Shown in pieces: positions 1-64,000 of a stretch of DNA of 64,000 bases. The stretch is from Olsenella profusa DSM 13989 (GTDB lineage Bacteria > Actinomycetota > Coriobacteriia > Coriobacteriales > Atopobiaceae): assembly GCF_030811115.1 (NCBI RefSeq), contig NZ_JAUSQK010000001.1, positions 2,356,001-2,420,000 on the forward strand. The letters run 5' to 3'. The translations under genes and the position numbers were made by a program. A model generated the notes under the pieces. It ran no database searches. It was given only the letters and a program-made list of their open reading frames with translations, and was not told the DNA's origin. Position 1 is the stretch's first letter. Every line of letters starts with the position of its first letter.

Positions 1-216
1 GCAGGCATCCCGCATGAGGGGAATGAGCCTCTCTGCGTTCGGCGTGGGTGCCACGCCCTTCCTCGTACGAACCAGAAGGGAGAAGCCCACCTCGCTCTCC
101 AGCGCATCCATCATATGGCTGACGCCGGAGGGCGTGTATCCGTAATGCCTGGCAGCCTGGGAGAGGCTTCCAGAGCTGATTGCCTCCAGGAATATGCGTG
201 CCCTCAACATGTCCAT
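1..216 (-). CDS. LysR-family transcriptional regulator, N-terminal fragment
   Basis: The gene runs off the left edge; the first 72 codons are visible. They form a LysR-type winged helix-turn-helix: an opening helix MDMLRARIFLEAISSGSLSQ, the recognition region AARHYGYTPSGVSHMMDALE, and the wing 'LLVRTRKGVAPTPNAERLIP' in which R-T-R-K-G replaces the common R-x-x-R/K-G. The start at 216 is supported by a GGGAGG-type ribosome site just upstream on the minus strand. The effector domain is outside the window, so neither ligand nor target can be named. LysR proteins usually regulate a divergent neighbour, but no convincing gene starts rightward here. Confidence 0.85.
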   Translation of the reverse strand, partial: MDMLRARIFLEAISSGSLSQAARHYGYTPSGVSHMMDALESEVGFSLLVRTRKGVAPTPNAERLIPLMRDAC

Positions 217-1085
217 GATGTCTCACCCTCCCAAACGTGAGCGCAAGGAACAGGCCACCGAGCGGGGCGACCCACCCATTCCCGTAGTCCCACGCATCAA
301 CGCGGCATGCTCAGGTCGAACCCACACGCTGCTCAACAACGTGTGTCGCGGACGCACGTTCGGGTTCGATTGTAGCGCCATGATGAGGCCGCTCGTGGCC
401 GGCAAGTCGATGGAAGTGATCGTGACGTGTCCGGCGAGGCCTGCGCCGCATGGCCGCCGCGGCTCTTGGCTGCCGTACAGCCGGACGATCTTCGTTGAAG
501 GCGATGCCAAGGACGCAGGTCAGGCGCTGGCACCAGACCAGTGCGGATGCCTTCCGCCTTTCGCGGCGAGGTGATTGCAAGTGAATTAGATGCTTCTATG
601 GCCTTGCAAGCAGAGGGAAGAGGCTGGGCATCGCTGCTTAGCCTGTCCGAGAAATCGTCCGGGCCCTCGAGACGACGGAAACGCGCACTTTTAGGCGACC
701 ATCCGAGTAGCGGTGGCTCCGCGGGGCTGTCCGCATGCTGACTTGCCGATACTAAAAGGGTGACATCTTCGAAGCGACCGAACTGGTTCTATTGGATGTG
801 GATAAAACACCATATACAGCCATTCATCACTATGGCAAGAGATTGCACGACAACGATGGGGCATATCAAGAGGAGTGCTCCTGCGGAGTCGTCTGTCATC
901 GTTCGGTCATCGTTTTACCCCTAAGCGTTCTGGAGGACCAGACAAGGCGTATGCAGCATTTGGTCGATGACCTGATTGGGGAAATGAATGTGGCCCAATC
1001 ATCACAGATACCATCCATAACCTAATGAACGAAAAGGCACAAATGGCTATTTGGCGGCGTAGACTGCCTGCTGGCATCACTGTAT
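217..1085. other. Gene-poor stretch with no supportable gene
   Basis: About 870 bases between the LysR start and the toxin-antitoxin promoter. Short open frames exist on both strands, for example 792-1025 (+), but none has a ribosome site, a recognisable domain or host-like codon use. Base composition drops toward AT from about 740 onward, which may mark the scar of a lost gene or the edge of a transferred toxin-antitoxin cassette. No terminator, repeat or RNA gene is recognised. Confidence 0.5.
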
Positions 1086-1129
1086 TTGACGCAACTCATG
1101 TAAGGCAATAATATATAGACGTCTTACAT
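1086..1129 (+). promoter_or_regulatory. Promoter and overlapping operator of the toxin-antitoxin pair
   Basis: A sigma-70-like promoter reads TTGACG (1086-1091), 17 bases, TAATAT (1109-1114). It overlaps a 7-bp inverted repeat, ATGTAAG at 1098-1104 and CTTACAT at 1123-1129, placed so that a bound protein would cover the -10 box. RelB/DinJ antitoxins normally repress their own operon by binding such palindromes, so autoregulation is inferred. Confidence 0.65.
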
Positions 1130-1140
1130 TGGAGGTACTT

Positions 1141-1407
1141 ATGGCGTCAGTGACAGTGCGTGTGGACGATGAGACAAAGGCAGAGGCAACAGCGATTGTG
1201 GAGGATTTCGGCTTTGACCTCTCGTCGGTCACGAGGGCTTTCTACCGGCAGATCGTTCGGGAGAACAGAATCCCCCTGAACCTCTCGTACGGCGAGCCCA
1301 ACGAGGAGAGCCTGCAAAGCGCAAAGGATGCCGAGGAGATCCTGGCAAAGGGCGGGCATGGGTACCACAGCGCCCGCGAGATGCTCGACGCGGCACTGAA
1401 AGACTAG
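1141..1407 (+). CDS. RelB/DinJ-family antitoxin
   Basis: An 88-residue protein with the ribbon-helix-helix N-terminus of DinJ antitoxins: the strand 'MASVTVRVDDETKAEATAI' followed by helices ending in 'SSVTRAFYRQIVRENRIP', then a charged, probably disordered tail that would wrap the toxin. The ATG at 1141 is preferred over an in-frame TTG at 1129 because GGAGG at 1131-1135 is ideally spaced for it. It ends four bases before the toxin start, the usual antitoxin-first order. It is expected to neutralise the toxin below and repress the promoter at 1086-1129. Family assignment is firm; exact subfamily (DinJ versus RelB) is less so. Confidence 0.9.
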   Translation: MASVTVRVDDETKAEATAIVEDFGFDLSSVTRAFYRQIVRENRIPLNLSYGEPNEESLQSAKDAEEILAKGGHGYHSAREMLDAALKD

Positions 1408-1411
1408 TGGT

Positions 1412-1708
1412 ATGGGCAAGCTTGAGCCGGATTACACGCCGGCGTTCTCCCGCGACGTGAAAAGGCTCGCCAAGCGGCACGTGGACCTCGACCCGCTGGA
1501 GACCATCGTCGAGCTTGTGTGCCAGAACGACTCCGAGGCGCTTGACGAGCTCAAGCGCAGGCACAACATGCACACGCTCAAGGGCGGCTGGGCGGGCAGC
1601 CACGAGTGCCACGTAGCTAACGCAGACGACTGGCTGCTCATCTGGCGCTCGAGTGACAAGGTGGCAGCCTTCCAGAGAACCGGCACCCACGACGAGCTGT
1701 TCCGCTAG
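1412..1708 (+). CDS. YafQ-family mRNA interferase toxin
   Basis: A 98-residue RelE-fold protein matching YafQ toxins, ribosome-dependent mRNA endonucleases. The residues that matter in YafQ are present: His54 in 'NMHTLKG', His67 in 'HECHV', Asp73-Trp74 before the LLIW strand, and His93 plus Phe97 in the terminal 'RTGTHDELF' motif. The catalytic set looks intact, so the toxin is probably active. It follows the antitoxin by four bases without a strong ribosome site of its own, which suggests translational coupling. Its last four bases overlap the 3' end of a convergent gene on the other strand. Confidence 0.9.
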   Translation: MGKLEPDYTPAFSRDVKRLAKRHVDLDPLETIVELVCQNDSEALDELKRRHNMHTLKGGWAGSHECHVANADDWLLIWRSSDKVAAFQRTGTHDELFR

Positions 1709-1931
1709 TCAGGCGGCTCCACCTTCGAGATGTCGATCTCGCCGGACATTTCTCCAAGTCATCCCATCGCCAGACATGCCCCACTACCTGACGCAGCTCA
1801 GGGTCGTTGCGCAGATACCACGCCGTTACGCGTTCCCATAGGTCGCCCTTGTCATGCGTGATACGTTCATGGGAAGCGAGATAGCTAAGCACGTCATCGA
1901 ACGTGACGATACGAATCTGGTCAGTGGGCAT
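1705..1931 (-). pseudogene. Small unknown protein, apparently frameshifted near its 3' end
   Basis: A minus-strand frame starts at 1931 (MPTDQIRIVTFDDVLSYLAS) and reads a sensible acidic sequence to about 1755 (VWRWDDLEK). The annotated frame then turns Arg/Ser-rich and runs through the toxin gene, whereas the neighbouring frame continues in the same acidic style, E-M-S-G-E-I-D-I-S-K-V-E-P-P-D, and stops at 1705-1707. One missing base near 1757 would join them into a ~75-residue protein. I do not recognise the family. It could be a real frameshift mutation or a sequencing error. Confidence 0.5.
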
Positions 1932-2049
1932 GGATCCCCCAATTCAGTGTAGGAACAGCCATGCCATTATCTTCCCATGAGAGACGGATGGCAAAGCCCT
2001 TGAATGCGCTTCACGACGAGTCGTTCGCACTTTTGCCCGGAGGTCATGC

Positions 2050-2218
2050 GAGTCGTATGCATTCCTGTGTCGTGAGGGAATGACGGGCACTTGCAGCTCA
2101 CCTCATATACCTGCGGTTCCTCTCGCCATGGTGTCTCGTGATGGAGAATGTCTCCGACAAACAGCCGTCAGAATTGCATACGACTCGGAACGACACGCGA
2201 GCGGATTGCATACGACTC
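2050..2218. repeat. Three copies of TGCATACGACTC in the nagA-distal intergenic region
   Basis: ATTGCATACGACTC occurs at 2173-2186 and again at 2205-2218 in the same orientation, 32 bases apart (about three helical turns). A third copy of the core, TGCATACGACTC, lies inverted at 2050-2061. The block sits in the 350-base gap (1932-2281) between the start of the small minus-strand gene and the end of nagA. The spacing resembles a cluster of regulator sites, but no regulator can be assigned. Nothing else is recognised in this gap. Confidence 0.45.
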
Positions 2219-2281
2219 CGAAAGACAGGCTGCGAAAGGCGGGTGCGGGTCGTACGGGAGGCGCAACCGCGCGTACCCTCC

Positions 2282-3433
2282 CTACTCCCCTCTTTGATAC
2301 ACCCTGCTCCCGCTCACGTAGGTCTCCTCTACCGTGAGGTCGCGGTCGAGCACCACGAAGTCCGCGTCCAGGCCGGGACGCAGGGAGCCGCACACGTCGG
2401 CAAGGCCGCTCGACCGTGCGGGAACCTCGCTCGCCATGCGCAGGGCCTGCTCCGCCGTCGCGACGTTCCAGTCCACCACGTTGCGCACGGCCTGGTCGAG
2501 CGTGAGGGTGGAGCCCGCCAGGTTGCCACCGTCCCTGAGGTGCGCCACGCCATCCCGCACCACGATGGGAAACTCGCCCAGGTAGTAGTCGCCGTCGGGC
2601 ATGCCGCCGCAGCGCAGGCAGTCCGTCACCAGCACCGTGTGGTCGGTGCCATTGGCCCGCACGAGCGCTTCCGCGGCCGTCGGGCTCACGTGCAGGCCGT
2701 CACAGATGACCTCGGCATAGGTGCCACGGGAGGTCATGGCCGCGCCCACCATGCCCGGCTCGCGGTGATGGAGCGGGCTCATGCCGTTGTAGGTGTGCAC
2801 GAAGACGTCCGCGCCCGCGTCCACGGCCGCCATGGCCTGCTCGTAGCTGGCGTCGCTGTGTGCCAGTGCCACGTGCACGCCCTGTGCGGTGAGAGCCTCG
2901 GTAAACGCCATGGACCCTGCGCGCTCGGGTGCGATGGCGATCTTCCTCACGAGCCCCCGGGCACGCCTTTGCCAGCCGTCGAACACTTCCACCGAGGGAT
3001 CCTGAAAGTACCTGGGGTTCTGTGCGCCCTTGTGCCGCTCCGTGAAGAAGGGCCCCTCCAGGAAGATGCCCCGCACGTGGGCACCACCCACATCATCGGC
3101 TGCGGCCACCGAGGCACAGGCATCGCCCATCTGCCCCACGCTTGCCGTGAGGACCGTGGGAAGCCAGGACGTCACGCCGTGCGCAGTGAGACCGCGCGCG
3201 ACCCTGCCCACGCCCTCGGGGTCAGCGTCCAGCACGTCATAGCCCAGAAAGCCGTGGATGTGGGTGTCCACCAGACCGGGCGCGACCCACCTGCCCGTGT
3301 GGTCAACGACCCTGCAGTCCGGTCGCTGCCGCGTGAAGCGACCACACCTGCCATTCTCCACCGTGAGATAGCCCGCCCCACTCACCCTGCCCGGCAGGAA
3401 GAACCGATCCGCCTTGACCGCATATGCCTCCAT
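2282..3433 (-). CDS. nagA: N-acetylglucosamine-6-phosphate deacetylase
   Basis: A 383-residue cytosolic amidohydrolase that removes acetate from GlcNAc-6-phosphate to give glucosamine-6-phosphate for NagB. The metal-site motif 'GLVDTHIHGFLGYD' is at residues ~51-64, the Glu ligand in 'FLEGPFF', the His residues in 'VALAHSDAS' and 'FVHTYNGMSPLHHREPG', and the catalytic Asp in 'VLVTDCLRCGG'. The start at 3433 is chosen because AGGAGG lies five bases upstream; longer frames extend upstream but lack this. It lies 56 bases downstream of the GntR regulator on the same strand and probably shares its transcript. Length is normal for the family. Confidence 0.95.
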   Translation of the reverse strand: MEAYAVKADRFFLPGRVSGAGYLTVENGRCGRFTRQRPDCRVVDHTGRWVAPGLVDTHIHGFLGYDVLDADPEGVGRVARGLTAHGVTSWLPTVLTASVGQMGDACASVAAADDVGGAHVRGIFLEGPFFTERHKGAQNPRYFQDPSVEVFDGWQRRARGLVRKIAIAPERAGSMAFTEALTAQGVHVALAHSDASYEQAMAAVDAGADVFVHTYNGMSPLHHREPGMVGAAMTSRGTYAEVICDGLHVSPTAAEALVRANGTDHTVLVTDCLRCGGMPDGDYYLGEFPIVVRDGVAHLRDGGNLAGSTLTLDQAVRNVVDWNVATAEQALRMASEVPARSSGLADVCGSLRPGLDADFVVLDRDLTVEETYVSGSRVYQRGE

Positions 3434-3489
3434 GGATGCCTCCTCATGGCTTCGTCCACGGGCTCGTGCCCGCACCGGAGCGCTCGCCT

Positions 3490-4218
3490 CTAGACCCTGC
3501 TGTGCACCACGTGATACTTGAACTTGTCCGCCCGTGCGACGCTCTGTGTGTACTCGATGACATCCCCGGCGACGTTGCGGGTGACGCGCGCGATCTCCAG
3601 CATGGGGGCGCCGGCGGGGATGCCCAGCTGCTCCGCGTCGGAGGGACGGGTGCATCCCGCGCGAATCTCCTCCTCCGCCGTCGCAATCTGCTGGTGGTAC
3701 TCGTGCTCCAGGATGTCGTATAGGGGACGCTCCGAGGCGATCTTCTGGCTGAGGCCGGGGAACGGCCGCATGGGCAGGTAGGTGTGACCCGCCAGCATGG
3801 GCACGCCATCGGCCAGGCGCAGACGGTACAGGTCGTAGACGTGCGTACCCAGGTGCAGGCCAAGCGCGGAGCTCACGGCCTTGTTGGCCTCCTTTTCGGC
3901 GAAGCCCAGGATGCGCGTGGACGGCACCCTTCCCAGCGCGCGCATCTCATCGGTGAAGCTGTAGCACAGGGAGAGGTCCGCTGCGGAGTGCCTTGCGTCG
4001 GCCACGAAGGTTCCCTTGCCATGCCGGCGGTGGATGAGCCCCCGACTCTCCAGTCTCTCGAGGGCGAGCCGTACGGTCGTACGTGAGAGGCCATACCGCT
4101 CGGAGAGCTGCCGCTCCGAGGGCAGGAGGTCACCGGGCGACATGTCACTTTGGATCCCGTCCCGCAGGACATCGAATAGCTGGCTGTACAGGGGCTGCTT
4201 CCCTGATAGCTTGGTCAT
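3490..4218 (-). CDS. GntR/HutC-family regulator of amino-sugar use (NagR/DasR-like)
   Basis: A 242-residue regulator with an N-terminal GntR winged helix (residues ~10-75, including 'LPSERQLSERYGLSRTTVRL' and 'HRRHGKGTFV') and a C-terminal UTRA effector domain (~95-235). It is upstream of nagA and divergent from nagB, the usual arrangement for NagR/DasR, which are released from DNA by GlcN-6-P or GlcNAc-6-P. A palindrome TGGTTACTACCA just in front of the gene matches the core of the DasR consensus. Regulation of nagA, nagB and itself is therefore inferred. The effector is not provable from sequence alone. Confidence 0.9.
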   Translation of the reverse strand: MTKLSGKQPLYSQLFDVLRDGIQSDMSPGDLLPSERQLSERYGLSRTTVRLALERLESRGLIHRRHGKGTFVADARHSAADLSLCYSFTDEMRALGRVPSTRILGFAEKEANKAVSSALGLHLGTHVYDLYRLRLADGVPMLAGHTYLPMRPFPGLSQKIASERPLYDILEHEYHQQIATAEEEIRAGCTRPSDAEQLGIPAGAPMLEIARVTRNVAGDVIEYTQSVARADKFKYHVVHSRV

Positions 4219-4247
4219 GGCCCACCCCTTGGATAGTCTCTGACTTT

Positions 4248-4264
4248 ACTGGTTACTACCACAT
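4248..4264. promoter_or_regulatory. DasR/NagR-like operator in the nag divergent region
   Basis: The core TGGTTACTACCA (4250-4261) has the TGGT-N4-ACCA symmetry of known DasR/NagR sites (consensus core TGGTCTAGACCA). It lies 30 bases upstream of the GntR start. A further related element, ACCAACTGGT, lies at 4477-4486, closer to nagB, with half-sites CATACCA around 4263 and 4452. The 351-base gap 4219-4569 otherwise contains only the two promoter regions. Confidence 0.6.
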
Positions 4265-4569
4265 ACCAACTGTAGCCCTTCTTCGGGCCGACTGGGAACG
4301 GCACGGGAAACGCTCACGCCCGGTGTACCGCTCGCCGAACGCAGGGGAACGGTCAGGGTGTATGTGCAGCTAAGACTATATCGAATCGGACGAAAAGCGA
4401 AGATGTGACATAGGGACGATAGGCTCCCCTCACCTCCTACCCTTCGTTCCACATACCAGGCGCACAGATGTTCCACACCAACTGGTATCAAGATAATATG
4501 CATGTTTTCGGTATCGCAATGGAGTACCGTCATCAGGGAGCATAGATGCGAGAGCACCGGGAGGACGCC

Positions 4570-5301
4570 ATGAGGATCATCCGCACCACCGACTACGACG
4601 ACATGAGCCGCAAGGCCGCCAACGTCATCTCCGCCCAGGTGATCCTCAAGCCCACGAGCGTGCTGGGCCTGGCCACCGGCACCACACCCCTGGGGGCCTA
4701 TAGGCAGCTGGCCCGGTGGTGCGAGCGCGGCGACGTGGACTTCTCACAGGTATCCACCTACAACCTGGACGAGTATCGCGGCCTCTCCCATGAGGATGTC
4801 CAGAGCTATCACCATTTCATGCGCGTCAACTTCTTCGACCACGTCAACATCGACCTGGCCAACACCCACGTGCCCGATGGCTCCAACCCCAACGTCAGGG
4901 CCGCCTGTGAGGCGTACGACCACATGGTGGCCGCAGCAGGCTACCCCGACCTCCAGCTTTTGGGCATCGGCCGCAATGGGCACATCGGCTTCAACGAGCC
5001 CGACTCCGTCTTTTCCAAGGGCACCCACCTGGTGAACCTCACCGAGAGCACCATCAAGGCCAACAGCCGCCTGTTCGACAGTCCCGACAACGTGCCGCGC
5101 CAAGCCTACACCATGGGCGTGCAGGCCATCATGTACGCCCGCGGCGTGCTGGTGATTGCCAGCGGGAGGGACAAGGCCAAGGCCGTGCGCGGCATGTGCC
5201 TGGGCCCTGTTGACCCGCAGTGCCCCGCCTCCATACTGCAGCTGCACACCAACTGCGTGGTCATCGCCGACGAGGCGGCGCTCTCGCTGTGCCCCCAGTA
5301 G
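4570..5301 (+). CDS. nagB: Glucosamine-6-phosphate deaminase
   Basis: A 243-residue enzyme converting glucosamine-6-phosphate to fructose-6-phosphate and ammonia, the step after NagA. Visible family motifs are 'VLGLATGTTPLGAYRQL' (phosphate loop), 'VSTYNLDEYRGL' with the catalytic Asp, 'GIGRNGHIGFNEP' with the ring-opening His, and the usual loop 'FSKGTHLVNLTEST'. The ATG at 4570 has GGGAGGA at a good distance; an in-frame ATG at 4546 lacks one. It is transcribed away from the GntR gene and nagA, under the operator between them. Length fits the short monomeric Gram-positive NagB type. Confidence 0.95.
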   Translation: MRIIRTTDYDDMSRKAANVISAQVILKPTSVLGLATGTTPLGAYRQLARWCERGDVDFSQVSTYNLDEYRGLSHEDVQSYHHFMRVNFFDHVNIDLANTHVPDGSNPNVRAACEAYDHMVAAAGYPDLQLLGIGRNGHIGFNEPDSVFSKGTHLVNLTESTIKANSRLFDSPDNVPRQAYTMGVQAIMYARGVLVIASGRDKAKAVRGMCLGPVDPQCPASILQLHTNCVVIADEAALSLCPQ

Positions 5302-5312
5302 CGCCCTACCGA

Positions 5313-5340
5313 GCGTGCAATCCACGTACAGATTGCACGC
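5313..5340 (+). terminator. Perfect 10-bp hairpin after nagB
   Basis: GCGTGCAATC (5313-5322) and GATTGCACGC (5331-5340) form a perfect stem with an 8-base loop, 11 bases after the nagB stop. There is no T-run after it, so it could be a weak terminator, an mRNA end stabiliser or an operator for the next gene. Confidence 0.45.
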
Positions 5341-5470
5341 ACCATGCTTGCCAACTGGGCAGACGTAGCCCAAGCTCACAAACGGACGAAGGATTGTGGG
5401 CTCGCGTCACATGCCTTCGACGTATGCCTCCCCTACAATGAGGATATGCACCGTATGCGAGTGGAGGCAC

Positions 5471-6229
5471 ATGGATACCGAGGAGACCGCGCTCGACCGG
5501 CTGCGGCTGGTAATGGGCAGCGAGGCGCTTGCGCGTGTGCAGGCCGCGCGCGTGATGGTCATCGGCTTGGGTGGCGTGGGATCAAACTGTGCCGAGGCGC
5601 TGGCACGTGGTGGCGTGGGGTCGCTCGTCCTCCTCGACCGCGACGTGGTGGCACCAAGCAACGTCAACCGCCAGGCAGTGGCCTACCAGAGCACCATCGG
5701 CCAGGAGAAGGCCGAGGTCATGGCCCGCATCGTGGCAGACGTCAATCCCACATGCGACGTCATCGCCCAGCGGGTCTTCCTCTCGAGGGAGGGGCTCCCC
5801 ACCACGCTTGCCACACTCCCCCGTCCAGACTACGTGGTGGACGCCATCGACACCGTCAGCCAGAAGCTCGTGCTTGCCCAGTGGTGCCAGGATCGGGACA
5901 TCCCCCTCATCAGCTCCATGGGTGGGGGCAACAAGCTCGACCCCACGCGACTGCGCTTCGCACGCATCGAGCGCACCTCGGGAGACCCCCTGGCGCGTAC
6001 CGTCCGCAAGGAGTGCCGCAGGCGCGGCGTCAGGGGACTCGAGGTGCTCTACTCCGACGAACGACCCCGTGAGCCTGAGGGGAAGGTACAGGCCATCGAC
6101 GAGGCAGGCCTCGTGCGCGAGGGTGCCTCCATCCTCGGTACCATGAGCTACATGCCACCCATCATGGGCCAGATGATCGCGGGACGCGTCATCTGCCGCC
6201 TTGCCGATCTCACCTGGGAGAACGCCTAG
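5471..6229 (+). CDS. tcdA: tRNA threonylcarbamoyladenosine dehydratase (TcdA/CsdL, ThiF/E1 fold)
   Basis: A 252-residue E1-like ATP-dependent enzyme. The nucleotide loop is 'VMVIGLGGVGSNCAEALARG' near residue 30, followed by 'LLDRDVVAPSNVNRQ' (adenylate and Arg finger region) and 'PDYVVDAIDTVSQKL'. TcdA converts t6A37 in tRNA to its cyclic hydantoin form. The ATG at 5471 is preceded by GGAGG; the frame is open further upstream without one. It is followed two bases later by a TatD-like gene. Related ThiF/MoeB proteins have Cys pairs for zinc that are absent here, which fits TcdA. Confidence 0.85.
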   Translation: MDTEETALDRLRLVMGSEALARVQAARVMVIGLGGVGSNCAEALARGGVGSLVLLDRDVVAPSNVNRQAVAYQSTIGQEKAEVMARIVADVNPTCDVIAQRVFLSREGLPTTLATLPRPDYVVDAIDTVSQKLVLAQWCQDRDIPLISSMGGGNKLDPTRLRFARIERTSGDPLARTVRKECRRRGVRGLEVLYSDERPREPEGKVQAIDEAGLVREGASILGTMSYMPPIMGQMIAGRVICRLADLTWENA

Positions 6230-6231
6230 CC

Positions 6232-7001
6232 ATGAGACTCGTTGACGCCCACGTGCACCTGGACTTCATGTCCAATGCCGCAGAGGTGGCCGCAGATGCC
6301 GCCCGAGACGGGCTCGGCCTCTATGCCGCCACGGTGACGCCCGCGGGCTATGACGCGGCCCATCCGGAGCTGGACGACGTCCCCAACGTGTGCCTTGCCC
6401 TCGGTCTCCATCCCTGGTGGGTCGCGGACGGGCGCTGCAAAGAGCGGGATGTCCGCCACTTCGAGGAGCTCGCTGGCCACACGCGCTGGTTGGGCGAGGT
6501 GGGCCTCGACTTCTCCGACACCCACACGGCACCCGACTCCCACGGACGCCAGGCAGCGGCCTTCGCGCGCGTCTGTGCAGCCGCTGCCCGGACGTCCTCC
6601 TCGGTGCTCTCCATCCATTCCGTGCGCGCGGCGGACACATGCCTCGACATCCTTGCCGACACGGGCTGCCTCGAGCGCTGCCACTGCGTGTTCCACTGGT
6701 TCAGCGATAGCTCGGACGAGCTGCATCGCGCCGTGACCTCAGGATGCTGGTTCTCCGTCAACGAGATGATGCTCGCCACCCGGCGTGGCCGCGAGTACGC
6801 CCGCCAGGTGCCGTTGGGGCGTCTGCTCACCGAGACGGACCTCCCTCCCCATGGGAGAGCACCCTTCTCCGCGCGGAAGATAGAGGCCTCGCTCGAGCGC
6901 AGCATCGCCACCATGGCACAGCTGCGCCACCTCGACCTCGATGACCTCCGGGACAAGGTGGCACGGAATGCGGAACGGCTCGTGCGGCAAGGCTCGTGGA
7001 G

Positions 7002-7005
<4 letters not shown>
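6232..7005 (+). CDS. TatD-family metal-dependent hydrolase
   Basis: A 257-residue TIM-barrel hydrolase. The opening metal motif is '[11 protein letters not shown]', the Glu ligand is in '[11 protein letters not shown]', a His in 'VLSIHSVRA', another in 'CHCVFHWFS', and the Asp in 'LLTETDLPP'. These are the TatD ligands in order. TatD proteins are 3'-5' DNA/RNA nucleases or deoxyribonucleases; the exact substrate cannot be told. It is coupled to tcdA (two-base gap) and its stop overlaps the stop of clpX on the opposite strand by three bases, leaving no room for a terminator between the convergent genes. Confidence 0.85.
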
Positions 7006-8321
<1,316 letters not shown>

Positions 8322-8434
8322 CAGCATCCTCTCGATAGCAGCGGCTGTGTCTCGATCCTACCACTGGTATCCCACCGCAGGCCGCCCGAGGCTGCCACGC
8401 GGCCCCGGGCGGCAGACCCGCATGCGAGGGAAGC

Positions 8435-9049
8435 CTATTCGCCCTGCTCCATGCGCGAGGTGATCACGCGATCGACCAGGCCGTAGTCGGCGGCAGCCTG
8501 GGCACGCAGATAGTTGTCGCGTTCGGTGTCGGCGTGAACCTTCTCCACCGTCTGGCCCGTGTACTGCGCGAGCAGCTCGTCCATGTGGGTGCGGAGCCAC
8601 TTGGTCTCCTTGGCGGCAATCTCTATCTCGGTCTGTTGACCCTGGGCGCCACTGGAGGGCTGGTGGATGAGGACCATGGCGTTGGGCAGCGCCAGGCGCT
8701 TGCCCCTGGTGCCCGCAGCCAACAGCACGGAGGCCATGGAGGCGGCCATGCCCACGCAGATGGTGGAGACGTCGGGCTTGATGAAGTTCATGGTGTCCAG
8801 AATGCCGAGGCCGGCGTATACCTCCCCACCAGGAGAGTCGATGTAGAGCGAGATGTCCTTGTCGGGGTCCTGGCTCTCGAGGTGCAGGAGCTGGGCGATC
8901 ACGAGGTTCGCCGTGTCGCGGGTAATCTCCTCGCCCAGAAAGACGATGCGGTCGTTGAGCAGACGCGAGTAGATGTCGTAGCTGCGCTCGCCGCGTGGGG
9001 TCTGCTCGATGACATACGGGATGAGGGGCGTTGCTGTGGGACTGACCAT
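8435..9049 (-). CDS. clpP: ATP-dependent Clp protease proteolytic subunit
   Basis: A 204-residue serine protease that forms the double-heptamer chamber used by ClpX. The catalytic Ser is in '[17 protein letters not shown]', the His in '[14 protein letters not shown]', and the Asp is in the 'HADTERDN' region. The start at 9049 is set by AAGGAG six to seven bases upstream; a longer frame to 9115 would add 22 unconserved residues. It is preceded by a strong intercistronic hairpin after tig. Confidence 0.97.
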
Positions 9050-9071
9050 GTGTTCTCCTTCTTTGGTAAGA

Positions 9072-9103
9072 GACGCTCCGGGGTACTGTACCCCCGGGGC
9101 GTC
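9072..9103 (-). promoter_or_regulatory. Intercistronic hairpin between tig and clpP
   Basis: The two arms GACGCTCCGGGGTAC and GTACCCCCGGGGCGTC pair almost completely around a one- to two-base turn. It lies between the tig stop and the clpP ribosome site on the shared transcript and has no T-run, so it is more likely an mRNA processing or stability element, or a partial terminator, than a full stop. Confidence 0.5.
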
Positions 9104-9132
9104 CGATTGATTCATGCGGCGACGGGGACGGG

Positions 9133-10464
9133 TTACTCCGCGTCCTGCCTCTCCTCGGCCTCGGCACGGCGCTCGGCGATCTCATCGACCACGGTGACGG
9201 TGGCGTTCTCGACGAGCCACCTGACGGCCTTCGTGCGGCGGATGGACTCGCGGATGGCGGGCATCTGGCCACCCTCGGTGAACTCCTTCATGGACTTGCT
9301 CACGTCCTTCACACCGGCATTCTCGAACTCGCCCTTGATGTCGTCCTCGGTGGCCTCGATGTCGAGATGGCGTGCAAGGGCATCCAGGGCGAGGGACTGA
9401 CGGGCACGCTCGTCAGCCTGCTTGCGAAGGTCGTCGATGAACTCGTCGCTCTTGATCTGGCGCGCGGCGAGGTACATGTCGAGCGACATGCCCTGGCGCT
9501 GCAGCCGGGAGAGCACCTCGTTGGCAAGCTCGTTGAAGACCTGGTTGCCGTAGGCCTCGGGGACCTCCTCGAGCTGCAGGTGCTCACCGATGGCCTCGAC
9601 GACACGGTCCTCCTTGAGGTGGGGCAGGGTGTTGACCTTGTCCTCGCCAATCTCCTCCTTGACGGCATCCTTGAAGGCGTCCACGGTGTCGAAGCCGAAG
9701 TTCTTCTTGGCGAAGTCATCCGTGAGCTCGGGCTCGACGGCCTTCTTCAGGCCCTTGAGGGTGACGGCGACGGCGATCCTGTGCTCGTGGTCGCCATGGC
9801 TGCGCGTCCACTCGATGTCCTTGGTCTCGCCTGGCCTCATGCCCACGATGCCCTCGACGTACTCCTTGGGGAGATAGTTGGTGTCGAGGGTAAGCTGACG
9901 ATCGGTGCCCGCAAGGCTGTCCGCGCCCTCCTTGTCCACGGCGTCGACCACGACGGTGTCACCCTCGGCGCAGGCGCGGTCGGTGTCATCGTCCTCATAG
10001 GTCACGTGGTAGCTCAGGAGCTGCTCCACCTGCTGCTCCACCTCGGCATCGGTGGGCTCGTCAGGCGGCATGTTGATGGCGGGAGCGTCATAGGAGTCAA
10101 GCTCGCAGGTAGGCGGCACAGAGATCGTGGCAGTGACGCTGAAGTCCTCATGCTCCACGACGGCCACGGAATCCTCACCGTAGTCGGGACGACCGATGGG
10201 GACGATGTCAAGCTCGTTGAACATCTCGGGTTGGACGTCGTTCATGAGGTCCTCGGTAGCCTGCGCCAGCACGGCCGCACGGCCGACAATGCCATCGATG
10301 ACGGGGCGCGGGGCGCGGCCACGGCGGAAGCCCTGGAAGGCATACTTGCGGGCGATGTCCCGGTACGCCTTGGCGACGGCCTTGTCCACCTCGGCGGCGG
10401 GGACGGTGAGCTTGGCGACCACCTGGTCGTTCTCAGGCCTCTCGGCAGTGACGGTGATGTTCAA
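9133..10464 (-). CDS. tig: Trigger factor, ribosome-associated chaperone and prolyl isomerase
   Basis: A 443-residue protein in three parts: ribosome-binding N-domain (~1-115) with the docking loop '[15 protein letters not shown]', an FKBP-type PPIase domain (~150-240, '[14 protein letters not shown]'), and the C-terminal helical chaperone arms (~250-430). The start codon is TTG at 10464, with GGAGG six bases upstream; no ATG fits. The tail ends in an acidic, Glu/Arg-rich stretch. It heads the tig-clpP-clpX cluster, a standard quality-control neighbourhood. Confidence 0.96.
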
Positions 10465-10531
10465 CGTTCCTCCAGTTAGTTTCTCGTGCGGGACGATGGG
10501 GCCGTCCCGCGAAGTTCCTCGTAGGTGCCGG

Positions 10532-10618
10532 TGGTGCGGGCGAAAGGACTCGAACCTTCACGGAGTCTCCCCCACTGGAACCTAAATCCAGCGCGTCTAC
10601 CAGTTCCGCCACGCCCGC
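10532..10618 (-). tRNA. tRNA-Leu (anticodon TAG)
   Basis: An 87-base sequence folding with acceptor GCGGGCG/CGCCCGC, a long variable arm typical of class II tRNA-Leu (GGGGGAGACTCC region), T-loop GGTTCGAGTCC, and an encoded CCA. The anticodon loop T-T-TAG-G-T gives TAG, reading CUN leucine codons. It lies upstream of tig on the same strand. Confidence 0.95.
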
Positions 10619-10709
10619 ATCGTGACGCATAGCTTTCACATGATAGCAAAATCGAAATGACGCGCTTATAGCATGCGTGCATTTCACATCACGAGCCGAG
10701 GCGCCGGGC

Positions 10710-11753
10710 CTAGGGTGTCGGGCGCCCCTCCATGAAATCGATGACAACCTTGGAGGCCGAAGGGTGCCTGAGACACTCTTCGAGAGCTGTGACATCTTGA
10801 GCGTCGACAATCCTCAGGGGAAACGCCCTTGAGAGCTCACCAAAGCACCGTTCCATCTGCTGAACCGCCTCAGAGAAATCGCTGCGAAGAAACGACCTGA
10901 CGCCATAGATCCTATATTCATGCTCAAAGAGTGGACGTAGCCGCAAGGGTGTTTCATAGGTCTCTGGATATACCCCAAGAAACAGGAGCGTTGCTCCTGG
11001 GCGAGCGCATCTCAGACTTGCCTGAAGAGTCTTTGCCTGAGAAAAACCGACGCACTCAAAGAGCAAGTCATATTGCCCCACAGCCACCGAGGCAAGATCC
11101 TCGTACGACCCCATCGCCCGAGCCTGCAGGAGGTCAAGATAGGGCCACTCGCCACTACGTGTAAGAACGTCCGGCACCAAGCCCTGCCTATTCAGCTCGA
11201 ATACCAACAAACGAGCGATGTTTCCATCACCCATCACAAGCGGTTGCAGGTCTTCCTCAGAGTCACAGGCAAGCTCATAGGACATGTGCCTGGCCACCAG
11301 CGAGAGGCAAGTAAGCATGTACTCGGATGTTGATTGCCTTCGCGGGCAAAGGATGTCAGAACTGAATCCAAGCGCCGTTATGAAGTGTGAATATCTCTCC
11401 GCAAGCTCCTGCGTCTTTGACCAAGTGATATTCCTGCCCGTGTAGGCATCTATGTCACCCAAGACCAACTGAACCCGATACCCCGCCTCCTGAAGCATCT
11501 TGGCTTTGGCTATCTGCGAGACGGTTCCCATGTGAGGGCATCCGGACATGCCGACTCCCGTCGAGAAGAGAGTCTGGCCATCTGGGTCCAAAACAGCTTC
11601 CACATTGTAAGAGCAGCACCAAAGAGCTTGCTCATCAGCTCGATTCGCCAAGGCTGGCATCATCGGTACGGATGAAAACCCAACGGGATCATAGCCATAC
11701 TCTCGAATGATGCTCGCATAGTATTTTGAGTCAAAGCTCAGCACATCTCCCAT
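10710..11753 (-). CDS. Fusion of a class I aminoacyl-tRNA-synthetase-like domain and a dehydrogenase NAD(P)-binding domain
   Basis: A 347-residue protein of unknown function. Residues ~60-160 resemble the catalytic Rossmann fold of TrpRS/TyrRS: a HIGH-like 'SGCPHMGTVSQIAKAKMLQE' (His74, Gly76), then 'LVLGDIDAYTGRN' and 'ELAERYSHFITALGF'. No KMSKS loop or tRNA-binding domain follows. Instead residues ~172-345 look like the nucleotide-binding half of a medium-chain dehydrogenase: 'VMGDGNIARLLVFELN', 'YDLLFECVGFSQA', 'ARPGATLLFLGVY', 'YGVRSFLRSDFSEAV'; the zinc-binding catalytic half is absent. It starts inside the 3' end of an MFS transporter pseudogene, so they were probably co-transcribed. 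An amino-acid-activating or small-molecule biosynthetic role is only a guess. Confidence 0.6.
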   Translation of the reverse strand: MGDVLSFDSKYYASIIREYGYDPVGFSSVPMMPALANRADEQALWCCSYNVEAVLDPDGQTLFSTGVGMSGCPHMGTVSQIAKAKMLQEAGYRVQLVLGDIDAYTGRNITWSKTQELAERYSHFITALGFSSDILCPRRQSTSEYMLTCLSLVARHMSYELACDSEEDLQPLVMGDGNIARLLVFELNRQGLVPDVLTRSGEWPYLDLLQARAMGSYEDLASVAVGQYDLLFECVGFSQAKTLQASLRCARPGATLLFLGVYPETYETPLRLRPLFEHEYRIYGVRSFLRSDFSEAVQQMERCFGELSRAFPLRIVDAQDVTALEECLRHPSASKVVIDFMEGRPTP

Positions 11754-13005
11754 GGCGTACTATCCCTCCCCTCGACGCCCACAGCCAGCACAAGGGCAAG
11801 TAGGCTCGATGCACAGATACCCCCAAAGGCCGCATACCAAAAGGCCTCAGGCGCGACGATGAGCCTGTTGAAGACCAGGGTCCCCAGTGGCATGAGAAGC
11901 GTGGCTATCACGAAAACGCAGCTGAACGTCCTTCCCAAGTACGCTTCATCGACACTGGCCTGCAGGACGCTGAAGAACTGGATGTTGTAGAAGGTGAGCA
12001 GGACAGCAAACACAAGTATGCAGGCAAGCACGGCAGCAAATGCCTGCCACAGGTGAAGGAACGCGGGCAACAGGGCAAGGCTGAGGCCGCATCCGAATAG
12101 CGCAGCGAAGAGCGTGACCCTGGGGCCACCAAGCCGGTCGCCAAGAAGGCGGGTGAGGATGGCGCCAAGCACTCCACCCACCGATGACGATGTCAAGGGC
12201 TCGGCGTAAGCTGCGTCGCCTGCACCAAAGCTCATCTGCACGAATGGGGTCATGAGGTTGTATCCCGCGAGGAAGAAGTTGACCAGCGAGCTCATGAGCA
12301 GGAGATAGCGAACTGCCGAGGACCCACCAATGAACCTCAGACCCTCAACGAAGTCGCTGACGAACTGGCGAGGTGACGTGCGGCCCGCAGCTGGTACCTC
12401 AGCATGGGGTGCTGTCCTGAGCATGGAGTTCAGCAGTTCAGATGCGCCAAACGACATCGCATTGACGAGCAGGGCACCTTGCTCATGGCACAGGGTCAGT
12501 AACGCGGCGCTCAGCATGGGTGCCACCACACTCAGTACTTGTGTGCGGCAAGCTCAAGATGAGAGTTAGCGTTCGATATCTGTGACTTCCGAACGAGAAG
12601 GGGAAGTACCGAGTGATACGCGGGCAGGTAAAACCCACTGGCAGCACTGAGGAGCACATTTGCTGAGATGAGCGCGTAGACAAAGACAGGTGTGACAAAA
12701 AAATGCAGCGGCCACCAGGCAAACGAAGGCCGAGAGCATATCTGCGACCACCAAGATGCGCTTGCGATCGAAGCGATCGGCAACAACTCCACCCACGGGA
12801 TCAATGACGAGCGAGCAGACAGACTGACCAATCTGATAGATCCCCAGAAGGAACTGGCCAACGGCACCCTGGCTGGCGAACCAGAGGCTGTTCGCATAGT
12901 CGAAGAATATGTCGCCAAAGCCACCGAGACCCTCCCGCAGATGAGAAAGGCCTGGTTGGCCATCTCGCGTCTAGGGCGAGCATCACCCCCTGAACGCTTC
13001 GTCAT
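11738..13005 (-). pseudogene. Major facilitator superfamily transporter, broken by several frameshifts
   Basis: Across three frames a ~420-residue MFS transporter can be reconstructed. The N-terminus reads 'NQAFLI', then needs a shift to enter 'LREGLGGFGDIFFDYANSLW' and the cytoplasmic loop motif 'GGVVADRFDRKRILVVADM'. A second shift occurs at a run of seven T near 12698, giving 'FVTPVFVYALISANVLLSAA'. A third lies at about 12538, after 'SHLELAAHK', before 'VLSVVAPMLSAALLT'. The last ~260 residues (11738-12529) are intact, with about six helices. Three separate shifts make decay more likely than one sequencing error. It would have exported or imported the product or substrate of the overlapping fusion enzyme. 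Confidence 0.75.
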
Positions 13006-13122
13006 ACAACCACAACCAAATCACTGCTGCTCAACAAGGGCGGAGGATTGACCCGTAAAATCAAGGGTAATATAAGGTGTCGATGGACGATTTAACTCTG
13101 AGAGAAATAGTTTTAAAAAGCA

Positions 13123-13740
13123 TCATTGCTTTTTCAACAGACAATCAATTCCTGCGACAAAAAAGGCACATAGCTTCTCAATATAAAAACGTGCCTCCCT
13201 GCGGTTCATGTCGTGGCGGAGAGGTTCAAACATAGACGCATAAAAGGAATTGGTCAGCATATGCAGCACTTTCATCATCAATTCTTCTTCGTTCCCTGCA
13301 CCCCCTGCTGATTCTGTCCATTTGGAGATGTAGGAAATGTTCTTGTCAGTCAAATCCTCAATCAGCGCCGTGTGGCATTTGCCATCTAAGGACGTTTGAA
13401 TCAACAGGAACTCATCTTTATGGTCATAAATATAGTCAATCATGTCAACATAGATTGCAGTATCATCAAAAGAGATGGCGTCTGTTCCATCCACCCCTAT
13501 GTCCTTCGACCAAAACTGATCCGCATAATTCTGATATAGCTCGATAAGCCCGTCTGAAACGGGCGAAACAATTGCGTCGAAAAGTCCCTCTTTATTGGGA
13601 AAGCGCGTATAGATAGCGCGGGCACTGGTTTCTGCTTTTTTGGCAATCTCCCGTATGGAGGCAGCCTGAAACCCCTTATCTAAAAATTCGCTTCTGGCAC
13701 ACGCTAATAAGCGTTCTGATACACCGGCAATTCGTTTCAT
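13123..13740 (-). CDS. TetR/AcrR-family repressor of the adjacent transporter cassette
   Basis: A 205-residue regulator. The TetR helix-turn-helix lies at residues ~10-55: 'ACARSEFLDKGFQAASIREI' then 'ETSARAIYTRFPNKEGLFDA'. The rest is the variable ligand/dimer domain. It is divergent from the ABC and ECF genes that begin at 13948. Palindromes TGAAAC-N3-GTTT(T)CA lie in front of each divergent gene and are the likely operators. Base composition and codon use are AT-richer than upstream genes, matching the transferred segment rather than the host. The ribosome site GAGAGGA precedes the ATG. Confidence 0.88.
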   Translation of the reverse strand: MKRIAGVSERLLACARSEFLDKGFQAASIREIAKKAETSARAIYTRFPNKEGLFDAIVSPVSDGLIELYQNYADQFWSKDIGVDGTDAISFDDTAIYVDMIDYIYDHKDEFLLIQTSLDGKCHTALIEDLTDKNISYISKWTESAGGAGNEEELMMKVLHMLTNSFYASMFEPLRHDMNRREARFYIEKLCAFFVAGIDCLLKKQ

Positions 13741-13764
13741 GTGAATCCTCTCTTTCCGAAAGAT

Positions 13765-13870
13765 TGAAACTCTGTTTTCATCTCATGGGACAGAATGTAG
13801 CATGTCAAGAAAGAAACAGCTTGACATGGATCAGTATAAGCTGTATTTTTACATCTGAAACGATGTTTCA
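13765..13870. promoter_or_regulatory. Two copies of a TGAAAC-N3-GTTTCA palindrome with a promoter between
   Basis: TGAAACGATGTTTCA is a perfect 15-base palindrome at 13856-13870. A near copy, TGAAACTCTGTTTTCA, is at 13765-13780, close to the TetR start. Between them a promoter-like TTGACA (13821-13826), 17 bases, TATTTT (13844-13849) reads toward the ABC genes, so the right palindrome would sit just downstream of the -10 box. This is the expected layout for a TetR repressor acting on itself and on the divergent operon. Confidence 0.65.
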
Positions 13871-13947
13871 AATGTCTCAGGAAAGAAGAATTTTGGCTCT
13901 GTAGTTAGCTTTATCTAACTATTATACAAAGTCGAGGGGTTGACGGT

Positions 13948-15723
13948 ATGAAAGAAAAAGGAGTGCTGGGGCGTCTGTTCCGACATATGGGCATGTTTAG
14001 GATCACAATGGCCATCTCCATTGTATTATCTGCTGTCTCGTCGGTCATCAACCTATATGCCTTTGTGTGCGTGTATAACGTGGCAAAGGAGATCGTTCAG
14101 TCTCTTGGTAATATCCATTCGCTGGATCAGACCTATATGGTCGATATGGGCTGGCGCGCTGTATCCTTGATCATTATGTCATTTGGAATATACGGGATGG
14201 CATTGCTGTTTTCCCACATCACCGCTTTCAATACGGTCGCAAAACTGCGGATTCAGATTGTCCGACACATTGGGAATCTGCCTTTGGGGTATCACACGAC
14301 AAATCCCAGCGGGAAACAACGAAAAATCATTGAAAAGAACTCGGACAATCTGGAAACGCTGATCGCACACCAGATTCCAGACTTTGCAGGAGCTGTTGCG
14401 TTGCCGATTGCTTTTCTTGTATTCATGTTTATGTATGACTGGCGTCTGTCTTTAATCTGCCTGATCCCGATCCTGGTCGGCTTTGTTATTCTTTATCATA
14501 TGCTGAAGGATGAGAGCGAAGGCTTTGCTAAGCAATATCAAAAGTCTGCCGAGGACATCAGCAATTCCGTCACGGAATATGTCAGGGGCATTGCTGTTGT
14601 AAAGGTGTTTGGGCAAACCGCCAATTCTTTCCAACGCTATAAGGCTGCGGTAAAAGAGTACGGTGATTATTTGCTGAAATACGCGCTCTCCATGCAAAAT
14701 GCAGACAGTGCCTACCATGCCGCAATTAACGGCATCTTCTTTTTCCTGATTCCCGGCGGTATAATCCTGTTCAACACAGGCAGCAATCCTGAAAAAATGG
14801 TGTTGAGTTTTCTGTTCTTTTCGGTTCTTATTCCTACCGTCGTGACATTCTTAGCGCGTATTATGAACAGCTCATCCAATCTGATGCTCTCCAAGGCGTC
14901 GTTGGACGCAATCGATCAGATGTTGAAGGAAAAGCCACTTCCAGAAACGAAAAGACCGCAATCTCCGATGGGCTATGACATATCCCTTGACCATGTTTCA
15001 TTTTCTTATGGGGAGACTGCCGGAAAAGCTCTGGACGATGTTTCTTTAGATGTGCCGGAGGGGACGATCACCGCACTGGTCGGGGAATCTGGTGGTGGGA
15101 AAAGCACTATTGCGAATCTGATTGCGAGATTTTGGGACGTCGATGAGGGAGCTATCCGGGTCGGCGGAGTGGATGTACGGGAAATGGACTACAAGCATTG
15201 GATGGAGCAGGTCAGTATTGTATTTCAGGACACGAATTTATTTAAGATGTCTATCAAAGAAAATGTCGCTGTTTTCAATCCGGACGCTTCACGCGAGGAT
15301 GTTTTCCAAGCACTCCATCTGGCACAGTGCGACGATATTTTGGAAAAGCTGCCACAGGGCGCAGACACGGCGATCGGGACAAATGGAATCTATCTTTCCG
15401 GTGGTGAAATGCAACGGATCGCCCTTGCCCGCGCAATCCTGAAAAACGCCCCTGTGGTACTGCTGGATGAAGCAACCGCATTTGCTGATGCGGAAAATGA
15501 ATACCTGATACAGAAGGCTCTGGACGAACTGCTGCGAGGGAAGACCGTCATTATGATTGCCCACCGACTTTCCACCATTATACACGCTGATCAAATCTGT
15601 GTTTTGGAGCGGGGGAATATTGTCGAGAAGGGAACCCACCGTGAACTAATGGATATGCACGGTGTATATGCCAGAATGCATGAAGAATACCAGAGCAGTA
15701 TTTCATGGAGGATTGGAGAGTAA
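13948..15723 (+). CDS. ABC transporter, fused permease and ATPase (first subunit of a pair)
   Basis: A 591-residue type IV ABC half-transporter: six membrane helices in residues ~15-310, ATPase domain from ~345. Walker A is 'LVGESGGGKSTI', signature 'LSGGEMQRIALARA', Walker B 'VVLLDEATAF', switch His in 'MIAHRLST'. It is followed five bases later by a second half-transporter, so a heterodimer is likely. The pairing with TetR and ECF-type genes resembles Firmicutes cassettes; IrtAB-like siderophore importers share this exporter fold, so direction of transport is open. Composition is AT-rich relative to the chromosome. Confidence 0.88.
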   Translation: MKEKGVLGRLFRHMGMFRITMAISIVLSAVSSVINLYAFVCVYNVAKEIVQSLGNIHSLDQTYMVDMGWRAVSLIIMSFGIYGMALLFSHITAFNTVAKLRIQIVRHIGNLPLGYHTTNPSGKQRKIIEKNSDNLETLIAHQIPDFAGAVALPIAFLVFMFMYDWRLSLICLIPILVGFVILYHMLKDESEGFAKQYQKSAEDISNSVTEYVRGIAVVKVFGQTANSFQRYKAAVKEYGDYLLKYALSMQNADSAYHAAINGIFFFLIPGGIILFNTGSNPEKMVLSFLFFSVLIPTVVTFLARIMNSSSNLMLSKASLDAIDQMLKEKPLPETKRPQSPMGYDISLDHVSFSYGETAGKALDDVSLDVPEGTITALVGESGGGKSTIANLIARFWDVDEGAIRVGGVDVREMDYKHWMEQVSIVFQDTNLFKMSIKENVAVFNPDASREDVFQALHLAQCDDILEKLPQGADTAIGTNGIYLSGGEMQRIALARAILKNAPVVLLDEATAFADAENEYLIQKALDELLRGKTVIMIAHRLSTIIHADQICVLERGNIVEKGTHRELMDMHGVYARMHEEYQSSISWRIGE

Positions 15724-15728
15724 CAAAT

Positions 15729-17462
15729 ATGCTTAAAAGAGTATATCGCATTAGCGACGAGGGAAGTTGGAACATCCTGAAGTCCGGTTTGTATATGTGT
15801 CTGTTCAATCTTGCTACGCTGTTGCCTGTCCTCCTGCTTGCAATGGTTGCAAATGAAATGATGAGTCGATACTTTGGCATAACGCACGGAAGTATACCTC
15901 TGTGGGGATATTGGGGAACTGCCCTTTTGCTGCTATTCGCAATCTATTTTGCATACCGCATGACATACCGAAAGAAGTACCTGACTTCCACACAAGAAGA
16001 TATGCGGCTTCGCATGGAGATCGCAGACAAAATCCGGAGGCTTCCACTCTCTTATATCGGGAGGCGCGACTTGAGCGATTTAGCCTCTACGGTCATGGAT
16101 GATGTCGCGACTGTGGAGTTGGCACTTTCCACGAGCGTAGCAGAGTTTATAGGAGGATTTCTGTCGGGCTTGACGACCATTGTCATCCTTGCATTTTACA
16201 ACTGGAAACTGGCTGGCAGTCTGGCGATTTGCCTCCCATTAGTCGTGATCGCAATGTCCCTGTGCCGGATCATCTCTGAGGGGACGAATAAAAGAAATAG
16301 GCAGAAGAAGCTGGACATCAGCGACGGTGTACAGGAGTATCTGGAAAACATAAAGGTGCTGCGCTCCTCAGAAACGATGAAAGGCTACCAGAACCGTCTG
16401 TCAGCCACGATCAAGCGCATTTTGAGGGGACTTGTACTGTACGAATTTCTGTCCGGCTTTATGATTGCCCTGTCTCATAACATTATGCGGATCGGTTTAG
16501 GGCTTGTCATCGTAACCGGTTCCACACTCCTGATTTCGGGAGAAATTAGTTTGTTTACATTCCTCTTGTTTCTCCTCGTTGCAGTCAGGATTTATGAGCC
16601 TCTGACCAAGGCGTGTGAATCGCTGGGCGTAATGATTTCTTCTTTGGTCAGCGCAGGACGGATTCGGAACCTGATGGATTATCCGGAACAGCAGGGAGAC
16701 GCGGCTCTACAACCAGAGTCTTTTGATATTTCCTTTGATCATATATCGTTTGCTTACAACAAAGAGGATGTGCTGCACGATGTCTCTTTTACAGCGAAGC
16801 AGGGGCAAATCACTGCGTTGGTGGGTCCATCAGGCTGCGGCAAAAGTACGCTTTGCCGGCTTGCCGCCCGTTTCTGGGACGTAAACAGAGGGGGCGTGTA
16901 TCTGGGGGGCATCAACATTAATAAAATCGCTCCAGACACGCTGTTGAGGAATTACTCCTTTGTTTTTCAGGACGTGGTGCTGTTCAATGATACGATCTAT
17001 AACAACATCAAGATCGGGAAAGAGAATGCAACCCATGAGGAAGTCTTGACCGCAGCAAAGCTTGCCTGCTGCGACGAGTTTATAGATCGGCTCCCGCAGG
17101 GTTACGACACCGTAATCGGAGAAAACGGAATGACCCTCTCCGGCGGCGAAAGGCAGCGGCTTTCAATTGCCCGCGCATTCCTGAAGGATGCGCCTGTGAT
17201 CCTGCTGGATGAAAGCACAGCTTCCATTGACCCTGAGAACGAAACAAGAATTCAGAAGGCCATCGGCAGGCTTATTGAGAACAAGACGGTACTGATCATT
17301 GCCCATAGACTGCGATCCATAGTGGCGTGCGATAGGATTGTAGTTCTAAACGAAGGGAAACTGATGGAATCCGGCACACACGAAGAACTGATGCAGAGGG
17401 GCGGCTTGTACCATCGCCTCTATTCACTGCAAAACGAGAGTCTGGCATGGAAGGTCAAATGA
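15729..17462 (+). CDS. ABC transporter, fused permease and ATPase (second subunit of a pair)
   Basis: A 577-residue partner of the preceding gene. Membrane domain ~15-300; ATPase domain from ~335 with 'LVGPSGCGKSTLCRLAARFW', signature 'LSGGERQRLSIARA' and 'VILLDESTASIDP'. The start at 15729 is set by GGAGAG nine bases upstream; a longer frame overlaps the previous gene. Both ATPase sites of the pair look complete, unlike many heterodimeric exporters where one is degenerate. Substrate cannot be read from the sequence. Confidence 0.88.
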   Translation: MLKRVYRISDEGSWNILKSGLYMCLFNLATLLPVLLLAMVANEMMSRYFGITHGSIPLWGYWGTALLLLFAIYFAYRMTYRKKYLTSTQEDMRLRMEIADKIRRLPLSYIGRRDLSDLASTVMDDVATVELALSTSVAEFIGGFLSGLTTIVILAFYNWKLAGSLAICLPLVVIAMSLCRIISEGTNKRNRQKKLDISDGVQEYLENIKVLRSSETMKGYQNRLSATIKRILRGLVLYEFLSGFMIALSHNIMRIGLGLVIVTGSTLLISGEISLFTFLLFLLVAVRIYEPLTKACESLGVMISSLVSAGRIRNLMDYPEQQGDAALQPESFDISFDHISFAYNKEDVLHDVSFTAKQGQITALVGPSGCGKSTLCRLAARFWDVNRGGVYLGGININKIAPDTLLRNYSFVFQDVVLFNDTIYNNIKIGKENATHEEVLTAAKLACCDEFIDRLPQGYDTVIGENGMTLSGGERQRLSIARAFLKDAPVILLDESTASIDPENETRIQKAIGRLIENKTVLIIAHRLRSIVACDRIVVLNEGKLMESGTHEELMQRGGLYHRLYSLQNESLAWKVK

Positions 17463-17495
17463 ATGAATCATTATTTATAGAAAGGAACACCTAAC

Positions 17496-18098
17496 ATGAC
17501 AAAAGAAACGAACAAGAACCGGTTGAACGGAAAAGACCTGATGAATGTGGGTATCTTTACCGCAATCAATGTCATATGCGGTGTGTTGATTGCTGTGGCG
17601 ATCGGTTTGACGCCCATTGGCTTTATGCTGATCCCAAGCGTTACGGCAATCATACTTGGCATTCCAATGATGCTCTACTTTACCAAAATCAAAAAATTTG
17701 GAATGGTCTTGATTTTTGAGATTATAAATGGAGTTGTCCTTTTACTGACGGGTATGGGACCCGACGCGCTCGTTTGTGGAATTGTTATCAGCCTGATCGT
17801 AGAACTTATTATGAAGTCTGGAAACTACCAGAGCGCCAAGCGCGCTGTTCTGGGGTACGCCATTCTGATGGTCACGTCCTGTGCCAATTACATCCATTGG
17901 CTGAACGCCAGCGCAGAGTGGCTTGATAAAAACGCGGCAACATATGGACAGGATTTTATGTACACGATTTCCGGCTGGTTCGGCTATTGGTGGATGCTGC
18001 CTTTGGTCATCCTTTCCGCCTTTGTTGGAGGCCTGATTGGTGGCCTGCTGGGTAGGGCTGTGCTGAAGAAGCACTTTGTCAGAAGTGGGCTGGTCTGA
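17496..18098 (+). CDS. ECF transporter substrate-binding (S) component, MptD/Trep_Strep type
   Basis: A 200-residue membrane protein with about five to six helices, for example 'VGIFTAINVICGVLIAVAIG', 'SVTAIILGIPMMLYF', 'IINGVVLLLTGMGPDALVCG' and a Gly-rich last helix 'LSAFVGGLIGGLLGRAV'. Size, topology and position directly before EcfT and EcfA genes identify it as an S component, which captures the substrate. It resembles the group of unassigned MptD-like S components common in Firmicutes. The stop codon shares a base with the start of the EcfT gene, implying translational coupling. Substrate unknown. Confidence 0.75.
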   Translation: MTKETNKNRLNGKDLMNVGIFTAINVICGVLIAVAIGLTPIGFMLIPSVTAIILGIPMMLYFTKIKKFGMVLIFEIINGVVLLLTGMGPDALVCGIVISLIVELIMKSGNYQSAKRAVLGYAILMVTSCANYIHWLNASAEWLDKNAATYGQDFMYTISGWFGYWWMLPLVILSAFVGGLIGGLLGRAVLKKHFVRSGLV

Positions 18099-18832
18099 TG
18101 GAAACGGTGCTGCGAAACACAAGGCCGACAGCAAAACAGATGTTCCTTGACCCGCGGACAAAGATTCTACTTTGCCTGACGGTTTCCTGCGTTATGATTT
18201 CAAGCGACAGCTTCGGAATTATGAACGTTGTACTGCCATGCCTTGCCGTGATTCCATTACTATTCCTCGTTTTGCTCAAGAAACCGCAGATTGCTGCATA
18301 CTATGCAGTGATGTATGCGGTCACGGCGACGGTTCCCCGCCTGCTGATGCCGCATGCAACACCCCTGTTCAACCTCCTGTTTACCGGCATGATCGCCATG
18401 TTCACAAAGCTGATTCCGGGGATGTCCATGTTTTGCCTTCTGGTGTTGACAACCACGGTAAGCGAGTTTGTTGCAGCTATGGACAGGCTGCATATTTCCA
18501 AGAAGTTTTCGATCCCTGTATCCGTGATGTTTCGCTTTCTTCCCACGATACGGGAGGAATACAGAGCGATTCGGGATGCCATGCGGCTTCGGGAAGTCGG
18601 ATCATGGCGCAATCCCATGGAGATGCTGGAGTATCGGATGGTGCCGCTGCTGACCGGTCTTGTCACAATCGGGGATGAACTGTCCACATCCGCCCTTACG
18701 AGAGGGCTAGATGCCCCTGTACGACGCACCAATATCTGCCCGATTGGATTTCATTGGCAGGACGGCGCTGCGCTGCTGCTCTGTATCGCGGTCATCATTT
18801 GCTTTATCCTCTCAACTTTCTATGGTTGGTAG
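18098..18832 (+). CDS. ECF transporter transmembrane component EcfT
   Basis: A 244-residue membrane protein of the CbiQ/EcfT family, the scaffold that couples the ATPases to the S component. Several membrane helices occupy residues ~20-120 and the C-terminus. The cytoplasmic coupling region contains the family's Ala-Arg-Gly-type motif here as 'LTRGLDAP' after 'IGDELSTSA', and an earlier 'MRLREVGSW'. It overlaps the preceding gene by one base and is followed 30 bases later by the ATPase gene. Confidence 0.8.
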   Translation: METVLRNTRPTAKQMFLDPRTKILLCLTVSCVMISSDSFGIMNVVLPCLAVIPLLFLVLLKKPQIAAYYAVMYAVTATVPRLLMPHATPLFNLLFTGMIAMFTKLIPGMSMFCLLVLTTTVSEFVAAMDRLHISKKFSIPVSVMFRFLPTIREEYRAIRDAMRLREVGSWRNPMEMLEYRMVPLLTGLVTIGDELSTSALTRGLDAPVRRTNICPIGFHWQDGAALLLCIAVIICFILSTFYGW

Positions 18833-18862
18833 CAAAAACTGCTTCAAGAAGGAGATTTCCCT

Positions 18863-20332
18863 TTGATAAGCATCGAGAGCGTGTCTTTTACTTATGAAAA
18901 TGCCGACAATGGTGCGGCAATCCTCGATAATTCCATACAAATTTCCAAAGGGGAAATCGTCCTGTTGTGCGGGGAATCAGGCAGTGGGAAAACCACGTTC
19001 AGTCGATTGGTAAATGGGCTGATCCCAAACTACTATGAAGGTACGCTTACCGGTAAAGTTCAGGTCGAAGACAAGAACCCGGAGGATGTCGAGCTGCACG
19101 AGCTGGCACCATATGTTGGCTCCGTGTTCCAGAATCCCAAGGCGCAATTCTATACGTTGATAACAGATACGGAGATTGTATTTGCCTGCGAGAATATGGG
19201 TATGGATCGCGGCGAAATCCTACGTCGTTTTGATAGCACCGTGACTGCAATGCACCTGGAGCCGTTGATTGGCAGAAATCTTTTTACGCTGTCCGGTGGT
19301 GAAAAACAGAAAATAGCCTGCGCCTCTGTCCATGCCCTACAGCCCGACACATTGGTTTTAGACGAGCCAACTTCAAATCTGGACATAGGAACAATCTATG
19401 AATTGGAGAACATTCTGCGCTTGTGGGAGGCGCAGCGAAAAACCGTCATTGTAGCGGAGCATCGGTTGGATTGGCTTCGCCTCCTTGCAGACCGTGTACT
19501 GTATTTCAAAGATGGGAAAATTGAACAGGAATTTACCAGAGCTGCCTTCTTTGAAAAACCGTTGGGCGATCTGCATGAAATGGGGCTTAGGGGAACGAGC
19601 CACTTTGTTCCGCAATGCGTGAAGAAGGGCAGAGCAAAGGAGGGACTGGAGCTTAGGGATTTTTGCTTTACTGACGAAAAGAAGGATCTTCTCCATGTTG
19701 AAAACCTGACGATCCCCAAAGGAGCCGTTGTTGCCGTGCTGGGGAATAATGGTGCGGGCAAAACAACATTGGCCCGGTGTTTATGCGGCCTGGAGAAGAA
19801 GATGCGCGGTGCTTTCGCTTTTCTGGGCAAAGAATATAAGCAAAAGCAGCGACTGAAACTCTGCTATATGGTTATGCAGGACGTAAACCATCAGCTCTTT
19901 GCCGAAAGCGTGCTTGATGAAGTGACGCTGGGCATCAAGGATATAGCGGAGGAAGAAAAGACAGAGTATGCCCAGAACATCCTGTCCATGTTGGACTTGC
20001 TGGCACACAAAGATAAGCACCCCATGTCTCTTTCCGGTGGACAGAAGCAGCGCGTAGCCATAGCAGGGGCAATTGCTTCCCATAAAGAAATCATCGTGTA
20101 CGACGAGCCTACCAGCGGCCTGGACTATCGACATATGAAGGAGGTCTCTGTGTGTATCCAGAAACTTTCTAAAATGGGCAAAACGCAACTGATAATCACC
20201 CACGACCCTGAACTTGTAGCTCATTGCTGCGATTATATCGTGTTTATGGACAACGGAGCTGTGTCCCGTTTTGGAGAATGGACAGATGAGAATGTTGAGT
20301 TTGTGTCTTGCTACTTTGAAAACACGAGATAG
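18863..20332 (+). CDS. ECF-type ATPase with two fused ABC domains (EcfA1A2-like)
   Basis: A 489-residue protein with two nucleotide-binding domains in tandem, replacing separate EcfA1 and EcfA2 subunits. Domain 1 (~1-225): 'LCGESGSGKTTFSRLV', 'LSGGEKQKIACASVHA', 'LVLDEPTSNLD'. Domain 2 (~265-489): 'LGNNGAGKTTLARCL', 'LSGGQKQRVAIAGAI', 'VYDEPTSGLD', with switch His in 'LIITHDPE'. The start is TTG at 18863, supported by AAGGAG eight to nine bases upstream. It closes the operon TetR < > ABC-ABC-S-T-A. Confidence 0.85.
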   Translation: MISIESVSFTYENADNGAAILDNSIQISKGEIVLLCGESGSGKTTFSRLVNGLIPNYYEGTLTGKVQVEDKNPEDVELHELAPYVGSVFQNPKAQFYTLITDTEIVFACENMGMDRGEILRRFDSTVTAMHLEPLIGRNLFTLSGGEKQKIACASVHALQPDTLVLDEPTSNLDIGTIYELENILRLWEAQRKTVIVAEHRLDWLRLLADRVLYFKDGKIEQEFTRAAFFEKPLGDLHEMGLRGTSHFVPQCVKKGRAKEGLELRDFCFTDEKKDLLHVENLTIPKGAVVAVLGNNGAGKTTLARCLCGLEKKMRGAFAFLGKEYKQKQRLKLCYMVMQDVNHQLFAESVLDEVTLGIKDIAEEEKTEYAQNILSMLDLLAHKDKHPMSLSGGQKQRVAIAGAIASHKEIIVYDEPTSGLDYRHMKEVSVCIQKLSKMGKTQLIITHDPELVAHCCDYIVFMDNGAVSRFGEWTDENVEFVSCYFENTR

Positions 20333-20365
20333 TCTCTTGCGATTTGCAGGGACGGGTGTTACGGA

Positions 20366-20523
20366 ATGAAACTTCATACTTCCACTGAAGATTATTTGAA
20401 AGCAATTTATATACTTCAAAAGACAAAGGTATGGCGCACTCCATAGATGTACCGACACCGTCGAAGCCAAAGCCTGCAAAATGGAGCACACGATCAGTGA
20501 TGATTCCTTTCGAAAGCTCAAGG
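20366..20523 (+). pseudogene. DtxR/MntR-family metalloregulator, internally deleted remnant
   Basis: An ATG at 20366 opens 'MKLHTSTEDYLKAIYILQKT', the typical first helix of DtxR/MntR regulators. One base is then missing before 'GMAHSIDV', the start of the recognition helix. The sequence next jumps to 'ACKMEHTISDDSFRKLKG', which resembles the dimer/metal region found about 80 residues later in intact proteins. The gene therefore has an internal deletion and a frameshift. Its place right after the ECF genes suggests the cassette once carried a metal-dependent switch, which hints at metal or metallophore transport. Confidence 0.7.
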
Positions 20524-20601
20524 GACAGGAACAAAAAAACGTGCCCGTTTGCAGATACCTGTAATCTCAAACCGGGCAAGGAGCGAGGCCCCTGATTTGA
20601 A

Positions 20602-20751
20602 ATGGCCAGGCAAAAGAAATGGATGACCTATCCCGTTTGCGGAGGCAAAACCCGAATAAAAATCCGCACGGATACGGTATTGATAAACTTCCTACTTTTC
20701 TGTCCTAAGTGCCGGAAAGTATCGACAGTCCGCTTTTACAGGAAAATCTAG
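20602..20751 (+). CDS. Small cysteine-rich KTR-domain protein
   Basis: A 49-residue zinc-ribbon-like protein, too short for standard gene calls. It carries 'VCGGKTRIKIRTDTVL' and 'FLLFCPKCRKVSTVR', the two halves of the KTR family found as accessory genes in Tn916-like and other conjugative elements of Firmicutes. The first Cys of the usual C-P-x-C-G pair is replaced by Tyr (T-Y-P-V-C-G-G), so the metal site has lost a ligand. Function in the family is unknown. Its presence supports transfer of the 13.1-20.9 kb segment. Confidence 0.7.
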   Translation: MARQKKWMTYPVCGGKTRIKIRTDTVLINFLLFCPKCRKVSTVRFYRKI

Positions 20752-20831
20752 CTCTGACTTATATCTGCAAATCGGTATATACGAGCTTAACTACGCCAGC
20801 CCCCACGTTCGAGCTCAGATATGAACCGTTG

Positions 20832-20881
20832 GGAGCAACCGCCTTTCTCCGCCGGGACACGCTGGGAAAGGCGGTTGCTCC
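20832..20881. terminator. Long 16-bp hairpin at the right end of the transferred segment
   Basis: GGAGCAACCGCCTTTC (20832-20847) pairs perfectly with GAAAGGCGGTTGCTCC (20866-20881) around an 18-base loop. Only TTGT follows. It may be a terminator carried with the element or an element end. The 293 bases 20752-21044 hold no gene. Confidence 0.5.
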
Positions 20882-20961
20882 TTGTGAGCCAGCCTTGTCG
20901 TCCTACCGATGAGCTCGGGACCGATATGGCTTTTCGAATCATGCGAACCCATTCTTGAGTA

Positions 20962-20999
20962 CCGTACGTGATTCACCTCTTACTCTATATCACGTACGG
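20962..20999. repeat. 10-bp inverted repeat downstream of carB
   Basis: CCGTACGTGA (20962-20971) and TCACGTACGG (20990-20999) flank an 18-base spacer, 45 bases beyond the carB stop. There is no T-run on the carB-sense strand, so it is a weak terminator at best; it may mark the junction of the transferred segment with the chromosome. Confidence 0.4.
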
Positions 21000-21044
21000 C
21001 ACTCATCCGCAGCAACCACGAGAATCTATGGAGCTTTCGAAGCG

Positions 21045-24280
<3,236 letters not shown>

Positions 24281-24281
<1 letters not shown>

Positions 24282-25534
24282 TACTGAGCCCTCCCCTCGC
24301 GCACGTCGATGGCAAGATAGTCGTCGCGTCCCTCCATGAGGCGACAGAACGCCTCGAAGGCGTAGCTCGCGTCATTGGGGCCGGGCTTGGCCTCGGGGTG
24401 GTACTGCATGGAGAAGGCCGGGACGTCCAGGAACTGCAGGCCCTCGGGCGTGCCGTCGTTGAGGTTGACGTGCGTGAGGCGGATGCGTCCGTAGCGCTCG
24501 TTCATGACGACGGGGGCGATGTGACGTCGGCTCCAGAGGCGCAGGTCACCAACGTGCTCGGAGATGCCGCCGGAGAGTTCGGGCACGAGCGGGCCCAGCG
24601 TGGGGAACACCGGGCCATAGTTGTGGTTCTGCGCCGTGATCTCCACCAGGCCGGTCAGCAGGTTCATCACGGGCTCGTTGCCACCATGGTGGCCATAGGA
24701 CAGCTTCTCGATGGCGCCACCCGCCGCGATGGTGAGGAGCTGGTTGCCCAGGCAGATGCCAAACACGGGGAGCGTACCCAAGACCTGGCGCACCGCCTCG
24801 GCCGTCGTGCCCACCGTCTGCGGGTCGCCCGGGCCGTTGGAGAAGAAGATGCCATCCGGCTTGAGGGCGAGCGCCTCGTCTGCCGGCGTGTCCCAGGGGA
24901 CGACGGTCACCGCACAGCCCGCGACGGCCAGGCGCTTCGTGATACCGCGCTTCTCGCCACAGTCGAAGGCCACGACGTGACTGCGCTCGCGTCCCGTAGC
25001 CGGCAGCCGGTAGCGCTTCGTGGTGGAGACGTCTGCCACGTAGTTGTGGTCGGCGATGGAGGGACTCTCGCGCACACGTGCGACAAGGTGCCCGGGATCG
25101 AGGTCTCGCGTGGAGATGGCCGCCCGCATGGCACCACCCTCGCGGATGCGCAGCGTGAGGGCGCGTGTGTCGACGCCCTCGATGGCAACGACACCGTACG
25201 CGCTCAGATAGTCCGGGAAGCTCTGGACGCACTGCCAGTTGCTGGGCGCAAAGCACATGTCGTGCACCACGATGCCCCTGAGCGCCAGGGTGTCGGCCTG
25301 CATGTCCACCGCATTGACGCCGTAGTTGCCCACCTGCGGATAGGTGAAGGTCACGATCTGCCCCGCATAGCTGGGGTCAGTCGCTATCTCCTGGTAGCCC
25401 ACCATGGAGGTGTTGAAGACGATCTCACCAAAGGTCTCGCCCTCGGCACCGCAGGACCTTCCCGCAAAGACCGTGCCGTCATCGAGCGCCAACAGCGCCT
25501 TCGGAAGACGATCCGCACCGGCCAACAGGTTCAT
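24281..25534 (-). CDS. carA: Carbamoyl-phosphate synthase small (glutaminase) subunit
   Basis: A 417-residue class I glutamine amidotransferase that supplies ammonia to CarB. The catalytic Cys is in '[18 protein letters not shown]', the His-Glu pair in '[13 protein letters not shown]', and the N-terminal CPSase domain has '[20 protein letters not shown]'. About 40 residues longer than many CarA proteins, mostly in the C-terminal tail. A leader of roughly 200 bases upstream holds a terminator-like hairpin, suggesting attenuation. Confidence 0.97.
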
Positions 25535-25581
25535 GCGCGCTCCTATCTTCTAGTTGTTCCCTTCCCGTATCAGCAGCCTTC

Positions 25582-25617
25582 AAAAAAGAGGCCCTCTCCC
25601 CTGGAGTGGACGCCTCT
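25582..25617 (-). promoter_or_regulatory. Terminator-like hairpin in the carAB leader (possible attenuator)
   Basis: On the minus strand AGAGGC pairs with GCCTCT and is followed by TTTTTT, 48 bases before the carA start. The loop contains ACTCCAGGGGAGA, which loosely resembles the conserved PyrR-binding segment but does not match it fully. The divergent gene starts at 25823, so the carAB promoter must be upstream of this hairpin. Control by pyrimidines through attenuation is inferred. No clear antiterminator partner could be proved by eye. Confidence 0.5.
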
Positions 25618-25822
25618 TCTCTCGACAGCAAGCTGCCTATGGATTCCCCTTTGGTATCCTGTACCGAAAGGTCATCCCGATTCTATCTGACGCGATGGCC
25701 CTGCCCCTGAGGCCGCACGTCCTTTTATGAAATGGACACACCTTCGCAGGGGGATGGGCACGTTATGCTGTCGCATGGTCAGGCTACACTGGACGCAAAC
25801 GACCAACGACCGAGGAGCGGCC

Positions 25823-27166
25823 ATGCCAACCATCGAGTGCCCGCACTGCCACAAGACCTTCGAGCTGGAAAGCTCCGACTACCAGGACATCCTCGCACAG
25901 GTGCGCACCAGCGAGTTCGAGCGCGAGATCCATGAGCGCGGCAGGCTCATGGAGCAGGAGAAGCGCTCGGCGCTGGCCGAGGCCCAGGCAACGGCAGAGG
26001 CCAGGCTCTCCCAGGCCCTCTCGGAGCGCGACCTCGAGCTTGAGCGGCTCAAGGCGGAGATCGAGCGTCAGAGGCAGCAGCTCGAGAGCGAGCACGCCCA
26101 GGCACAGAGTCGCCAGGACGCAGCCGTCGCCCAAGCCCGTGGCGAGCTGGGCGAGCGCATCGCGCAGCTCGCGGGGGCGGTGGAGGCAGGCAAGAGCGAG
26201 CGGGAGCTGGCCGTGGCCCAGGCAACCGATGAGCTCAAGGAGCGGATCGCCCAGCTCACCAGCCAGGTGGACCGCGAGAGGAGCGAGCGCAAGGCGCTTG
26301 AAGCCCAATGGAGCGAGCGGCTTGCGGACGCCCGGCATGCCAGCGAGGAGCTCGTGCGCCACAAGGACGAGGAGATCGAGAGTCTCAAGGACTATCGCAT
26401 CCGCCTCACCACCAAGATGACAGGCGAGTCCCTGGAGCAGCACTGTGCCCAGGAGTTCGACCGGTGGCGCTCGCTCAACCCCCAGGAGCTCCGCAACGTG
26501 AGCTTCGAGAAGGACAACGAGGCCGTGGGCGGCACCAAGGGCGACTTCATCTACCGCGAGACCGCAGACGATGGCACGGAGCTGGTCTCCATCATGTTCG
26601 AGATGAAGAACGAGGAGCTCTCCTCCACCAACCGCAGGACCAACGAGTCACACCTCGCCAAGCTCGACCAGGACCGCACGAAGAAGCGCTGCGAGTACGC
26701 CGTCCTCGTCTCCATGCTGGAGCTGGACAGCGAGACGTACAACCAGGGCATCGTGGACGTGTCGTGGCGCTACCCCAAGATGTACGTCATCCGCCCGCAG
26801 TTCTTCCTCGTCATCATCACGCTGCTGCGCAACGCTGCCTACAAGTCGCTAGGCTACAGGCGCCAGATCGAGGAGATGCGCCAGGAGCAGATCGACATCA
26901 CCAACTTCGAGGAGGCGTTGGGGGACTTCAAGGGCAAGTTCGGCCGCAACGTGGAGCTTGCCAACAGAAGGTTCGTGACTGCCATCGACGAGATCGACAA
27001 GGCCATCTCGCATCTGCAGAAGGTCAAGGAGAACCTGCTGAGCTCCCAGAACAACCTGCGCCTGGCCGATGACAAGGCCCAGAAGCTCTCCATCAGGCGC
27101 CTCACCAGGAAGAGCCCCCTGCTCGCCGAGCGCTTCAAGGAGCTTGGGGACACGAGCGACACGTAG
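25823..27166 (+). CDS. DUF2130-family coiled-coil protein with a nuclease-like domain
   Basis: A 447-residue protein. It opens with a short zinc-ribbon-like 'IECPHCHKTFEL', then a long coiled coil (~30-225) rich in Glu, Arg, Gln and Ala, then the conserved DUF2130 domain (~225-400) with 'AVGGTKGDFIYRE' and 'SIMFEMKNEEL'. The spaced Asp and Glu-x-Lys resemble the PD-(D/E)xK nuclease core, and the architecture recalls RmuC. Function is not established. The ATG at 25823 has GAGGAG upstream; the longer frame from 25727 overlaps the carA promoter region. Divergent from carAB. Confidence 0.8.
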   Translation: MPTIECPHCHKTFELESSDYQDILAQVRTSEFEREIHERGRLMEQEKRSALAEAQATAEARLSQALSERDLELERLKAEIERQRQQLESEHAQAQSRQDAAVAQARGELGERIAQLAGAVEAGKSERELAVAQATDELKERIAQLTSQVDRERSERKALEAQWSERLADARHASEELVRHKDEEIESLKDYRIRLTTKMTGESLEQHCAQEFDRWRSLNPQELRNVSFEKDNEAVGGTKGDFIYRETADDGTELVSIMFEMKNEELSSTNRRTNESHLAKLDQDRTKKRCEYAVLVSMLELDSETYNQGIVDVSWRYPKMYVIRPQFFLVIITLLRNAAYKSLGYRRQIEEMRQEQIDITNFEEALGDFKGKFGRNVELANRRFVTAIDEIDKAISHLQKVKENLLSSQNNLRLADDKAQKLSIRRLTRKSPLLAERFKELGDTSDT

Positions 27167-27188
27167 GCACCGCGCCAGACGGGAAGAA

Positions 27189-27228
27189 AGCCCCGCCCCC
27201 GCGCAAGGCGTCATGCGGGGGCGGGGCT
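27189..27228. terminator. Strong bidirectional terminator between DUF2130 gene and gdhA
   Basis: AGCCCCGCCCCCGC (27189-27202) and GCGGGGGCGGGGCT (27215-27228) form a perfect 14-bp stem with a 12-base loop. On the minus strand it is followed by TTTCTT, so it mainly terminates gdhA; it also lies directly after the DUF2130 gene on the plus strand. Confidence 0.8.
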
Positions 27229-27300
27229 CGTAAGGTATGAGGTCTCGCAGGGGCTGGGGCGGGCTTGGGACGTCAGGCCCAGATCCCGTGAGTGCCCCTG

Positions 27301-28692
<1,392 letters not shown>

Positions 28693-28796
28693 CTACCCTG
28701 TAGAGAATAGTGAACCGCCCCCGTTGCCATCCGACTTCCTCGTGCGGGAAACAAACTGTATACGCGCTCGCAAGCCACGCGGAACATGGCCGTGCG

Positions 28797-29324
28797 CTAG
28801 AGCGCGTATTCGTACACCCTCAGCTTCGTGCCGCCGATGTCGTCGTACGGGACGTGGCACGTGCCGGCACAGCGAAAGCCAAAGCTCTCGTACAGCCAGC
28901 TTGCAGCCAGGTTATGCGGCATGACGTCAAGATGGATCGCACGCTTGCCCCACCTTTGGGCGATGCGCACCGCCTCGTCGAGCATGCGCCGGGCGATGCC
29001 CTGCCGCTGCAGGGAGGGGTCGACCGCCAGCAGGTGCAGGACGCCCACCTCATCGGCAGGGACGTCCCTCTCCCACGTGACGGGCGCGTAGGCCTCGTCA
29101 TCATGGCGCTCGAGCAGCATGGACGACACGACGCGCCCGTCCAGCGTCCCCACGAAGAGGGTGCCCTCCGAGAGGGCCGCAGCGAAGTCAGCCTCGCTCG
29201 GATAGACGCCCATGTGCCACTCGGCGCTGTAGGTACTGGTCCTTTGCGCGTCACAGACTGCGGCATAGAGCTGCCAGATGGCGGCAAGGTCATGGGTGGT
29301 TGCCGGACGGACCTCGTCAATCAT
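28797..29324 (-). CDS. GNAT-family N-acetyltransferase
   Basis: A 175-residue acetyltransferase. The acetyl-CoA loop is 'LHLLAVDPSLQRQGIARRML', with the R/Q-x-x-G-x-A signature, preceded by a strand and followed by 'AIHLDVMPHNLAASWLYESF', typical of GNAT motif B with the Tyr that may serve as acid. The start at 29324 follows AGGAGG. Substrate cannot be predicted. It stands alone between gdhA and the tRNA-Gly/tRNA-Pro pair. Confidence 0.85.
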   Translation of the reverse strand: MIDEVRPATTHDLAAIWQLYAAVCDAQRTSTYSAEWHMGVYPSEADFAAALSEGTLFVGTLDGRVVSSMLLERHDDEAYAPVTWERDVPADEVGVLHLLAVDPSLQRQGIARRMLDEAVRIAQRWGKRAIHLDVMPHNLAASWLYESFGFRCAGTCHVPYDDIGGTKLRVYEYAL

Positions 29325-29402
29325 GGGTGCCTCCTCGGTAGCGCGACGTGGGCGACACATGGGGGCCATGGCCTCGTCAGGCCATGGCCCCCGCAAGCGT
29401 CA

Positions 29403-29478
<76 letters not shown>

Positions 29479-29481
29479 ACG

Positions 29482-29558
29482 TGGTCGGGGTGACTGGATT
29501 CGAACCAGCGACCCTCTGCTCCCAAAGCAGATGCGCTACCAAGCTGCGCTACACCCCG
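29482..29558 (-). tRNA. tRNA-Pro (anticodon TGG), island attachment site
   Basis: A 77-base cloverleaf with acceptor CGGGGTG/CACCCCG, anticodon loop T-T-TGG-G-A, T-loop GGTTCGAATCC and encoded CCA. Its 5' 55 bases and 19 bases upstream (29504-29577) recur at 34929-35002 on the far side of a 5.4-kb island. The -10-like TATACT is at 29573-29578, and a TTGCCC 17 bases further upstream lies inside the inverted repeat, so part of the present promoter is supplied by the island. Confidence 0.95.
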
Positions 29559-29577
29559 GAGCCGCTCCCAAAGTATA
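29504..29577. repeat. Left copy of the 74-bp direct repeat (attL-like)
   Basis: Matches 34929-35002 with one difference (A at 29571, G at 34996). It covers tRNA-Pro positions 1-55 plus 19 upstream bases. Together with the right copy it frames the island. Such a duplicated tRNA segment is the normal trace of site-specific integration at a tRNA gene, though no integrase gene is present in the island now. Confidence 0.75.
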
Positions 29578-29587
29578 GGGGAGCTCA

Positions 29588-29881
29588 CTGGTGAGGGCAA
29601 TAACCCTTCGAAAAACGCTCACCGACCGTGTCACTAGAGCCTCTCGCAAGAGGATCGCGTGGAGGGGCGCCCCCGAGGACGTCTGACCTTGGCTTCTGGC
29701 ATGGACACACGTAATCGGGTCGCGAGCAGATCCCATCGCAAGGCGGTAACCATCGTCGCTCGCAAGCTCTGCCACGCCATATTCGTTGTAATGCGCGACC
29801 AAAGGCCATACGACTCAGATCGCGCACGATCGCGGCTTTTCGTCCCCAAGTAATTATGTTGCCTAATTATGTCTCCGTTAT
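29588..29881 (+). mobile_element. Left arm of the ~290-bp inverted repeat; tail of an IS110-like transposase
   Basis: Pairs with 34639-34933. 29595-29871 matches the complement of 34650-34926 without a difference that I can see; each side then adds a few bases with a single mismatch or indel. Reading inward, the frame ending at 29853 contains 'RKAVTIVARKLCHAIFVVMR' and then Asp-Gln-Arg-Pro-Tyr-Asp, which resembles the extreme C-terminus of IS110-family transposases. The inner end carries ATGTTGCCTAATTATGT, the start of the permease gene found at the right arm, here abolished after ten codons (MLPNYVSVIK). The rest of the transposase is absent. Confidence 0.6.
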
Positions 29882-30121
29882 AAAGTAATGGCGTTTAGCT
29901 CGTTGTAGTGTCCTGGAGCATCATTCAGCTCGCATAGCGTAGTCGAGCGCTGGATGAGTCCCTCTCATCGACCTTGTGCTCCCGGCAGCATCCGAAGCCG
30001 CGGGGGCGGTATGCTCGTGCTTAAGTCCAAATTGTGCGCTCATTCCGCCTGTGATATCTCTACAACCATCTATAGAGGCTTGCTCTATCCATGAGGGCTT
30101 GTAGTTTGAGGAGGTCACGGA

Positions 30122-30283
30122 ATGGAGAAGGAAAAATACGGCTTGCTCACGAACGAGGAGATTGACGAGATTTCTCTTGGCGGCATAGAGGAGGAGCCCG
30201 TCAGCGAGGCCTCCGCCGCGCAGTTTGCTGCGGGCGCCGCTGCAGGGGCCGCCGCGCTTGCGGCATGCGAGCCAGCATATTAG
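30122..30283 (+). CDS. Small Ala-rich peptide with a double-Gly-like leader (candidate RiPP or bacteriocin precursor)
   Basis: A 53-residue peptide too short for ordinary gene finding, but with an excellent ribosome site (GAGGAGGT at 30107-30114, seven bases before ATG). The N-terminal half, 'YGLLTNEEIDEISLGG', is acidic and ends in Gly20-Gly21 with hydrophobics spaced as in export or modification leaders (one residue longer than the classical double-Gly motif). A linker 'IEEEPVSEAS' is followed by 'AAQFAAGAAAGAAALAACEP' and a final Ala-Tyr. The C-terminal half is almost only Ala and Gly, with one Cys. It precedes an M50 protease gene and shares an island with two ABC transporters. Not assignable to a known family. 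Confidence 0.6.
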   Translation: MEKEKYGLLTNEEIDEISLGGIEEEPVSEASAAQFAAGAAAGAAALAACEPAY

Positions 30284-30315
30284 TCATGCATCCGAGCATC
30301 CACAGAAATAGGGGG

Positions 30316-30345
30316 GCCGTCCTCCGCGTCAAAGCGGGGGGCGGC
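30316..30345 (+). promoter_or_regulatory. GC-rich hairpin between the peptide gene and the protease gene
   Basis: GCCGTCCTCCGC and GCGGGGGGCGGC pair over 12 positions (with three G-U pairs in RNA) around a six-base loop. It begins 33 bases after the peptide stop and has no T-run. In RiPP clusters a stable structure at this place often protects precursor mRNA and limits read-through into the downstream genes; that role is inferred. Confidence 0.55.
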
Positions 30346-30367
30346 ACTATCTGAGATAGCGAGCAAA

Positions 30368-31285
30368 ATGAGCGAAGCAGGCGTGTCCAACAGCTGCGTG
30401 TATTACGCCAATGAGGGCGGGGGCTACACTGTATTTGTAAAGAAGACTAAAAAATCGTACATTATTGATAACACGCAGTTTGAGTTCTTGTTGAGGTTTT
30501 TCCAACAAGAAGAGGACGTAGGACCTTATTCATCGGAGGAACTTGCATTGCTCAACCAAGCCACTGCTCCTGGAATATTACCTAACTCTAGTCCAGAGGA
30601 AATGCCAACAGGTTATAGATTATATGAATGTGATCGCTTCCTAGAGAATAAATTGGCAACAAAAATTATTCGCTTCGCCGTAACATTCCTTAGGATACCA
30701 TTTCTTGCATTATCATTAGCAAGGGCATGGATATTAGCGCTGATTTCAGATAGAGTATATGTATTAGGCGATACATGGAATTCATTGTCTGCATTTGTAC
30801 TTTGCTTTCTGATTGGTATATCGATATTCAGTTCTATCCATGAACTATGCCATGCATTAATTGCCCGTTATCATGGAGCACATATTCCGGAAATAAGTGT
30901 GCAGGCGTCTAACGGCAGAGCACCCTTTCGCACATATGTTATTGGAATGGCCAGAAAAAGTTTAGGTGCAAAAATAGAATACTACGCTGGTGGTATTAAT
31001 GCGCATTGCTTGTTGGCAGGAATTAGTCTGCTGCTGTGGTTAATTTCCTTGCAAACCGCTTTTTTATCTTTCTTCTGTGTCAATATATTTCTTGGCTCAG
31101 TCAACACAATGGCTGTTTCTCCCCTTACGGATGGATACAAAATAGCAAACTGTATATCCGTGAAAACAAAATCTAAAGTATCAAGTACTCGAAGATGTTT
31201 GCATATGCGAATTGCTGTTTCCTGTTGCTCTATTGTCCTATTTGTATTAGGAGTGGGATATGTTTTCAGCTCGGTACGATTCTAG
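30368..31285 (+). CDS. M50-family intramembrane metalloprotease with a possible PqqD/RRE-like N-terminus
   Basis: A 305-residue membrane protein. The zinc site is His158-Glu159-Leu-Cys-His162 inside a helix 'FLIGISIFSSIHELCHALIA', and the second motif is Asn246 to Asp255, 'NTMAVSPLTDG', the site-2-protease pattern. About five membrane helices are visible. The first ~70 residues are soluble: 'GGGYTVFVKKTKKSYIIDNT' and 'FEFLLRFFQQEEDV' resemble the PqqD-like fold used to bind RiPP leaders. This is uncertain. YydH of the Bacillus YydF epipeptide system is an analogous peptide-processing M50 protease, but no radical SAM gene is present here. Much AT-richer than its surroundings, so recently acquired. 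Ends eight bases from a convergent ABC gene. Confidence 0.75.
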   Translation: MSEAGVSNSCVYYANEGGGYTVFVKKTKKSYIIDNTQFEFLLRFFQQEEDVGPYSSEELALLNQATAPGILPNSSPEEMPTGYRLYECDRFLENKLATKIIRFAVTFLRIPFLALSLARAWILALISDRVYVLGDTWNSLSAFVLCFLIGISIFSSIHELCHALIARYHGAHIPEISVQASNGRAPFRTYVIGMARKSLGAKIEYYAGGINAHCLLAGISLLLWLISLQTAFLSFFCVNIFLGSVNTMAVSPLTDGYKIANCISVKTKSKVSSTRRCLHMRIAVSCCSIVLFVLGVGYVFSSVRF

Positions 31286-31293
31286 ATGCGTCA

Positions 31294-32463
31294 TTATCTT
31301 GCAAACATCAGTCGTTCGCTTTCAAACAGGCGTTCGAGGACGAAGATGCCAGCGACAGCATAAACGAAATTACTGATGATACAGGTAATCAGGGTTGCGA
31401 TGTTGAACTCAAAGGACAGAATACAGATCATCGCCTCGACGCCGTTGTACAGGGGGATAAGATAGTATCCTAGCGCCTGCTGCGGCTCTCCTCCGGCCAT
31501 GCCGAGTAAGCCGATGCCCATAACCAGAACCATCGCCGGTGCCAGGTACGTCTGCGCCTCTTTGGTGGTTTTCGCAAACGCCGATATGATCATAATCATG
31601 ACTACGATGAGCACGGTGAGCGACAGCACTACGAGGGCGGTCAGCCCATACTCAGCAGAGCCATACACGCCAAAGTTAGCGCTTCTTTGCATAATAGTAG
31701 GGAAGCTGGCGAATATCCCTATCGCACTCGAAATCGCTATGGTCAAACCTATCAAGGAACAGGCGAGCGACTTCCCCCAAGCAATGTGTCTACGTTTGAT
31801 CGGGGTGGCGAGAAGCGTGGCCAGAGTGCCCCTTTCCTTCTCGCCGGAGATTGCCTCTGTCGTCACGGACATGCATGAGCTGAACACCAGAATGAGAAGC
31901 ATGAACGGTATGAGAGACACCGACATGAACCCCGTCTTGTCGCGCGGTGTTGCAAGGTCATAGCTGTCCTCGCCAGCGTTCACGTCGAAGCAGTTCACCA
32001 TAGATGACTCGAACGCATCAAGGAATGTCTTCGTCGCCTCGAATGCCTTGAGGGATTTTGAATCGTCCGAGTTGTAGAACACATTGACCTGCGGAACGCC
32101 TCCAGTGGTTTCGTACAGGCGGAAGGAGGATATCTGGTCATCGAAATCATTGGGAAAGACAACCAGCGCGTCGTAATCTCCCTCTTGTATCCGCTTATGC
32201 ATATCATCACGACTGGGCAGCGAATCCAAAGTTATCAGCGCTATCTGTCTCGGGTTTGCCGCCAACCTGACACTTTCCGGCAGGTTCATAACCGCAAGTT
32301 TCACCGGCTCACCGTCATCCTTGGGTTTGTTTATGATGTTACCCATGATCGTCCACATGCTGAAGATCAGGACTCCGGGCAGAACTACAGCGAGGACGGC
32401 CGACACTTTGCCGTTGATGAACCGGGCGATCTCCTTCTTGAAAATCAGAAACGTACTTCTCAT
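31294..32463 (-). CDS. ABC-2 type permease (NatB-like)
   Basis: A 389-residue membrane protein with one N-terminal helix ('VSAVLAVVLPGVLIFSMWTI'), a large extracytoplasmic domain (~50-195), and five C-terminal helices, the layout of NatB and of many peptide or lantibiotic-type exporters. The motif 'ISGEKERGTLATLLATPIKR' between helices is characteristic of the ABC-2 family. Its ATG overlaps the stop of the preceding ATPase gene (ATGA), so the two are coupled. In the island context it may export the small peptide or give self-protection. Confidence 0.85.
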   Translation of the reverse strand: MRSTFLIFKKEIARFINGKVSAVLAVVLPGVLIFSMWTIMGNIINKPKDDGEPVKLAVMNLPESVRLAANPRQIALITLDSLPSRDDMHKRIQEGDYDALVVFPNDFDDQISSFRLYETTGGVPQVNVFYNSDDSKSLKAFEATKTFLDAFESSMVNCFDVNAGEDSYDLATPRDKTGFMSVSLIPFMLLILVFSSCMSVTTEAISGEKERGTLATLLATPIKRRHIAWGKSLACSLIGLTIAISSAIGIFASFPTIMQRSANFGVYGSAEYGLTALVVLSLTVLIVVMIMIISAFAKTTKEAQTYLAPAMVLVMGIGLLGMAGGEPQQALGYYLIPLYNGVEAMICILSFEFNIATLITCIISNFVYAVAGIFVLERLFESERLMFAR

Positions 32464-33245
32464 TGTTGAGCCACCTGCCGCCCATCTCGATGATCGTAGA
32501 GCCCGAAAAAGACCGATTCCAGGGACTCCGAGGCCGTCATTTCGGCAAGAGGGCCACATTGCGCCATCTTACCGTCGATGATGATTCCGATTCTGTCACA
32601 AACGCGCTCGGCCAGTTCGAATATGTGGGTTGACAGCAATATTGTTTTCCCTCTCTCTTTGAGTTCGAGGAGGAAATCGGTAACCACTCTGGCGGCAATC
32701 AAATCAAGCCCATTTGTTGGCTCGTCAAAGATGATGACTTCAGGGTCACTCGCAATCGAGATGACAAGTGACGCTTTCTGCTTCATGCCCGTCGACAAGT
32801 CGGCTATCTTCGTCTGCGCGAAGCTCCCAATCCCGAACCTGGAGAACAGCTCCTCCTTGCGCCTGTTCCGGATTACGGAGTCTATGTCATGCAAATCGGA
32901 GAAGAAGTCGAAGAGGTAATCAGGGGTAAAGACCTCCTCGAGCCTAAGCTCGCTTGTCAGGAACCCTATCCTCTTTCGCACCTCAACTGGGCTGGCTACC
33001 ACCGATCTACCACAGACCCGCACATCGCCCGAATCCGGCTTAATGAGGGTCGCCAGTATCCTCAGCGTCGTGGTTTTGCCGGCGCCATTTGGGCCGAGCA
33101 GGCCGAATATCTCCCCCCTGTCAACCGAGAAGGAGAGATCCTCGACAGCGATCTTCCTTCTCGACTGCACACCCAGCTCTCTGCGCTGCTTCCTGGAAAG
33201 TGGGTAGCTCTTCTTCAGCTCTGACACCTGTATCGGGTCTTGCAT
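32460..33245 (-). CDS. ABC transporter ATPase (NatA-like)
   Basis: A 261-residue ATPase pairing with the NatB-like permease. Walker A 'GLLGPNGAGKTTTLRILATL', signature 'LSTGMKQKASLVISI' (S-T-G-M in place of S-G-G-Q, as in NatA), Walker B 'VIIFDEPTNGLD', switch His in 'LLSTHIFE'. Overlaps the permease start by four bases. Probably part of one transcript running leftward from the right inverted repeat: permease, ATPase, ATPase, permease. Confidence 0.9.
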   Translation of the reverse strand: MQDPIQVSELKKSYPLSRKQRRELGVQSRRKIAVEDLSFSVDRGEIFGLLGPNGAGKTTTLRILATLIKPDSGDVRVCGRSVVASPVEVRKRIGFLTSELRLEEVFTPDYLFDFFSDLHDIDSVIRNRRKEELFSRFGIGSFAQTKIADLSTGMKQKASLVISIASDPEVIIFDEPTNGLDLIAARVVTDFLLELKERGKTILLSTHIFELAERVCDRIGIIIDGKMAQCGPLAEMTASESLESVFFGLYDHRDGRQVAQQ

Positions 33246-33310
33246 ACCTCATACCCCTCTCTTGCTCTTCCCATCGGCACAACGGCTGCAGCAAAGTTCA
33301 GCAAGTCTCC

Positions 33311-33988
33311 TCACATGAAACACCTCTTGTACATGTTCTCCGCTTTCACGTCTCTCGGGTTAAAATCAGCCACAATTACTCCTTCGTCGAGGAAGATGAC
33401 CCTATCGGCAACCTCGTCAATGAAATCGAGGATGTGACTCGAGATCAGGACAGTACATCCCCGCTGCTTCGCGCGCAAAACGTGCTCCTTGAGGGAGATG
33501 GTGGTCATTATATCTATGGCGTTGAGAGGCTCGTCAAGGAGGATGAGCCTGGGATTGCCCGCGAAGGCGCATGCTATGGATACGCGTTTGGCCATACCTT
33601 GGGAAAGTCTACTAATCTTGGTATCGGCAAAATGGCCACAGCCGAAGCTCTTCAGATGCCCATCTATCTCGCCTGCCGAAAGCCCGAGATCGCGCATCCC
33701 GGAGTCAAACGCGCAGAACTCACGCGGGGTAAAGGACGGGAAGCAGAAGGGCTCCTCGGGAAGATATCCGATGGTGCCCCTCTCGATATCCTGGAGGTTC
33801 GCGCCGTCCAGTACCCACGACCCTGCATAGTGCTCGACGGTTCCGGCGATGATACCGAACAGAGTAGACTTGCCCGCACCGTTCGGGCCAACAATGCCAC
33901 AGACCTCACCGTCGGCTGCCCCGAAATCGACAGGCCCTACGCCCATCCCACCTGCATAGTGTTTGACGACCTGTTCCAACTGTATCAT
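33311..33988 (-). CDS. ABC transporter ATPase (second island transporter)
   Basis: A 225-residue ATPase: 'GIVGPNGAGKSTLFGIIAGT', signature 'LSQGMAKRVSIACAF', 'LILLDEPLNAIDI', switch His in 'LISSHILD'. It begins in the last codons of the membrane protein gene (stop and start overlap as ATGA), with GGAG six bases upstream of the ATG at 33988. The short length and partner-permease arrangement resemble bacteriocin immunity or peptide ABC exporters. Confidence 0.88.
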   Translation of the reverse strand: MIQLEQVVKHYAGGMGVGPVDFGAADGEVCGIVGPNGAGKSTLFGIIAGTVEHYAGSWVLDGANLQDIERGTIGYLPEEPFCFPSFTPREFCAFDSGMRDLGLSAGEIDGHLKSFGCGHFADTKISRLSQGMAKRVSIACAFAGNPRLILLDEPLNAIDIMTTISLKEHVLRAKQRGCTVLISSHILDFIDEVADRVIFLDEGVIVADFNPRDVKAENMYKRCFM

Positions 33989-34665
33989 CTGTATCTCCAG
34001 ATGCGTATAGTGACGATAGTTCCGTAGACAAGGGGGATCACTGAGATAGCGGGTAGGAGCCCAAAGAGGAACGTCCACAGCGATGTCACGCGGTGCTGTA
34101 CGAAAAACTCGCCCATCACAAAGGACCAGACAAAACCGTAAGCAAATGCTCCAAGGCATGCGGCGAGCATGGGAAGAATTTGGGAGGAAGAGGAGAGGGC
34201 GCATGACGTTATCGCCACAATGAGCAACAGGACACCGGCCATCAGCGCTTTCACACGAGCTGCCTCCCACGTAGCGACCCTGTAGAATCTCCTTGCCATT
34301 CTAAAAGCCCCATCATTTTCTGCCACAGAGAAGTCTGCGAGGAAGAAAGCGCAGATGACCTTGCATGCGGTATAGGTTGCAAAAGGGCTGGCAGAAACGA
34401 GCAACATGACAGTTAGAATAGGAACGCAAACAACAAGGGTACCCACGAGATCCGCTTTGCTCGTTTTTTTCAGAATGCCATAGGAAAGTGCCATGGACCT
34501 GCCCCTCAACGCAATAGCACGAAAGGGGCCCGACCGCTTCCGACAAGATGCCGATGCGCCTTTCGGGAAAAACAGTATCGACAGGCCCCCTAGGACAATC
34601 GCGATAAGGGCCAGCAGGGCGCAAGCGGAAAGCGCCGGATAACGGAGGACATAATTAGGCAACAT
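33985..34665 (-). CDS. Integral membrane protein, permease partner of the second island ATPase, possibly 5'-truncated
   Basis: A 226-residue protein with about six membrane helices (for example 'ALLALIAIVLGGLSILFF', 'LMAGVLLLIVAITSCALSS', 'FLFGLLPAISVIPLVYGTIV'). No ABC-2 signature is obvious, but coupling to the following ATPase identifies it as its membrane subunit. The first six codons lie inside the right inverted repeat and no ribosome site precedes the ATG at 34665, so the original 5' end may have been cut off by the IS-like sequence. An internal start at Met59 is possible. Confidence 0.65.
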   Translation of the reverse strand: MLPNYVLRYPALSACALLALIAIVLGGLSILFFPKGASASCRKRSGPFRAIALRGRSMALSYGILKKTSKADLVGTLVVCVPILTVMLLVSASPFATYTACKVICAFFLADFSVAENDGAFRMARRFYRVATWEAARVKALMAGVLLLIVAITSCALSSSSQILPMLAACLGAFAYGFVWSFVMGEFFVQHRVTSLWTFLFGLLPAISVIPLVYGTIVTIRIWRYR

Positions 34666-34933
34666 AATTACTTGGGGACGAAAAGCCGCGATCGTGCGCG
34701 ATCTGAGTCGTATGGCCTTTGGTCGCGCATTACAACGAATATGGCGTGGCAGAGCTTGCGAGCGACGATGGTTACCGCCTTGCGATGGGATCTGCTCGCG
34801 ACCCGATTACGTGTGTCCATGCCAGAAGCCAAGGTCAGACGTCCTCGGGGGCGCCCCTCCACGCGATCCTCTTGCGAGAGGCTCTAGTGACACGGTCGGT
34901 GAGCGTTTTTCGAAGGGTTATTGCCCCCACCAG
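34639..34933 (-). mobile_element. Right arm of the ~290-bp inverted repeat; tail of an IS110-like transposase
   Basis: Mirror image of 29588-29881, reading inward (leftward). It contains the same transposase-like C-terminal frame (34862 to 34668 on the minus strand, ending in 'RLFVPK'), then the start of the permease gene. Its outer five bases overlap the right copy of the tRNA-Pro direct repeat. Identity of the arms implies a recent duplication or ongoing gene conversion. Confidence 0.6.
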
Positions 34934-35002
34934 CGACCCTCTGCTCCCAAAGCAGATGCGCTACCAAGCTGCGCTACACCCCGGAGCCGCTCCCAGAGTA
35001 TA
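34929..35002 (-). pseudogene. Right copy of the 74-bp direct repeat: truncated tRNA-Pro (attR-like)
   Basis: Holds tRNA-Pro bases 1-55 (34929-34983) and 19 upstream bases with TATACT (34998-35003). The 3' 22 bases of the tRNA are missing, replaced by island sequence, so no functional tRNA can be made. The flank beyond it probably represents the original tRNA-Pro promoter (TTGTGC, 17 bases, TATACT). The stretch 34666-35108 contains no gene otherwise. Confidence 0.75.
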
Positions 35003-35108
35003 AGATATCGAGACTCCGAGCACAACAACGCTCGCCGAGACGCATCAGCCGCCGCATCCCACAGAAGGGTGCACGGCAACCATACCCCCGTACCCCCACC
35101 ACGTCCTT

Positions 35109-35297
35109 TCAGCGCATCCGTGTGTGGATGTTGAGTAGGAGCGCCGCAAGGAAGCACGCGAACGCGACCACATGGTCGGCCAGAAGCAGCGGATGACTGC
35201 CGAGCACCAGCAAAGTCGCCAGCGCCAGTACCGTGCTGACGCTGGCAAACACCAGGCACAGCACCGTCAGCAGGTGCAGCCTGCGCTCCCTATCCAT
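35109..35297 (-). CDS. Small two-helix membrane protein
   Basis: A 62-residue protein with two membrane helices, 'LHLLTVLCLVFASVSTVLAL' and 'LADHVVAFACFLAALLLNIH', a charged start (MDRERR) and a charged end (HTRMR). The ATG lies two bases after the ptsI stop, so it is probably translated by coupling. I do not recognise the family; a link to ptsI is only positional. Confidence 0.55.
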   Translation of the reverse strand: MDRERRLHLLTVLCLVFASVSTVLALATLLVLGSHPLLLADHVVAFACFLAALLLNIHTRMR

Positions 35298-35298
35298 C

Positions 35299-37002
35299 TC
35301 ACTTTGCGGCAGCCTGCAGCGCAGCCTTCACTCCAGCGGCGGTCTTGAGGGCCATGACCTTCTCGGTGAGGGCGTCCGCCTCCTCCTTGGTCCACTGGCT
35401 GATGATGCGGCGCGTGCGCAGGATGGACGGCGCGCTCACGGAGAACTCGCCTAGGCCGAAGGACAGCAGCACGGGGATGAGCAGCGGGTCGGCCGCAGCC
35501 TCGCCGCACATGCCAACCATGATGCCGGCCTCGTTGCCCTCGGCGATGATGCGCTTGAGCGAGCGCAGGACGGCAGGCTGGTAGACCTCATACAGGTAGG
35601 CGACGCGCTCGTTGCCGCGGTCGGCGCACATGGTGTAGCCGATGAGGTCGTTGGTGCCGATGGAGAAGAAGTCGCACTCGGCTGCGAGGTCATCGGCGAT
35701 GAGGGAGGCGGCGGGCGTCTCGACCATGGTGCCCACCTCTACGTCCTTGTTGTAGGCAACGCCGCGCGCATCGAGGTCGGCTTTGCACTCCTCGACGAGC
35801 GCCCGTGCCTGGCGAACCTCGTCGATGGAGGTCACGAGCGGCAGCATGATCTTGATGTCACCGAATGCGGAGGCGCGGAGCAGGGCCGTGAGCTGCACCT
35901 TGTACTGTTCGGGATTGTTGAGGCAGTAGCGCACCGCACGGAAGCCCATTAAGGGGTTATCCTCCTTCTGGAGGTTCATGTACGGAATCTCCTTGTCGCC
36001 ACCCACGTCGAGCGTGCGGATGATGACCGGCTTGCCCTTCATGCGCAGAGCGACCTTCTGGTAGGCAGCAAACTGCTCGTCCTCGCTCGGGAGCTCGGTG
36101 GCATCCATGAAGAGGAACTCGGAGCGGAAGAGGCCCACGCCCTCGGCGTCATGCTCGGCGGCGCTGTTGGCATCGTCGGGGTTGCCGATGTTGGCAACCA
36201 GGAGCTTGGACTCACCATCGGCCGTCACCGTGGGCTTGCCGCGGTAGGACTCGAGGGCCGCCTTGTCGTCCGCGTAGGCCTTGGCTTTCGCACGATAGGA
36301 CTCCAGCTCGTCCTTGGTGGGCTTGGCGATGACGTCGCCCGCGCCACCATCCACGATGACCATGTCGCCGGTCTTGATGTTCTTGGTGGCCTCCTCCACG
36401 GAGAGCACCGCGGGAATCTCGAGCGCGCGGGCGATGATGGCGGAGTGAGACGTGCGGCCACCGGTCTCGGTGACGATGCCGGCGACGTTCTTCTTGTCGA
36501 TGTCAGCCGTCATGGAGGGGGTGAGCTCATGCACGACCACGATGGAGTTCTCTGGGAGCGTGGAGAGGTCCACCACCTGCTTGCCGAGGAGGTCGGCCAG
36601 AAGGCCGGTCTTGACGTCTGCCACGTCGGCGGCACGCTCGCGGAAGAGGGGGTCATCCATCTGGGAGAACATGGTACAGTACTGGTCGTAGGCCTCGCTC
36701 ACGGCCTGCTCGGCGCACATGCCGGCGTCGATGGAGCCACTGACCATGTCCTTGATGCCCTCGTCCTCCGCAAACTCTATGTGAGCGCCCATGATGGCGG
36801 CGGCCTCCTCGCCGACGCTCTGCGTCATGCGCTCGATCTGGTTGTTGGTCTGGCTCACGAAGAGCTTGAGGGCGGCCTCGTAGCGGGCCTTCTCCTGCTC
36901 GGTATCCTCAGGGACGCTGGGGGTAAAGGAGAGGTCGGGAGCAACCGCCACCTGCGCCACACCGATACCGAAGCCGTCAGAAGCATTGACACCCTTGAAC
37001 AT
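35299..37002 (-). CDS. ptsI: Phosphoenolpyruvate-protein phosphotransferase (PTS enzyme I)
   Basis: A 567-residue cytosolic kinase that takes phosphate from PEP and passes it to HPr for sugar uptake. The phosphorylated His is in 'TETGGRTSHSAIIARALEIP' near residue 190; the PEP-binding barrel has 'GVGLFRSEFLFM', 'IIRTLDVGGDKEIPY' and 'FFSIGTNDLIGYTMCADR', with the catalytic Cys in 'IMVGMCGEAAAD'. It lies 74 bases after fruK on the same strand. No HPr gene (ptsH) or EII gene is in the window. Confidence 0.96.
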   Translation of the reverse strand: MFKGVNASDGFGIGVAQVAVAPDLSFTPSVPEDTEQEKARYEAALKLFVSQTNNQIERMTQSVGEEAAAIMGAHIEFAEDEGIKDMVSGSIDAGMCAEQAVSEAYDQYCTMFSQMDDPLFRERAADVADVKTGLLADLLGKQVVDLSTLPENSIVVVHELTPSMTADIDKKNVAGIVTETGGRTSHSAIIARALEIPAVLSVEEATKNIKTGDMVIVDGGAGDVIAKPTKDELESYRAKAKAYADDKAALESYRGKPTVTADGESKLLVANIGNPDDANSAAEHDAEGVGLFRSEFLFMDATELPSEDEQFAAYQKVALRMKGKPVIIRTLDVGGDKEIPYMNLQKEDNPLMGFRAVRYCLNNPEQYKVQLTALLRASAFGDIKIMLPLVTSIDEVRQARALVEECKADLDARGVAYNKDVEVGTMVETPAASLIADDLAAECDFFSIGTNDLIGYTMCADRGNERVAYLYEVYQPAVLRSLKRIIAEGNEAGIMVGMCGEAAADPLLIPVLLSFGLGEFSVSAPSILRTRRIISQWTKEEADALTEKVMALKTAAGVKAALQAAAK

Positions 37003-37076
37003 AGAGCCCTCCTCAGAGACGCGCTGCCATTAACAAACCCAAGACGGCCACTCGGCCGCCACAAACACCCCGTCAG

Positions 37077-37997
37077 CTAGCCCTCGATGATCTTGCAGAG
37101 GTCCGCATAGACCTTGTCGATCATGGGACGCTTTGCGATGCCGTCGCTTGCCGCGGTGGCAGTGCCACAGGCGGAGGCAAAGCGCAGGGACGTCTCGTAG
37201 TCCGCACCCGCCTGGGTCTTGGCGACGAAGCCGGCAACCATGGAGTCACCGGCACCTGTGGCGTTGACCAGCTGAATCTTTGCCGTGGGAACGACGTGCA
37301 CCTCTTCGTTCTCGTCATAGAGGAGCGAGCCGTGGCCGCCACAGGAGACGATGACGTTCTGTGCGCCGCGCTCGTGCAGCTCCTTGGCAAAGGGGATGCA
37401 CTCCTCTGGAGTCTCAGGATGGACATCAAAGATGCGACCCACCTCGTGGTTGTTGGGCTTGATGAGGAAGGGATGGGCAGGCAGTGACTCCAGCAGGAGA
37501 TTGCCTGGTGCGTCGACCACGAAGCGGGTGCCCCGACCGGCGAGGCGCTTCATGATGACGTCGTACATGTTCTCGGGCAGCGTCTTGGGGATGGAGCCCG
37601 TGAGCACGAGCGTATCTCCCTCACCCACGTAGTCGATGCGCTCCAGGAGCTCGTCGACCTTCTCCTGCGGGATATCGGGTCCCATGCCGTTGACCATGGT
37701 CATGACAATGCCGTTGAGCTTGATGTTGATGCGCGTGAAGCCCTCGTCCAGCTGGACGAAGTTGGCGGAGACGCCGTTCTGCTGGAGGGTCTTGATGAGA
37801 TAGTCCCCCGTGAAGCCCGCAACGATGCCGTAGGCGGTGTTTGCGACCTTGAGCTCGTTGAGCAGCGTGGAGACATTGATGCCGTTGCCGCCACAGAAGA
37901 GCTGTTCACCCGAAGAGCGGTTGGTGAAGCCCATGTCCAGCGTCAGGGGACGCATGACGTAGTCGATGGCGGGATTCAGGGTGACGGTGTAGATCAA
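37077..37997 (-). CDS. fruK: 1-phosphofructokinase (PfkB family)
   Basis: A 306-residue sugar kinase. The N-terminus 'YTVTLNPAIDYVM' with 'GGNGINVSTLLNELKV' and the C-terminal 'LVNATGAGDSMVAGFVA', with the catalytic Asp, are the PfkB signatures; the Asn-Pro-Ala-Ile-Asp start favours FruK or tagatose-6-phosphate kinase. FruK makes fructose-1,6-bisphosphate from PTS-imported fructose-1-phosphate, which fits the adjacent ptsI. The start is TTG at 37997 with AAAGGAG six bases upstream. Distinguishing FruK from LacC is not certain. Confidence 0.85.
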   Translation of the reverse strand: MIYTVTLNPAIDYVMRPLTLDMGFTNRSSGEQLFCGGNGINVSTLLNELKVANTAYGIVAGFTGDYLIKTLQQNGVSANFVQLDEGFTRINIKLNGIVMTMVNGMGPDIPQEKVDELLERIDYVGEGDTLVLTGSIPKTLPENMYDVIMKRLAGRGTRFVVDAPGNLLLESLPAHPFLIKPNNHEVGRIFDVHPETPEECIPFAKELHERGAQNVIVSCGGHGSLLYDENEEVHVVPTAKIQLVNATGAGDSMVAGFVAKTQAGADYETSLRFASACGTATAASDGIAKRPMIDKVYADLCKIIEG

Positions 37998-38115
37998 CGT
38001 AGGCTCCTTTCAAAGCAACACGTAACCTACATTATGCCTTACGCAAGCCACTCAGGGCACCAAAAGCTTCCCGAATGGTGACGATGCTCCGACCACCGCG
38101 CCTTTGGACGGGAAC

Positions 38116-38143
38116 AAAAAAGGCCTCCGTGCATGCGGAGGCC
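38116..38143 (-). terminator. Rho-independent terminator of tRNA-Arg
   Basis: On the minus strand GGCCTCCG pairs with CGGAGGCC around a six-base loop, followed by TTTTTT. It lies 11 bases after the tRNA-Arg 3' end, ending the manA/tRNA-Arg transcript before fruK. Confidence 0.85.
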
Positions 38144-38154
38144 CTTTCGGCAGC

Positions 38155-38230
38155 TGGTGCTCCCTAGGCGACTCGAACGCCTGACCTGCGGTTTAGAAGA
38201 CCGATGCTCTATCCACTGAGCTAAGGGAGC
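38155..38230 (-). tRNA. tRNA-Arg (anticodon TCT)
   Basis: A 76-base cloverleaf with acceptor GCTCCCT/AGGGAGC, D-arm TAGCTCAGTGGATAGAGC, anticodon loop C-T-TCT-A-A, T-loop CGTTCGAGTCG and encoded CCA. It reads AGA/AGG codons, rare in this high-GC genome but common in the AT-richer transferred genes. Confidence 0.95.
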
Positions 38231-38265
38231 AGAACGGACATGATAGCACAGCGCACACCCATGCC

Positions 38266-39216
38266 CTAGGGGACCTCAGGCACCGTGGAGACGATGAGCT
38301 CCATCGAACCCGTGAGCGCAAGGTCACCAAAGCCGTGGGGCACCACCAGGTGGTCGCCCTTGCACACGGCCTCCCCTGCCGCCGCACCCTGCCCCTCGAC
38401 GACGCTTGCGCAGTAGAAGGTCCGAGGGGAGGGCAGGGTGATGGCCTCGTCGCCCACCAGCACATGCCAGACGCGGTAACGGGCGCACTCCTCGAGCAGG
38501 GTGACGCCCGGCCCATCGGCCGCATGGGACACGCCGCCAGATGGGGGCACCTGGGAAAAGTCTATGACGTCGAGGCTCTGGGCGCGGTGCAGCGCGCGCT
38601 GCGTGCCATCTGCCTGCACGCGATCGTAGTCGTACACCCGATAGGTGACGTCCGATGACTGCTGGGTCTCGAGCACCATCGTGCCCGCCTTGATGGCGTG
38701 CACCGTACCCGGCATGATCTGGAAGAAGTCGCCCGTGCGCACGGGCACCTCGTTGAGCAGCCGATCCCAGGCATCCTCCCTCGCCAGGCGGGCGAACTCC
38801 TCACGTCCATGCGCGCGCTGTCCCACCACGATAGTCGCATCGGGTTCCGCATGGAGCACATACCAGCATTCCATCTTGCCCAATGACCCGCGCTCGTGTG
38901 CCATTGCATAGGCATCGTCGGGATGCACCTGGATGGAGAGATCACCCTCCGCGTCGAGAATCTTGACGAGCAGGGGAAAGCGGTCGAAACCCGTCCTGCC
39001 AAAGAGCTCCGGATGCATGTCCCACAGACGTGAGAGCGTCATGCCCCGATACGCGCCACGCGCGATGGGACAGTCACCTGACGGATGGGCCGAGATGGCC
39101 CAGCACTCCCCTATGGGGCCCGCGGGGATGTCGTAGCCATACTCGGCCTGCAACCTGCGACCACCCCAGATCTTCTCATGAAAGAGGGGTTGGGTAAAGA
39201 TGAGCTCATGGGACAT
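38266..39216 (-). CDS. manA: Mannose-6-phosphate isomerase, class I
   Basis: A 316-residue cupin-type zinc enzyme interconverting mannose-6-P and fructose-6-P. The zinc ligands are in 'SIQVHPDDAYAMAHERG' and 'GKMECWYVLHAE', with 'IMPGTVHAIKAGTMVLETQQ' carrying the last His and the following strand, and the conserved opening 'FHEKIWGGRRLQ'. The ATG at 39216 lies inside the 3' end of the Nudix gene, so translation is coupled. With fruK and ptsI it forms a small sugar-phosphate neighbourhood. Confidence 0.93.
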   Translation of the reverse strand: MSHELIFTQPLFHEKIWGGRRLQAEYGYDIPAGPIGECWAISAHPSGDCPIARGAYRGMTLSRLWDMHPELFGRTGFDRFPLLVKILDAEGDLSIQVHPDDAYAMAHERGSLGKMECWYVLHAEPDATIVVGQRAHGREEFARLAREDAWDRLLNEVPVRTGDFFQIMPGTVHAIKAGTMVLETQQSSDVTYRVYDYDRVQADGTQRALHRAQSLDVIDFSQVPPSGGVSHAADGPGVTLLEECARYRVWHVLVGDEAITLPSPRTFYCASVVEGQGAAAGEAVCKGDHLVVPHGFGDLALTGSMELIVSTVPEVP

Positions 39217-39826
39217 GGCAGGCTCCCGGGTCGGTGTCATCGAGGTGCCGGACAGCATAGAGGATAGCAATGATGGTCTTCGAGTCTATGATGAGACCCG
39301 CACTGATGGCGCACTCGGCATCGGTGAGCGGCACCCATGCCACGTCAACACGCTCCCCCGCATCGGGATGGGCGACTCCCTGGGAGAGGCCCAGCGCATG
39401 GAAGACGTGCGTCGCCTCGTTGGAGAAGCCGGGCGATCCCACCGCCGTCGCGACGGGGACGAGCCGCTCGGCCACAAGGCCCGTCTCCTCCTCCAGCTCG
39501 CGGGCGGCACATGCCTCCGGCTCCTCGCCCGCGTCGAGCTTGCCCGCGGGGATCTCCAGCGTCATCCCCTCGAGCGCCACCCGCCACTGCCGCACCAGGC
39601 AGATATGGCCCTCCCGCACGGCACAGACACCAGCGCCGCCGTGGTGGGACACCGTCTCCCGGGTGGCGCGCGAACCGTCGGAAAGGCGCACGTCCAACGT
39701 CTGGGTCGAGAAGATCCGCCCCTCCCACTGGATATGGGTGGCCATGACCTCCTCGCGCAGGCGATCGTCGGGCGCAAGGTACGTCCGGATCCTGTCGAGG
39801 TCATCCTCGCTGTGGTGAGTGTCCAT
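39206..39826 (-). CDS. Nudix hydrolase, ADP-ribose pyrophosphatase type
   Basis: A 206-residue protein with a complete Nudix box, 'GKLDAGEEPEACAARELEEE' and then T-G-L (G-x5-E-x7-R-E-x2-E-E-x-G-L), at residues ~95-117. The downstream loop 'SPGFSNEATHVFHA' (Ser-Pro-Gly-Phe-x-x-E) marks the ADP-ribose/ADP-sugar pyrophosphatase group. It would cleave ADP-ribose to AMP and ribose-5-P. Its stop overlaps the manA start by 11 bases. Confidence 0.88.
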   Translation of the reverse strand: MDTHHSEDDLDRIRTYLAPDDRLREEVMATHIQWEGRIFSTQTLDVRLSDGSRATRETVSHHGGAGVCAVREGHICLVRQWRVALEGMTLEIPAGKLDAGEEPEACAARELEEETGLVAERLVPVATAVGSPGFSNEATHVFHALGLSQGVAHPDAGERVDVAWVPLTDAECAISAGLIIDSKTIIAILYAVRHLDDTDPGACHVP

Positions 39827-39916
39827 GGCATCACCCTTTCACGCTTCGGCAAGCAGGTCAAGGCGCCTGCGGGCCCCTGGGATGGCAGCCATCCGAGGGG
39901 GATACTCGAAACCATC

Positions 39917-40002
39917 CACCCAAAGTGCACACGCAACGCGTTTTCAGAAACCACATCCTGGGCAGACGCGCACGAAGATGCGTTGCGTGTGCACTTTGGG
40001 TG
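39917..40002 (-). repeat. Long palindrome (23-bp perfect arms) between metY and the Nudix gene
   Basis: The left arm runs 39917-39939 (CACCCAAAGTGCACACGCAA then CGC) and the right arm 39980-40002 is its exact complement; the spacer is 40 bases. On the metY-sense strand it starts 43 bases after the metY stop. No T-run follows, so it is not a simple terminator. It may be a REP-like or MITE element, or a structured RNA. No second copy of the arms was seen in the window. Confidence 0.6.
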
Positions 40003-40044
40003 CAGGACGCAAGGTAGCGGCCCCCGAAGGCGCGCAGGGACGTG

Positions 40045-41322
40045 CTACATCGCGGCAAGCGCCTGGTCGAGGTCGGCCACGATGTCCTCGGCACCCTCCA
40101 GGCCGCAGGAGAGGCGCACCATCGCGGGCCCGATGCCTGCCGCGCCAAGCTCTTCGTCCGTCATCTGGCGGTGCGTCGAACTTGCGGGGTGCAGGCAGCA
40201 GGTGTGCGAATCGGCCACATGCGTCTCGATGGTGCAGAGCCTGAGCGCGGCCATGAACCTCTCCGCCGCCGCGCGGCCACCCATCACGTCAAAGCTCACG
40301 ACGCCGCAGGAGCCGCGGGGCAGGTACTTCTGGGCGAGGGCATGGTAGCTGTCGCCGGGAAGCCCAGGATAGACGACGTGCGCCACCTTGGGATGGGTCG
40401 CGAGGAACTCGGCCGCGGCCATGCCATTGGCGCAGTGGCGCGGCATGCGCACGTCCATGCTCTCAAGGCCCAGGTTGAGCAGGTAGGCGTTCTGGGGGCT
40501 CTGGATGGAGCCGAAGTCGCGCATGAGCTGCGAGGTCGCCTTGGTGATGAAGGCCCCCTCCCGCCCAAACCTCTCGGCATAGACGATGCCGTGATAGGAC
40601 TCGTCCGGCGTGGTGAGACCCCGGAACCTGTCGGCGTGCGCCATCCAGTCGAACTTCCCCGAGTCCACGATGGCGCCGCCCACGGCCGCACCGTGGCCGT
40701 CCATGTACTTGGTGGTGGAATGCGTCACGATGTCGGTACCCCACTCGATGGGGCGGCAGTTGATGGGCGTGGGGAACGTGTTGTCCACGATGAGGGGCAC
40801 GCCATGGGCATGGGCGGCCTGGGCGAACCGCTCGATGTCGAGCACCGTGAGCGCGGGGTTGGCGATGGTCTCGCCAAAGACGCATGTGGTGGTGGGACGG
40901 AAGGCCGCGTCAAGCTCCCCGTCCGTGCAGTCCGGCGAGACGAACGTGGTCTCGATGCCCATCTTGCGCAGCGTGTGGGCCAACAGGTTGAACGTGCCGC
41001 CGTAGATGGTCGAGCTTGCCACCACGTGGCCACCGCACTCGGTGATGTTGAAAACCGCAAAGAAGTTGGCCGCCTGGCCCGAACTGGTGAGCATGGCCGC
41101 CGTGCCGCCCTCGAGCGCGGCAATCTTTGCCGCGACGGCATCGTTGGTGGGATTCTGCAGGCGCGTATAGAAGTAGCCCGGTGCCTCGAGGTCAAAGAGC
41201 CGGCCCATCTGCTCCGAGGTGTCGTACTTGAAGGTGGTCGACTGCACGATGGGCACCTGGCGGGGCTCCCCGTTATCAGGCGTGTAGCCAGCCTGAATGC
41301 AGCGTGTTGCAATGCTCGACAT
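40045..41322 (-). CDS. metY: O-acetylhomoserine sulfhydrylase (MetY type, PLP enzyme)
   Basis: A 425-residue Cys/Met-metabolism PLP enzyme. The PLP Lys is in 'DIVTHSTTKYMDGHGAAVGG', the ring-stacking region is 'ALEGGTAAMLTSSGQAANFF', the Asp in 'PLIVDNTFPTPINCRP', and the Arg-containing 'YFYTRLQNPTNDA' is typical. Length and the final 'MVRLSCGLEGAEDIVADLDQ' favour MetY over cystathionine lyases (~380-390). It makes homocysteine from O-acetylhomoserine and sulfide. GAGGAGG precedes the ATG. Stands alone with a long palindrome after it. Confidence 0.9.
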   Translation of the reverse strand: MSSIATRCIQAGYTPDNGEPRQVPIVQSTTFKYDTSEQMGRLFDLEAPGYFYTRLQNPTNDAVAAKIAALEGGTAAMLTSSGQAANFFAVFNITECGGHVVASSTIYGGTFNLLAHTLRKMGIETTFVSPDCTDGELDAAFRPTTTCVFGETIANPALTVLDIERFAQAAHAHGVPLIVDNTFPTPINCRPIEWGTDIVTHSTTKYMDGHGAAVGGAIVDSGKFDWMAHADRFRGLTTPDESYHGIVYAERFGREGAFITKATSQLMRDFGSIQSPQNAYLLNLGLESMDVRMPRHCANGMAAAEFLATHPKVAHVVYPGLPGDSYHALAQKYLPRGSCGVVSFDVMGGRAAAERFMAALRLCTIETHVADSHTCCLHPASSTHRQMTDEELGAAGIGPAMVRLSCGLEGAEDIVADLDQALAAM

Positions 41323-41534
41323 GATGCCTCCTCTACGTGGGCAATCACGAGCCCAGGGATACGGCGACGTGGACAGGATCCCATGGTACGCGTTCGGGAA
41401 CGCGCGGGAACGCCAAGGGAGACATTTTCGTGTTGATTGTCAACGGGATGACGGGTCACCTGGCCCGCCTGGGTATGGCTGTGAGACTTGTCACTCCCAC
41501 AGTCCCCTACGGACTCCTATCAGACGAGGAACCC

Positions 41535-42040
41535 ATGAACCACCGCTCCCAGACCACCGCTCCCAGCTTTGAGACACTGGGACTCTCTCAGGCCACGCAT
41601 GTCGCCGTCATTGGCCTGGGCCACGAGACGCCCTCCCCCGTGCAGGCCGCCGCCATCCCCCAGCTGCCCTTTGATGATGCCCTCGCCCACACGAGTCCTC
41701 CCGTGCGCGGCCCCGCACGCGTCAGGATCGCAACCCAAGGGTACGATCGCCGAGACCGTGGAGCAGCACGTGCCACCCGTCTCCGCACAGGCAAAGAACA
41801 GGCTGATGCCCGCCTCGCTCGAACAGGAGGGCACCAAGCGCGTCATCGTGCTCTGCCGCGGCAGGCACCGCGCCGACAGCCTCTGCCAGCGCCTGCACAA
41901 GGAGGGGTTTCCGCGCCCCCATCCATGGCAATCGCAGCGGCGCCGCCTATGGCCCCAACGCCAAGCCACGGGCATCCAAGCGCCGAAGAGCCGCCGTCAC
42001 CCCGGCGACCGCGGCAGCAGGAGGCGATAGGTCACGGTCG
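41535..42040 (+). pseudogene. DEAD-box RNA helicase, internally deleted and frameshifted
   Basis: An ATG at 41535 with GAGGAA upstream opens 'SFETLGLSQATHVAVIGLGH' and then 'ETPSPVQAAAIPQL', the Q-motif that begins DEAD-box helicases. The ATP-binding and DEAD motifs are missing. In the next frame 'ETVEQHVPPVSAQAKNRLMP' and 'GTKRVIVLCRGRHRADSLCQ' match the start of the C-terminal helicase domain, then a further shift gives 'IHGNRSGAAYG' and an Arg/Ala-rich tail. About 250 codons are deleted between the parts. Not functional. Confidence 0.75.
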
Positions 42041-42086
42041 CACGGCGCCTTTCGGCCCGCACTGTGGAGATGTGAAGATAATTGGG

Positions 42087-42146
42087 AAGGTACTTTGCGA
42101 TTATTTGCTAGGTACCTTGACATCCATCGTTCCGCGCTCGTATCCT
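42087..42146 (+). promoter_or_regulatory. Promoter and palindrome in front of the marR-ABC operon
   Basis: TTGACA (42117-42122), 18 bases, TATCCT (42141-42146) forms a good promoter 32 bases before the marR ATG. An inverted repeat AAGGTAC (42087-42093) and GTACCTT (42112-42118) overlaps the -35 box. MarR proteins bind such palindromes, so autoregulation is inferred. Confidence 0.55.
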
Positions 42147-42177
42147 GCCAACGGTTCATCAGGTACGAGTAGGGAGG

Positions 42178-42669
42178 ATGGGCCCCTTGACCAAGGAATC
42201 CCTCTCCAGGGAGTGGGGGCTGCTGGAGGGCACGCCCGAGAAGCGCGTGATGCGCAGCTTTGGCTTCTTCGGCCACTATCTGCACGTGCACGCAGGAGGC
42301 CGCAGCGGCAAGCAGCACATCCTCACGCAGCTGCTGCACTGTGGCGGGCACCTCACGCAGCGGGAGCTGCAGGACAGCTACTCCATCAGCTCGGCCGCCC
42401 TCTCGGAGGTGCTGGCAAAGCTGGAGGCGGAGGGGCTGGTGACGCGCACGCGCTCGGAGCAGGACCGCCGCCAGCTGGAGATCGCCCTCACCCCCACCGG
42501 ATCCACGGTCGCACGCGAGGAGACCGAGAGGCGCCTCGCCTTCGTGCGGGATTCCCTCGGCGCCCTCACCCCACCAGAACGCGAACAGCTCGCCAGCCTC
42601 CTCGAGAGGGTCGAGCAGAGCTGGCAGAAGAAGGAATACGACAGAAGGGAGACACCCTGTGAGCACTAG
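42178..42669 (+). CDS. MarR-family regulator of the adjacent ABC exporter
   Basis: A ~160-residue winged-helix protein. The recognition part is 'HLTQRELQDSYSISSAALSE' and 'VLAKLEAEGLVTRTRSEQDR', then the wing 'RRQLEIALTPTGSTVAREET', all standard MarR. The ATG at 42178 directly abuts GGGAGG, too close to be ideal; TTG at 42187 (three codons later, 'MTKESL') is better spaced and may be the true start. Its 3' end overlaps the first ABC gene's GTG start. It probably represses the operon until a toxic ligand binds. Confidence 0.88.
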   Translation: MGPLTKESLSREWGLLEGTPEKRVMRSFGFFGHYLHVHAGGRSGKQHILTQLLHCGGHLTQRELQDSYSISSAALSEVLAKLEAEGLVTRTRSEQDRRQLEIALTPTGSTVAREETERRLAFVRDSLGALTPPEREQLASLLERVEQSWQKKEYDRRETPCEH

Positions 42670-44563
42670 GAATGCAGACACCACCGCAGCGGCACGGGGC
42701 TCACAGACGGAGAGTGACCCCTCCGCCGAGCAGCTCAGCTACGGAAGCATTCTCTCCACGCTCGCCAAGAGCATCCGCGAGTTCCGCAGGGACTCTATCA
42801 TCACACCCATCCTCGTGATCGGCGAGGTCGCCATCGAGTGCATCATCCCGTTCATCACGGCGCAGCTCATCGATGCGCTGCAGCAGGGAGCGGACATGGC
42901 AACCATTGGCCACTACAGCCTCATCCTGGTTGCCCTGGCCGTCATCTCGCTCGCCTGCGGCGCAAGCGCGGGCGTCACCTGCTCCATTGCGGCCACGGGA
43001 TTCGCGCGCAACCTCCGCCACGACCTCTTCGCGACCATCCAGCGCTTCTCGTTCTCCAACATCGACCGCTTCTCCACGAGCTCGCTCGTGACGCGTCTCA
43101 CCACCGACACCACGAACGTGCAGCTCGCATACATGATGATCATCCGCACCGCCATCCGCGCCCCGCTCATGATCGTCTTCGCCATCGTGATGGCCTTCAT
43201 CACGGGCGGCAGCATGGCCGTGGTGTACGTGATCATCTCCGTGCTGCTGAGCGCCGCCATCTTTGGCATCGCCATCAAGGTCATGCCCATGTTCCGCCGC
43301 ATCTTCCACAAGTACGACGTCCTCAACGACTCCGTCGAGGAGAACGTCAGCGGCATCCGCGTGGTCAAGTCCTTCGTGCGCAGCGGCTATGAGAAGCAGA
43401 AGTTCAACGCGGCCTCCGAGGGCCTCTACCATGACTTCGTGCATGTCGAGCGCATCCTCGCCCTCGGCATGCCCCTCATGACGCTCGCCATCGACGTCGT
43501 GTACACCTTCGTGCTGTTCTTTGGCTCGCGCGCCACCATCCAGAGCTATGGCACCACCATGAACGTCGGTCAGATGTCCGCCCTCATCACCTATGGCTTC
43601 TCGATGCTCATGAGCCTCATGATGTTCTCGATGATCTTCGTCATCGTGACCATGTCCGAGGAGAGCGCACGCCGCCTCTGCGCCGTGCTCATCGAGAAGC
43701 CCGACCTCACGAGCCCCGCGAACCCCCGCCACACCGTGGTGGACGGCTCCATCGACTTCGACCACGTGAGCTTCGAGTACTCCCGTCACGCCGAGCGCAT
43801 GGCACTGCGTGACATCGACCTGCACATCAAGAGCGGCGAGGTCATCGGCATCATTGGCGGCACCGGCTCCTCCAAGTCGACGCTCATCCAGCTCATCAGC
43901 CGCCTCTACGACGTCACCACGGGCTCCGTCAAGGTGAGTGGGGTGGACGTGCGCGAATACGACCTCGACACCCTGCGCAACCAGGTGGCCGTCGTCCTGC
44001 AGCGCAACGTCCTCTTCTCGGGCACCATCAAGGACAACCTGCGCTGGGGCGACGAGAACGCCACGGACGAGGAGATCGTCGAGGCCTGCAAGCTCGCCCA
44101 GGCGGACGAGTTCATCCAGCTCATGCCCCAGAAGTACGACACCTACATCGAGCAGGGCGGCACGAACGTCTCCGGCGGCCAGAAGCAGCGCCTGTGCATC
44201 GCACGCGCCCTGCTCAAGAAGCCCAAGGTCCTGATTCTGGATGACTCCACGAGTGCCGTGGACACCAAGACCGACAAGCTCATCCGCCAGGGCTTCAGGA
44301 ACTTCATTCCCGAGACCACCAAGATAATCATCGCGCAGCGCACGAGTTCCGTCGAGGACGCCGACCGCATCGTGGTCATGGACAATGGCCAGATCAGCGC
44401 CATCGGAACGCACGACGAGCTGCTGCGCACGAGCGACATCTACCGCGAGACCTACACCTCCCAGAACAAGCAGTCCCACGATCAGAAGATGGGCTCCATG
44501 GAGGACGCCGATGTCGCAGGCGATGCAACCGGCACGAGGAAGGAGGTCGGGGCACATGAGTAG
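42659..44563 (+). CDS. Multidrug-type ABC exporter, half-transporter A
   Basis: A 634-residue type IV exporter half: membrane domain with six helices (~45-340), ATPase domain (~370-600). Walker A 'IIGGTGSSKSTLIQLISRLY', signature 'NVSGGQKQRLCIARALLKKP', Walker B 'VLILDDSTSAVDTKTD'. The catalytic Glu after Walker B is Asp (L-D-D), so this half likely forms the degenerate site of a heterodimer. The start is GTG at 42659 inside the marR end, with GGGAG upstream. MarR-ABC-ABC operons are typical drug or peptide exporters. Confidence 0.92.
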   Translation: MSTRNADTTAAARGSQTESDPSAEQLSYGSILSTLAKSIREFRRDSIITPILVIGEVAIECIIPFITAQLIDALQQGADMATIGHYSLILVALAVISLACGASAGVTCSIAATGFARNLRHDLFATIQRFSFSNIDRFSTSSLVTRLTTDTTNVQLAYMMIIRTAIRAPLMIVFAIVMAFITGGSMAVVYVIISVLLSAAIFGIAIKVMPMFRRIFHKYDVLNDSVEENVSGIRVVKSFVRSGYEKQKFNAASEGLYHDFVHVERILALGMPLMTLAIDVVYTFVLFFGSRATIQSYGTTMNVGQMSALITYGFSMLMSLMMFSMIFVIVTMSEESARRLCAVLIEKPDLTSPANPRHTVVDGSIDFDHVSFEYSRHAERMALRDIDLHIKSGEVIGIIGGTGSSKSTLIQLISRLYDVTTGSVKVSGVDVREYDLDTLRNQVAVVLQRNVLFSGTIKDNLRWGDENATDEEIVEACKLAQADEFIQLMPQKYDTYIEQGGTNVSGGQKQRLCIARALLKKPKVLILDDSTSAVDTKTDKLIRQGFRNFIPETTKIIIAQRTSSVEDADRIVVMDNGQISAIGTHDELLRTSDIYRETYTSQNKQSHDQKMGSMEDADVAGDATGTRKEVGAHE

Positions 44564-46532
44564 CGAGACCAAAAGGGACCAGCAGGCAACAGGATCCCAG
44601 GACGTCCGACACGAGGGTGCGTCCGGTGGCCGTGGCCGCGCCGCACGCAATCCCGGCATCGTGTTCAAGCGCACCATCGGTCTCATCTTCACGTACTACC
44701 CCGTGCGCACCACCATCATGATCGTCTGCATCCTTGCGGCAGCCATCCTCACCTCGCTGCCCTCCGTGTTCATGCAGCAGGTGCTGGACGTCGTTGGGGA
44801 GCACTTCTCCACTGGCAACTGGGACGCCGCCGCCCAGCAGATCGTCCCCATCATCCTCACGCTCATCGGCACGTACGTCATCGCCATCGCGGCACAGGCC
44901 ACCCAGACGCAGCTTGCCGCCATCGTGACGCAGGGCACCCTCATGAAGGTTCGCAACCAGATGTTCGACCACATGGAAGACCTGCCCATCCGCTACTTCG
45001 ACAGCACGAAGCACGGCGACATCATGTCGCACTACACCAATGACGTGGACACACTGCGCCAGCTCATCGGGCAGGCGCTGCCCAACCTGCTCACCATGAT
45101 GTTGCAGATGGCCTCCACGCTCTTCATCATGCTGTGGTATTCCGTCCCCCTGTCCATCGTGGTGCTGCTGGTCGTCGCCCTCATGACCTGGCTCGTGCGC
45201 TTCATGGGCGGCCGCTCGGCACGCTTCTTCCTCAAGCAGCAGGTGGAGCTCGCCAACACCGAGGGCTTTGCAGAGGAGTCCATGAACGGCCAGAAGGTCG
45301 TCAAGGTCTTCACGCACGAACGCGAGATGCAGGAGGACTTCGACAGGGTCAACGAGAAGCTCTTCCAGGCGGCCAAGAACGCCAACATCTATGGCAACAC
45401 CCTCGGTCCCGTCCTCATGAACCTGGGCAACCTCGCCTATGTGCTGGTGGCGCTTTCCGGTGGCCTGTTCCTCACGACGGGCTTCCCCAACCCCTCCATC
45501 AGCGGTGGCGCGCTCACGATCGCCATCGTGGTGCCGTTCCTCAACCTCACGAAGCGCTTCGCCGGCTCCATCGGCCAGGTCTCCCAGCAAATCAACTTCG
45601 TGGTCATGGGCCTCGCGGGTGCCGAACGCATCTTCGACCTCCTGGACGAGGAGCCTGAGACCGACGATGGCTACGTGACCCTGGTCCGCACCAAGCGCGA
45701 TGCCACATCGGGCAGGCTCATCGAGACGTCCGGGCACACGGGCACCTGGGCATGGCGGCACCCTCATCAGGAGAGGGGCTTCACCAACTACGTGCCGCTC
45801 CAAGGTGAGGTCGTCCTCGACCACGTGGACTTCGGCTACAGCCCCGACCATATCGTGCTGCACAACATCTCGCTGTATGCCCTCCCCGGGCAGAAGGTGG
45901 CCTTCGTGGGCGCGACGGGTGCCGGCAAGACGACGATCACCAACCTCATCAACCGCTTCTATGACATCGACGACGGCAAGATCCGCTACGACGGCATCAA
46001 CATCAACAAGATCAGGAAGGATGACCTGCGTCACTCCCTCGGTATCGTGCTGCAGGACGTGAACCTCTTCACAGGCACCGTCATGGACAACATCCGCTAC
46101 GGGCGTCTCGAGGCCACGGATGACGAATGCATTGCGGCTGCCAAGCTCGCCGGTGCCGACTCGTTCATCGAGCGCCTTCCCGAGGGTTACGAGACGATGC
46201 TCACGGACAATGCGGCGCAGCTCTCGCAGGGCCAGCGCCAGCTGCTCTCCATCGCCCGCGCAGCCGTGGCCGACCCGCCCGTCATGATCATGGACGAGGC
46301 GACGTCCTCCATCGACACCCGCACCGAGCAGATTGTCCAGCGCGGTATGGATGCGCTGATGAAGGGGCGCACGACGTTCGTGATCGCGCACCGCCTCTCC
46401 ACCGTGCGCAACTCAGACGTCATCATCGTGCTGGACCATGGTCGCATCATCGAGCGTGGGGCGCACGATGACCTCATCGCCCAGAGGGGCACGTACTACC
46501 AGCTCTACACCGGAGCGTTCGAACTGGAGTAG
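44556..46532 (+). CDS. Multidrug-type ABC exporter, half-transporter B
   Basis: A 658-residue partner of the preceding half. The first ~30 residues are soluble, six helices follow (~40-330), and the ATPase domain has 'AFVGATGAGKTTITNLINRF', 'AAQLSQGQRQLLSIARAAVA' and 'VMIMDEATSSIDTRTE', with the catalytic Glu intact. An insertion of about 50 residues (~385-435) sits before the ATPase core. The ATG overlaps the previous stop by eight bases and follows AGGAGGT. Confidence 0.92.
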   Translation: MSSETKRDQQATGSQDVRHEGASGGRGRAARNPGIVFKRTIGLIFTYYPVRTTIMIVCILAAAILTSLPSVFMQQVLDVVGEHFSTGNWDAAAQQIVPIILTLIGTYVIAIAAQATQTQLAAIVTQGTLMKVRNQMFDHMEDLPIRYFDSTKHGDIMSHYTNDVDTLRQLIGQALPNLLTMMLQMASTLFIMLWYSVPLSIVVLLVVALMTWLVRFMGGRSARFFLKQQVELANTEGFAEESMNGQKVVKVFTHEREMQEDFDRVNEKLFQAAKNANIYGNTLGPVLMNLGNLAYVLVALSGGLFLTTGFPNPSISGGALTIAIVVPFLNLTKRFAGSIGQVSQQINFVVMGLAGAERIFDLLDEEPETDDGYVTLVRTKRDATSGRLIETSGHTGTWAWRHPHQERGFTNYVPLQGEVVLDHVDFGYSPDHIVLHNISLYALPGQKVAFVGATGAGKTTITNLINRFYDIDDGKIRYDGININKIRKDDLRHSLGIVLQDVNLFTGTVMDNIRYGRLEATDDECIAAAKLAGADSFIERLPEGYETMLTDNAAQLSQGQRQLLSIARAAVADPPVMIMDEATSSIDTRTEQIVQRGMDALMKGRTTFVIAHRLSTVRNSDVIIVLDHGRIIERGAHDDLIAQRGTYYQLYTGAFELE

Positions 46533-46558
46533 GAGCTGCTCGCACATCCGCCAGCACA

Positions 46559-46608
46559 GGGGGGTCATGAGCCGCACGTGACTCACGACCCCCTACTATT
46601 CCTTTTTT
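46559..46608 (+). terminator. Terminator of the marR-ABC-ABC operon
   Basis: GGGGGTCATGAG pairs with CTCACGACCCCC (one A-C mismatch) around a ten-base loop, then TTTTTT at 46603-46608. The T-run lies about nine bases after the stem, slightly far for a classical terminator. Confidence 0.6.
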
Positions 46609-46614
46609 CTGCAT

Positions 46615-46920
46615 ACAAGGGGGAGCTCAGCCAGAACGGCGTCGTCAACGTCATCTCCCATGTGCGTGGCACCATCGGCAGGCCCGCTCGAGCGATGCGG
46701 GTTCCGGCAGCTCGCAGTTCTTCATCATGCAGGCGGACAACATGTCGCTCGATGGTCACTATGCGGCGCTTGGCAGGGTCAGCAAAGGGTATGGACGCGG
46801 TGGATGCCGTCGCCCGGGACACGCCCGTCCAGGATGGCAGTGGCACGGCAGCGCCCGGCGACCAGTCTCGGATCACATCCGTCACGACGGTGGACCGAGC
46901 GTCCGAGGTCGGCCCACGCT
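46615..46920 (+). pseudogene. Cyclophilin-type peptidyl-prolyl isomerase, fragmentary pseudogene
   Basis: Joined across frames the sequence reads 'KGELSQNGVVNVISHVRGTI', then 'ARSSDAGSGSSQFFIMQADN', 'MSLDGHYAALGRVSKG' and 'MDAVDAVARDTPVQDGSGTA', the C-terminal two thirds of a cyclophilin with the conserved S-Q-F-F-I core. A base is missing near 46680 and one is extra near 46785. The N-terminus, with the active-site Arg, is gone. Not functional. It ends one base into the convergent UbiB-like gene. Confidence 0.75.
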
Positions 46921-48607
46921 AGCGCCTCCGATGACGCTGCTCGTTCATGATCTGGCTGATGATCCAGAGTCCCAGCACCAACGCCACGATGTAGCCGATG
47001 ATGCCGATGACGGGAATGCCGAACACGATGGGCTGCACGCGCGCGTAGTACAGGATCGACGAACCGATGAACAAGCCCGCGATCACGATGCCCATCGTGA
47101 GGCGATCGGCAGCATGCGCAATGTCGCTCATGGGATCCTCGGTACCGGGCAGGTCGAGGTTCATGCGCAGCTGGCCCCTCGTAAGCATGTGCATGGCGAG
47201 CGAGGCATCGCCGGCGGCACCTATCAGGCTCTTGCTCGCCCGCATCGAGCTGCGTGCGAGCTCCCCCATCTCGTCCCTGAGGGAATCTAGGGGGTCGAAG
47301 TGATTCCTGATGTGCCGGCGGATGATGTCGACCATTGACACGTTGGGCAAGAACAGGTCGGCCACACCCTCGAGCGTCACGAGTGAGCGGGCCAACATGG
47401 TCACGGTCCCCGGCAGCTCCACACCATCATGGCGCGCCATCTGGATGAGCGCATTGAGGAAGGCACCCAGATCCAGCTCGGAGAGGTCCGCCATGCCATA
47501 GGAGCCGATGATCTGGTCGAGATCCTGGAGCAGCTGCGGATGGTCCACGCCGCTCACGTCACTGACGGCGAAGCGCAGGAGGCCATCCTTCAGGGCTGCG
47601 GAGTCATGCTCCGCAACGGCGAGCACCATGTCCCTGATGGCCCCCCTGTCGTGGGCGGAGAGCCTGCCCATAAGCCCGAGGTCGAGATAGACGATCTTCC
47701 CCTCCTGCACCACGAGGTTGCCTGGATGCGGGTCGGCATGGAAGAAGCCGTCATCAAGCAGCTGCTGCGTGTAGTTGTCAACCAGCTTCGTGCCGATCTC
47801 CTCGAGGTCGTAGCCAGCCTCCCTGAGCTCGTCCAGCTGACCGATGGGGATGCCATCCACATAGTCCATGACCACCACGTGCTCGGTGCAGAGCCGCGGA
47901 TAGGGCTTGGGGCAGTCCACGAAACGGCAGGATGCGTTGTTGCGCTTGAACTCCTCGAGGCTGCGCGCCTCCACCAGGAAGTCAGTCTCCTCGCAGAACG
48001 ACTGCCAGAGCTCATCCACCACGCTCTTGAGGTCAAGGAACTGGTCGCTGCCCATCATGCCCGAGGCATGCTTGGCCAGCGAGCGCATGATGGATATGTC
48101 CTGCGCCATGATCTCCTGCACGTGCGGTCGTTGCACCTTGATGGCCACGAGCTCACCCGTGACAAGGCGCGCCTTATGCACCTGCGCCACCGACGCCGAT
48201 CCCAATGGCACGTCGTCGATGGCGTCGAAGATGTCCTCGATCGGCGTCTCGTACTCCGCGCGCAGCGTGGCCAAAAGCAGGTCGCGATCCATGGGCTCAA
48301 CGTTGGTGCGCAGCTTGGCCAGCTCGTTGCAGAAGCTCTCGGGCAGAATCTCGGAGCGCATGGAGAGGATCTGTCCAGCCTTCACGAAGGTGGGGCCAAG
48401 CTCCTCGAGCAGCCGACGGAGCATGATGGGGGTGATGCCATGCAGGATGTCGTAATGGCGCGCGATGGAGAGTATCTCCCTCAGGCGGGCCACCTTCGTG
48501 GCACGCGTGATGCCATAGCGCTCCTGAGCCGATCGACCCCCCAACAGGCCAATCGTCTCGTAGAGGTCGCCCCCTGTGGCTGGCTCTTCCTCGGCGGGCG
48601 TGGCCAC
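46919..48607 (-). CDS. ABC1/UbiB-family atypical kinase
   Basis: A 562-residue protein. The family's Lys-Ala-Gly-Gln motif is in 'LGPTFVKAGQILSMRSEILP' (~90-110); kinase-like motifs follow: 'PLGSASVAQVHKARLVTGEL' with 'VAIKVQRP', and the catalytic loop 'GFFHADPHPGNLVV' plus 'IVYLDLGLMGRLS'. Two membrane helices close the protein (~505-550). UbiB proteins act in isoprenoid-quinone or lipid metabolism; here the target is unknown. The start is GTG at 48607, six bases after the stop of the phasin-like gene. Confidence 0.9.
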   Translation of the reverse strand: MATPAEEEPATGGDLYETIGLLGGRSAQERYGITRATKVARLREILSIARHYDILHGITPIMLRRLLEELGPTFVKAGQILSMRSEILPESFCNELAKLRTNVEPMDRDLLLATLRAEYETPIEDIFDAIDDVPLGSASVAQVHKARLVTGELVAIKVQRPHVQEIMAQDISIMRSLAKHASGMMGSDQFLDLKSVVDELWQSFCEETDFLVEARSLEEFKRNNASCRFVDCPKPYPRLCTEHVVVMDYVDGIPIGQLDELREAGYDLEEIGTKLVDNYTQQLLDDGFFHADPHPGNLVVQEGKIVYLDLGLMGRLSAHDRGAIRDMVLAVAEHDSAALKDGLLRFAVSDVSGVDHPQLLQDLDQIIGSYGMADLSELDLGAFLNALIQMARHDGVELPGTVTMLARSLVTLEGVADLFLPNVSMVDIIRRHIRNHFDPLDSLRDEMGELARSSMRASKSLIGAAGDASLAMHMLTRGQLRMNLDLPGTEDPMSDIAHAADRLTMGIVIAGLFIGSSILYYARVQPIVFGIPVIGIIGYIVALVLGLWIISQIMNEQRHRRR

Positions 48608-48613
48608 GGGATC

Positions 48614-48964
48614 CTAGTCCTGCGTCTCGGTGCTGGCAGACCCATCCTCGACGGGGACTTTGGTGGGGGCGGCGTCGATGCCGTCCGCGATGCTCTGCGC
48701 GTGGGCGAGCCAGGCGGCGCGCTCTTCGGCCGTCATGCTCCTGAGCTTGGCCCTCAGGAGGGCGTCGGACGCATCGGAGCTGGCCTTGCTGGCATGATGC
48801 CTGAGCTCCTCGTTGAGCGCCTTGCCCTCCTCAACGGTGAGCTCGCCCTTCTTGACGAGGTCATTCACAAGCTGCTGGGACTTCTCTGCGCTCAGGGCGA
48901 CGGCGCCGACACCGGCCAGGAAGATCTTGCGCACACCCTCGCCCAGATCGTCAAAGGCACTCAT
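48614..48964 (-). CDS. Phasin-like / PhaF-type coiled-coil protein
   Basis: A 116-residue helical protein. Its opening 'LGEGVRKIFLAGVGAVALSA' and 'VNDLVKKGELTVEEGKALNE' match the small phasin-like (polyhydroxyalkanoate granule-associated) family often found beside UbiB-like kinases in Gram-positives. The tail is acidic. No polymer-synthesis gene is near, so a granule role is doubtful; a membrane-associated partner of the kinase is more plausible. Start at 48964 with GAGGAG upstream. Confidence 0.7.
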   Translation of the reverse strand: MSAFDDLGEGVRKIFLAGVGAVALSAEKSQQLVNDLVKKGELTVEEGKALNEELRHHASKASSDASDALLRAKLRSMTAEERAAWLAHAQSIADGIDAAPTKVPVEDGSASTETQD

Positions 48965-49068
48965 GAAAACTCCTCTCGTAGACGCAGGCACCACATGCCC
49001 GCGGTATGGCAACAGTGTACCCCTGGGATGGCCCTCGTTGCGTTGCGGGGCGCATCACGCCAGGAACG

Positions 49069-49746
49069 CTACGCACCAAGCAGGACGTCCCCCAGCTCAC
49101 GCACGGATCCCACCACGCGGACGGCTCCGGCATCCGCGAGCTCGCCGGGCTCTGCCGTATGGCCATACTCCACCCCGATGCATGCCACGTCGTTGTCGCG
49201 GGCGGCCTCGACGTCAAAGTGGCGGTCGCCCACCATGACGGCGTCCTCGGCAGGCACCTCCAGGCGCCCCAGCACCTCCGCAAGCGTCTCGGCCTTGGTG
49301 CCCCTATCGTCATGCTGCTTGCCCCACACCAGGTCAAAGAGGTCGAACACCCCGTCATCCCTGATGCAGCGCTCCAGGAGCGCCTGGCGTTTCGAGCTCG
49401 CCGTGGCCAGAAGACGACCCGAGGCACGGATGGCCCTGAGTAGCTCCCCCACACCGTCGAAGAGGGGCCAAGCCCGGGCGCCCGCCCTCCAGTAGAGGGC
49501 ACGGTACTCGTTGGTGATGACCCGGGCCTCCTCTGCGGAGTAGCCGAAGACCATGGTGAAGGCCTGGGGGAAGGGCGGCCCTACGAGCTTGCCGACGTCC
49601 TTGAGACGCTCCTCGGGAAGCCCATGCTCCATGAGCACCTCCCGGGCGATGGCCACGATGGCGGGCCTCGTGTCGGCGAGGGTACCGTCGAAGTCGAAGA
49701 CCACGAGGCGCTTGCTGCGAAGTCTCTCTGTCAGGGCTGACTGCAC
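49069..49746 (-). CDS. HAD-superfamily phosphatase (Gph/PpaX-like)
   Basis: A 225-residue haloacid-dehalogenase hydrolase with the nucleophile motif 'VVFDFDGTLADTRPAI', motif II Ser/Thr in 'LLATASSKRQALLERC', a Lys in 'GTKAETLAEVLGRL', and motif IV 'AVMVGDRHFDVEAARDNDVA'. Cap domain at residues ~20-90. It resembles phosphoglycolate or pyrophosphate phosphatases. The GTG at 49746 follows GGAGG; longer frames have no ribosome site. Divergent from serC. Confidence 0.85.
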   Translation of the reverse strand: MQSALTERLRSKRLVVFDFDGTLADTRPAIVAIAREVLMEHGLPEERLKDVGKLVGPPFPQAFTMVFGYSAEEARVITNEYRALYWRAGARAWPLFDGVGELLRAIRASGRLLATASSKRQALLERCIRDDGVFDLFDLVWGKQHDDRGTKAETLAEVLGRLEVPAEDAVMVGDRHFDVEAARDNDVACIGVEYGHTAEPGELADAGAVRVVGSVRELGDVLLGA

Positions 49747-49875
49747 GGTGGGCCTCCAGGGGTCTCGATGGTTCGCCTGTGATGGTAACCAAACGGGAAA
49801 ATGCCACACGAACGACACGTGTGCATAGTAAGGTAACGTCTATGTCCCTACAACTAGGCAGGAGATGTCGATCCC

Positions 49876-50961
49876 ATGACACGAGTGCATAACTTCTCAG
49901 CAGGACCCGCTGCACTACCCGTGCCCGTCCTCGAGCAATGCGCACGCGAGATGCTCGACTACCAGGGCAGTGGCATGTCGGTCATGGAGATGAGCCATCG
50001 CTCTGCACTCTATCAGTCCATCTTCGACGACGCGGAGGCGACGCTCAGGCGCGTGATGGGCATCCCCGACGGCTACCGGGTGCTCTTCCTACAGGGGGGT
50101 GCCTGGCTGCAGTTTGCCGGCATCCCCCTGAACCTCATGCGCCACCGGAGGGCGGGCTATGTGGTCTCGGGCAACTGGTCGAGGAGCGCCTACGGGGAGG
50201 CCTGCCGCTACGGAGAGGCCGAGCTTCTGGCCTCGAGCGAGGACACGGGCTTCGACCGGGTGCCCGCGTTTCCGACCAGCGTGCACCAGGATCTCGACTA
50301 CGTCTATGTCTGCCAGAACGAGACCGTGTTCGGCACCATGATGCGCACCCTGCCCCAGACGGGCGACGTCCCCCTCGTGGCGGACGTCTCGAGCTGCTTC
50401 CTGAGCCAGCCTCTGGACGTGGGCCGCTTTGGGCTCGTCTATGCGGGCGCACAGAAGAACGCGGGCCCCGCCGGCACCACCATCGTCATCGTGCGCGACG
50501 ACCTCATCCAAAAGGGCCCCGCGATCGATGCCTGCCCCACCTACCTGAACTACCGGGTGCAGGCGGCCAGGGGCTCCATGCTCAACACGCCCAACTGCTG
50601 GGGCATCTACGTCAGCGGCAAGGTGTTCCATTGGGTCGAGGACGAGGGCGGGCTCGCCGCCATGGAGCGTCGCAACTGGGAGAAGGTCAACCTCCTGTAC
50701 GACTATCTGGATCAGAGCGCGCTCTTCCGGGGAACGGTGCGCAGGGAGGACCGCTCGATCTCCAACGTCTGCTTCGGGACCGGCTCCCAGGAACTGGACA
50801 ATGCCTTCGTGGAGGGCGCCGCAGAGCGTGGCATCGTCAACGTCAAGGGGCATCGCCTGGTGGGAGGCATGCGTGCGAGCTGCTACAATGCCGTCTCACG
50901 CGAGTCGGTGGAAGCGCTGCTCGCCTACATGGGGGACTTCGAGGCCGCGCACGCGGCATGA
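49876..50961 (+). CDS. serC: Phosphoserine aminotransferase
   Basis: A 361-residue class V PLP aminotransferase that makes 3-phosphoserine (serine synthesis) and possibly serves pyridoxine synthesis. 'VHNFSAGPAALPVPVLEQCA' is the usual N-terminus, the PLP Lys is in 'LVYAGAQKNAGPAGTTIVIV', and 'LQGGAWLQFAGIPLNL' and 'HRLVGGMRASCYNAV' are further family motifs. It is followed 34 bases later by serA and then a DUF1015 gene, a recurrent trio. Confidence 0.96.
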   Translation: MTRVHNFSAGPAALPVPVLEQCAREMLDYQGSGMSVMEMSHRSALYQSIFDDAEATLRRVMGIPDGYRVLFLQGGAWLQFAGIPLNLMRHRRAGYVVSGNWSRSAYGEACRYGEAELLASSEDTGFDRVPAFPTSVHQDLDYVYVCQNETVFGTMMRTLPQTGDVPLVADVSSCFLSQPLDVGRFGLVYAGAQKNAGPAGTTIVIVRDDLIQKGPAIDACPTYLNYRVQAARGSMLNTPNCWGIYVSGKVFHWVEDEGGLAAMERRNWEKVNLLYDYLDQSALFRGTVRREDRSISNVCFGTGSQELDNAFVEGAAERGIVNVKGHRLVGGMRASCYNAVSRESVEALLAYMGDFEAAHAA

Positions 50962-50995
50962 GGGCTGGGCGGCACGGCCACAGGGGGGAACGCGG

Positions 50996-52195
50996 ATGCG
51001 TTACGTAATGGTACTGGACAACATCGCCAAGGACATCACGCGCGATGGCGTGGCCGACCTGGGCGAGGGATACGAGAAGACGGACGACATCTCAACGGCC
51101 GATGCCGTCCTTGTGCGCGCAAGCGACATCCACGGCCTCGACCTGGGTGCCTCCGTCCGTTGCGTGGCGCGCTCCGGCGCGGGTGTCAACAACATCCCCC
51201 TCGAGGAGTGCGCCGAGCGCGGCATCGTGGTCTTCAACTCACCGGGCGGCAACTCGAATGCCGTCAAGGAGTTGGTCGTGGGAATGATGCTTGCCAACTC
51301 GAGGAACGTCCTTGGCAGCATCGACTGGGTGCGCGCCAACGCACGGAATCCCGACATCGTACGCGCGGCCGAGCGCACCAAGAAGGCCTTCGTGGGACAT
51401 GAGGTCGCAGGCCGCAAGGTGGGCGTCGTGGGGCTCGGGGCCGTTGGCTCCAAGGTGGCCAATGCCCTCATCCACCTGGATATGGACGTCTACGGCTATG
51501 ATCCCTACCTGTCCGTGGAGCACGCCTGGCAGCTCTCGCGCAACGTGAAGCGCGTGGACAGCCTCGAGGAGCTCTGCCACGGCGCGGACTACGTCACGCT
51601 GCACGTCCCCTCCAAGGAGGACACCGTCTACATGATGGACGCCCCCCAGCTCAAGCTCATGAACCCGGGTGGCATGCTCATCAACTATGCCCGCGCCGAT
51701 GTCATCGACGAGGATGATGTCGCCGACGCGCTCGAGAGTGGTCAGCTGGGCACGTTCGTCTGCGACTTTGCCACGCCCAAGACCGTCAGGATGCCACACG
51801 CCATCATCACGCCCCACATGGGCGCCTGCACGAACGAGGCGGAGGAGAACTGCGCCCGCATGGCGGTGAGCGAGATGAGGGACTACCTCGAGCTGGGCAC
51901 CATCAGGAACTCCGTCAACTACCCCGACTGCGACATGGGCCCCATCCGCGGCGGCGGTCGCTTTGCGGCCCTCCACGCCAACGTGCCCAACATGATTGGC
52001 CAGATCTCCGCCGTCATCGCCGCATCGAGCGTCAACATCGAGCGCATGAGGAACGAGGCGCAGGGCAAGAACGCCTACACCCTGGTGGAGACCGACGCCC
52101 CGCTCGATCGCGAGACCTATGACAGGCTTCGTGCCATCGAGGGCATCTACCGCGTGCGCGTCATCACTCCCGCGATCACGAGCCACAGGGAGTAG
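50996..52195 (+). CDS. serA: D-3-phosphoglycerate dehydrogenase with ACT domain
   Basis: A 399-residue enzyme for the first step of serine synthesis. NAD-binding motif 'VGVVGLGAVGSKVANALIHL' (~145-165), catalytic Arg in the 'INYARADVIDEDDV' region, and catalytic His in 'IITPHMGACTNEAEENCARM'. The ACT domain (~325-395) has 'NMIGQISAVIAASSVNIERM', a likely serine feedback site. This short SerA type lacks the intervening domain of longer forms. The ATG at 50996 is chosen over upstream in-frame codons inside serC because GGGGGG/A-rich sequence precedes it. Confidence 0.95.
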   Translation: MRYVMVLDNIAKDITRDGVADLGEGYEKTDDISTADAVLVRASDIHGLDLGASVRCVARSGAGVNNIPLEECAERGIVVFNSPGGNSNAVKELVVGMMLANSRNVLGSIDWVRANARNPDIVRAAERTKKAFVGHEVAGRKVGVVGLGAVGSKVANALIHLDMDVYGYDPYLSVEHAWQLSRNVKRVDSLEELCHGADYVTLHVPSKEDTVYMMDAPQLKLMNPGGMLINYARADVIDEDDVADALESGQLGTFVCDFATPKTVRMPHAIITPHMGACTNEAEENCARMAVSEMRDYLELGTIRNSVNYPDCDMGPIRGGGRFAALHANVPNMIGQISAVIAASSVNIERMRNEAQGKNAYTLVETDAPLDRETYDRLRAIEGIYRVRVITPAITSHRE

Positions 52196-52203
52196 GTGCG
52201 GCC

Positions 52204-53508
52204 ATGCGCGTGGATCCCATTGACTGCTGGAGGCCCACGCCGACGCGTGCCGCCTCCTTTGCGAGCCTCCCCTACGACGTCTTCGACCGGGCGCAGGCGC
52301 GCGCCTACGTGGAGCGCCACCCCGACAGCTTCTTGGCCATAGACCGCCCCGAGACGGCCTTCCCGCCCGACCATGACATGTACGCAGCGGACGTCTACGC
52401 AAAGGCCGCGGAGCTCCTGCGCGCTCGCGCCTCCGATGGCACGCTGCTCCACGACACCGCCGCCTGCTACTACCTCTACCGCTTGGAGCAGGACGGACAC
52501 GCGCAGGTGGGCGTGGTGGGCGCCTGTTCCATCGACGAGTACGAGGACGGCACCATCCTGCGCCACGAGAACACCACCGCGGCAAAGGAGCGGGATCGCA
52601 TCAGGCACATCGAGGCGACCGGCGCACAGACCGGCCCCATCCTCCTCACGTACCACGACGACGTCGCCGTGGACACCCTCTGCGACCTTGCCGCCACGGG
52701 AGAGCCCCTCTATGACTTCACGGATGAGGAGGGCGTCCGCCAGACGGTCTGGCGCATTGCCCGCCCCGCCGCCGTCGAGGCGCTCAGGGCCACCTTTGCG
52801 ACCATACCCCATGCCTACATCGCCGATGGGCACCACCGTGCCGCCAGCGCCGTGCGCGTGGGGAAGCGCCAGCGCGCGGAGGCGCGCGCCCGTGGCGAGG
52901 GGGGGCCGCTTCCGAGCGACCTCTTCCTGGCCGTGCTCGTTCCCGCCAGCCAGCTCAGGGTGCTCCCCTACAACCGCGTGGTCGCAGACGCCTGCGGCCT
53001 CTCCACAGACGAGCTGACCGCACGCATCGCGGCGCAGGGCTTCGTGGTGGATGGCCCCACCGAGAGCTTCCGGGAGCCTGCACGCACGGGCCAGATCGCC
53101 CTCTATGCGGGCGGACGCTGGCACATGCTGCATGCGCCCAGGGGCACGGACGATCCCTGCGACCCGGTCGCATCCCTCGACACGCAGGTGCTTCAGGAGC
53201 GCGTGCTCGGCCCCATTCTGCAGGTCAGGGACCCGCGCACCAGCAGCCGCATCCGCTTCGTGGGCGGCATCGAGGGACCTGGACGCCTCGAGGGGCTGGC
53301 GGGCACGGACGGCGTTGCCTTCTGGCTCCACCCCACCTCCGTCGAGCAGCTCATGGCAGTCTCCGACGCGGGGATGCTCATGCCTCCCAAGTCGACCTGG
53401 TTCGAGCCCAAGCTCAGGAGCGGTTTCTTCATCAGGGGGATTCGCGAGGGGCGGCAGCCCCCTGCCTCATCGTTGTTGCGTGTGCCCCATTGGACGCGCT
53501 GCCGCTGA
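52204..53508 (+). CDS. DUF1015-family protein (serine-metabolism associated)
   Basis: A 434-residue protein with DUF1015 hallmarks: 'ASLPYDVFDRAQARAYVERH' near the N-terminus, 'AYIADGHHRAASAVRVGKRQ' in the middle and 'AGMLMPPKSTWFEPKLRSGF' near the end. The family often sits beside serA and serC, and members of it have been linked to serine phosphorylation, so a role in serine metabolism is likely. About 25 residues follow the usual C-terminus. It starts eight bases after serA. Confidence 0.85.
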   Translation: MRVDPIDCWRPTPTRAASFASLPYDVFDRAQARAYVERHPDSFLAIDRPETAFPPDHDMYAADVYAKAAELLRARASDGTLLHDTAACYYLYRLEQDGHAQVGVVGACSIDEYEDGTILRHENTTAAKERDRIRHIEATGAQTGPILLTYHDDVAVDTLCDLAATGEPLYDFTDEEGVRQTVWRIARPAAVEALRATFATIPHAYIADGHHRAASAVRVGKRQRAEARARGEGGPLPSDLFLAVLVPASQLRVLPYNRVVADACGLSTDELTARIAAQGFVVDGPTESFREPARTGQIALYAGGRWHMLHAPRGTDDPCDPVASLDTQVLQERVLGPILQVRDPRTSSRIRFVGGIEGPGRLEGLAGTDGVAFWLHPTSVEQLMAVSDAGMLMPPKSTWFEPKLRSGFFIRGIREGRQPPASSLLRVPHWTRCR

Positions 53509-53582
53509 CATGCTAGTATGAGCAGGTCAACATACACTCATGTGCTTCGTCCTCTCACAAGAATGCAAGGGATGGTTCGTTC

Positions 53583-55154
53583 ATGGCAGCCAAAGGGAAT
53601 CACGACGTGCCCGTGGAAGAGACCCCCTCTCCGGACGACCGGGAGGGGGCATCCGGAGAGGAGGAGCTGGGCGCCGTGCCAGCCGTGGACGACATCGATG
53701 CGGACGAGGGCGAGCCAGACGACATCGATGACGAGCCGGATGCCATAGACGACGAGTTCGCGGACATCTCGACCGTTGCGCATGATGCCGTGCAGCCGGT
53801 CTATGTTCCCAAGCGGCGCGCGCACGCAAGGGACAGGCGCTCGTGGCCCGCCAAGGACACGGATCCCGTGGGCTATATCCCCAGCAGGCGGCACTACGGC
53901 TCCCACGCCTCTCCCGAGACCATCGCCAAGGCCGAGCGCGAGAGCTCCCGCAAGTCCAACCGCATGCCCATCATCGTCGTGTTCATCGTCCTCGCGCTCA
54001 TGGCCGGCGGTGGTGCGTTCCTCTGGCTCACCCGCCCCGTGAGCGTGACCGTCAATGGTGACGTCTACCAGGAGTCCCCTAGCTCGACCATCGCCGATCT
54101 CGTGCGGAGGCATCAGATCAAGGTGACGGCCGGCAACTACCTCGACGTCACGGGGGAGGTCATGCGCGAGGGCGCCGGTACCCCCTACACCGCCACCGTC
54201 AATGGCACCGAGCTGAGCCAGGACCAGGATTCCTCCTACCAGGTGCATGCAGGTGACAACGTGGAGATCTCTGACGGGGCGGACGTCACCGAGCCATACG
54301 CCTCCACCACGCAGACCATCCAGCCCAAGCTCAACATGAAGGGTGGCGCCGGATCGGTCGCCTACGTCTCGCAGTGGGGGCAGGTGGGCACCGTCGAGAC
54401 GCGCACGGGCTCCGAGTCGGGCAAGACGTCAGACGTCACCACGCAGGACGTGAAGGACTGCATCGTCACGCTGCACAACTGCTCACCCACAGACGGCCAG
54501 AAGCTCGTGGCCCTCACCTTCGATGACGGTCCCAGCGAATACACCCAGCGCTACATCGACATCCTCAACCGGTACGGCATCAAGGCAACCTTCTTCAACC
54601 TGGGTCAGAACATCCGTGAGCACCCCGAGCTCGCAAAGGCGATCGTGGACAGCGGCAACCAGCTGGCCTGCCACTCCGACACCCATCCCCAGCTCTCCAA
54701 GCTCGATGCGGCGTCGCTCCAGCAGGAGCTCACCAAGTCCTTTGGCGCCATCAAGGACGCCACGGGCGTGGAGACCACAATGCTGCGTCCGCCGTATGGC
54801 GACTTCCTCGAGAGCACCTGGCTCAAGACGAACGGCCTCATCTCCTACTCCATCACGTGGACCCAGGACTCCAAGGACTGGGAGCATCCGGGCGTCAACG
54901 CCATCGTCAGCAATGCGCTGGCGGGTGTGACCTCTGGCTCCATCATCCTCATGCACGACGGTGGCGGCAACCGCGACCAGGACCTGGAGGCGCTCCCCAA
55001 GATCATCGAGCAGCTCCAACAACAGGGTTACAAGCTGGTCACCATCGACGAGCTGCTGGCCTCCGACAGCTCCATCCCCACCGAGGTCGCGTCGGGCGAC
55101 GCCAAGATGCCCGACGATGCCGTATGGCCCACGGAGATCGGCGACAACACGTAG
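53583..55154 (+). CDS. Membrane-anchored polysaccharide deacetylase (NodB domain)
   Basis: A 523-residue protein: acidic, disordered cytoplasmic N-terminus (~1-125), one membrane helix 'MPIIVVFIVLALMAGGGAFL' (~128-148), a linker domain (~150-310), and a carbohydrate esterase 4 domain (~310-500). CE4 motifs are 'LVALTFDDGPSEYTQRYIDI', 'QLACHSDTHPQLSKLD', 'MLRPPYGDFLEST' and 'SGSIILMHDGGGN', all metal and catalytic residues present. It probably de-N-acetylates peptidoglycan or another surface glycan outside the membrane, giving lysozyme resistance. Confidence 0.9.
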   Translation: MAAKGNHDVPVEETPSPDDREGASGEEELGAVPAVDDIDADEGEPDDIDDEPDAIDDEFADISTVAHDAVQPVYVPKRRAHARDRRSWPAKDTDPVGYIPSRRHYGSHASPETIAKAERESSRKSNRMPIIVVFIVLALMAGGGAFLWLTRPVSVTVNGDVYQESPSSTIADLVRRHQIKVTAGNYLDVTGEVMREGAGTPYTATVNGTELSQDQDSSYQVHAGDNVEISDGADVTEPYASTTQTIQPKLNMKGGAGSVAYVSQWGQVGTVETRTGSESGKTSDVTTQDVKDCIVTLHNCSPTDGQKLVALTFDDGPSEYTQRYIDILNRYGIKATFFNLGQNIREHPELAKAIVDSGNQLACHSDTHPQLSKLDAASLQQELTKSFGAIKDATGVETTMLRPPYGDFLESTWLKTNGLISYSITWTQDSKDWEHPGVNAIVSNALAGVTSGSIILMHDGGGNRDQDLEALPKIIEQLQQQGYKLVTIDELLASDSSIPTEVASGDAKMPDDAVWPTEIGDNT

Positions 55155-55251
55155 CCTTGGATCGGGGGTCCGGGCAAACGTCCCACCCGGCGCATCGAGG
55201 CTCCTCGTTCGGGTATAAATGCTGGGTAAGCATCCCTGTCCCAGGAGTCCC

Positions 55252-57774
55252 ATGCCGTACCACACCACAGCTCAGCAGGGCCATGAGCGCGCCCCCCTCA
55301 TCGCACGGGGCGTGCTCATGGCCCTTGCCGCGCTCTTCGTCTTCCTCGCAGGCATGACGGCCGATGTCGCCTGGCTCGTCTCCGCCGTGATCTGCGTCCT
55401 TCTCGCCCTGCACGTTCGGCCGTATGATCCGCGGTCGGCCGAGGGCGATCGTACGGACGCCCTCACGTCACATCCCGATGCCACTGAGGTCGCACGGGCA
55501 TGCGAGGGGGCTCCCCCATCCGACGACACCTCGACGGAGGAGACCGTCGGGACTGACGTCCCCGGAAGCTCCCTCCCCCGTGACGAGTCTCCGACGCCTG
55601 AGGGCCCCGAGGGAGCGGCGCCCTCCCCCTCGACACGTCGGACGCCCGCCTGCTCGCAGTTCGACCTCGCCGACCTCGAGAACCGCCTAGAAGGAAGCTC
55701 CGATCCCATCGCCGAGCTCAAGCTCCTGGTTGGGGACATACGCACGCGCCAGGCATCGAGGGGTGAGGGGGGCATCCTGCTTCCCTCTGGGCTCGAGGAC
55801 TTTGCGGCCCGCATGCTCGAGGAGGCTGGGCTCTTCTCCACCGATGTGGACCTGCCGGCGTTCCAGGTGGTCGTTCCCCGCCGCAGCGGCATGTTCTACC
55901 TCAGATGGAATGGCAGCATAGCCTACCTCGCACGCCTCAGGCTCATCAGGATCGAGGCGGCGCTCAATGCGGCGCGGTCATGCGCCCTGTACTTTGCCGA
56001 CGAGGAGCCCCCCGACGAGGATGACTGCTTCCAGCTGTGCCAGAGCTTCCTCTCCTCCATCTGCGCCCAGGTGCCCTCCATCCACGTCCTGGACGAGCCG
56101 CCGGAGGGAGACCTCCCTGACACCGAGTGGACCGTGCGACACCTCTTCTCACGCGCCGTCGAGTCGCTCAAGCTCCCCTATCGCCTGGAGGTCGACTACC
56201 GCGTGAACGTGGCGGACGGCAACATGGCCATCCAGATTGGGCTGCCTGGCGAACAGGTGTTTCCTTCCTCCATGTACGTGCAGGACCTGGGTGTGGTCAC
56301 CAGCTCGCGCGAGATGCGTCGCAAGGCCGCCTCCTCCTATGCGCTCAGGCTGGCCCTGCTGCTCGCCACCTGTGCCTTCAGGACCTCGCGGAAGATCAGG
56401 CACGTGTGGGTTGCCGGCATCATGGACACGCCCAAGCGCCACTGGTGTTGCTACTCCATCGACTTCGACCGGTGGCGCTTCCAGGCGCTCGACCTCAAGC
56501 GCATGGGTGGGGGGGAGCTGGAACGGGCGCTCCATCGCTTCGTACCGCAGATGCGCTACGAGAATGGCATGCTCAAGCCCGTCGGGCAGGCGTTCCAGCC
56601 CAGCGAGCCGCGCTTCTGCCCGCCGTGGCGCCACGAGCCCGTCTCGCTCTCCGCCCGCAGAATCGCCCCGGAGCAGTCCCGTGCCTTGGGATGCGACCAC
56701 GTGTATGACCTCGCCATCGAGGAAGCCGACAAGCGCGCCCTGGTGGCCACCACCATCATGCGCCGGCTCGTGAGCTCGGACGTCAGGGACTCAACCGAGC
56801 AGAACGTGCGCATGATCCTCGACGTCGCCGGCGATGATCCCGACCCCACCGTGCGCGACGCCGCGGAGCGCACTGTCCGCGGGCTCATCGATGGCAGCCT
56901 CAAGGAGGATGTCTTCGCCGTGGGCGAGGAGTTCGTGCGGGGGGACGTCCTCTCCAGGGCGGCGGGTTCCGCGCAGCGGCTCCTGCAGGAGCACAGGGCC
57001 GCGCAGGCGCGACTGACGCTCATGCGCGCCCTCGCTACCGTGGACGAGCGGGGCGTCTACCGCGACAGCGCAGGCGTGCAGTGGCGCTACTTTGGCAACT
57101 ACGTCGATCGCGCGCTCTACAACCGCCTCTACGCCCAGCCAGGCACATCGGTCATGCTCGTGCCCGACAGCTACTTCGAATGCGTCTTCATGCTCTCGGT
57201 CGCCTGCCTCTCCGAGGGGGACGCCGCAGGTGCCCTCGTGGCGGCCCGCAGATGCCTCGAGCTTGCCCCGCTTGACCGGCGGGTACGTCTACACCTGGTG
57301 CGCTGCCTGGAGTCCTCGGGTGACAACGATGCCGCACGGCAGGAGCTGGGCGAGCTGCTCAAGATGGCCCATGACCCCGAGGGCGTGGGGATAGGATACT
57401 ACCGCATGGCCTACTTCCAGTGGCGGAGTGGCAACATCCTGGCCGCCGAGGCCTGCTACATGTGCGCCATCTCAGTCCTGAAGGGCACCTTCCCCATGGC
57501 GGCCATGGAGCTTTCGATGCTCGCCTCGCACCATCCCGACACCTATCACGAGAACATGTCGCTTGACGAGGTGGCACAGGTGCTCAGGGATGCCAATATT
57601 CCCGTCGCGCCCACCGAGCAGATGTCCAGCACCTTCATGGAGTGCACGAAGGCGTCCCTCGATGCGGAGGTCTTTCCCGTCGCACGCAACTTCATCAGCA
57701 TCCTCAGCGCCCTCTATCCCGATGACGTCATCTTCTCCATCCTACGCTCGCTCGAGGACGAGCCCGATGCCTAG
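55252..57774 (+). CDS. Large membrane-anchored protein with TPR-like C-terminus, function unknown
   Basis: An 840-residue protein. Two helices near the N-terminus ('GVLMALAALFVFLAGMTADV' and 'WLVSAVICVLLALHV') are followed by a Pro/Ser/Thr-rich acidic linker (~60-140). The middle (~140-530) is a globular region I do not recognise; the last ~250 residues contain helical pairs such as 'CLSEGDAAGALVAARRCLEL' and 'YFQWRSGNILAAEACYMCAI', which look like tetratricopeptide repeats. The start at 55252 is set by AGGAG; the frame opens at 55219. It sits between a wall-modifying deacetylase and a HAD gene. Possibly restricted to Coriobacteriia. Confidence 0.7.
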   Translation: MPYHTTAQQGHERAPLIARGVLMALAALFVFLAGMTADVAWLVSAVICVLLALHVRPYDPRSAEGDRTDALTSHPDATEVARACEGAPPSDDTSTEETVGTDVPGSSLPRDESPTPEGPEGAAPSPSTRRTPACSQFDLADLENRLEGSSDPIAELKLLVGDIRTRQASRGEGGILLPSGLEDFAARMLEEAGLFSTDVDLPAFQVVVPRRSGMFYLRWNGSIAYLARLRLIRIEAALNAARSCALYFADEEPPDEDDCFQLCQSFLSSICAQVPSIHVLDEPPEGDLPDTEWTVRHLFSRAVESLKLPYRLEVDYRVNVADGNMAIQIGLPGEQVFPSSMYVQDLGVVTSSREMRRKAASSYALRLALLLATCAFRTSRKIRHVWVAGIMDTPKRHWCCYSIDFDRWRFQALDLKRMGGGELERALHRFVPQMRYENGMLKPVGQAFQPSEPRFCPPWRHEPVSLSARRIAPEQSRALGCDHVYDLAIEEADKRALVATTIMRRLVSSDVRDSTEQNVRMILDVAGDDPDPTVRDAAERTVRGLIDGSLKEDVFAVGEEFVRGDVLSRAAGSAQRLLQEHRAAQARLTLMRALATVDERGVYRDSAGVQWRYFGNYVDRALYNRLYAQPGTSVMLVPDSYFECVFMLSVACLSEGDAAGALVAARRCLELAPLDRRVRLHLVRCLESSGDNDAARQELGELLKMAHDPEGVGIGYYRMAYFQWRSGNILAAEACYMCAISVLKGTFPMAAMELSMLASHHPDTYHENMSLDEVAQVLRDANIPVAPTEQMSSTFMECTKASLDAEVFPVARNFISILSALYPDDVIFSILRSLEDEPDA

Positions 57775-57784
57775 GCGTGAGGCG

Positions 57785-58477
57785 ATGACTCAGACGCCAT
57801 CGCTCTGGCCGCCCAGCTTCAAGGCTACCATCTTCGACTTCGATGGCACCATCTCGAACACCGCCCATCTCTGGCATGAGGTGGACGTCGCCTTCCTGGG
57901 AGCGCATGGCATCGACTTCGACGAAAGCTATGGACGTGCGCTCAACGTCTTGGGCTTTGCCGCAGGGGCACGCTATACCATCGAGCGCTACGGCCTTTCG
58001 GAGAGCGTGGAGGAGGTCTGCGAGGCGTGGACCCGCATGGGCCGTGCGCTGTACGAGACAAGGGCGACGCTCCGCCCGGGCGTCGAGGCCTACCTGCATG
58101 CGCTCAGAGCCCAGGGCATCCCCATTGGCCTTGCCACCACCAACGCGCCCTCCGTGCTCGATGCCATCCGGCACGTGGACGTGGACGGCCTCTTCGATGC
58201 GCGCGTCCACGGCGCAGAGGTCACGTGGGGAAAGGATCATCCCGACATCTATCTGGAGTGCGCCCGCCGCCTGGACGCCGCACCGAAGGACTGCATCGTC
58301 TTCGAGGACATCATCCAGGGCGTGCTCTCCGCCCACGCGGTGGGCATGCTCACCTGTGGCGTGCGCAGCAGCGACCCCATCCAACAGGTCGGGGAGCTGC
58401 AGTCCGTCTCTGACCTGTGGATCGACAGCTGGGAGGACATCACGCCCCACCCGTTTGCCTCCCCGCCCGCGCACTAG
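57785..58477 (+). CDS. HAD-superfamily hydrolase (beta-phosphoglucomutase/GS1-like)
   Basis: A 230-residue hydrolase. Motif I 'ATIFDFDGTISNTAHLWHEV', motif II Thr-Thr in 'IPIGLATTNAPSVLDAI', Lys in 'VTWGKDHPDIYLECARRL', motif IV 'CIVFEDIIQGVLSAHAVGM'. The F-E-D and helical cap place it with sugar-phosphate phosphatases or phosphoglucomutase-like enzymes. The start could also be the ATG at 57767, which overlaps the previous stop region; neither has a strong ribosome site. Confidence 0.8.
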   Translation: MTQTPSLWPPSFKATIFDFDGTISNTAHLWHEVDVAFLGAHGIDFDESYGRALNVLGFAAGARYTIERYGLSESVEEVCEAWTRMGRALYETRATLRPGVEAYLHALRAQGIPIGLATTNAPSVLDAIRHVDVDGLFDARVHGAEVTWGKDHPDIYLECARRLDAAPKDCIVFEDIIQGVLSAHAVGMLTCGVRSSDPIQQVGELQSVSDLWIDSWEDITPHPFASPPAH

Positions 58478-58479
58478 AA

Positions 58480-58505
58480 AGGTGCCTCTCGCATGAGGGG
58501 CACCT
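58480..58505. terminator. Bidirectional terminator between the HAD gene and tRNA-Ala
   Basis: AGGTGCCTCT and AGGGGCACCT form a 10-bp stem with a six-base loop. On the minus strand it is followed by TTTCT, which ends the tRNA-Ala transcript; on the plus strand by ACGGTTT, just after the HAD stop. Confidence 0.65.
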
Positions 58506-58514
58506 ACGGTTTCC

Positions 58515-58590
58515 TGGTGGAGATGAAGGGATTCGAACCCTCGGCCTCAGCGTTGCGAACGCTGCGCTCTCCCAACTGAGCTACATCCCC
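58515..58590 (-). tRNA. tRNA-Ala (anticodon CGC)
   Basis: A 76-base cloverleaf with acceptor GGGGATG/CATCTCC (one G-U type pair), D-arm TAGCTCAGTTGGGAGAGC, anticodon loop T-T-CGC-A-A, T-loop GGTTCGAATCC and encoded CCA. It lies between argS and the HAD gene. Confidence 0.94.
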
Positions 58591-58654
58591 GCGCGATTTC
58601 ACACGAAGGACAGTATGCCAAGTTCGGCCCCGTGCGTCAACCTCCGTGGCGAGT

Positions 58655-60496
58655 CTACATGACCTCAGGGGCCGAGACGCCGATGAGGCGGAGCGCCACG
58701 GCGAGGTTGATGCGGACGGCGTCGCAGGCGGCAAGGCGCGCCTTGGAAAGCGCCTCGTCCACGGGATGCCCCGCGCTGGGCAGCACCTGGCAGGTGCCAT
58801 AGAACGCGTGGTAGGCCCCCGCGAGCTCCTCGCAGAAGTGCGTGATGCGGAACGGCGCGCGATCGCGGGCACAGCCAGCGATGAGCTCGGGGAACTCGGA
58901 CACCTTGCGGGCAAGGGCCGCCTCGGACGCATGGGTCAGCAGCGAGAGGTCGTACGCATCGCCGACGGCACGGCGCGCCACCTCGTCCATGCCCAGGTCG
59001 TGTGCCTCCTGTGGGGTGACACCTGCGGCCCTGCGCAGGATCGAGCAGATGCGAGCGTGAGCGTACTGCACGTAGTAGACGGGGTTCGCATTGCTCCTCT
59101 GCTTGACGGCCTCTATGTCGAAGTCGATGGTCTGGTTGGATGAGCGGCTGATGAGGGTATAGCGCGTGGCATCGGCACCCACCTCGTCGAGCAGCTCCTC
59201 GAAGCCGATCATGGTGCCGCGGCGCTTGGACATGCGCACGGGCTCGCCGTTGCGCAGGAGGTTCACGAGCTGGCCCAGGAGGATCTCGTACCTTCCCTTG
59301 TGGCCGAAGGCCTCGGCCACCGACTGCACGCGCTTGACGTAGCCATGGTGGTCGGCACCCCAGATGTTGATCTCATAGTCCACCCGCTGGAACTTATCCC
59401 AGGTGTAGGCCACATCCGAGGCGAAGTAGGTGTACTCGCCGTTCGTCTTGACGAGCACGCGATCCTTGTCGTCGCCGAATTCGGTGGATTCGAACCAGAC
59501 GGCACCGCTCTTGTCCGTGTAGACATAGCCCATGGCATCGAGTCGCCCCAGGGCTTGCTCGATGGGCGAGGTGCCCGACGCGTCTCGCTCGTAGAAGCTG
59601 CGCTCGCTCTTCCACTCGTCAAAGTCACAGCGCGCCTTGTGGCAGGTGTCCTTGATATGCTGCAGCATCCTCTGGTAGGAGCGCTCGCGAAACTCCGGCA
59701 TGCGCCTTGCGTCGGGGACGTCCACCCAGCGGTCGCCGTCGGATGCATAGAGCTCCTGGGCAAGGTCAATGATGTAATCGCCGCCATAGGAGTTGCCACC
59801 CAATGCCTCCGTGAAGGCATCCATGTAAGGATGCAGCTCGGGATGGGCGTCATCCTCGTCCTCGACATAGGCCTCGCGGTCGGCAAGCAGGCGTCCCTGC
59901 GCCGCAGCGAGCGTGGCACCGTCGCGCACGAGCCCGGCAAGCTGCAGGTAGCGCATCACGACGGAACGGCCGAAGACATCCATCTGGCTGCCGTGATCGT
60001 TGATGTAGTACTCGCGCTGCACCCGGTAGTTGGCATGCTCGAGCACGTTGCATAGCGAGTCGCCGATGGCGGCCCACCGGCCATGGCCCAGGTGCAGGGG
60101 GCCGGTGGGGTTGGCGGAGATGTACTCCACCTGAGTCGAGAGGCCATGGCCCTCGTCGCAGCGACCCCACTGGTCGCCCGCCTCGCGCACCCGGCGGAAG
60201 ACCTCGTTGTGTGCGCTGGTGCTGAGATAGAAGTTGATGAAGCCCGGACCAGCCACCTCACACGTGGCGATGGCGGGACTCAAGGGGAGGTGCGCCACGA
60301 TGGCGGAGGCGATCTTGGAGGGCGCCATATGGGCGAGGCGAGCGGAGCGCATGGCCACCGTGGAGGACCAGTCTCCGTGCGAGGTGTCCGCGGGACGCTC
60401 GAGGCCGCAGTCGTCAACCGCGAACTCCGGCAGCTCACCGGTTGCTTGGGCGGCCGTGATGGCCTGTCTCACAAGGTCCTCAAGTGTCTCGGGCAT
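58655..60496 (-). CDS. argS: Arginyl-tRNA synthetase
   Basis: A 613-residue class I synthetase. The HIGH motif is 'ANPTGPLHLGHGRWAAIGDS', the KMSKS-like loop is 'VRMSKRRGTMIGF', the N-terminal Add-1 domain (~1-110) binds the tRNA elbow, and the C-terminal DALR anticodon-binding domain (~490-613) ends in 'AVALRLIGVSAPEVM'. The ATG at 60496 follows AAGGAG; a much longer frame reaching into pncB is spurious. Confidence 0.97.
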   Translation of the reverse strand: MPETLEDLVRQAITAAQATGELPEFAVDDCGLERPADTSHGDWSSTVAMRSARLAHMAPSKIASAIVAHLPLSPAIATCEVAGPGFINFYLSTSAHNEVFRRVREAGDQWGRCDEGHGLSTQVEYISANPTGPLHLGHGRWAAIGDSLCNVLEHANYRVQREYYINDHGSQMDVFGRSVVMRYLQLAGLVRDGATLAAAQGRLLADREAYVEDEDDAHPELHPYMDAFTEALGGNSYGGDYIIDLAQELYASDGDRWVDVPDARRMPEFRERSYQRMLQHIKDTCHKARCDFDEWKSERSFYERDASGTSPIEQALGRLDAMGYVYTDKSGAVWFESTEFGDDKDRVLVKTNGEYTYFASDVAYTWDKFQRVDYEINIWGADHHGYVKRVQSVAEAFGHKGRYEILLGQLVNLLRNGEPVRMSKRRGTMIGFEELLDEVGADATRYTLISRSSNQTIDFDIEAVKQRSNANPVYYVQYAHARICSILRRAAGVTPQEAHDLGMDEVARRAVGDAYDLSLLTHASEAALARKVSEFPELIAGCARDRAPFRITHFCEELAGAYHAFYGTCQVLPSAGHPVDEALSKARLAACDAVRINLAVALRLIGVSAPEVM

Positions 60497-60623
60497 GCAT
60501 ACTCCTTTTGGGACGACGCGTCGTGCGCGCCGATGCGCGCCACAGCTGCGTAAGTCTAGCAGACGGGACGGGATGCCACGCCGTCCCGCCCCGAATGCGG
60601 CAAGCGAACAGAGAGGACGGGAG

Positions 60624-62102
60624 CTACGCCCGGCCGGACCCGGCATGCTCGCGCGTGGCAAGGCGACGCCTGAGCTCGGCCAGGCCCTCCTCGAGTCCCA
60701 CCGGATACATCTGGGGGTTGAGGAAGCGGCGCACGCTCGGGTCGAGCATGCGCAGGGACTCGCGCACCCGGGCGCGGGCGTCCTCGATGCCCTCGGGCGC
60801 GGCCACACGCCGTCCCTCCTTGACAAGCTGCACGAGCAGCTCGCGGGACTCCATGCCGGAGAGGTCGTAGCTCACGAGGTCATCCACCACATCCACCATG
60901 GTGGGCCTGCCCTTGTCATAGCCCTCGTCCACGATCATGTCGCCCACGGGGCAGCCAGCGGCGTCGTAGTAGCGCCTCACGTGCTGGATGCCGGGAATGG
61001 TGCGCTTGTAGGCCATCTCGGAGAGCTTGATGACAGGCTCCCACGCCACGTCCGCCGAGTGACGCACGGCCGAGAGCTTGTAGACGCCCCCGAGCGACGG
61101 CTGGGGGTCGCAGGTCGCGAGCTTGGTACCCACGCCGAAGGAGTCGATGGGCGCGCCCTGGGCAAGGAGCGACTGGATGGTGTACTCGTCGAGGTCATTG
61201 GAGGCGGAGATCTTCACGTAGGGCAGGCCGGCCTCGTCAAAGGCCCGACGCGTCTCCTTGGAGAGCTTGGCGAGGTCGCCGGAGTCGATGCGTACCGCCG
61301 CGAGCCGCTCGCCGGCGCGCTCCATCTCCTTGGCGACGATGATGGCATTCCTGATGCCCTGATGCACGTCATAGGTGTCGATCAGGAGCACGCAGTTCTT
61401 GGGACTCGACTTGGCAAAGGCACGAAAGGCCTCCAGCTCGTTGGGAAAGGACATCACCCAGGAGTGGGCATGCGTGCCAAACACGGGGATGCTGTAGATC
61501 TTGCCCGCAAGCATATTGGAGGTGGACGCGGCGCCGCCGATATAGGAGGCGCGGGCGACCGAGAGCCCACCATCGGGGCCCTGGGCGCGCCTGAGGCCAA
61601 AGTCGCTCATGGGATGGCCCTCGGCGGCATGCACGACGCGCGCCGTCTTGGTCGCCACGAGCGTCTGGAAGTTGACGAGGTTGAGCAGAGCCGTCTCGAG
61701 CAGCTGACAGTCGATGATGGGCCCCTCGACGCGCACCATGGGCTCGCGCGGGAAGGCGAGGTCACCCTCGGCGATCGCCCAAACCGACACCCGCATGCGG
61801 AAGTCGCGCAGGAAGTCCAGGAAGGTGGGCTTGAACATGGAACCGCCGCCCGGTGCCTCGAGCGTGGAGAGGTAGTCGATGGAATCCGGCGCGAACGTGA
61901 AGCTCTCCACGAGGTCGGCGATCTGCCCCATGCCGCAGGCGACGCTGTAACCGCCCCCAAAGGGGTTCTCGCGGAAGAAGACGGTGAAGCAGGCCTGGGC
62001 ATCCACCATCCCTGACTCCCAGAGGCCCTGGGCCATCGTGAGCTCGTAGAGGTCCGTGTTGAGCGCGACGTCGCTCGGATGGGTGCCATCGGTGAGTGCC
62101 AT
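60624..62102 (-). CDS. pncB: Nicotinate phosphoribosyltransferase
   Basis: A 492-residue enzyme that salvages nicotinic acid into NAD. Family signatures are 'ALNTDLYELTMAQGLWESGM', the phosphorylated-His-type region 'PVFGTHAHSWVMSFPNELEA', 'LIDTYDVHQGIRNAI' and the PRPP-side 'LAAVRIDSGDLAKLSKETRR' with 'IDSFGVGTKLATC'. Length fits the bacterial long form. A short hairpin (62181-62197) lies upstream. Confidence 0.95.
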   Translation of the reverse strand: MALTDGTHPSDVALNTDLYELTMAQGLWESGMVDAQACFTVFFRENPFGGGYSVACGMGQIADLVESFTFAPDSIDYLSTLEAPGGGSMFKPTFLDFLRDFRMRVSVWAIAEGDLAFPREPMVRVEGPIIDCQLLETALLNLVNFQTLVATKTARVVHAAEGHPMSDFGLRRAQGPDGGLSVARASYIGGAASTSNMLAGKIYSIPVFGTHAHSWVMSFPNELEAFRAFAKSSPKNCVLLIDTYDVHQGIRNAIIVAKEMERAGERLAAVRIDSGDLAKLSKETRRAFDEAGLPYVKISASNDLDEYTIQSLLAQGAPIDSFGVGTKLATCDPQPSLGGVYKLSAVRHSADVAWEPVIKLSEMAYKRTIPGIQHVRRYYDAAGCPVGDMIVDEGYDKGRPTMVDVVDDLVSYDLSGMESRELLVQLVKEGRRVAAPEGIEDARARVRESLRMLDPSVRRFLNPQMYPVGLEEGLAELRRRLATREHAGSGRA

Positions 62103-62180
62103 GTGCGTGTCCCCTCTGCAGGTGGCGTACTGCCTCGGCGCAGGTGCCGCAGGCGTGCTCCCCCAAGGGTAGCACTTGGG

Positions 62181-62197
62181 TCAAGGCTTCGCCTTGA
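62181..62197 (-). terminator. Short hairpin between the small membrane protein gene and pncB
   Basis: TCAAGGC-TTC-GCCTTGA, a seven-base stem with a three-base loop, in the 215-base gap before pncB. No T-run; weak terminator or spacer structure. Confidence 0.35.
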
Positions 62198-62317
62198 AGG
62201 CGCAGCGGCATGCCCCGCATGCGCCGGCGGGCCCTGGGCGCGTTGGATGAGGCGCGACGTGCCATCCCTGGCAGCCCCTTCCGTCTCCGACAGGGGACGG
62301 ACGCGGAGAGGTCTGCC

Positions 62318-62629
62318 CTAGTGGCCCAGCCACAGGGTCGTGAGAACCACGAGAACGATGATGGCCAGCACGATGAGGACGACCTTCTGGCCCACGGGCA
62401 TCCTCAGATCGTCATCCGGTTCCATGAGCCGGGCATTCTTGGCGCGCAGGCGCGCCGCCCGCTCGTCCGCGGCCTGCTCGCGCTCCATGGCGGCGCGCTC
62501 GGACTTGAGGCGCTCGAGCTCCCTGCGCTCGTGGGCCGCCTGGGCAGCCTCGGCTCGCTGGGCCCTCTCCCTGCGAAGCTCCTCCAGCTCCGCACGCTCC
62601 TCATCGCTCAGTGGCGCGATGTCACGCAT
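62318..62629 (-). CDS. Tail-anchored coiled-coil membrane protein
   Basis: A 103-residue protein: a long charged helix (~5-75, rich in Glu, Arg and Ala, heptad-like 'DEERAELEELRRERAQRAEA') and one C-terminal membrane helix 'VVLIVLAIIVLVVLTTLWLG'. The ATG at 62629 lies inside the end of the radical SAM gene and follows GGGGGGA. No family recognised; septum or envelope scaffolds have a similar shape. Confidence 0.65.
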   Translation of the reverse strand: MRDIAPLSDEERAELEELRRERAQRAEAAQAAHERRELERLKSERAAMEREQAADERAARLRAKNARLMEPDDDLRMPVGQKVVLIVLAIIVLVVLTTLWLGH

Positions 62630-63599
62630 GCTGTCCCCCCTCACTTGACGGGCCTGCCATCATGGGTGCGAGCTCCGGCCCCTCGACGCCCGTGGCGTCG
62701 AAGGCGGGAACGAAGCTCTCGGAAACGGTGCCTCCCTGCTGCCACCAGAGCCGCTCGAAGCCCAGGTCGTCAGCATGGTCGAGCACGCGCTCGTACTCGT
62801 CGTCCGTGAGGGCTCGCGCGAGGTCCCCACCCATCCTCAGGCAGCGCCCGGTGGGTGTGTACTGGTTCATGACGGAGAGGTCCGCCTCGTTGCCACAGGC
62901 CTCCCATACACGGTCGAGCACGGCGAGCGAGTCGTCCACGTGGCCTGGCATCACGAGATGGCGTACGATGATCCCCTGCTCCATGCACCCATCCGCGCCC
63001 TCGCGGCGGCCACCCCGCTCGCGCAGCGAGGCGAGCATGTGCGCAAGGGCCTCAAAGGCCACCGCGGGGTAGTCCCCCGCGCAAGAGAGCTCGCGCGCCA
63101 GCGCGGGCGAGGCGTACTTGAAGTCCGTGAGCCACACGTCCACCACGTCGGCCATGGCGTCCACCGTGGTGGGCAGCTCGTAGCCCGAGGTGTTGCACAC
63201 CACGGGAAGGCCCATCCCAGCCTCGCGTGCCAACAGTACGGCATCGCGCACCTGCGGCGCGGCGTGCAGGGGCGTCACGAGGTTGATGTTGAGCGCCCCC
63301 TGCCCCGCCAGCTCGAGCATCATCTGGGCCAGGCGCCCCACGCTCACGTCCAGGCCAAAGCCTCCCTGCGAGATGTCCTGGTTCTGACAGAACACGCAGC
63401 GCAGGGGACAGCCCGTAAAGAATATCGCACCGGAACCCGTCTCGCCCGAGATGGGCGGCTCCTCCCAGTGGTGCAGGGCCGCGCGGGCGACCCTCAACGC
63501 CGACGAGGCACCACAGAGGCCCCTCCGCCCCGCGTTGCGCAGGGCGTGGCAGCGACGCGGACAGAGCTCGCAGCGGTCGTATGCCGCATAGGTCGACAC
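62622..63599 (-). CDS. PflA-like radical SAM protein
   Basis: A 325-residue radical SAM enzyme. The cluster motif C-x3-C-x2-C is in 'IFFTGCPLRCVFCQNQDISQ' (~65-75), preceded by a Cys-rich N-terminus 'CELCPRRCHALRNAGRRGLC' as in the YgiQ/PflA-like AmmeMemoRadiSam-related group. These activate glycyl radical enzymes or modify proteins; no glycyl radical enzyme gene is in the window, so the target is unknown. The start is GTG at 63599, nine bases after the upstream peptidase stop. Confidence 0.85.
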   Translation of the reverse strand: MSTYAAYDRCELCPRRCHALRNAGRRGLCGASSALRVARAALHHWEEPPISGETGSGAIFFTGCPLRCVFCQNQDISQGGFGLDVSVGRLAQMMLELAGQGALNINLVTPLHAAPQVRDAVLLAREAGMGLPVVCNTSGYELPTTVDAMADVVDVWLTDFKYASPALARELSCAGDYPAVAFEALAHMLASLRERGGRREGADGCMEQGIIVRHLVMPGHVDDSLAVLDRVWEACGNEADLSVMNQYTPTGRCLRMGGDLARALTDDEYERVLDHADDLGFERLWWQQGGTVSESFVPAFDATGVEGPELAPMMAGPSSEGGQHA

Positions 63600-63608
63600 G
63601 ATGCGACC

Positions 63609-64000
63609 CTAGTACTCGATCCGCATGAGGCGGGCGATGGAGACGATGTAGATCTCGAGCGCCCGCCGCAGGCTCTCCTCGCTCACGGCCTCATCGGGGC
63701 CGTGCTCCGGCCCAACCCACGCCGGCACGTCCTCCGCAGGCTCATGCGGACCGAAGGCGCAGGCGCGGGGGAACATGCGCGCATAGGTGCCGCCACCGAT
63801 GACGAAGGCCTCGGACCTCCCGCCCGTGAGCTCGTCGTACGTCGTGAGCAGGCATGTGACCTCCGGCGAGGATGGGTCGGTGTAGAAGGGCTCCTTCACC
63901 TGGATGGGCTCGAACGTGGCCCCATGCTCCCGCGCCGCCTGGCAGAGCGCCTGCGCGATGGCCTCGTGCGTGGTGGCGTCGGGATAGCGTGCGTCACAGG
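63609..64000 (-). CDS. M20-family dipeptidase (PepV-like), C-terminal fragment
   Basis: Runs off the right edge; the last ~130 residues are visible. They contain 'CDARYPDATTHEAIAQALC' (dimerisation-domain strand), 'FVIGGGTYARMFPRACAFGP', the glycine-rich PepV/Ac-peptidase motif with the His-ligand region following ('EHGPDEAVSEESLRRALEIY'). PepV enzymes cleave dipeptides with two zinc ions in the cytosol. The 5' end and first metal motifs lie outside the window. Confidence 0.8.
   Translation of the reverse strand, partial: CDARYPDATTHEAIAQALCQAAREHGATFEPIQVKEPFYTDPSSPEVTCLLTTYDELTGGRSEAFVIGGGTYARMFPRACAFGPHEPAEDVPAWVGPEHGPDEAVSEESLRRALEIYIVSIARLMRIEY

Follow-up and report, generated by a model that had tools for sequence, protein, structure and literature searches.

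What is made by a gene for a small, Ala/Gly-rich peptide that lies beside a gene for an M50-type membrane protease and a run of ABC transporter genes, and does such a system work without a modifying enzyme? We address this question for a locus in the window, by which we mean the whole 64-kb stretch of DNA that was analysed. The locus had been described before in a sequence-only reading, whose individual claims are taken up below where the evidence bears on them. The arrangement appears to be undescribed: no matching description was recognised among the papers listed in the open-licence literature.

A peptide gene on a small mobile island

The features of the locus are collected in Table 1. The peptide ORF is directly preceded by GAGGAGGTCACGGAATG, and its product is MEKEKYGLLTNEEIDEISLGGIEEEPVSEASAAQFAAGAAAGAAALAACEPAY (P0002). 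Acidic residues mark the first half of the 53-residue sequence, which holds the leader region (MEKEKYGL...EEID); residues 30-49 comprise 15 Ala or Gly residues plus the sole cysteine, C49; the tail contains a GxxxG motif, and the C-terminus reads ...EPAY, with Tyr as the last residue. The small gene with a strong ribosome site, an acidic leader carrying Gly-Gly, and an Ala/Gly tail with a single Cys, as seen in the sequence-only reading, is therefore confirmed, and the gene is intact. The hydropathy of the tail reaches a maximum of 1.35 over 19 residues, below the membrane-segment threshold of 1.6 used here, which counts against a simple transmembrane reading.

The hairpin reported between the peptide and protease genes is likewise real: the 84-bp spacer folds with -34.6 kcal/mol (z -3.4), and 2 of 200 shuffles are equally stable. 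As no T-run follows the hairpin on its 3' side, it does not qualify as a classical terminator. A ribosome site comparable to that of the peptide gene is missing at the protease start; protease output is thus expected to lie below peptide output.

Table 1. Coordinates of the features of the locus, in window positions.
Feature	Position	Strand	Remarks
Left 74-bp direct repeat	29504..29577	.	tRNA-Pro 5' part plus upstream bases; whole tRNA here
Inverted repeat, left arm	29585..29873	+	289 bp, 99%; repeat comparison
Shine-Dalgarno hexamer AGGAGG	30109..30114	+	7 bases 5' of the peptide ATG
Precursor-like peptide, 53 aa	30122..30283	+	MEKEKYGL leader, Gly-Gly 20-21, Ala/Gly-rich tail, one Cys
Spacer with GC-rich 12-bp hairpin (30316-30345)	30284..30367	+	between peptide and protease
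M50-type membrane protease, 305 aa	30368..31285	+	HELCH...PLTDG; N-terminal domain of ~90 residues, fold unproven
ABC-2 permease (NatB-like), 389 aa	31294..32463	-	profile matches
ABC ATPase (DrrA/NatA-like), 261 aa	32460..33245	-	profile matches
Second ABC ATPase, 227 aa	33311..33994	-	57% identical to an L107 protein (genome G040, same genus)
Membrane protein, 226 aa, in the place of a second permease	33985..34665	-	first 18 nt inside the inverted repeat
Inverted repeat, right arm	34648..34936	-	repeat comparison
Right 74-bp direct repeat	34929..35002	.	truncated tRNA-Pro copy

The peptide and protease genes lie inside an insert of 5,425 bp (5.4 kb; 29578-35002) at tRNA-Pro, which is absent from G039, the second genome of the species, where the flanks are present without it; window positions 28001-29577 and 34929-37000 align to positions 6620-5044 (99.9%) and 5117-3046 (99.3%) of L040, with an overlap of 74 bp. 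The insertion anatomy is unusual: 74-bp direct repeats, placed at the 5' end of tRNA-Pro, immediately enclose a pair of near-perfect 289-bp inverted repeats. Among 5 genomes of the genus the 289-bp arms occur only at the two island ends, a 25-mer taken from them is in no viral contig, and no integrase or recombinase gene was recognised by inspection of the island ORFs. Searches of plasmids and phages with the island DNA returned only short tRNA or ABC-gene pieces, covering 1-2% of the query among the matches listed, and Rfam recognised only tRNAs at gathering score. A defence system was considered and rejected, as padloc matched just the two ABC ATPases. A promoter-like match (9/12) for tRNA-Pro at 29572-29600 places its -10 element in the direct repeat and its -35 element in the inverted repeat of the island, in a scan that found 3 sites against 4.4 expected; the island may thus supply part of the tRNA-Pro promoter.

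All four transporter genes are minus-strand genes and converge on the peptide-protease pair. At L107 (genome G040, same genus) there is a similar run of four transporter genes, three of whose proteins are 58%, 49% and 57% identical to those of the island; the listed ORFs of L107 include no HExxH frame and no such peptide. In L107 this double ABC-transporter run (4403-8180) has a circularly permuted order and is flanked by a transposase-like ORF on one side and a putative secreted protein on the other; by inspection, genes for an HTH regulator and an ABC exporter follow beyond the transposase. The 226-aa membrane protein was found only in its own genome among 140, and in no plasmid. It is possibly truncated N-terminally at the inverted repeat, perhaps without the first third of its counterpart, to judge from an alignment that is colinear and non-significant (score 59, shuffle maximum 79).

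The base composition of the island is uneven. The best two-breakpoint fit sets a segment of 39% GC (30425..31430) against 55-58% around it, and its left edge falls inside the protease gene, near codon 20. GC3 is 0.36 for the protease gene, 0.70 for the peptide gene and 0.59-0.68 for the ABC genes; within the protease gene it is 0.80 for codons 1-20 and 0.33 for the remaining ones. Given this contrast and the break within the gene, protease and peptide may be of different origin. With the GC jump in the protease gene, the convergent ABC genes and a second permease that is possibly cut, the island is a mosaic; the cassette of peptide, protease and transporters that it carries is nonetheless real, small and mobile.

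Related peptides are encoded beside YcaO genes

A search of 121 genomes of the family with the peptide (E <= 0.1) gave a match in 7, including its own. Three of these matches (G001, G130, G083) were set aside as chance, being parts of long open frames (675, 225 and 430 residues). The other three genomes have 55-residue frames in G117, G051 (twice) and G120, with E 1.5e-3 to 1.9e-3 and 48% identity. The relative, MEKKYGLMLQEELDNATILGEEICETYEEATSASAGAAAIGCAVAASFAA (P0003), is preceded by GGAGGGAGGAGACAATG; it has a MEKKYGL leader and an Ala/Gly-rich tail that contains one of its two Cys, but Gly-Gly is absent. The window peptide aligns to it with a score of 75, where shuffles average 28 and reach a maximum of 51 (0 of 2000 attain the score), and the leaders by themselves with a score of 51 against a shuffle maximum of 47 (0 of 2000). 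That other genomes of the family encode a relative argues that the peptide ORF is more than a chance frame. A pattern scan of 160 sequences (about 1.0 Mb, copies included) found only peptides of the P0002 and P0003 types. In viral contigs, 600 and 33 stretches were checked for the peptide with none confirmed, and of at least 120 stretches with the MEKKYG DNA pattern, none of those listed has an Ala/Gly-rich tail; P0003 was found in no plasmid or phage.

At L155 the related peptide is part of a one-strand run in the order YcaO, peptide, ABC ATPase (DrrA-like), ABC-2 permease and M50 protease (PF02163, 6e-8, above cut-off). The YcaO protein (P0004) has 613 aa and is full-length (PF02624, 2.4e-44); its nearest NCBIfam model is the S12-type YcaO, with 179 bits, short of the cut-off of 700. 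No further enzyme was recognised in the gene run of the relatives. The run, which occupies 5348-9784 of L155 (G051:C1, about 2.208-2.212 Mb), is itself a candidate for an undescribed RiPP cluster. Three genomes from two genera together hold four near-identical copies of it. Where L153, L154 and L156 align to L155, they are 99.2-99.8% identical to it, so that all four loci represent a single recent mobile element; the co-occurrence of peptide and protease thus rests on two independent cases. Not every copy is complete: the YcaO gene is in two frames at L154, the locus L156 is disrupted, and at L153 the similarity starts inside YcaO, 128 bases from the first base of the contig. The cluster DNA of L155 was found in no plasmid. 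With the YcaO protein as query, 23 plasmid records were found, the best 10 of the 23 being 24.8-29.4% identical and two annotated as S12-type YcaO, and none was confirmed in viral contigs. In the 64-kb window (tblastn, E <= 1) and in two other stretches of its genome no YcaO was found.

An M50-type protease with distant relatives

The sequence-only reading had named the product of the neighbouring gene an M50 protease with HELCH and PLTDG motifs. This holds: both motifs are present, as HExxH and distal Asp of the M50/S2P clan, in a membrane protein with hydrophobic segments, and the protein matches Pfam Peptidase_M50 with E 5e-4 and 19.9 bits, short of the curated cut-off of 27.2. In profile comparisons its M50 part reaches P 1.7e-11 against 20 S2P-type and P 7e-7 against 29 daptide-protease-type sequences. 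The weak Pfam match and the profile comparison together point to a protease of the M50/S2P clan.

Its relatives are remote. In the family, the only one of 140 genomes with a match at E <= 0.001 is its own; in the class, 10 of 396 genomes have one at E <= 0.01, its own included, the 9 others being weak S2P/M50 matches; in the phylum, 31 of 396 do at the same threshold, again with its own, and the 30 others, likewise weak S2P/M50 matches, score 14.8-22 bits. The S2Ps at three class loci with inspected ORFs (L031-L033) are presumably SpoIVFB-like. No relative was confirmed in plasmids or phages, in 6 stretches of viral contigs, or in 50 stretches of genome contigs retrieved by the protease's own 8-residue patterns; PDB sequences gave one chance match (E 0.32), and a fold search with the whole protein nothing significant. 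A degenerate DNA pattern for HExxHA...PxxDG[YF], which at its start covers just one of the two His codons, retrieved 1 viral and 4 genome stretches, with no M50 gene recognised in their ORF lists. Across the family, class, phylum, plasmid, phage, viral and contig searches no close relative thus came to light.

The M50 protein encoded with the related peptides has 209 residues and is without the N-terminal domain of ~90 residues. By BLASTP it does not match the window protease (E 0.93), although the raw alignment of the two beats 300 shuffles. They are of the same kind, on distant branches, and correspond by role and not as orthologues. The related peptide sought in other genomes does co-occur with an M50 protease, in another gene arrangement.

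The N-terminal domain of the protease

The proposal that the N-terminus of the protease is a PqqD/RRE-like domain, able to bind the leader, finds no support in its sequence. Residues 1-96 match no family of Pfam or NCBIfam listed at E up to 10, a range in which the HMMER filters discard most matches above E 0.1. For comparison, M50 proteins with a match to the daptide-protease model at E <= 1e-15 supplied N-termini for a profile. Such proteins occur in 53 of 396 genomes of the phylum (over the model cut-off in 2 of 396); the profile took 29 of 30 fetched loci, leaving out L132, where there is no usable frame. Against these 29 N-termini hhalign gives a probability of 0.2%, and in global alignment 51 of 60 shuffles are as good. 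For the daptide proteases an RRE is described in PMC10036551; the other profile members, selected by their match to the model, may carry one too.

A single-sequence AlphaFold model of residues 1-99, with a mean pLDDT of 55, has the order E-E-E-H-H-H. Three strands followed by helices is the order of the RRE fold. Foldseek matches of this model to the PDB are non-significant; the list has 5why_B, a sactipeptide enzyme, at rank 3 and complexes of TbiB1 with leader peptide (5v1v_A, 5v1u_A/B) at ranks 14, 32 and 44. VIA-align 2 listed no RRE entry. The N-terminus may or may not be an RRE/PqqD domain: sequence comparison does not favour it, and the low-confidence model has the right order of strands and helices.

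Likeness to known peptide systems

YcaO-dependent RiPPs (azoline, thioamide, amidine) have a short precursor with a conserved leader, and in the relatives of the window peptide YcaO lies directly upstream and the ABC exporter and protease downstream. The window precursor is homologous to one encoded beside YcaO, with 0 of 2000 shuffles attaining the score, whereas the window island is without the YcaO that the relatives' loci possess. By its peptide it is thus kin to a YcaO-associated precursor; by its gene content the island is not a YcaO cluster.

The epipeptide gene set, YydFGHIJ, comprises a small peptide, an M50 protease and an ABC transporter. The island has these likewise, but the radical SAM epimerase is absent among its six proteins (peptide, M50 and four transporter proteins). 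Elsewhere in the same genome (L075:8767-11743; G000:C1, about 1.9688-1.9717 Mb), genes for an ABC ATPase, a membrane protein, a radical SAM enzyme and an M50-type protein stand in a row that we take to resemble epipeptide (Yyd) loci; no obvious precursor ORF lies upstream of it in the 11700-12150 stretch. PMC10885120 reports that loss of the epipeptide M50 gene did not fully stop production.

Daptides, matured with an RRE-dependent intramembrane peptidase (DapP/MpaP), share with the island an M50-type peptidase, a helix-forming peptide and ABC transporters, as described in PMC10036551. The window protease, however, scores 14.4 bits against the DapP model NF041824, which has a cut-off of 300; the same paper gives an invariant C-terminal Thr for the daptide precursor where the window peptide ends in Tyr; and genes for the oxidative decarboxylase, aminotransferase and methyltransferase are absent among the six island proteins. 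The decarboxylation step of daptides depends on Leu(-7) and Met(-4) of the leader, again according to PMC10036551; in our own reading, the window peptide would have Ile14 and Ile17 at -7 and -4 if cleaved after Gly20.

For TMcins, PMC13252029 describes leader removal by an S2P-clan protease and ABC export, the latter shown, of a helix-bearing peptide. Their protease TmcP belongs to DUF3267 (PF11667), for which no match was listed with the window protease, either whole at E up to 1 or in parts at E up to 10, a range in which the HMMER filters discard most matches above E 0.1; two conserved Cys form a disulphide in TMcins, whereas the window peptide has one Cys; a DsbA-like or escort gene is absent here, and in hydrophobicity the window peptide falls short of a clear membrane helix. 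Leader proteases of the S2P clan or M50 type act in daptides, epipeptides and TMcins alike (PMC10036551, PMC10885120 and PMC13252029). By analogy, the island may work like these systems, in that a small peptide and ABC transport go together with a protease of the M50/S2P clan; it lacks defining features of each.

Double-glycine class II bacteriocins, finally, resemble the window peptide in a leader ending in Gly-Gly (G20-G21) and in a GxxxG motif in the tail, and differ from it in that the start of its core is acidic. A C39 search of its genome gave 0 matches at E <= 0.01, whereas 8 of 14 control genomes were positive, and the relative peptide has no Gly-Gly. The Gly-Gly of the window peptide is thus probably not a C39 site, which leaves the adjacent M50 protein as the obvious candidate for the leader protease.

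Discussion

The best explanation, which we hold with moderate confidence, is that the island is a horizontally acquired secreted-peptide cassette with leader cleavage by the M50 protease and NatAB-type transport. From the genes, the island, the relatives of the peptide and their neighbourhood we infer the cleavage, export and activity of the product as follows. The leader (MEKEKYGL...EEID) would be recognised, the tail being Ala/Gly-rich and moderately hydrophobic; the M50-type membrane protease would remove the leader at the membrane, at or near Gly20-Gly21; the NatAB-type ABC transporter would export the product or protect the producer; and the product probably serves as a signal or as a bacteriocin-like peptide active on membranes. 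The intact peptide gene, its strong ribosome site and the intact catalytic motifs of the protease were counted in favour, as were the related peptides, the gene run of L155, the C39 search without a match and the precedents among daptides, epipeptides and TMcins; the distance between the two proteases, the single element behind the four related loci, the low hydropathy of the tail, the mosaic island and the lack of a close protease relative in the searches count against it.

The peptide family is probably a RiPP family, as its other known members are encoded between YcaO and ABC plus M50 genes, and the window copy is a branch of it without a YcaO of its own. This modifies the idea of an exporter-protease peptide system that has no modifying enzyme: the combination of peptide, M50 protease and ABC transporter does recur in other genera of the family, but there with a YcaO, so that the phrase applies to the window island alone, where the absence of the enzyme may be a secondary loss. 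In all likelihood the product is thus a secreted peptide, either of RiPP type or unmodified, that loses its leader to the M50 protease; the island would be either a variant of a YcaO cluster without the YcaO or what rearrangement has left of such a cluster. A bolder form of this proposal, which we consider rather unlikely, is that peptides with a MEK(x)KYGL leader and a Cys-bearing Ala/Gly tail are an undescribed Coriobacteriia RiPP family, made with a stand-alone YcaO together with an M50 leader protease and an ABC exporter. The island would then be a branch naturally free of YcaO, its M50 protease carrying a leader-binding domain of its own and acting on an unmodified precursor.

That the island is such a remnant in the strict sense, a YcaO-peptide-ABC-M50 cluster which lost YcaO and transporter parts and has ceased to turn its peptide into an active product, is unlikely. 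YcaO is present in the relatives and was not found in the 64-kb window, the GC break falls inside the protease gene, the second permease is possibly truncated at the inverted repeat (a weak point), the second genome of the species is without the island, and damage is also seen in the relatives' copies, one having YcaO in two frames, one starting inside YcaO near a contig end and one being disrupted; yet peptide, protease and 3 of the 4 ABC genes are full open frames, and ribosome site and catalytic motifs are intact. It is quite improbable that the peptide is modified in trans before the island M50 cleaves it, whether by a YcaO from another part of the genome or by the radical SAM enzyme encoded at the second M50/ABC locus (G000:C1, about 1.969-1.972 Mb). 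The leader is conserved with the YcaO-associated relatives and the radical SAM/M50/ABC locus does exist in the same genome, but no YcaO was found in the window or the two other genome stretches, and nothing ties the radical SAM enzyme to the window leader.

Peptide and protease might also be unrelated neighbours, in which case recombination would have introduced the M50 protein as a stray site-2 protease with a regulatory role and no action on the peptide; their difference in GC3 (0.70 against 0.36) and the closer fit of the M50 part to S2P-type than to daptide-protease-type sequences would agree with this. We consider it very improbable in view of the shared strand, the 84-bp spacer and the M50 protease that accompanies the related peptide too, in another gene arrangement. 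An ordinary double-glycine bacteriocin of class II type, cut by a C39 peptidase-exporter, is hardly credible: the Gly-Gly leader end and the GxxxG motif speak for it, and against it stand the C39 search, which found none in the genome where more than half of the controls have one, the relative without Gly-Gly, and the hydrophobic leader positions of the window peptide, which we take to be one off the C39 consensus.

The secreted-peptide cassette thus remains our preferred reading, and its link to an undescribed-looking YcaO peptide family was unexpected; at the level of sequence, the link would draw on two independent instances and a mosaic island. If the peptide family represents real RiPP chemistry, it would add a YcaO-M50-ABC architecture in Coriobacteriia, and the pair of YcaO-plus and YcaO-free loci would allow the contribution of YcaO to an Ala/Gly-rich peptide to be tested. 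If true, the reading would also widen the evidence for M50/S2P-clan proteases as general leader peptidases of small exported peptides.
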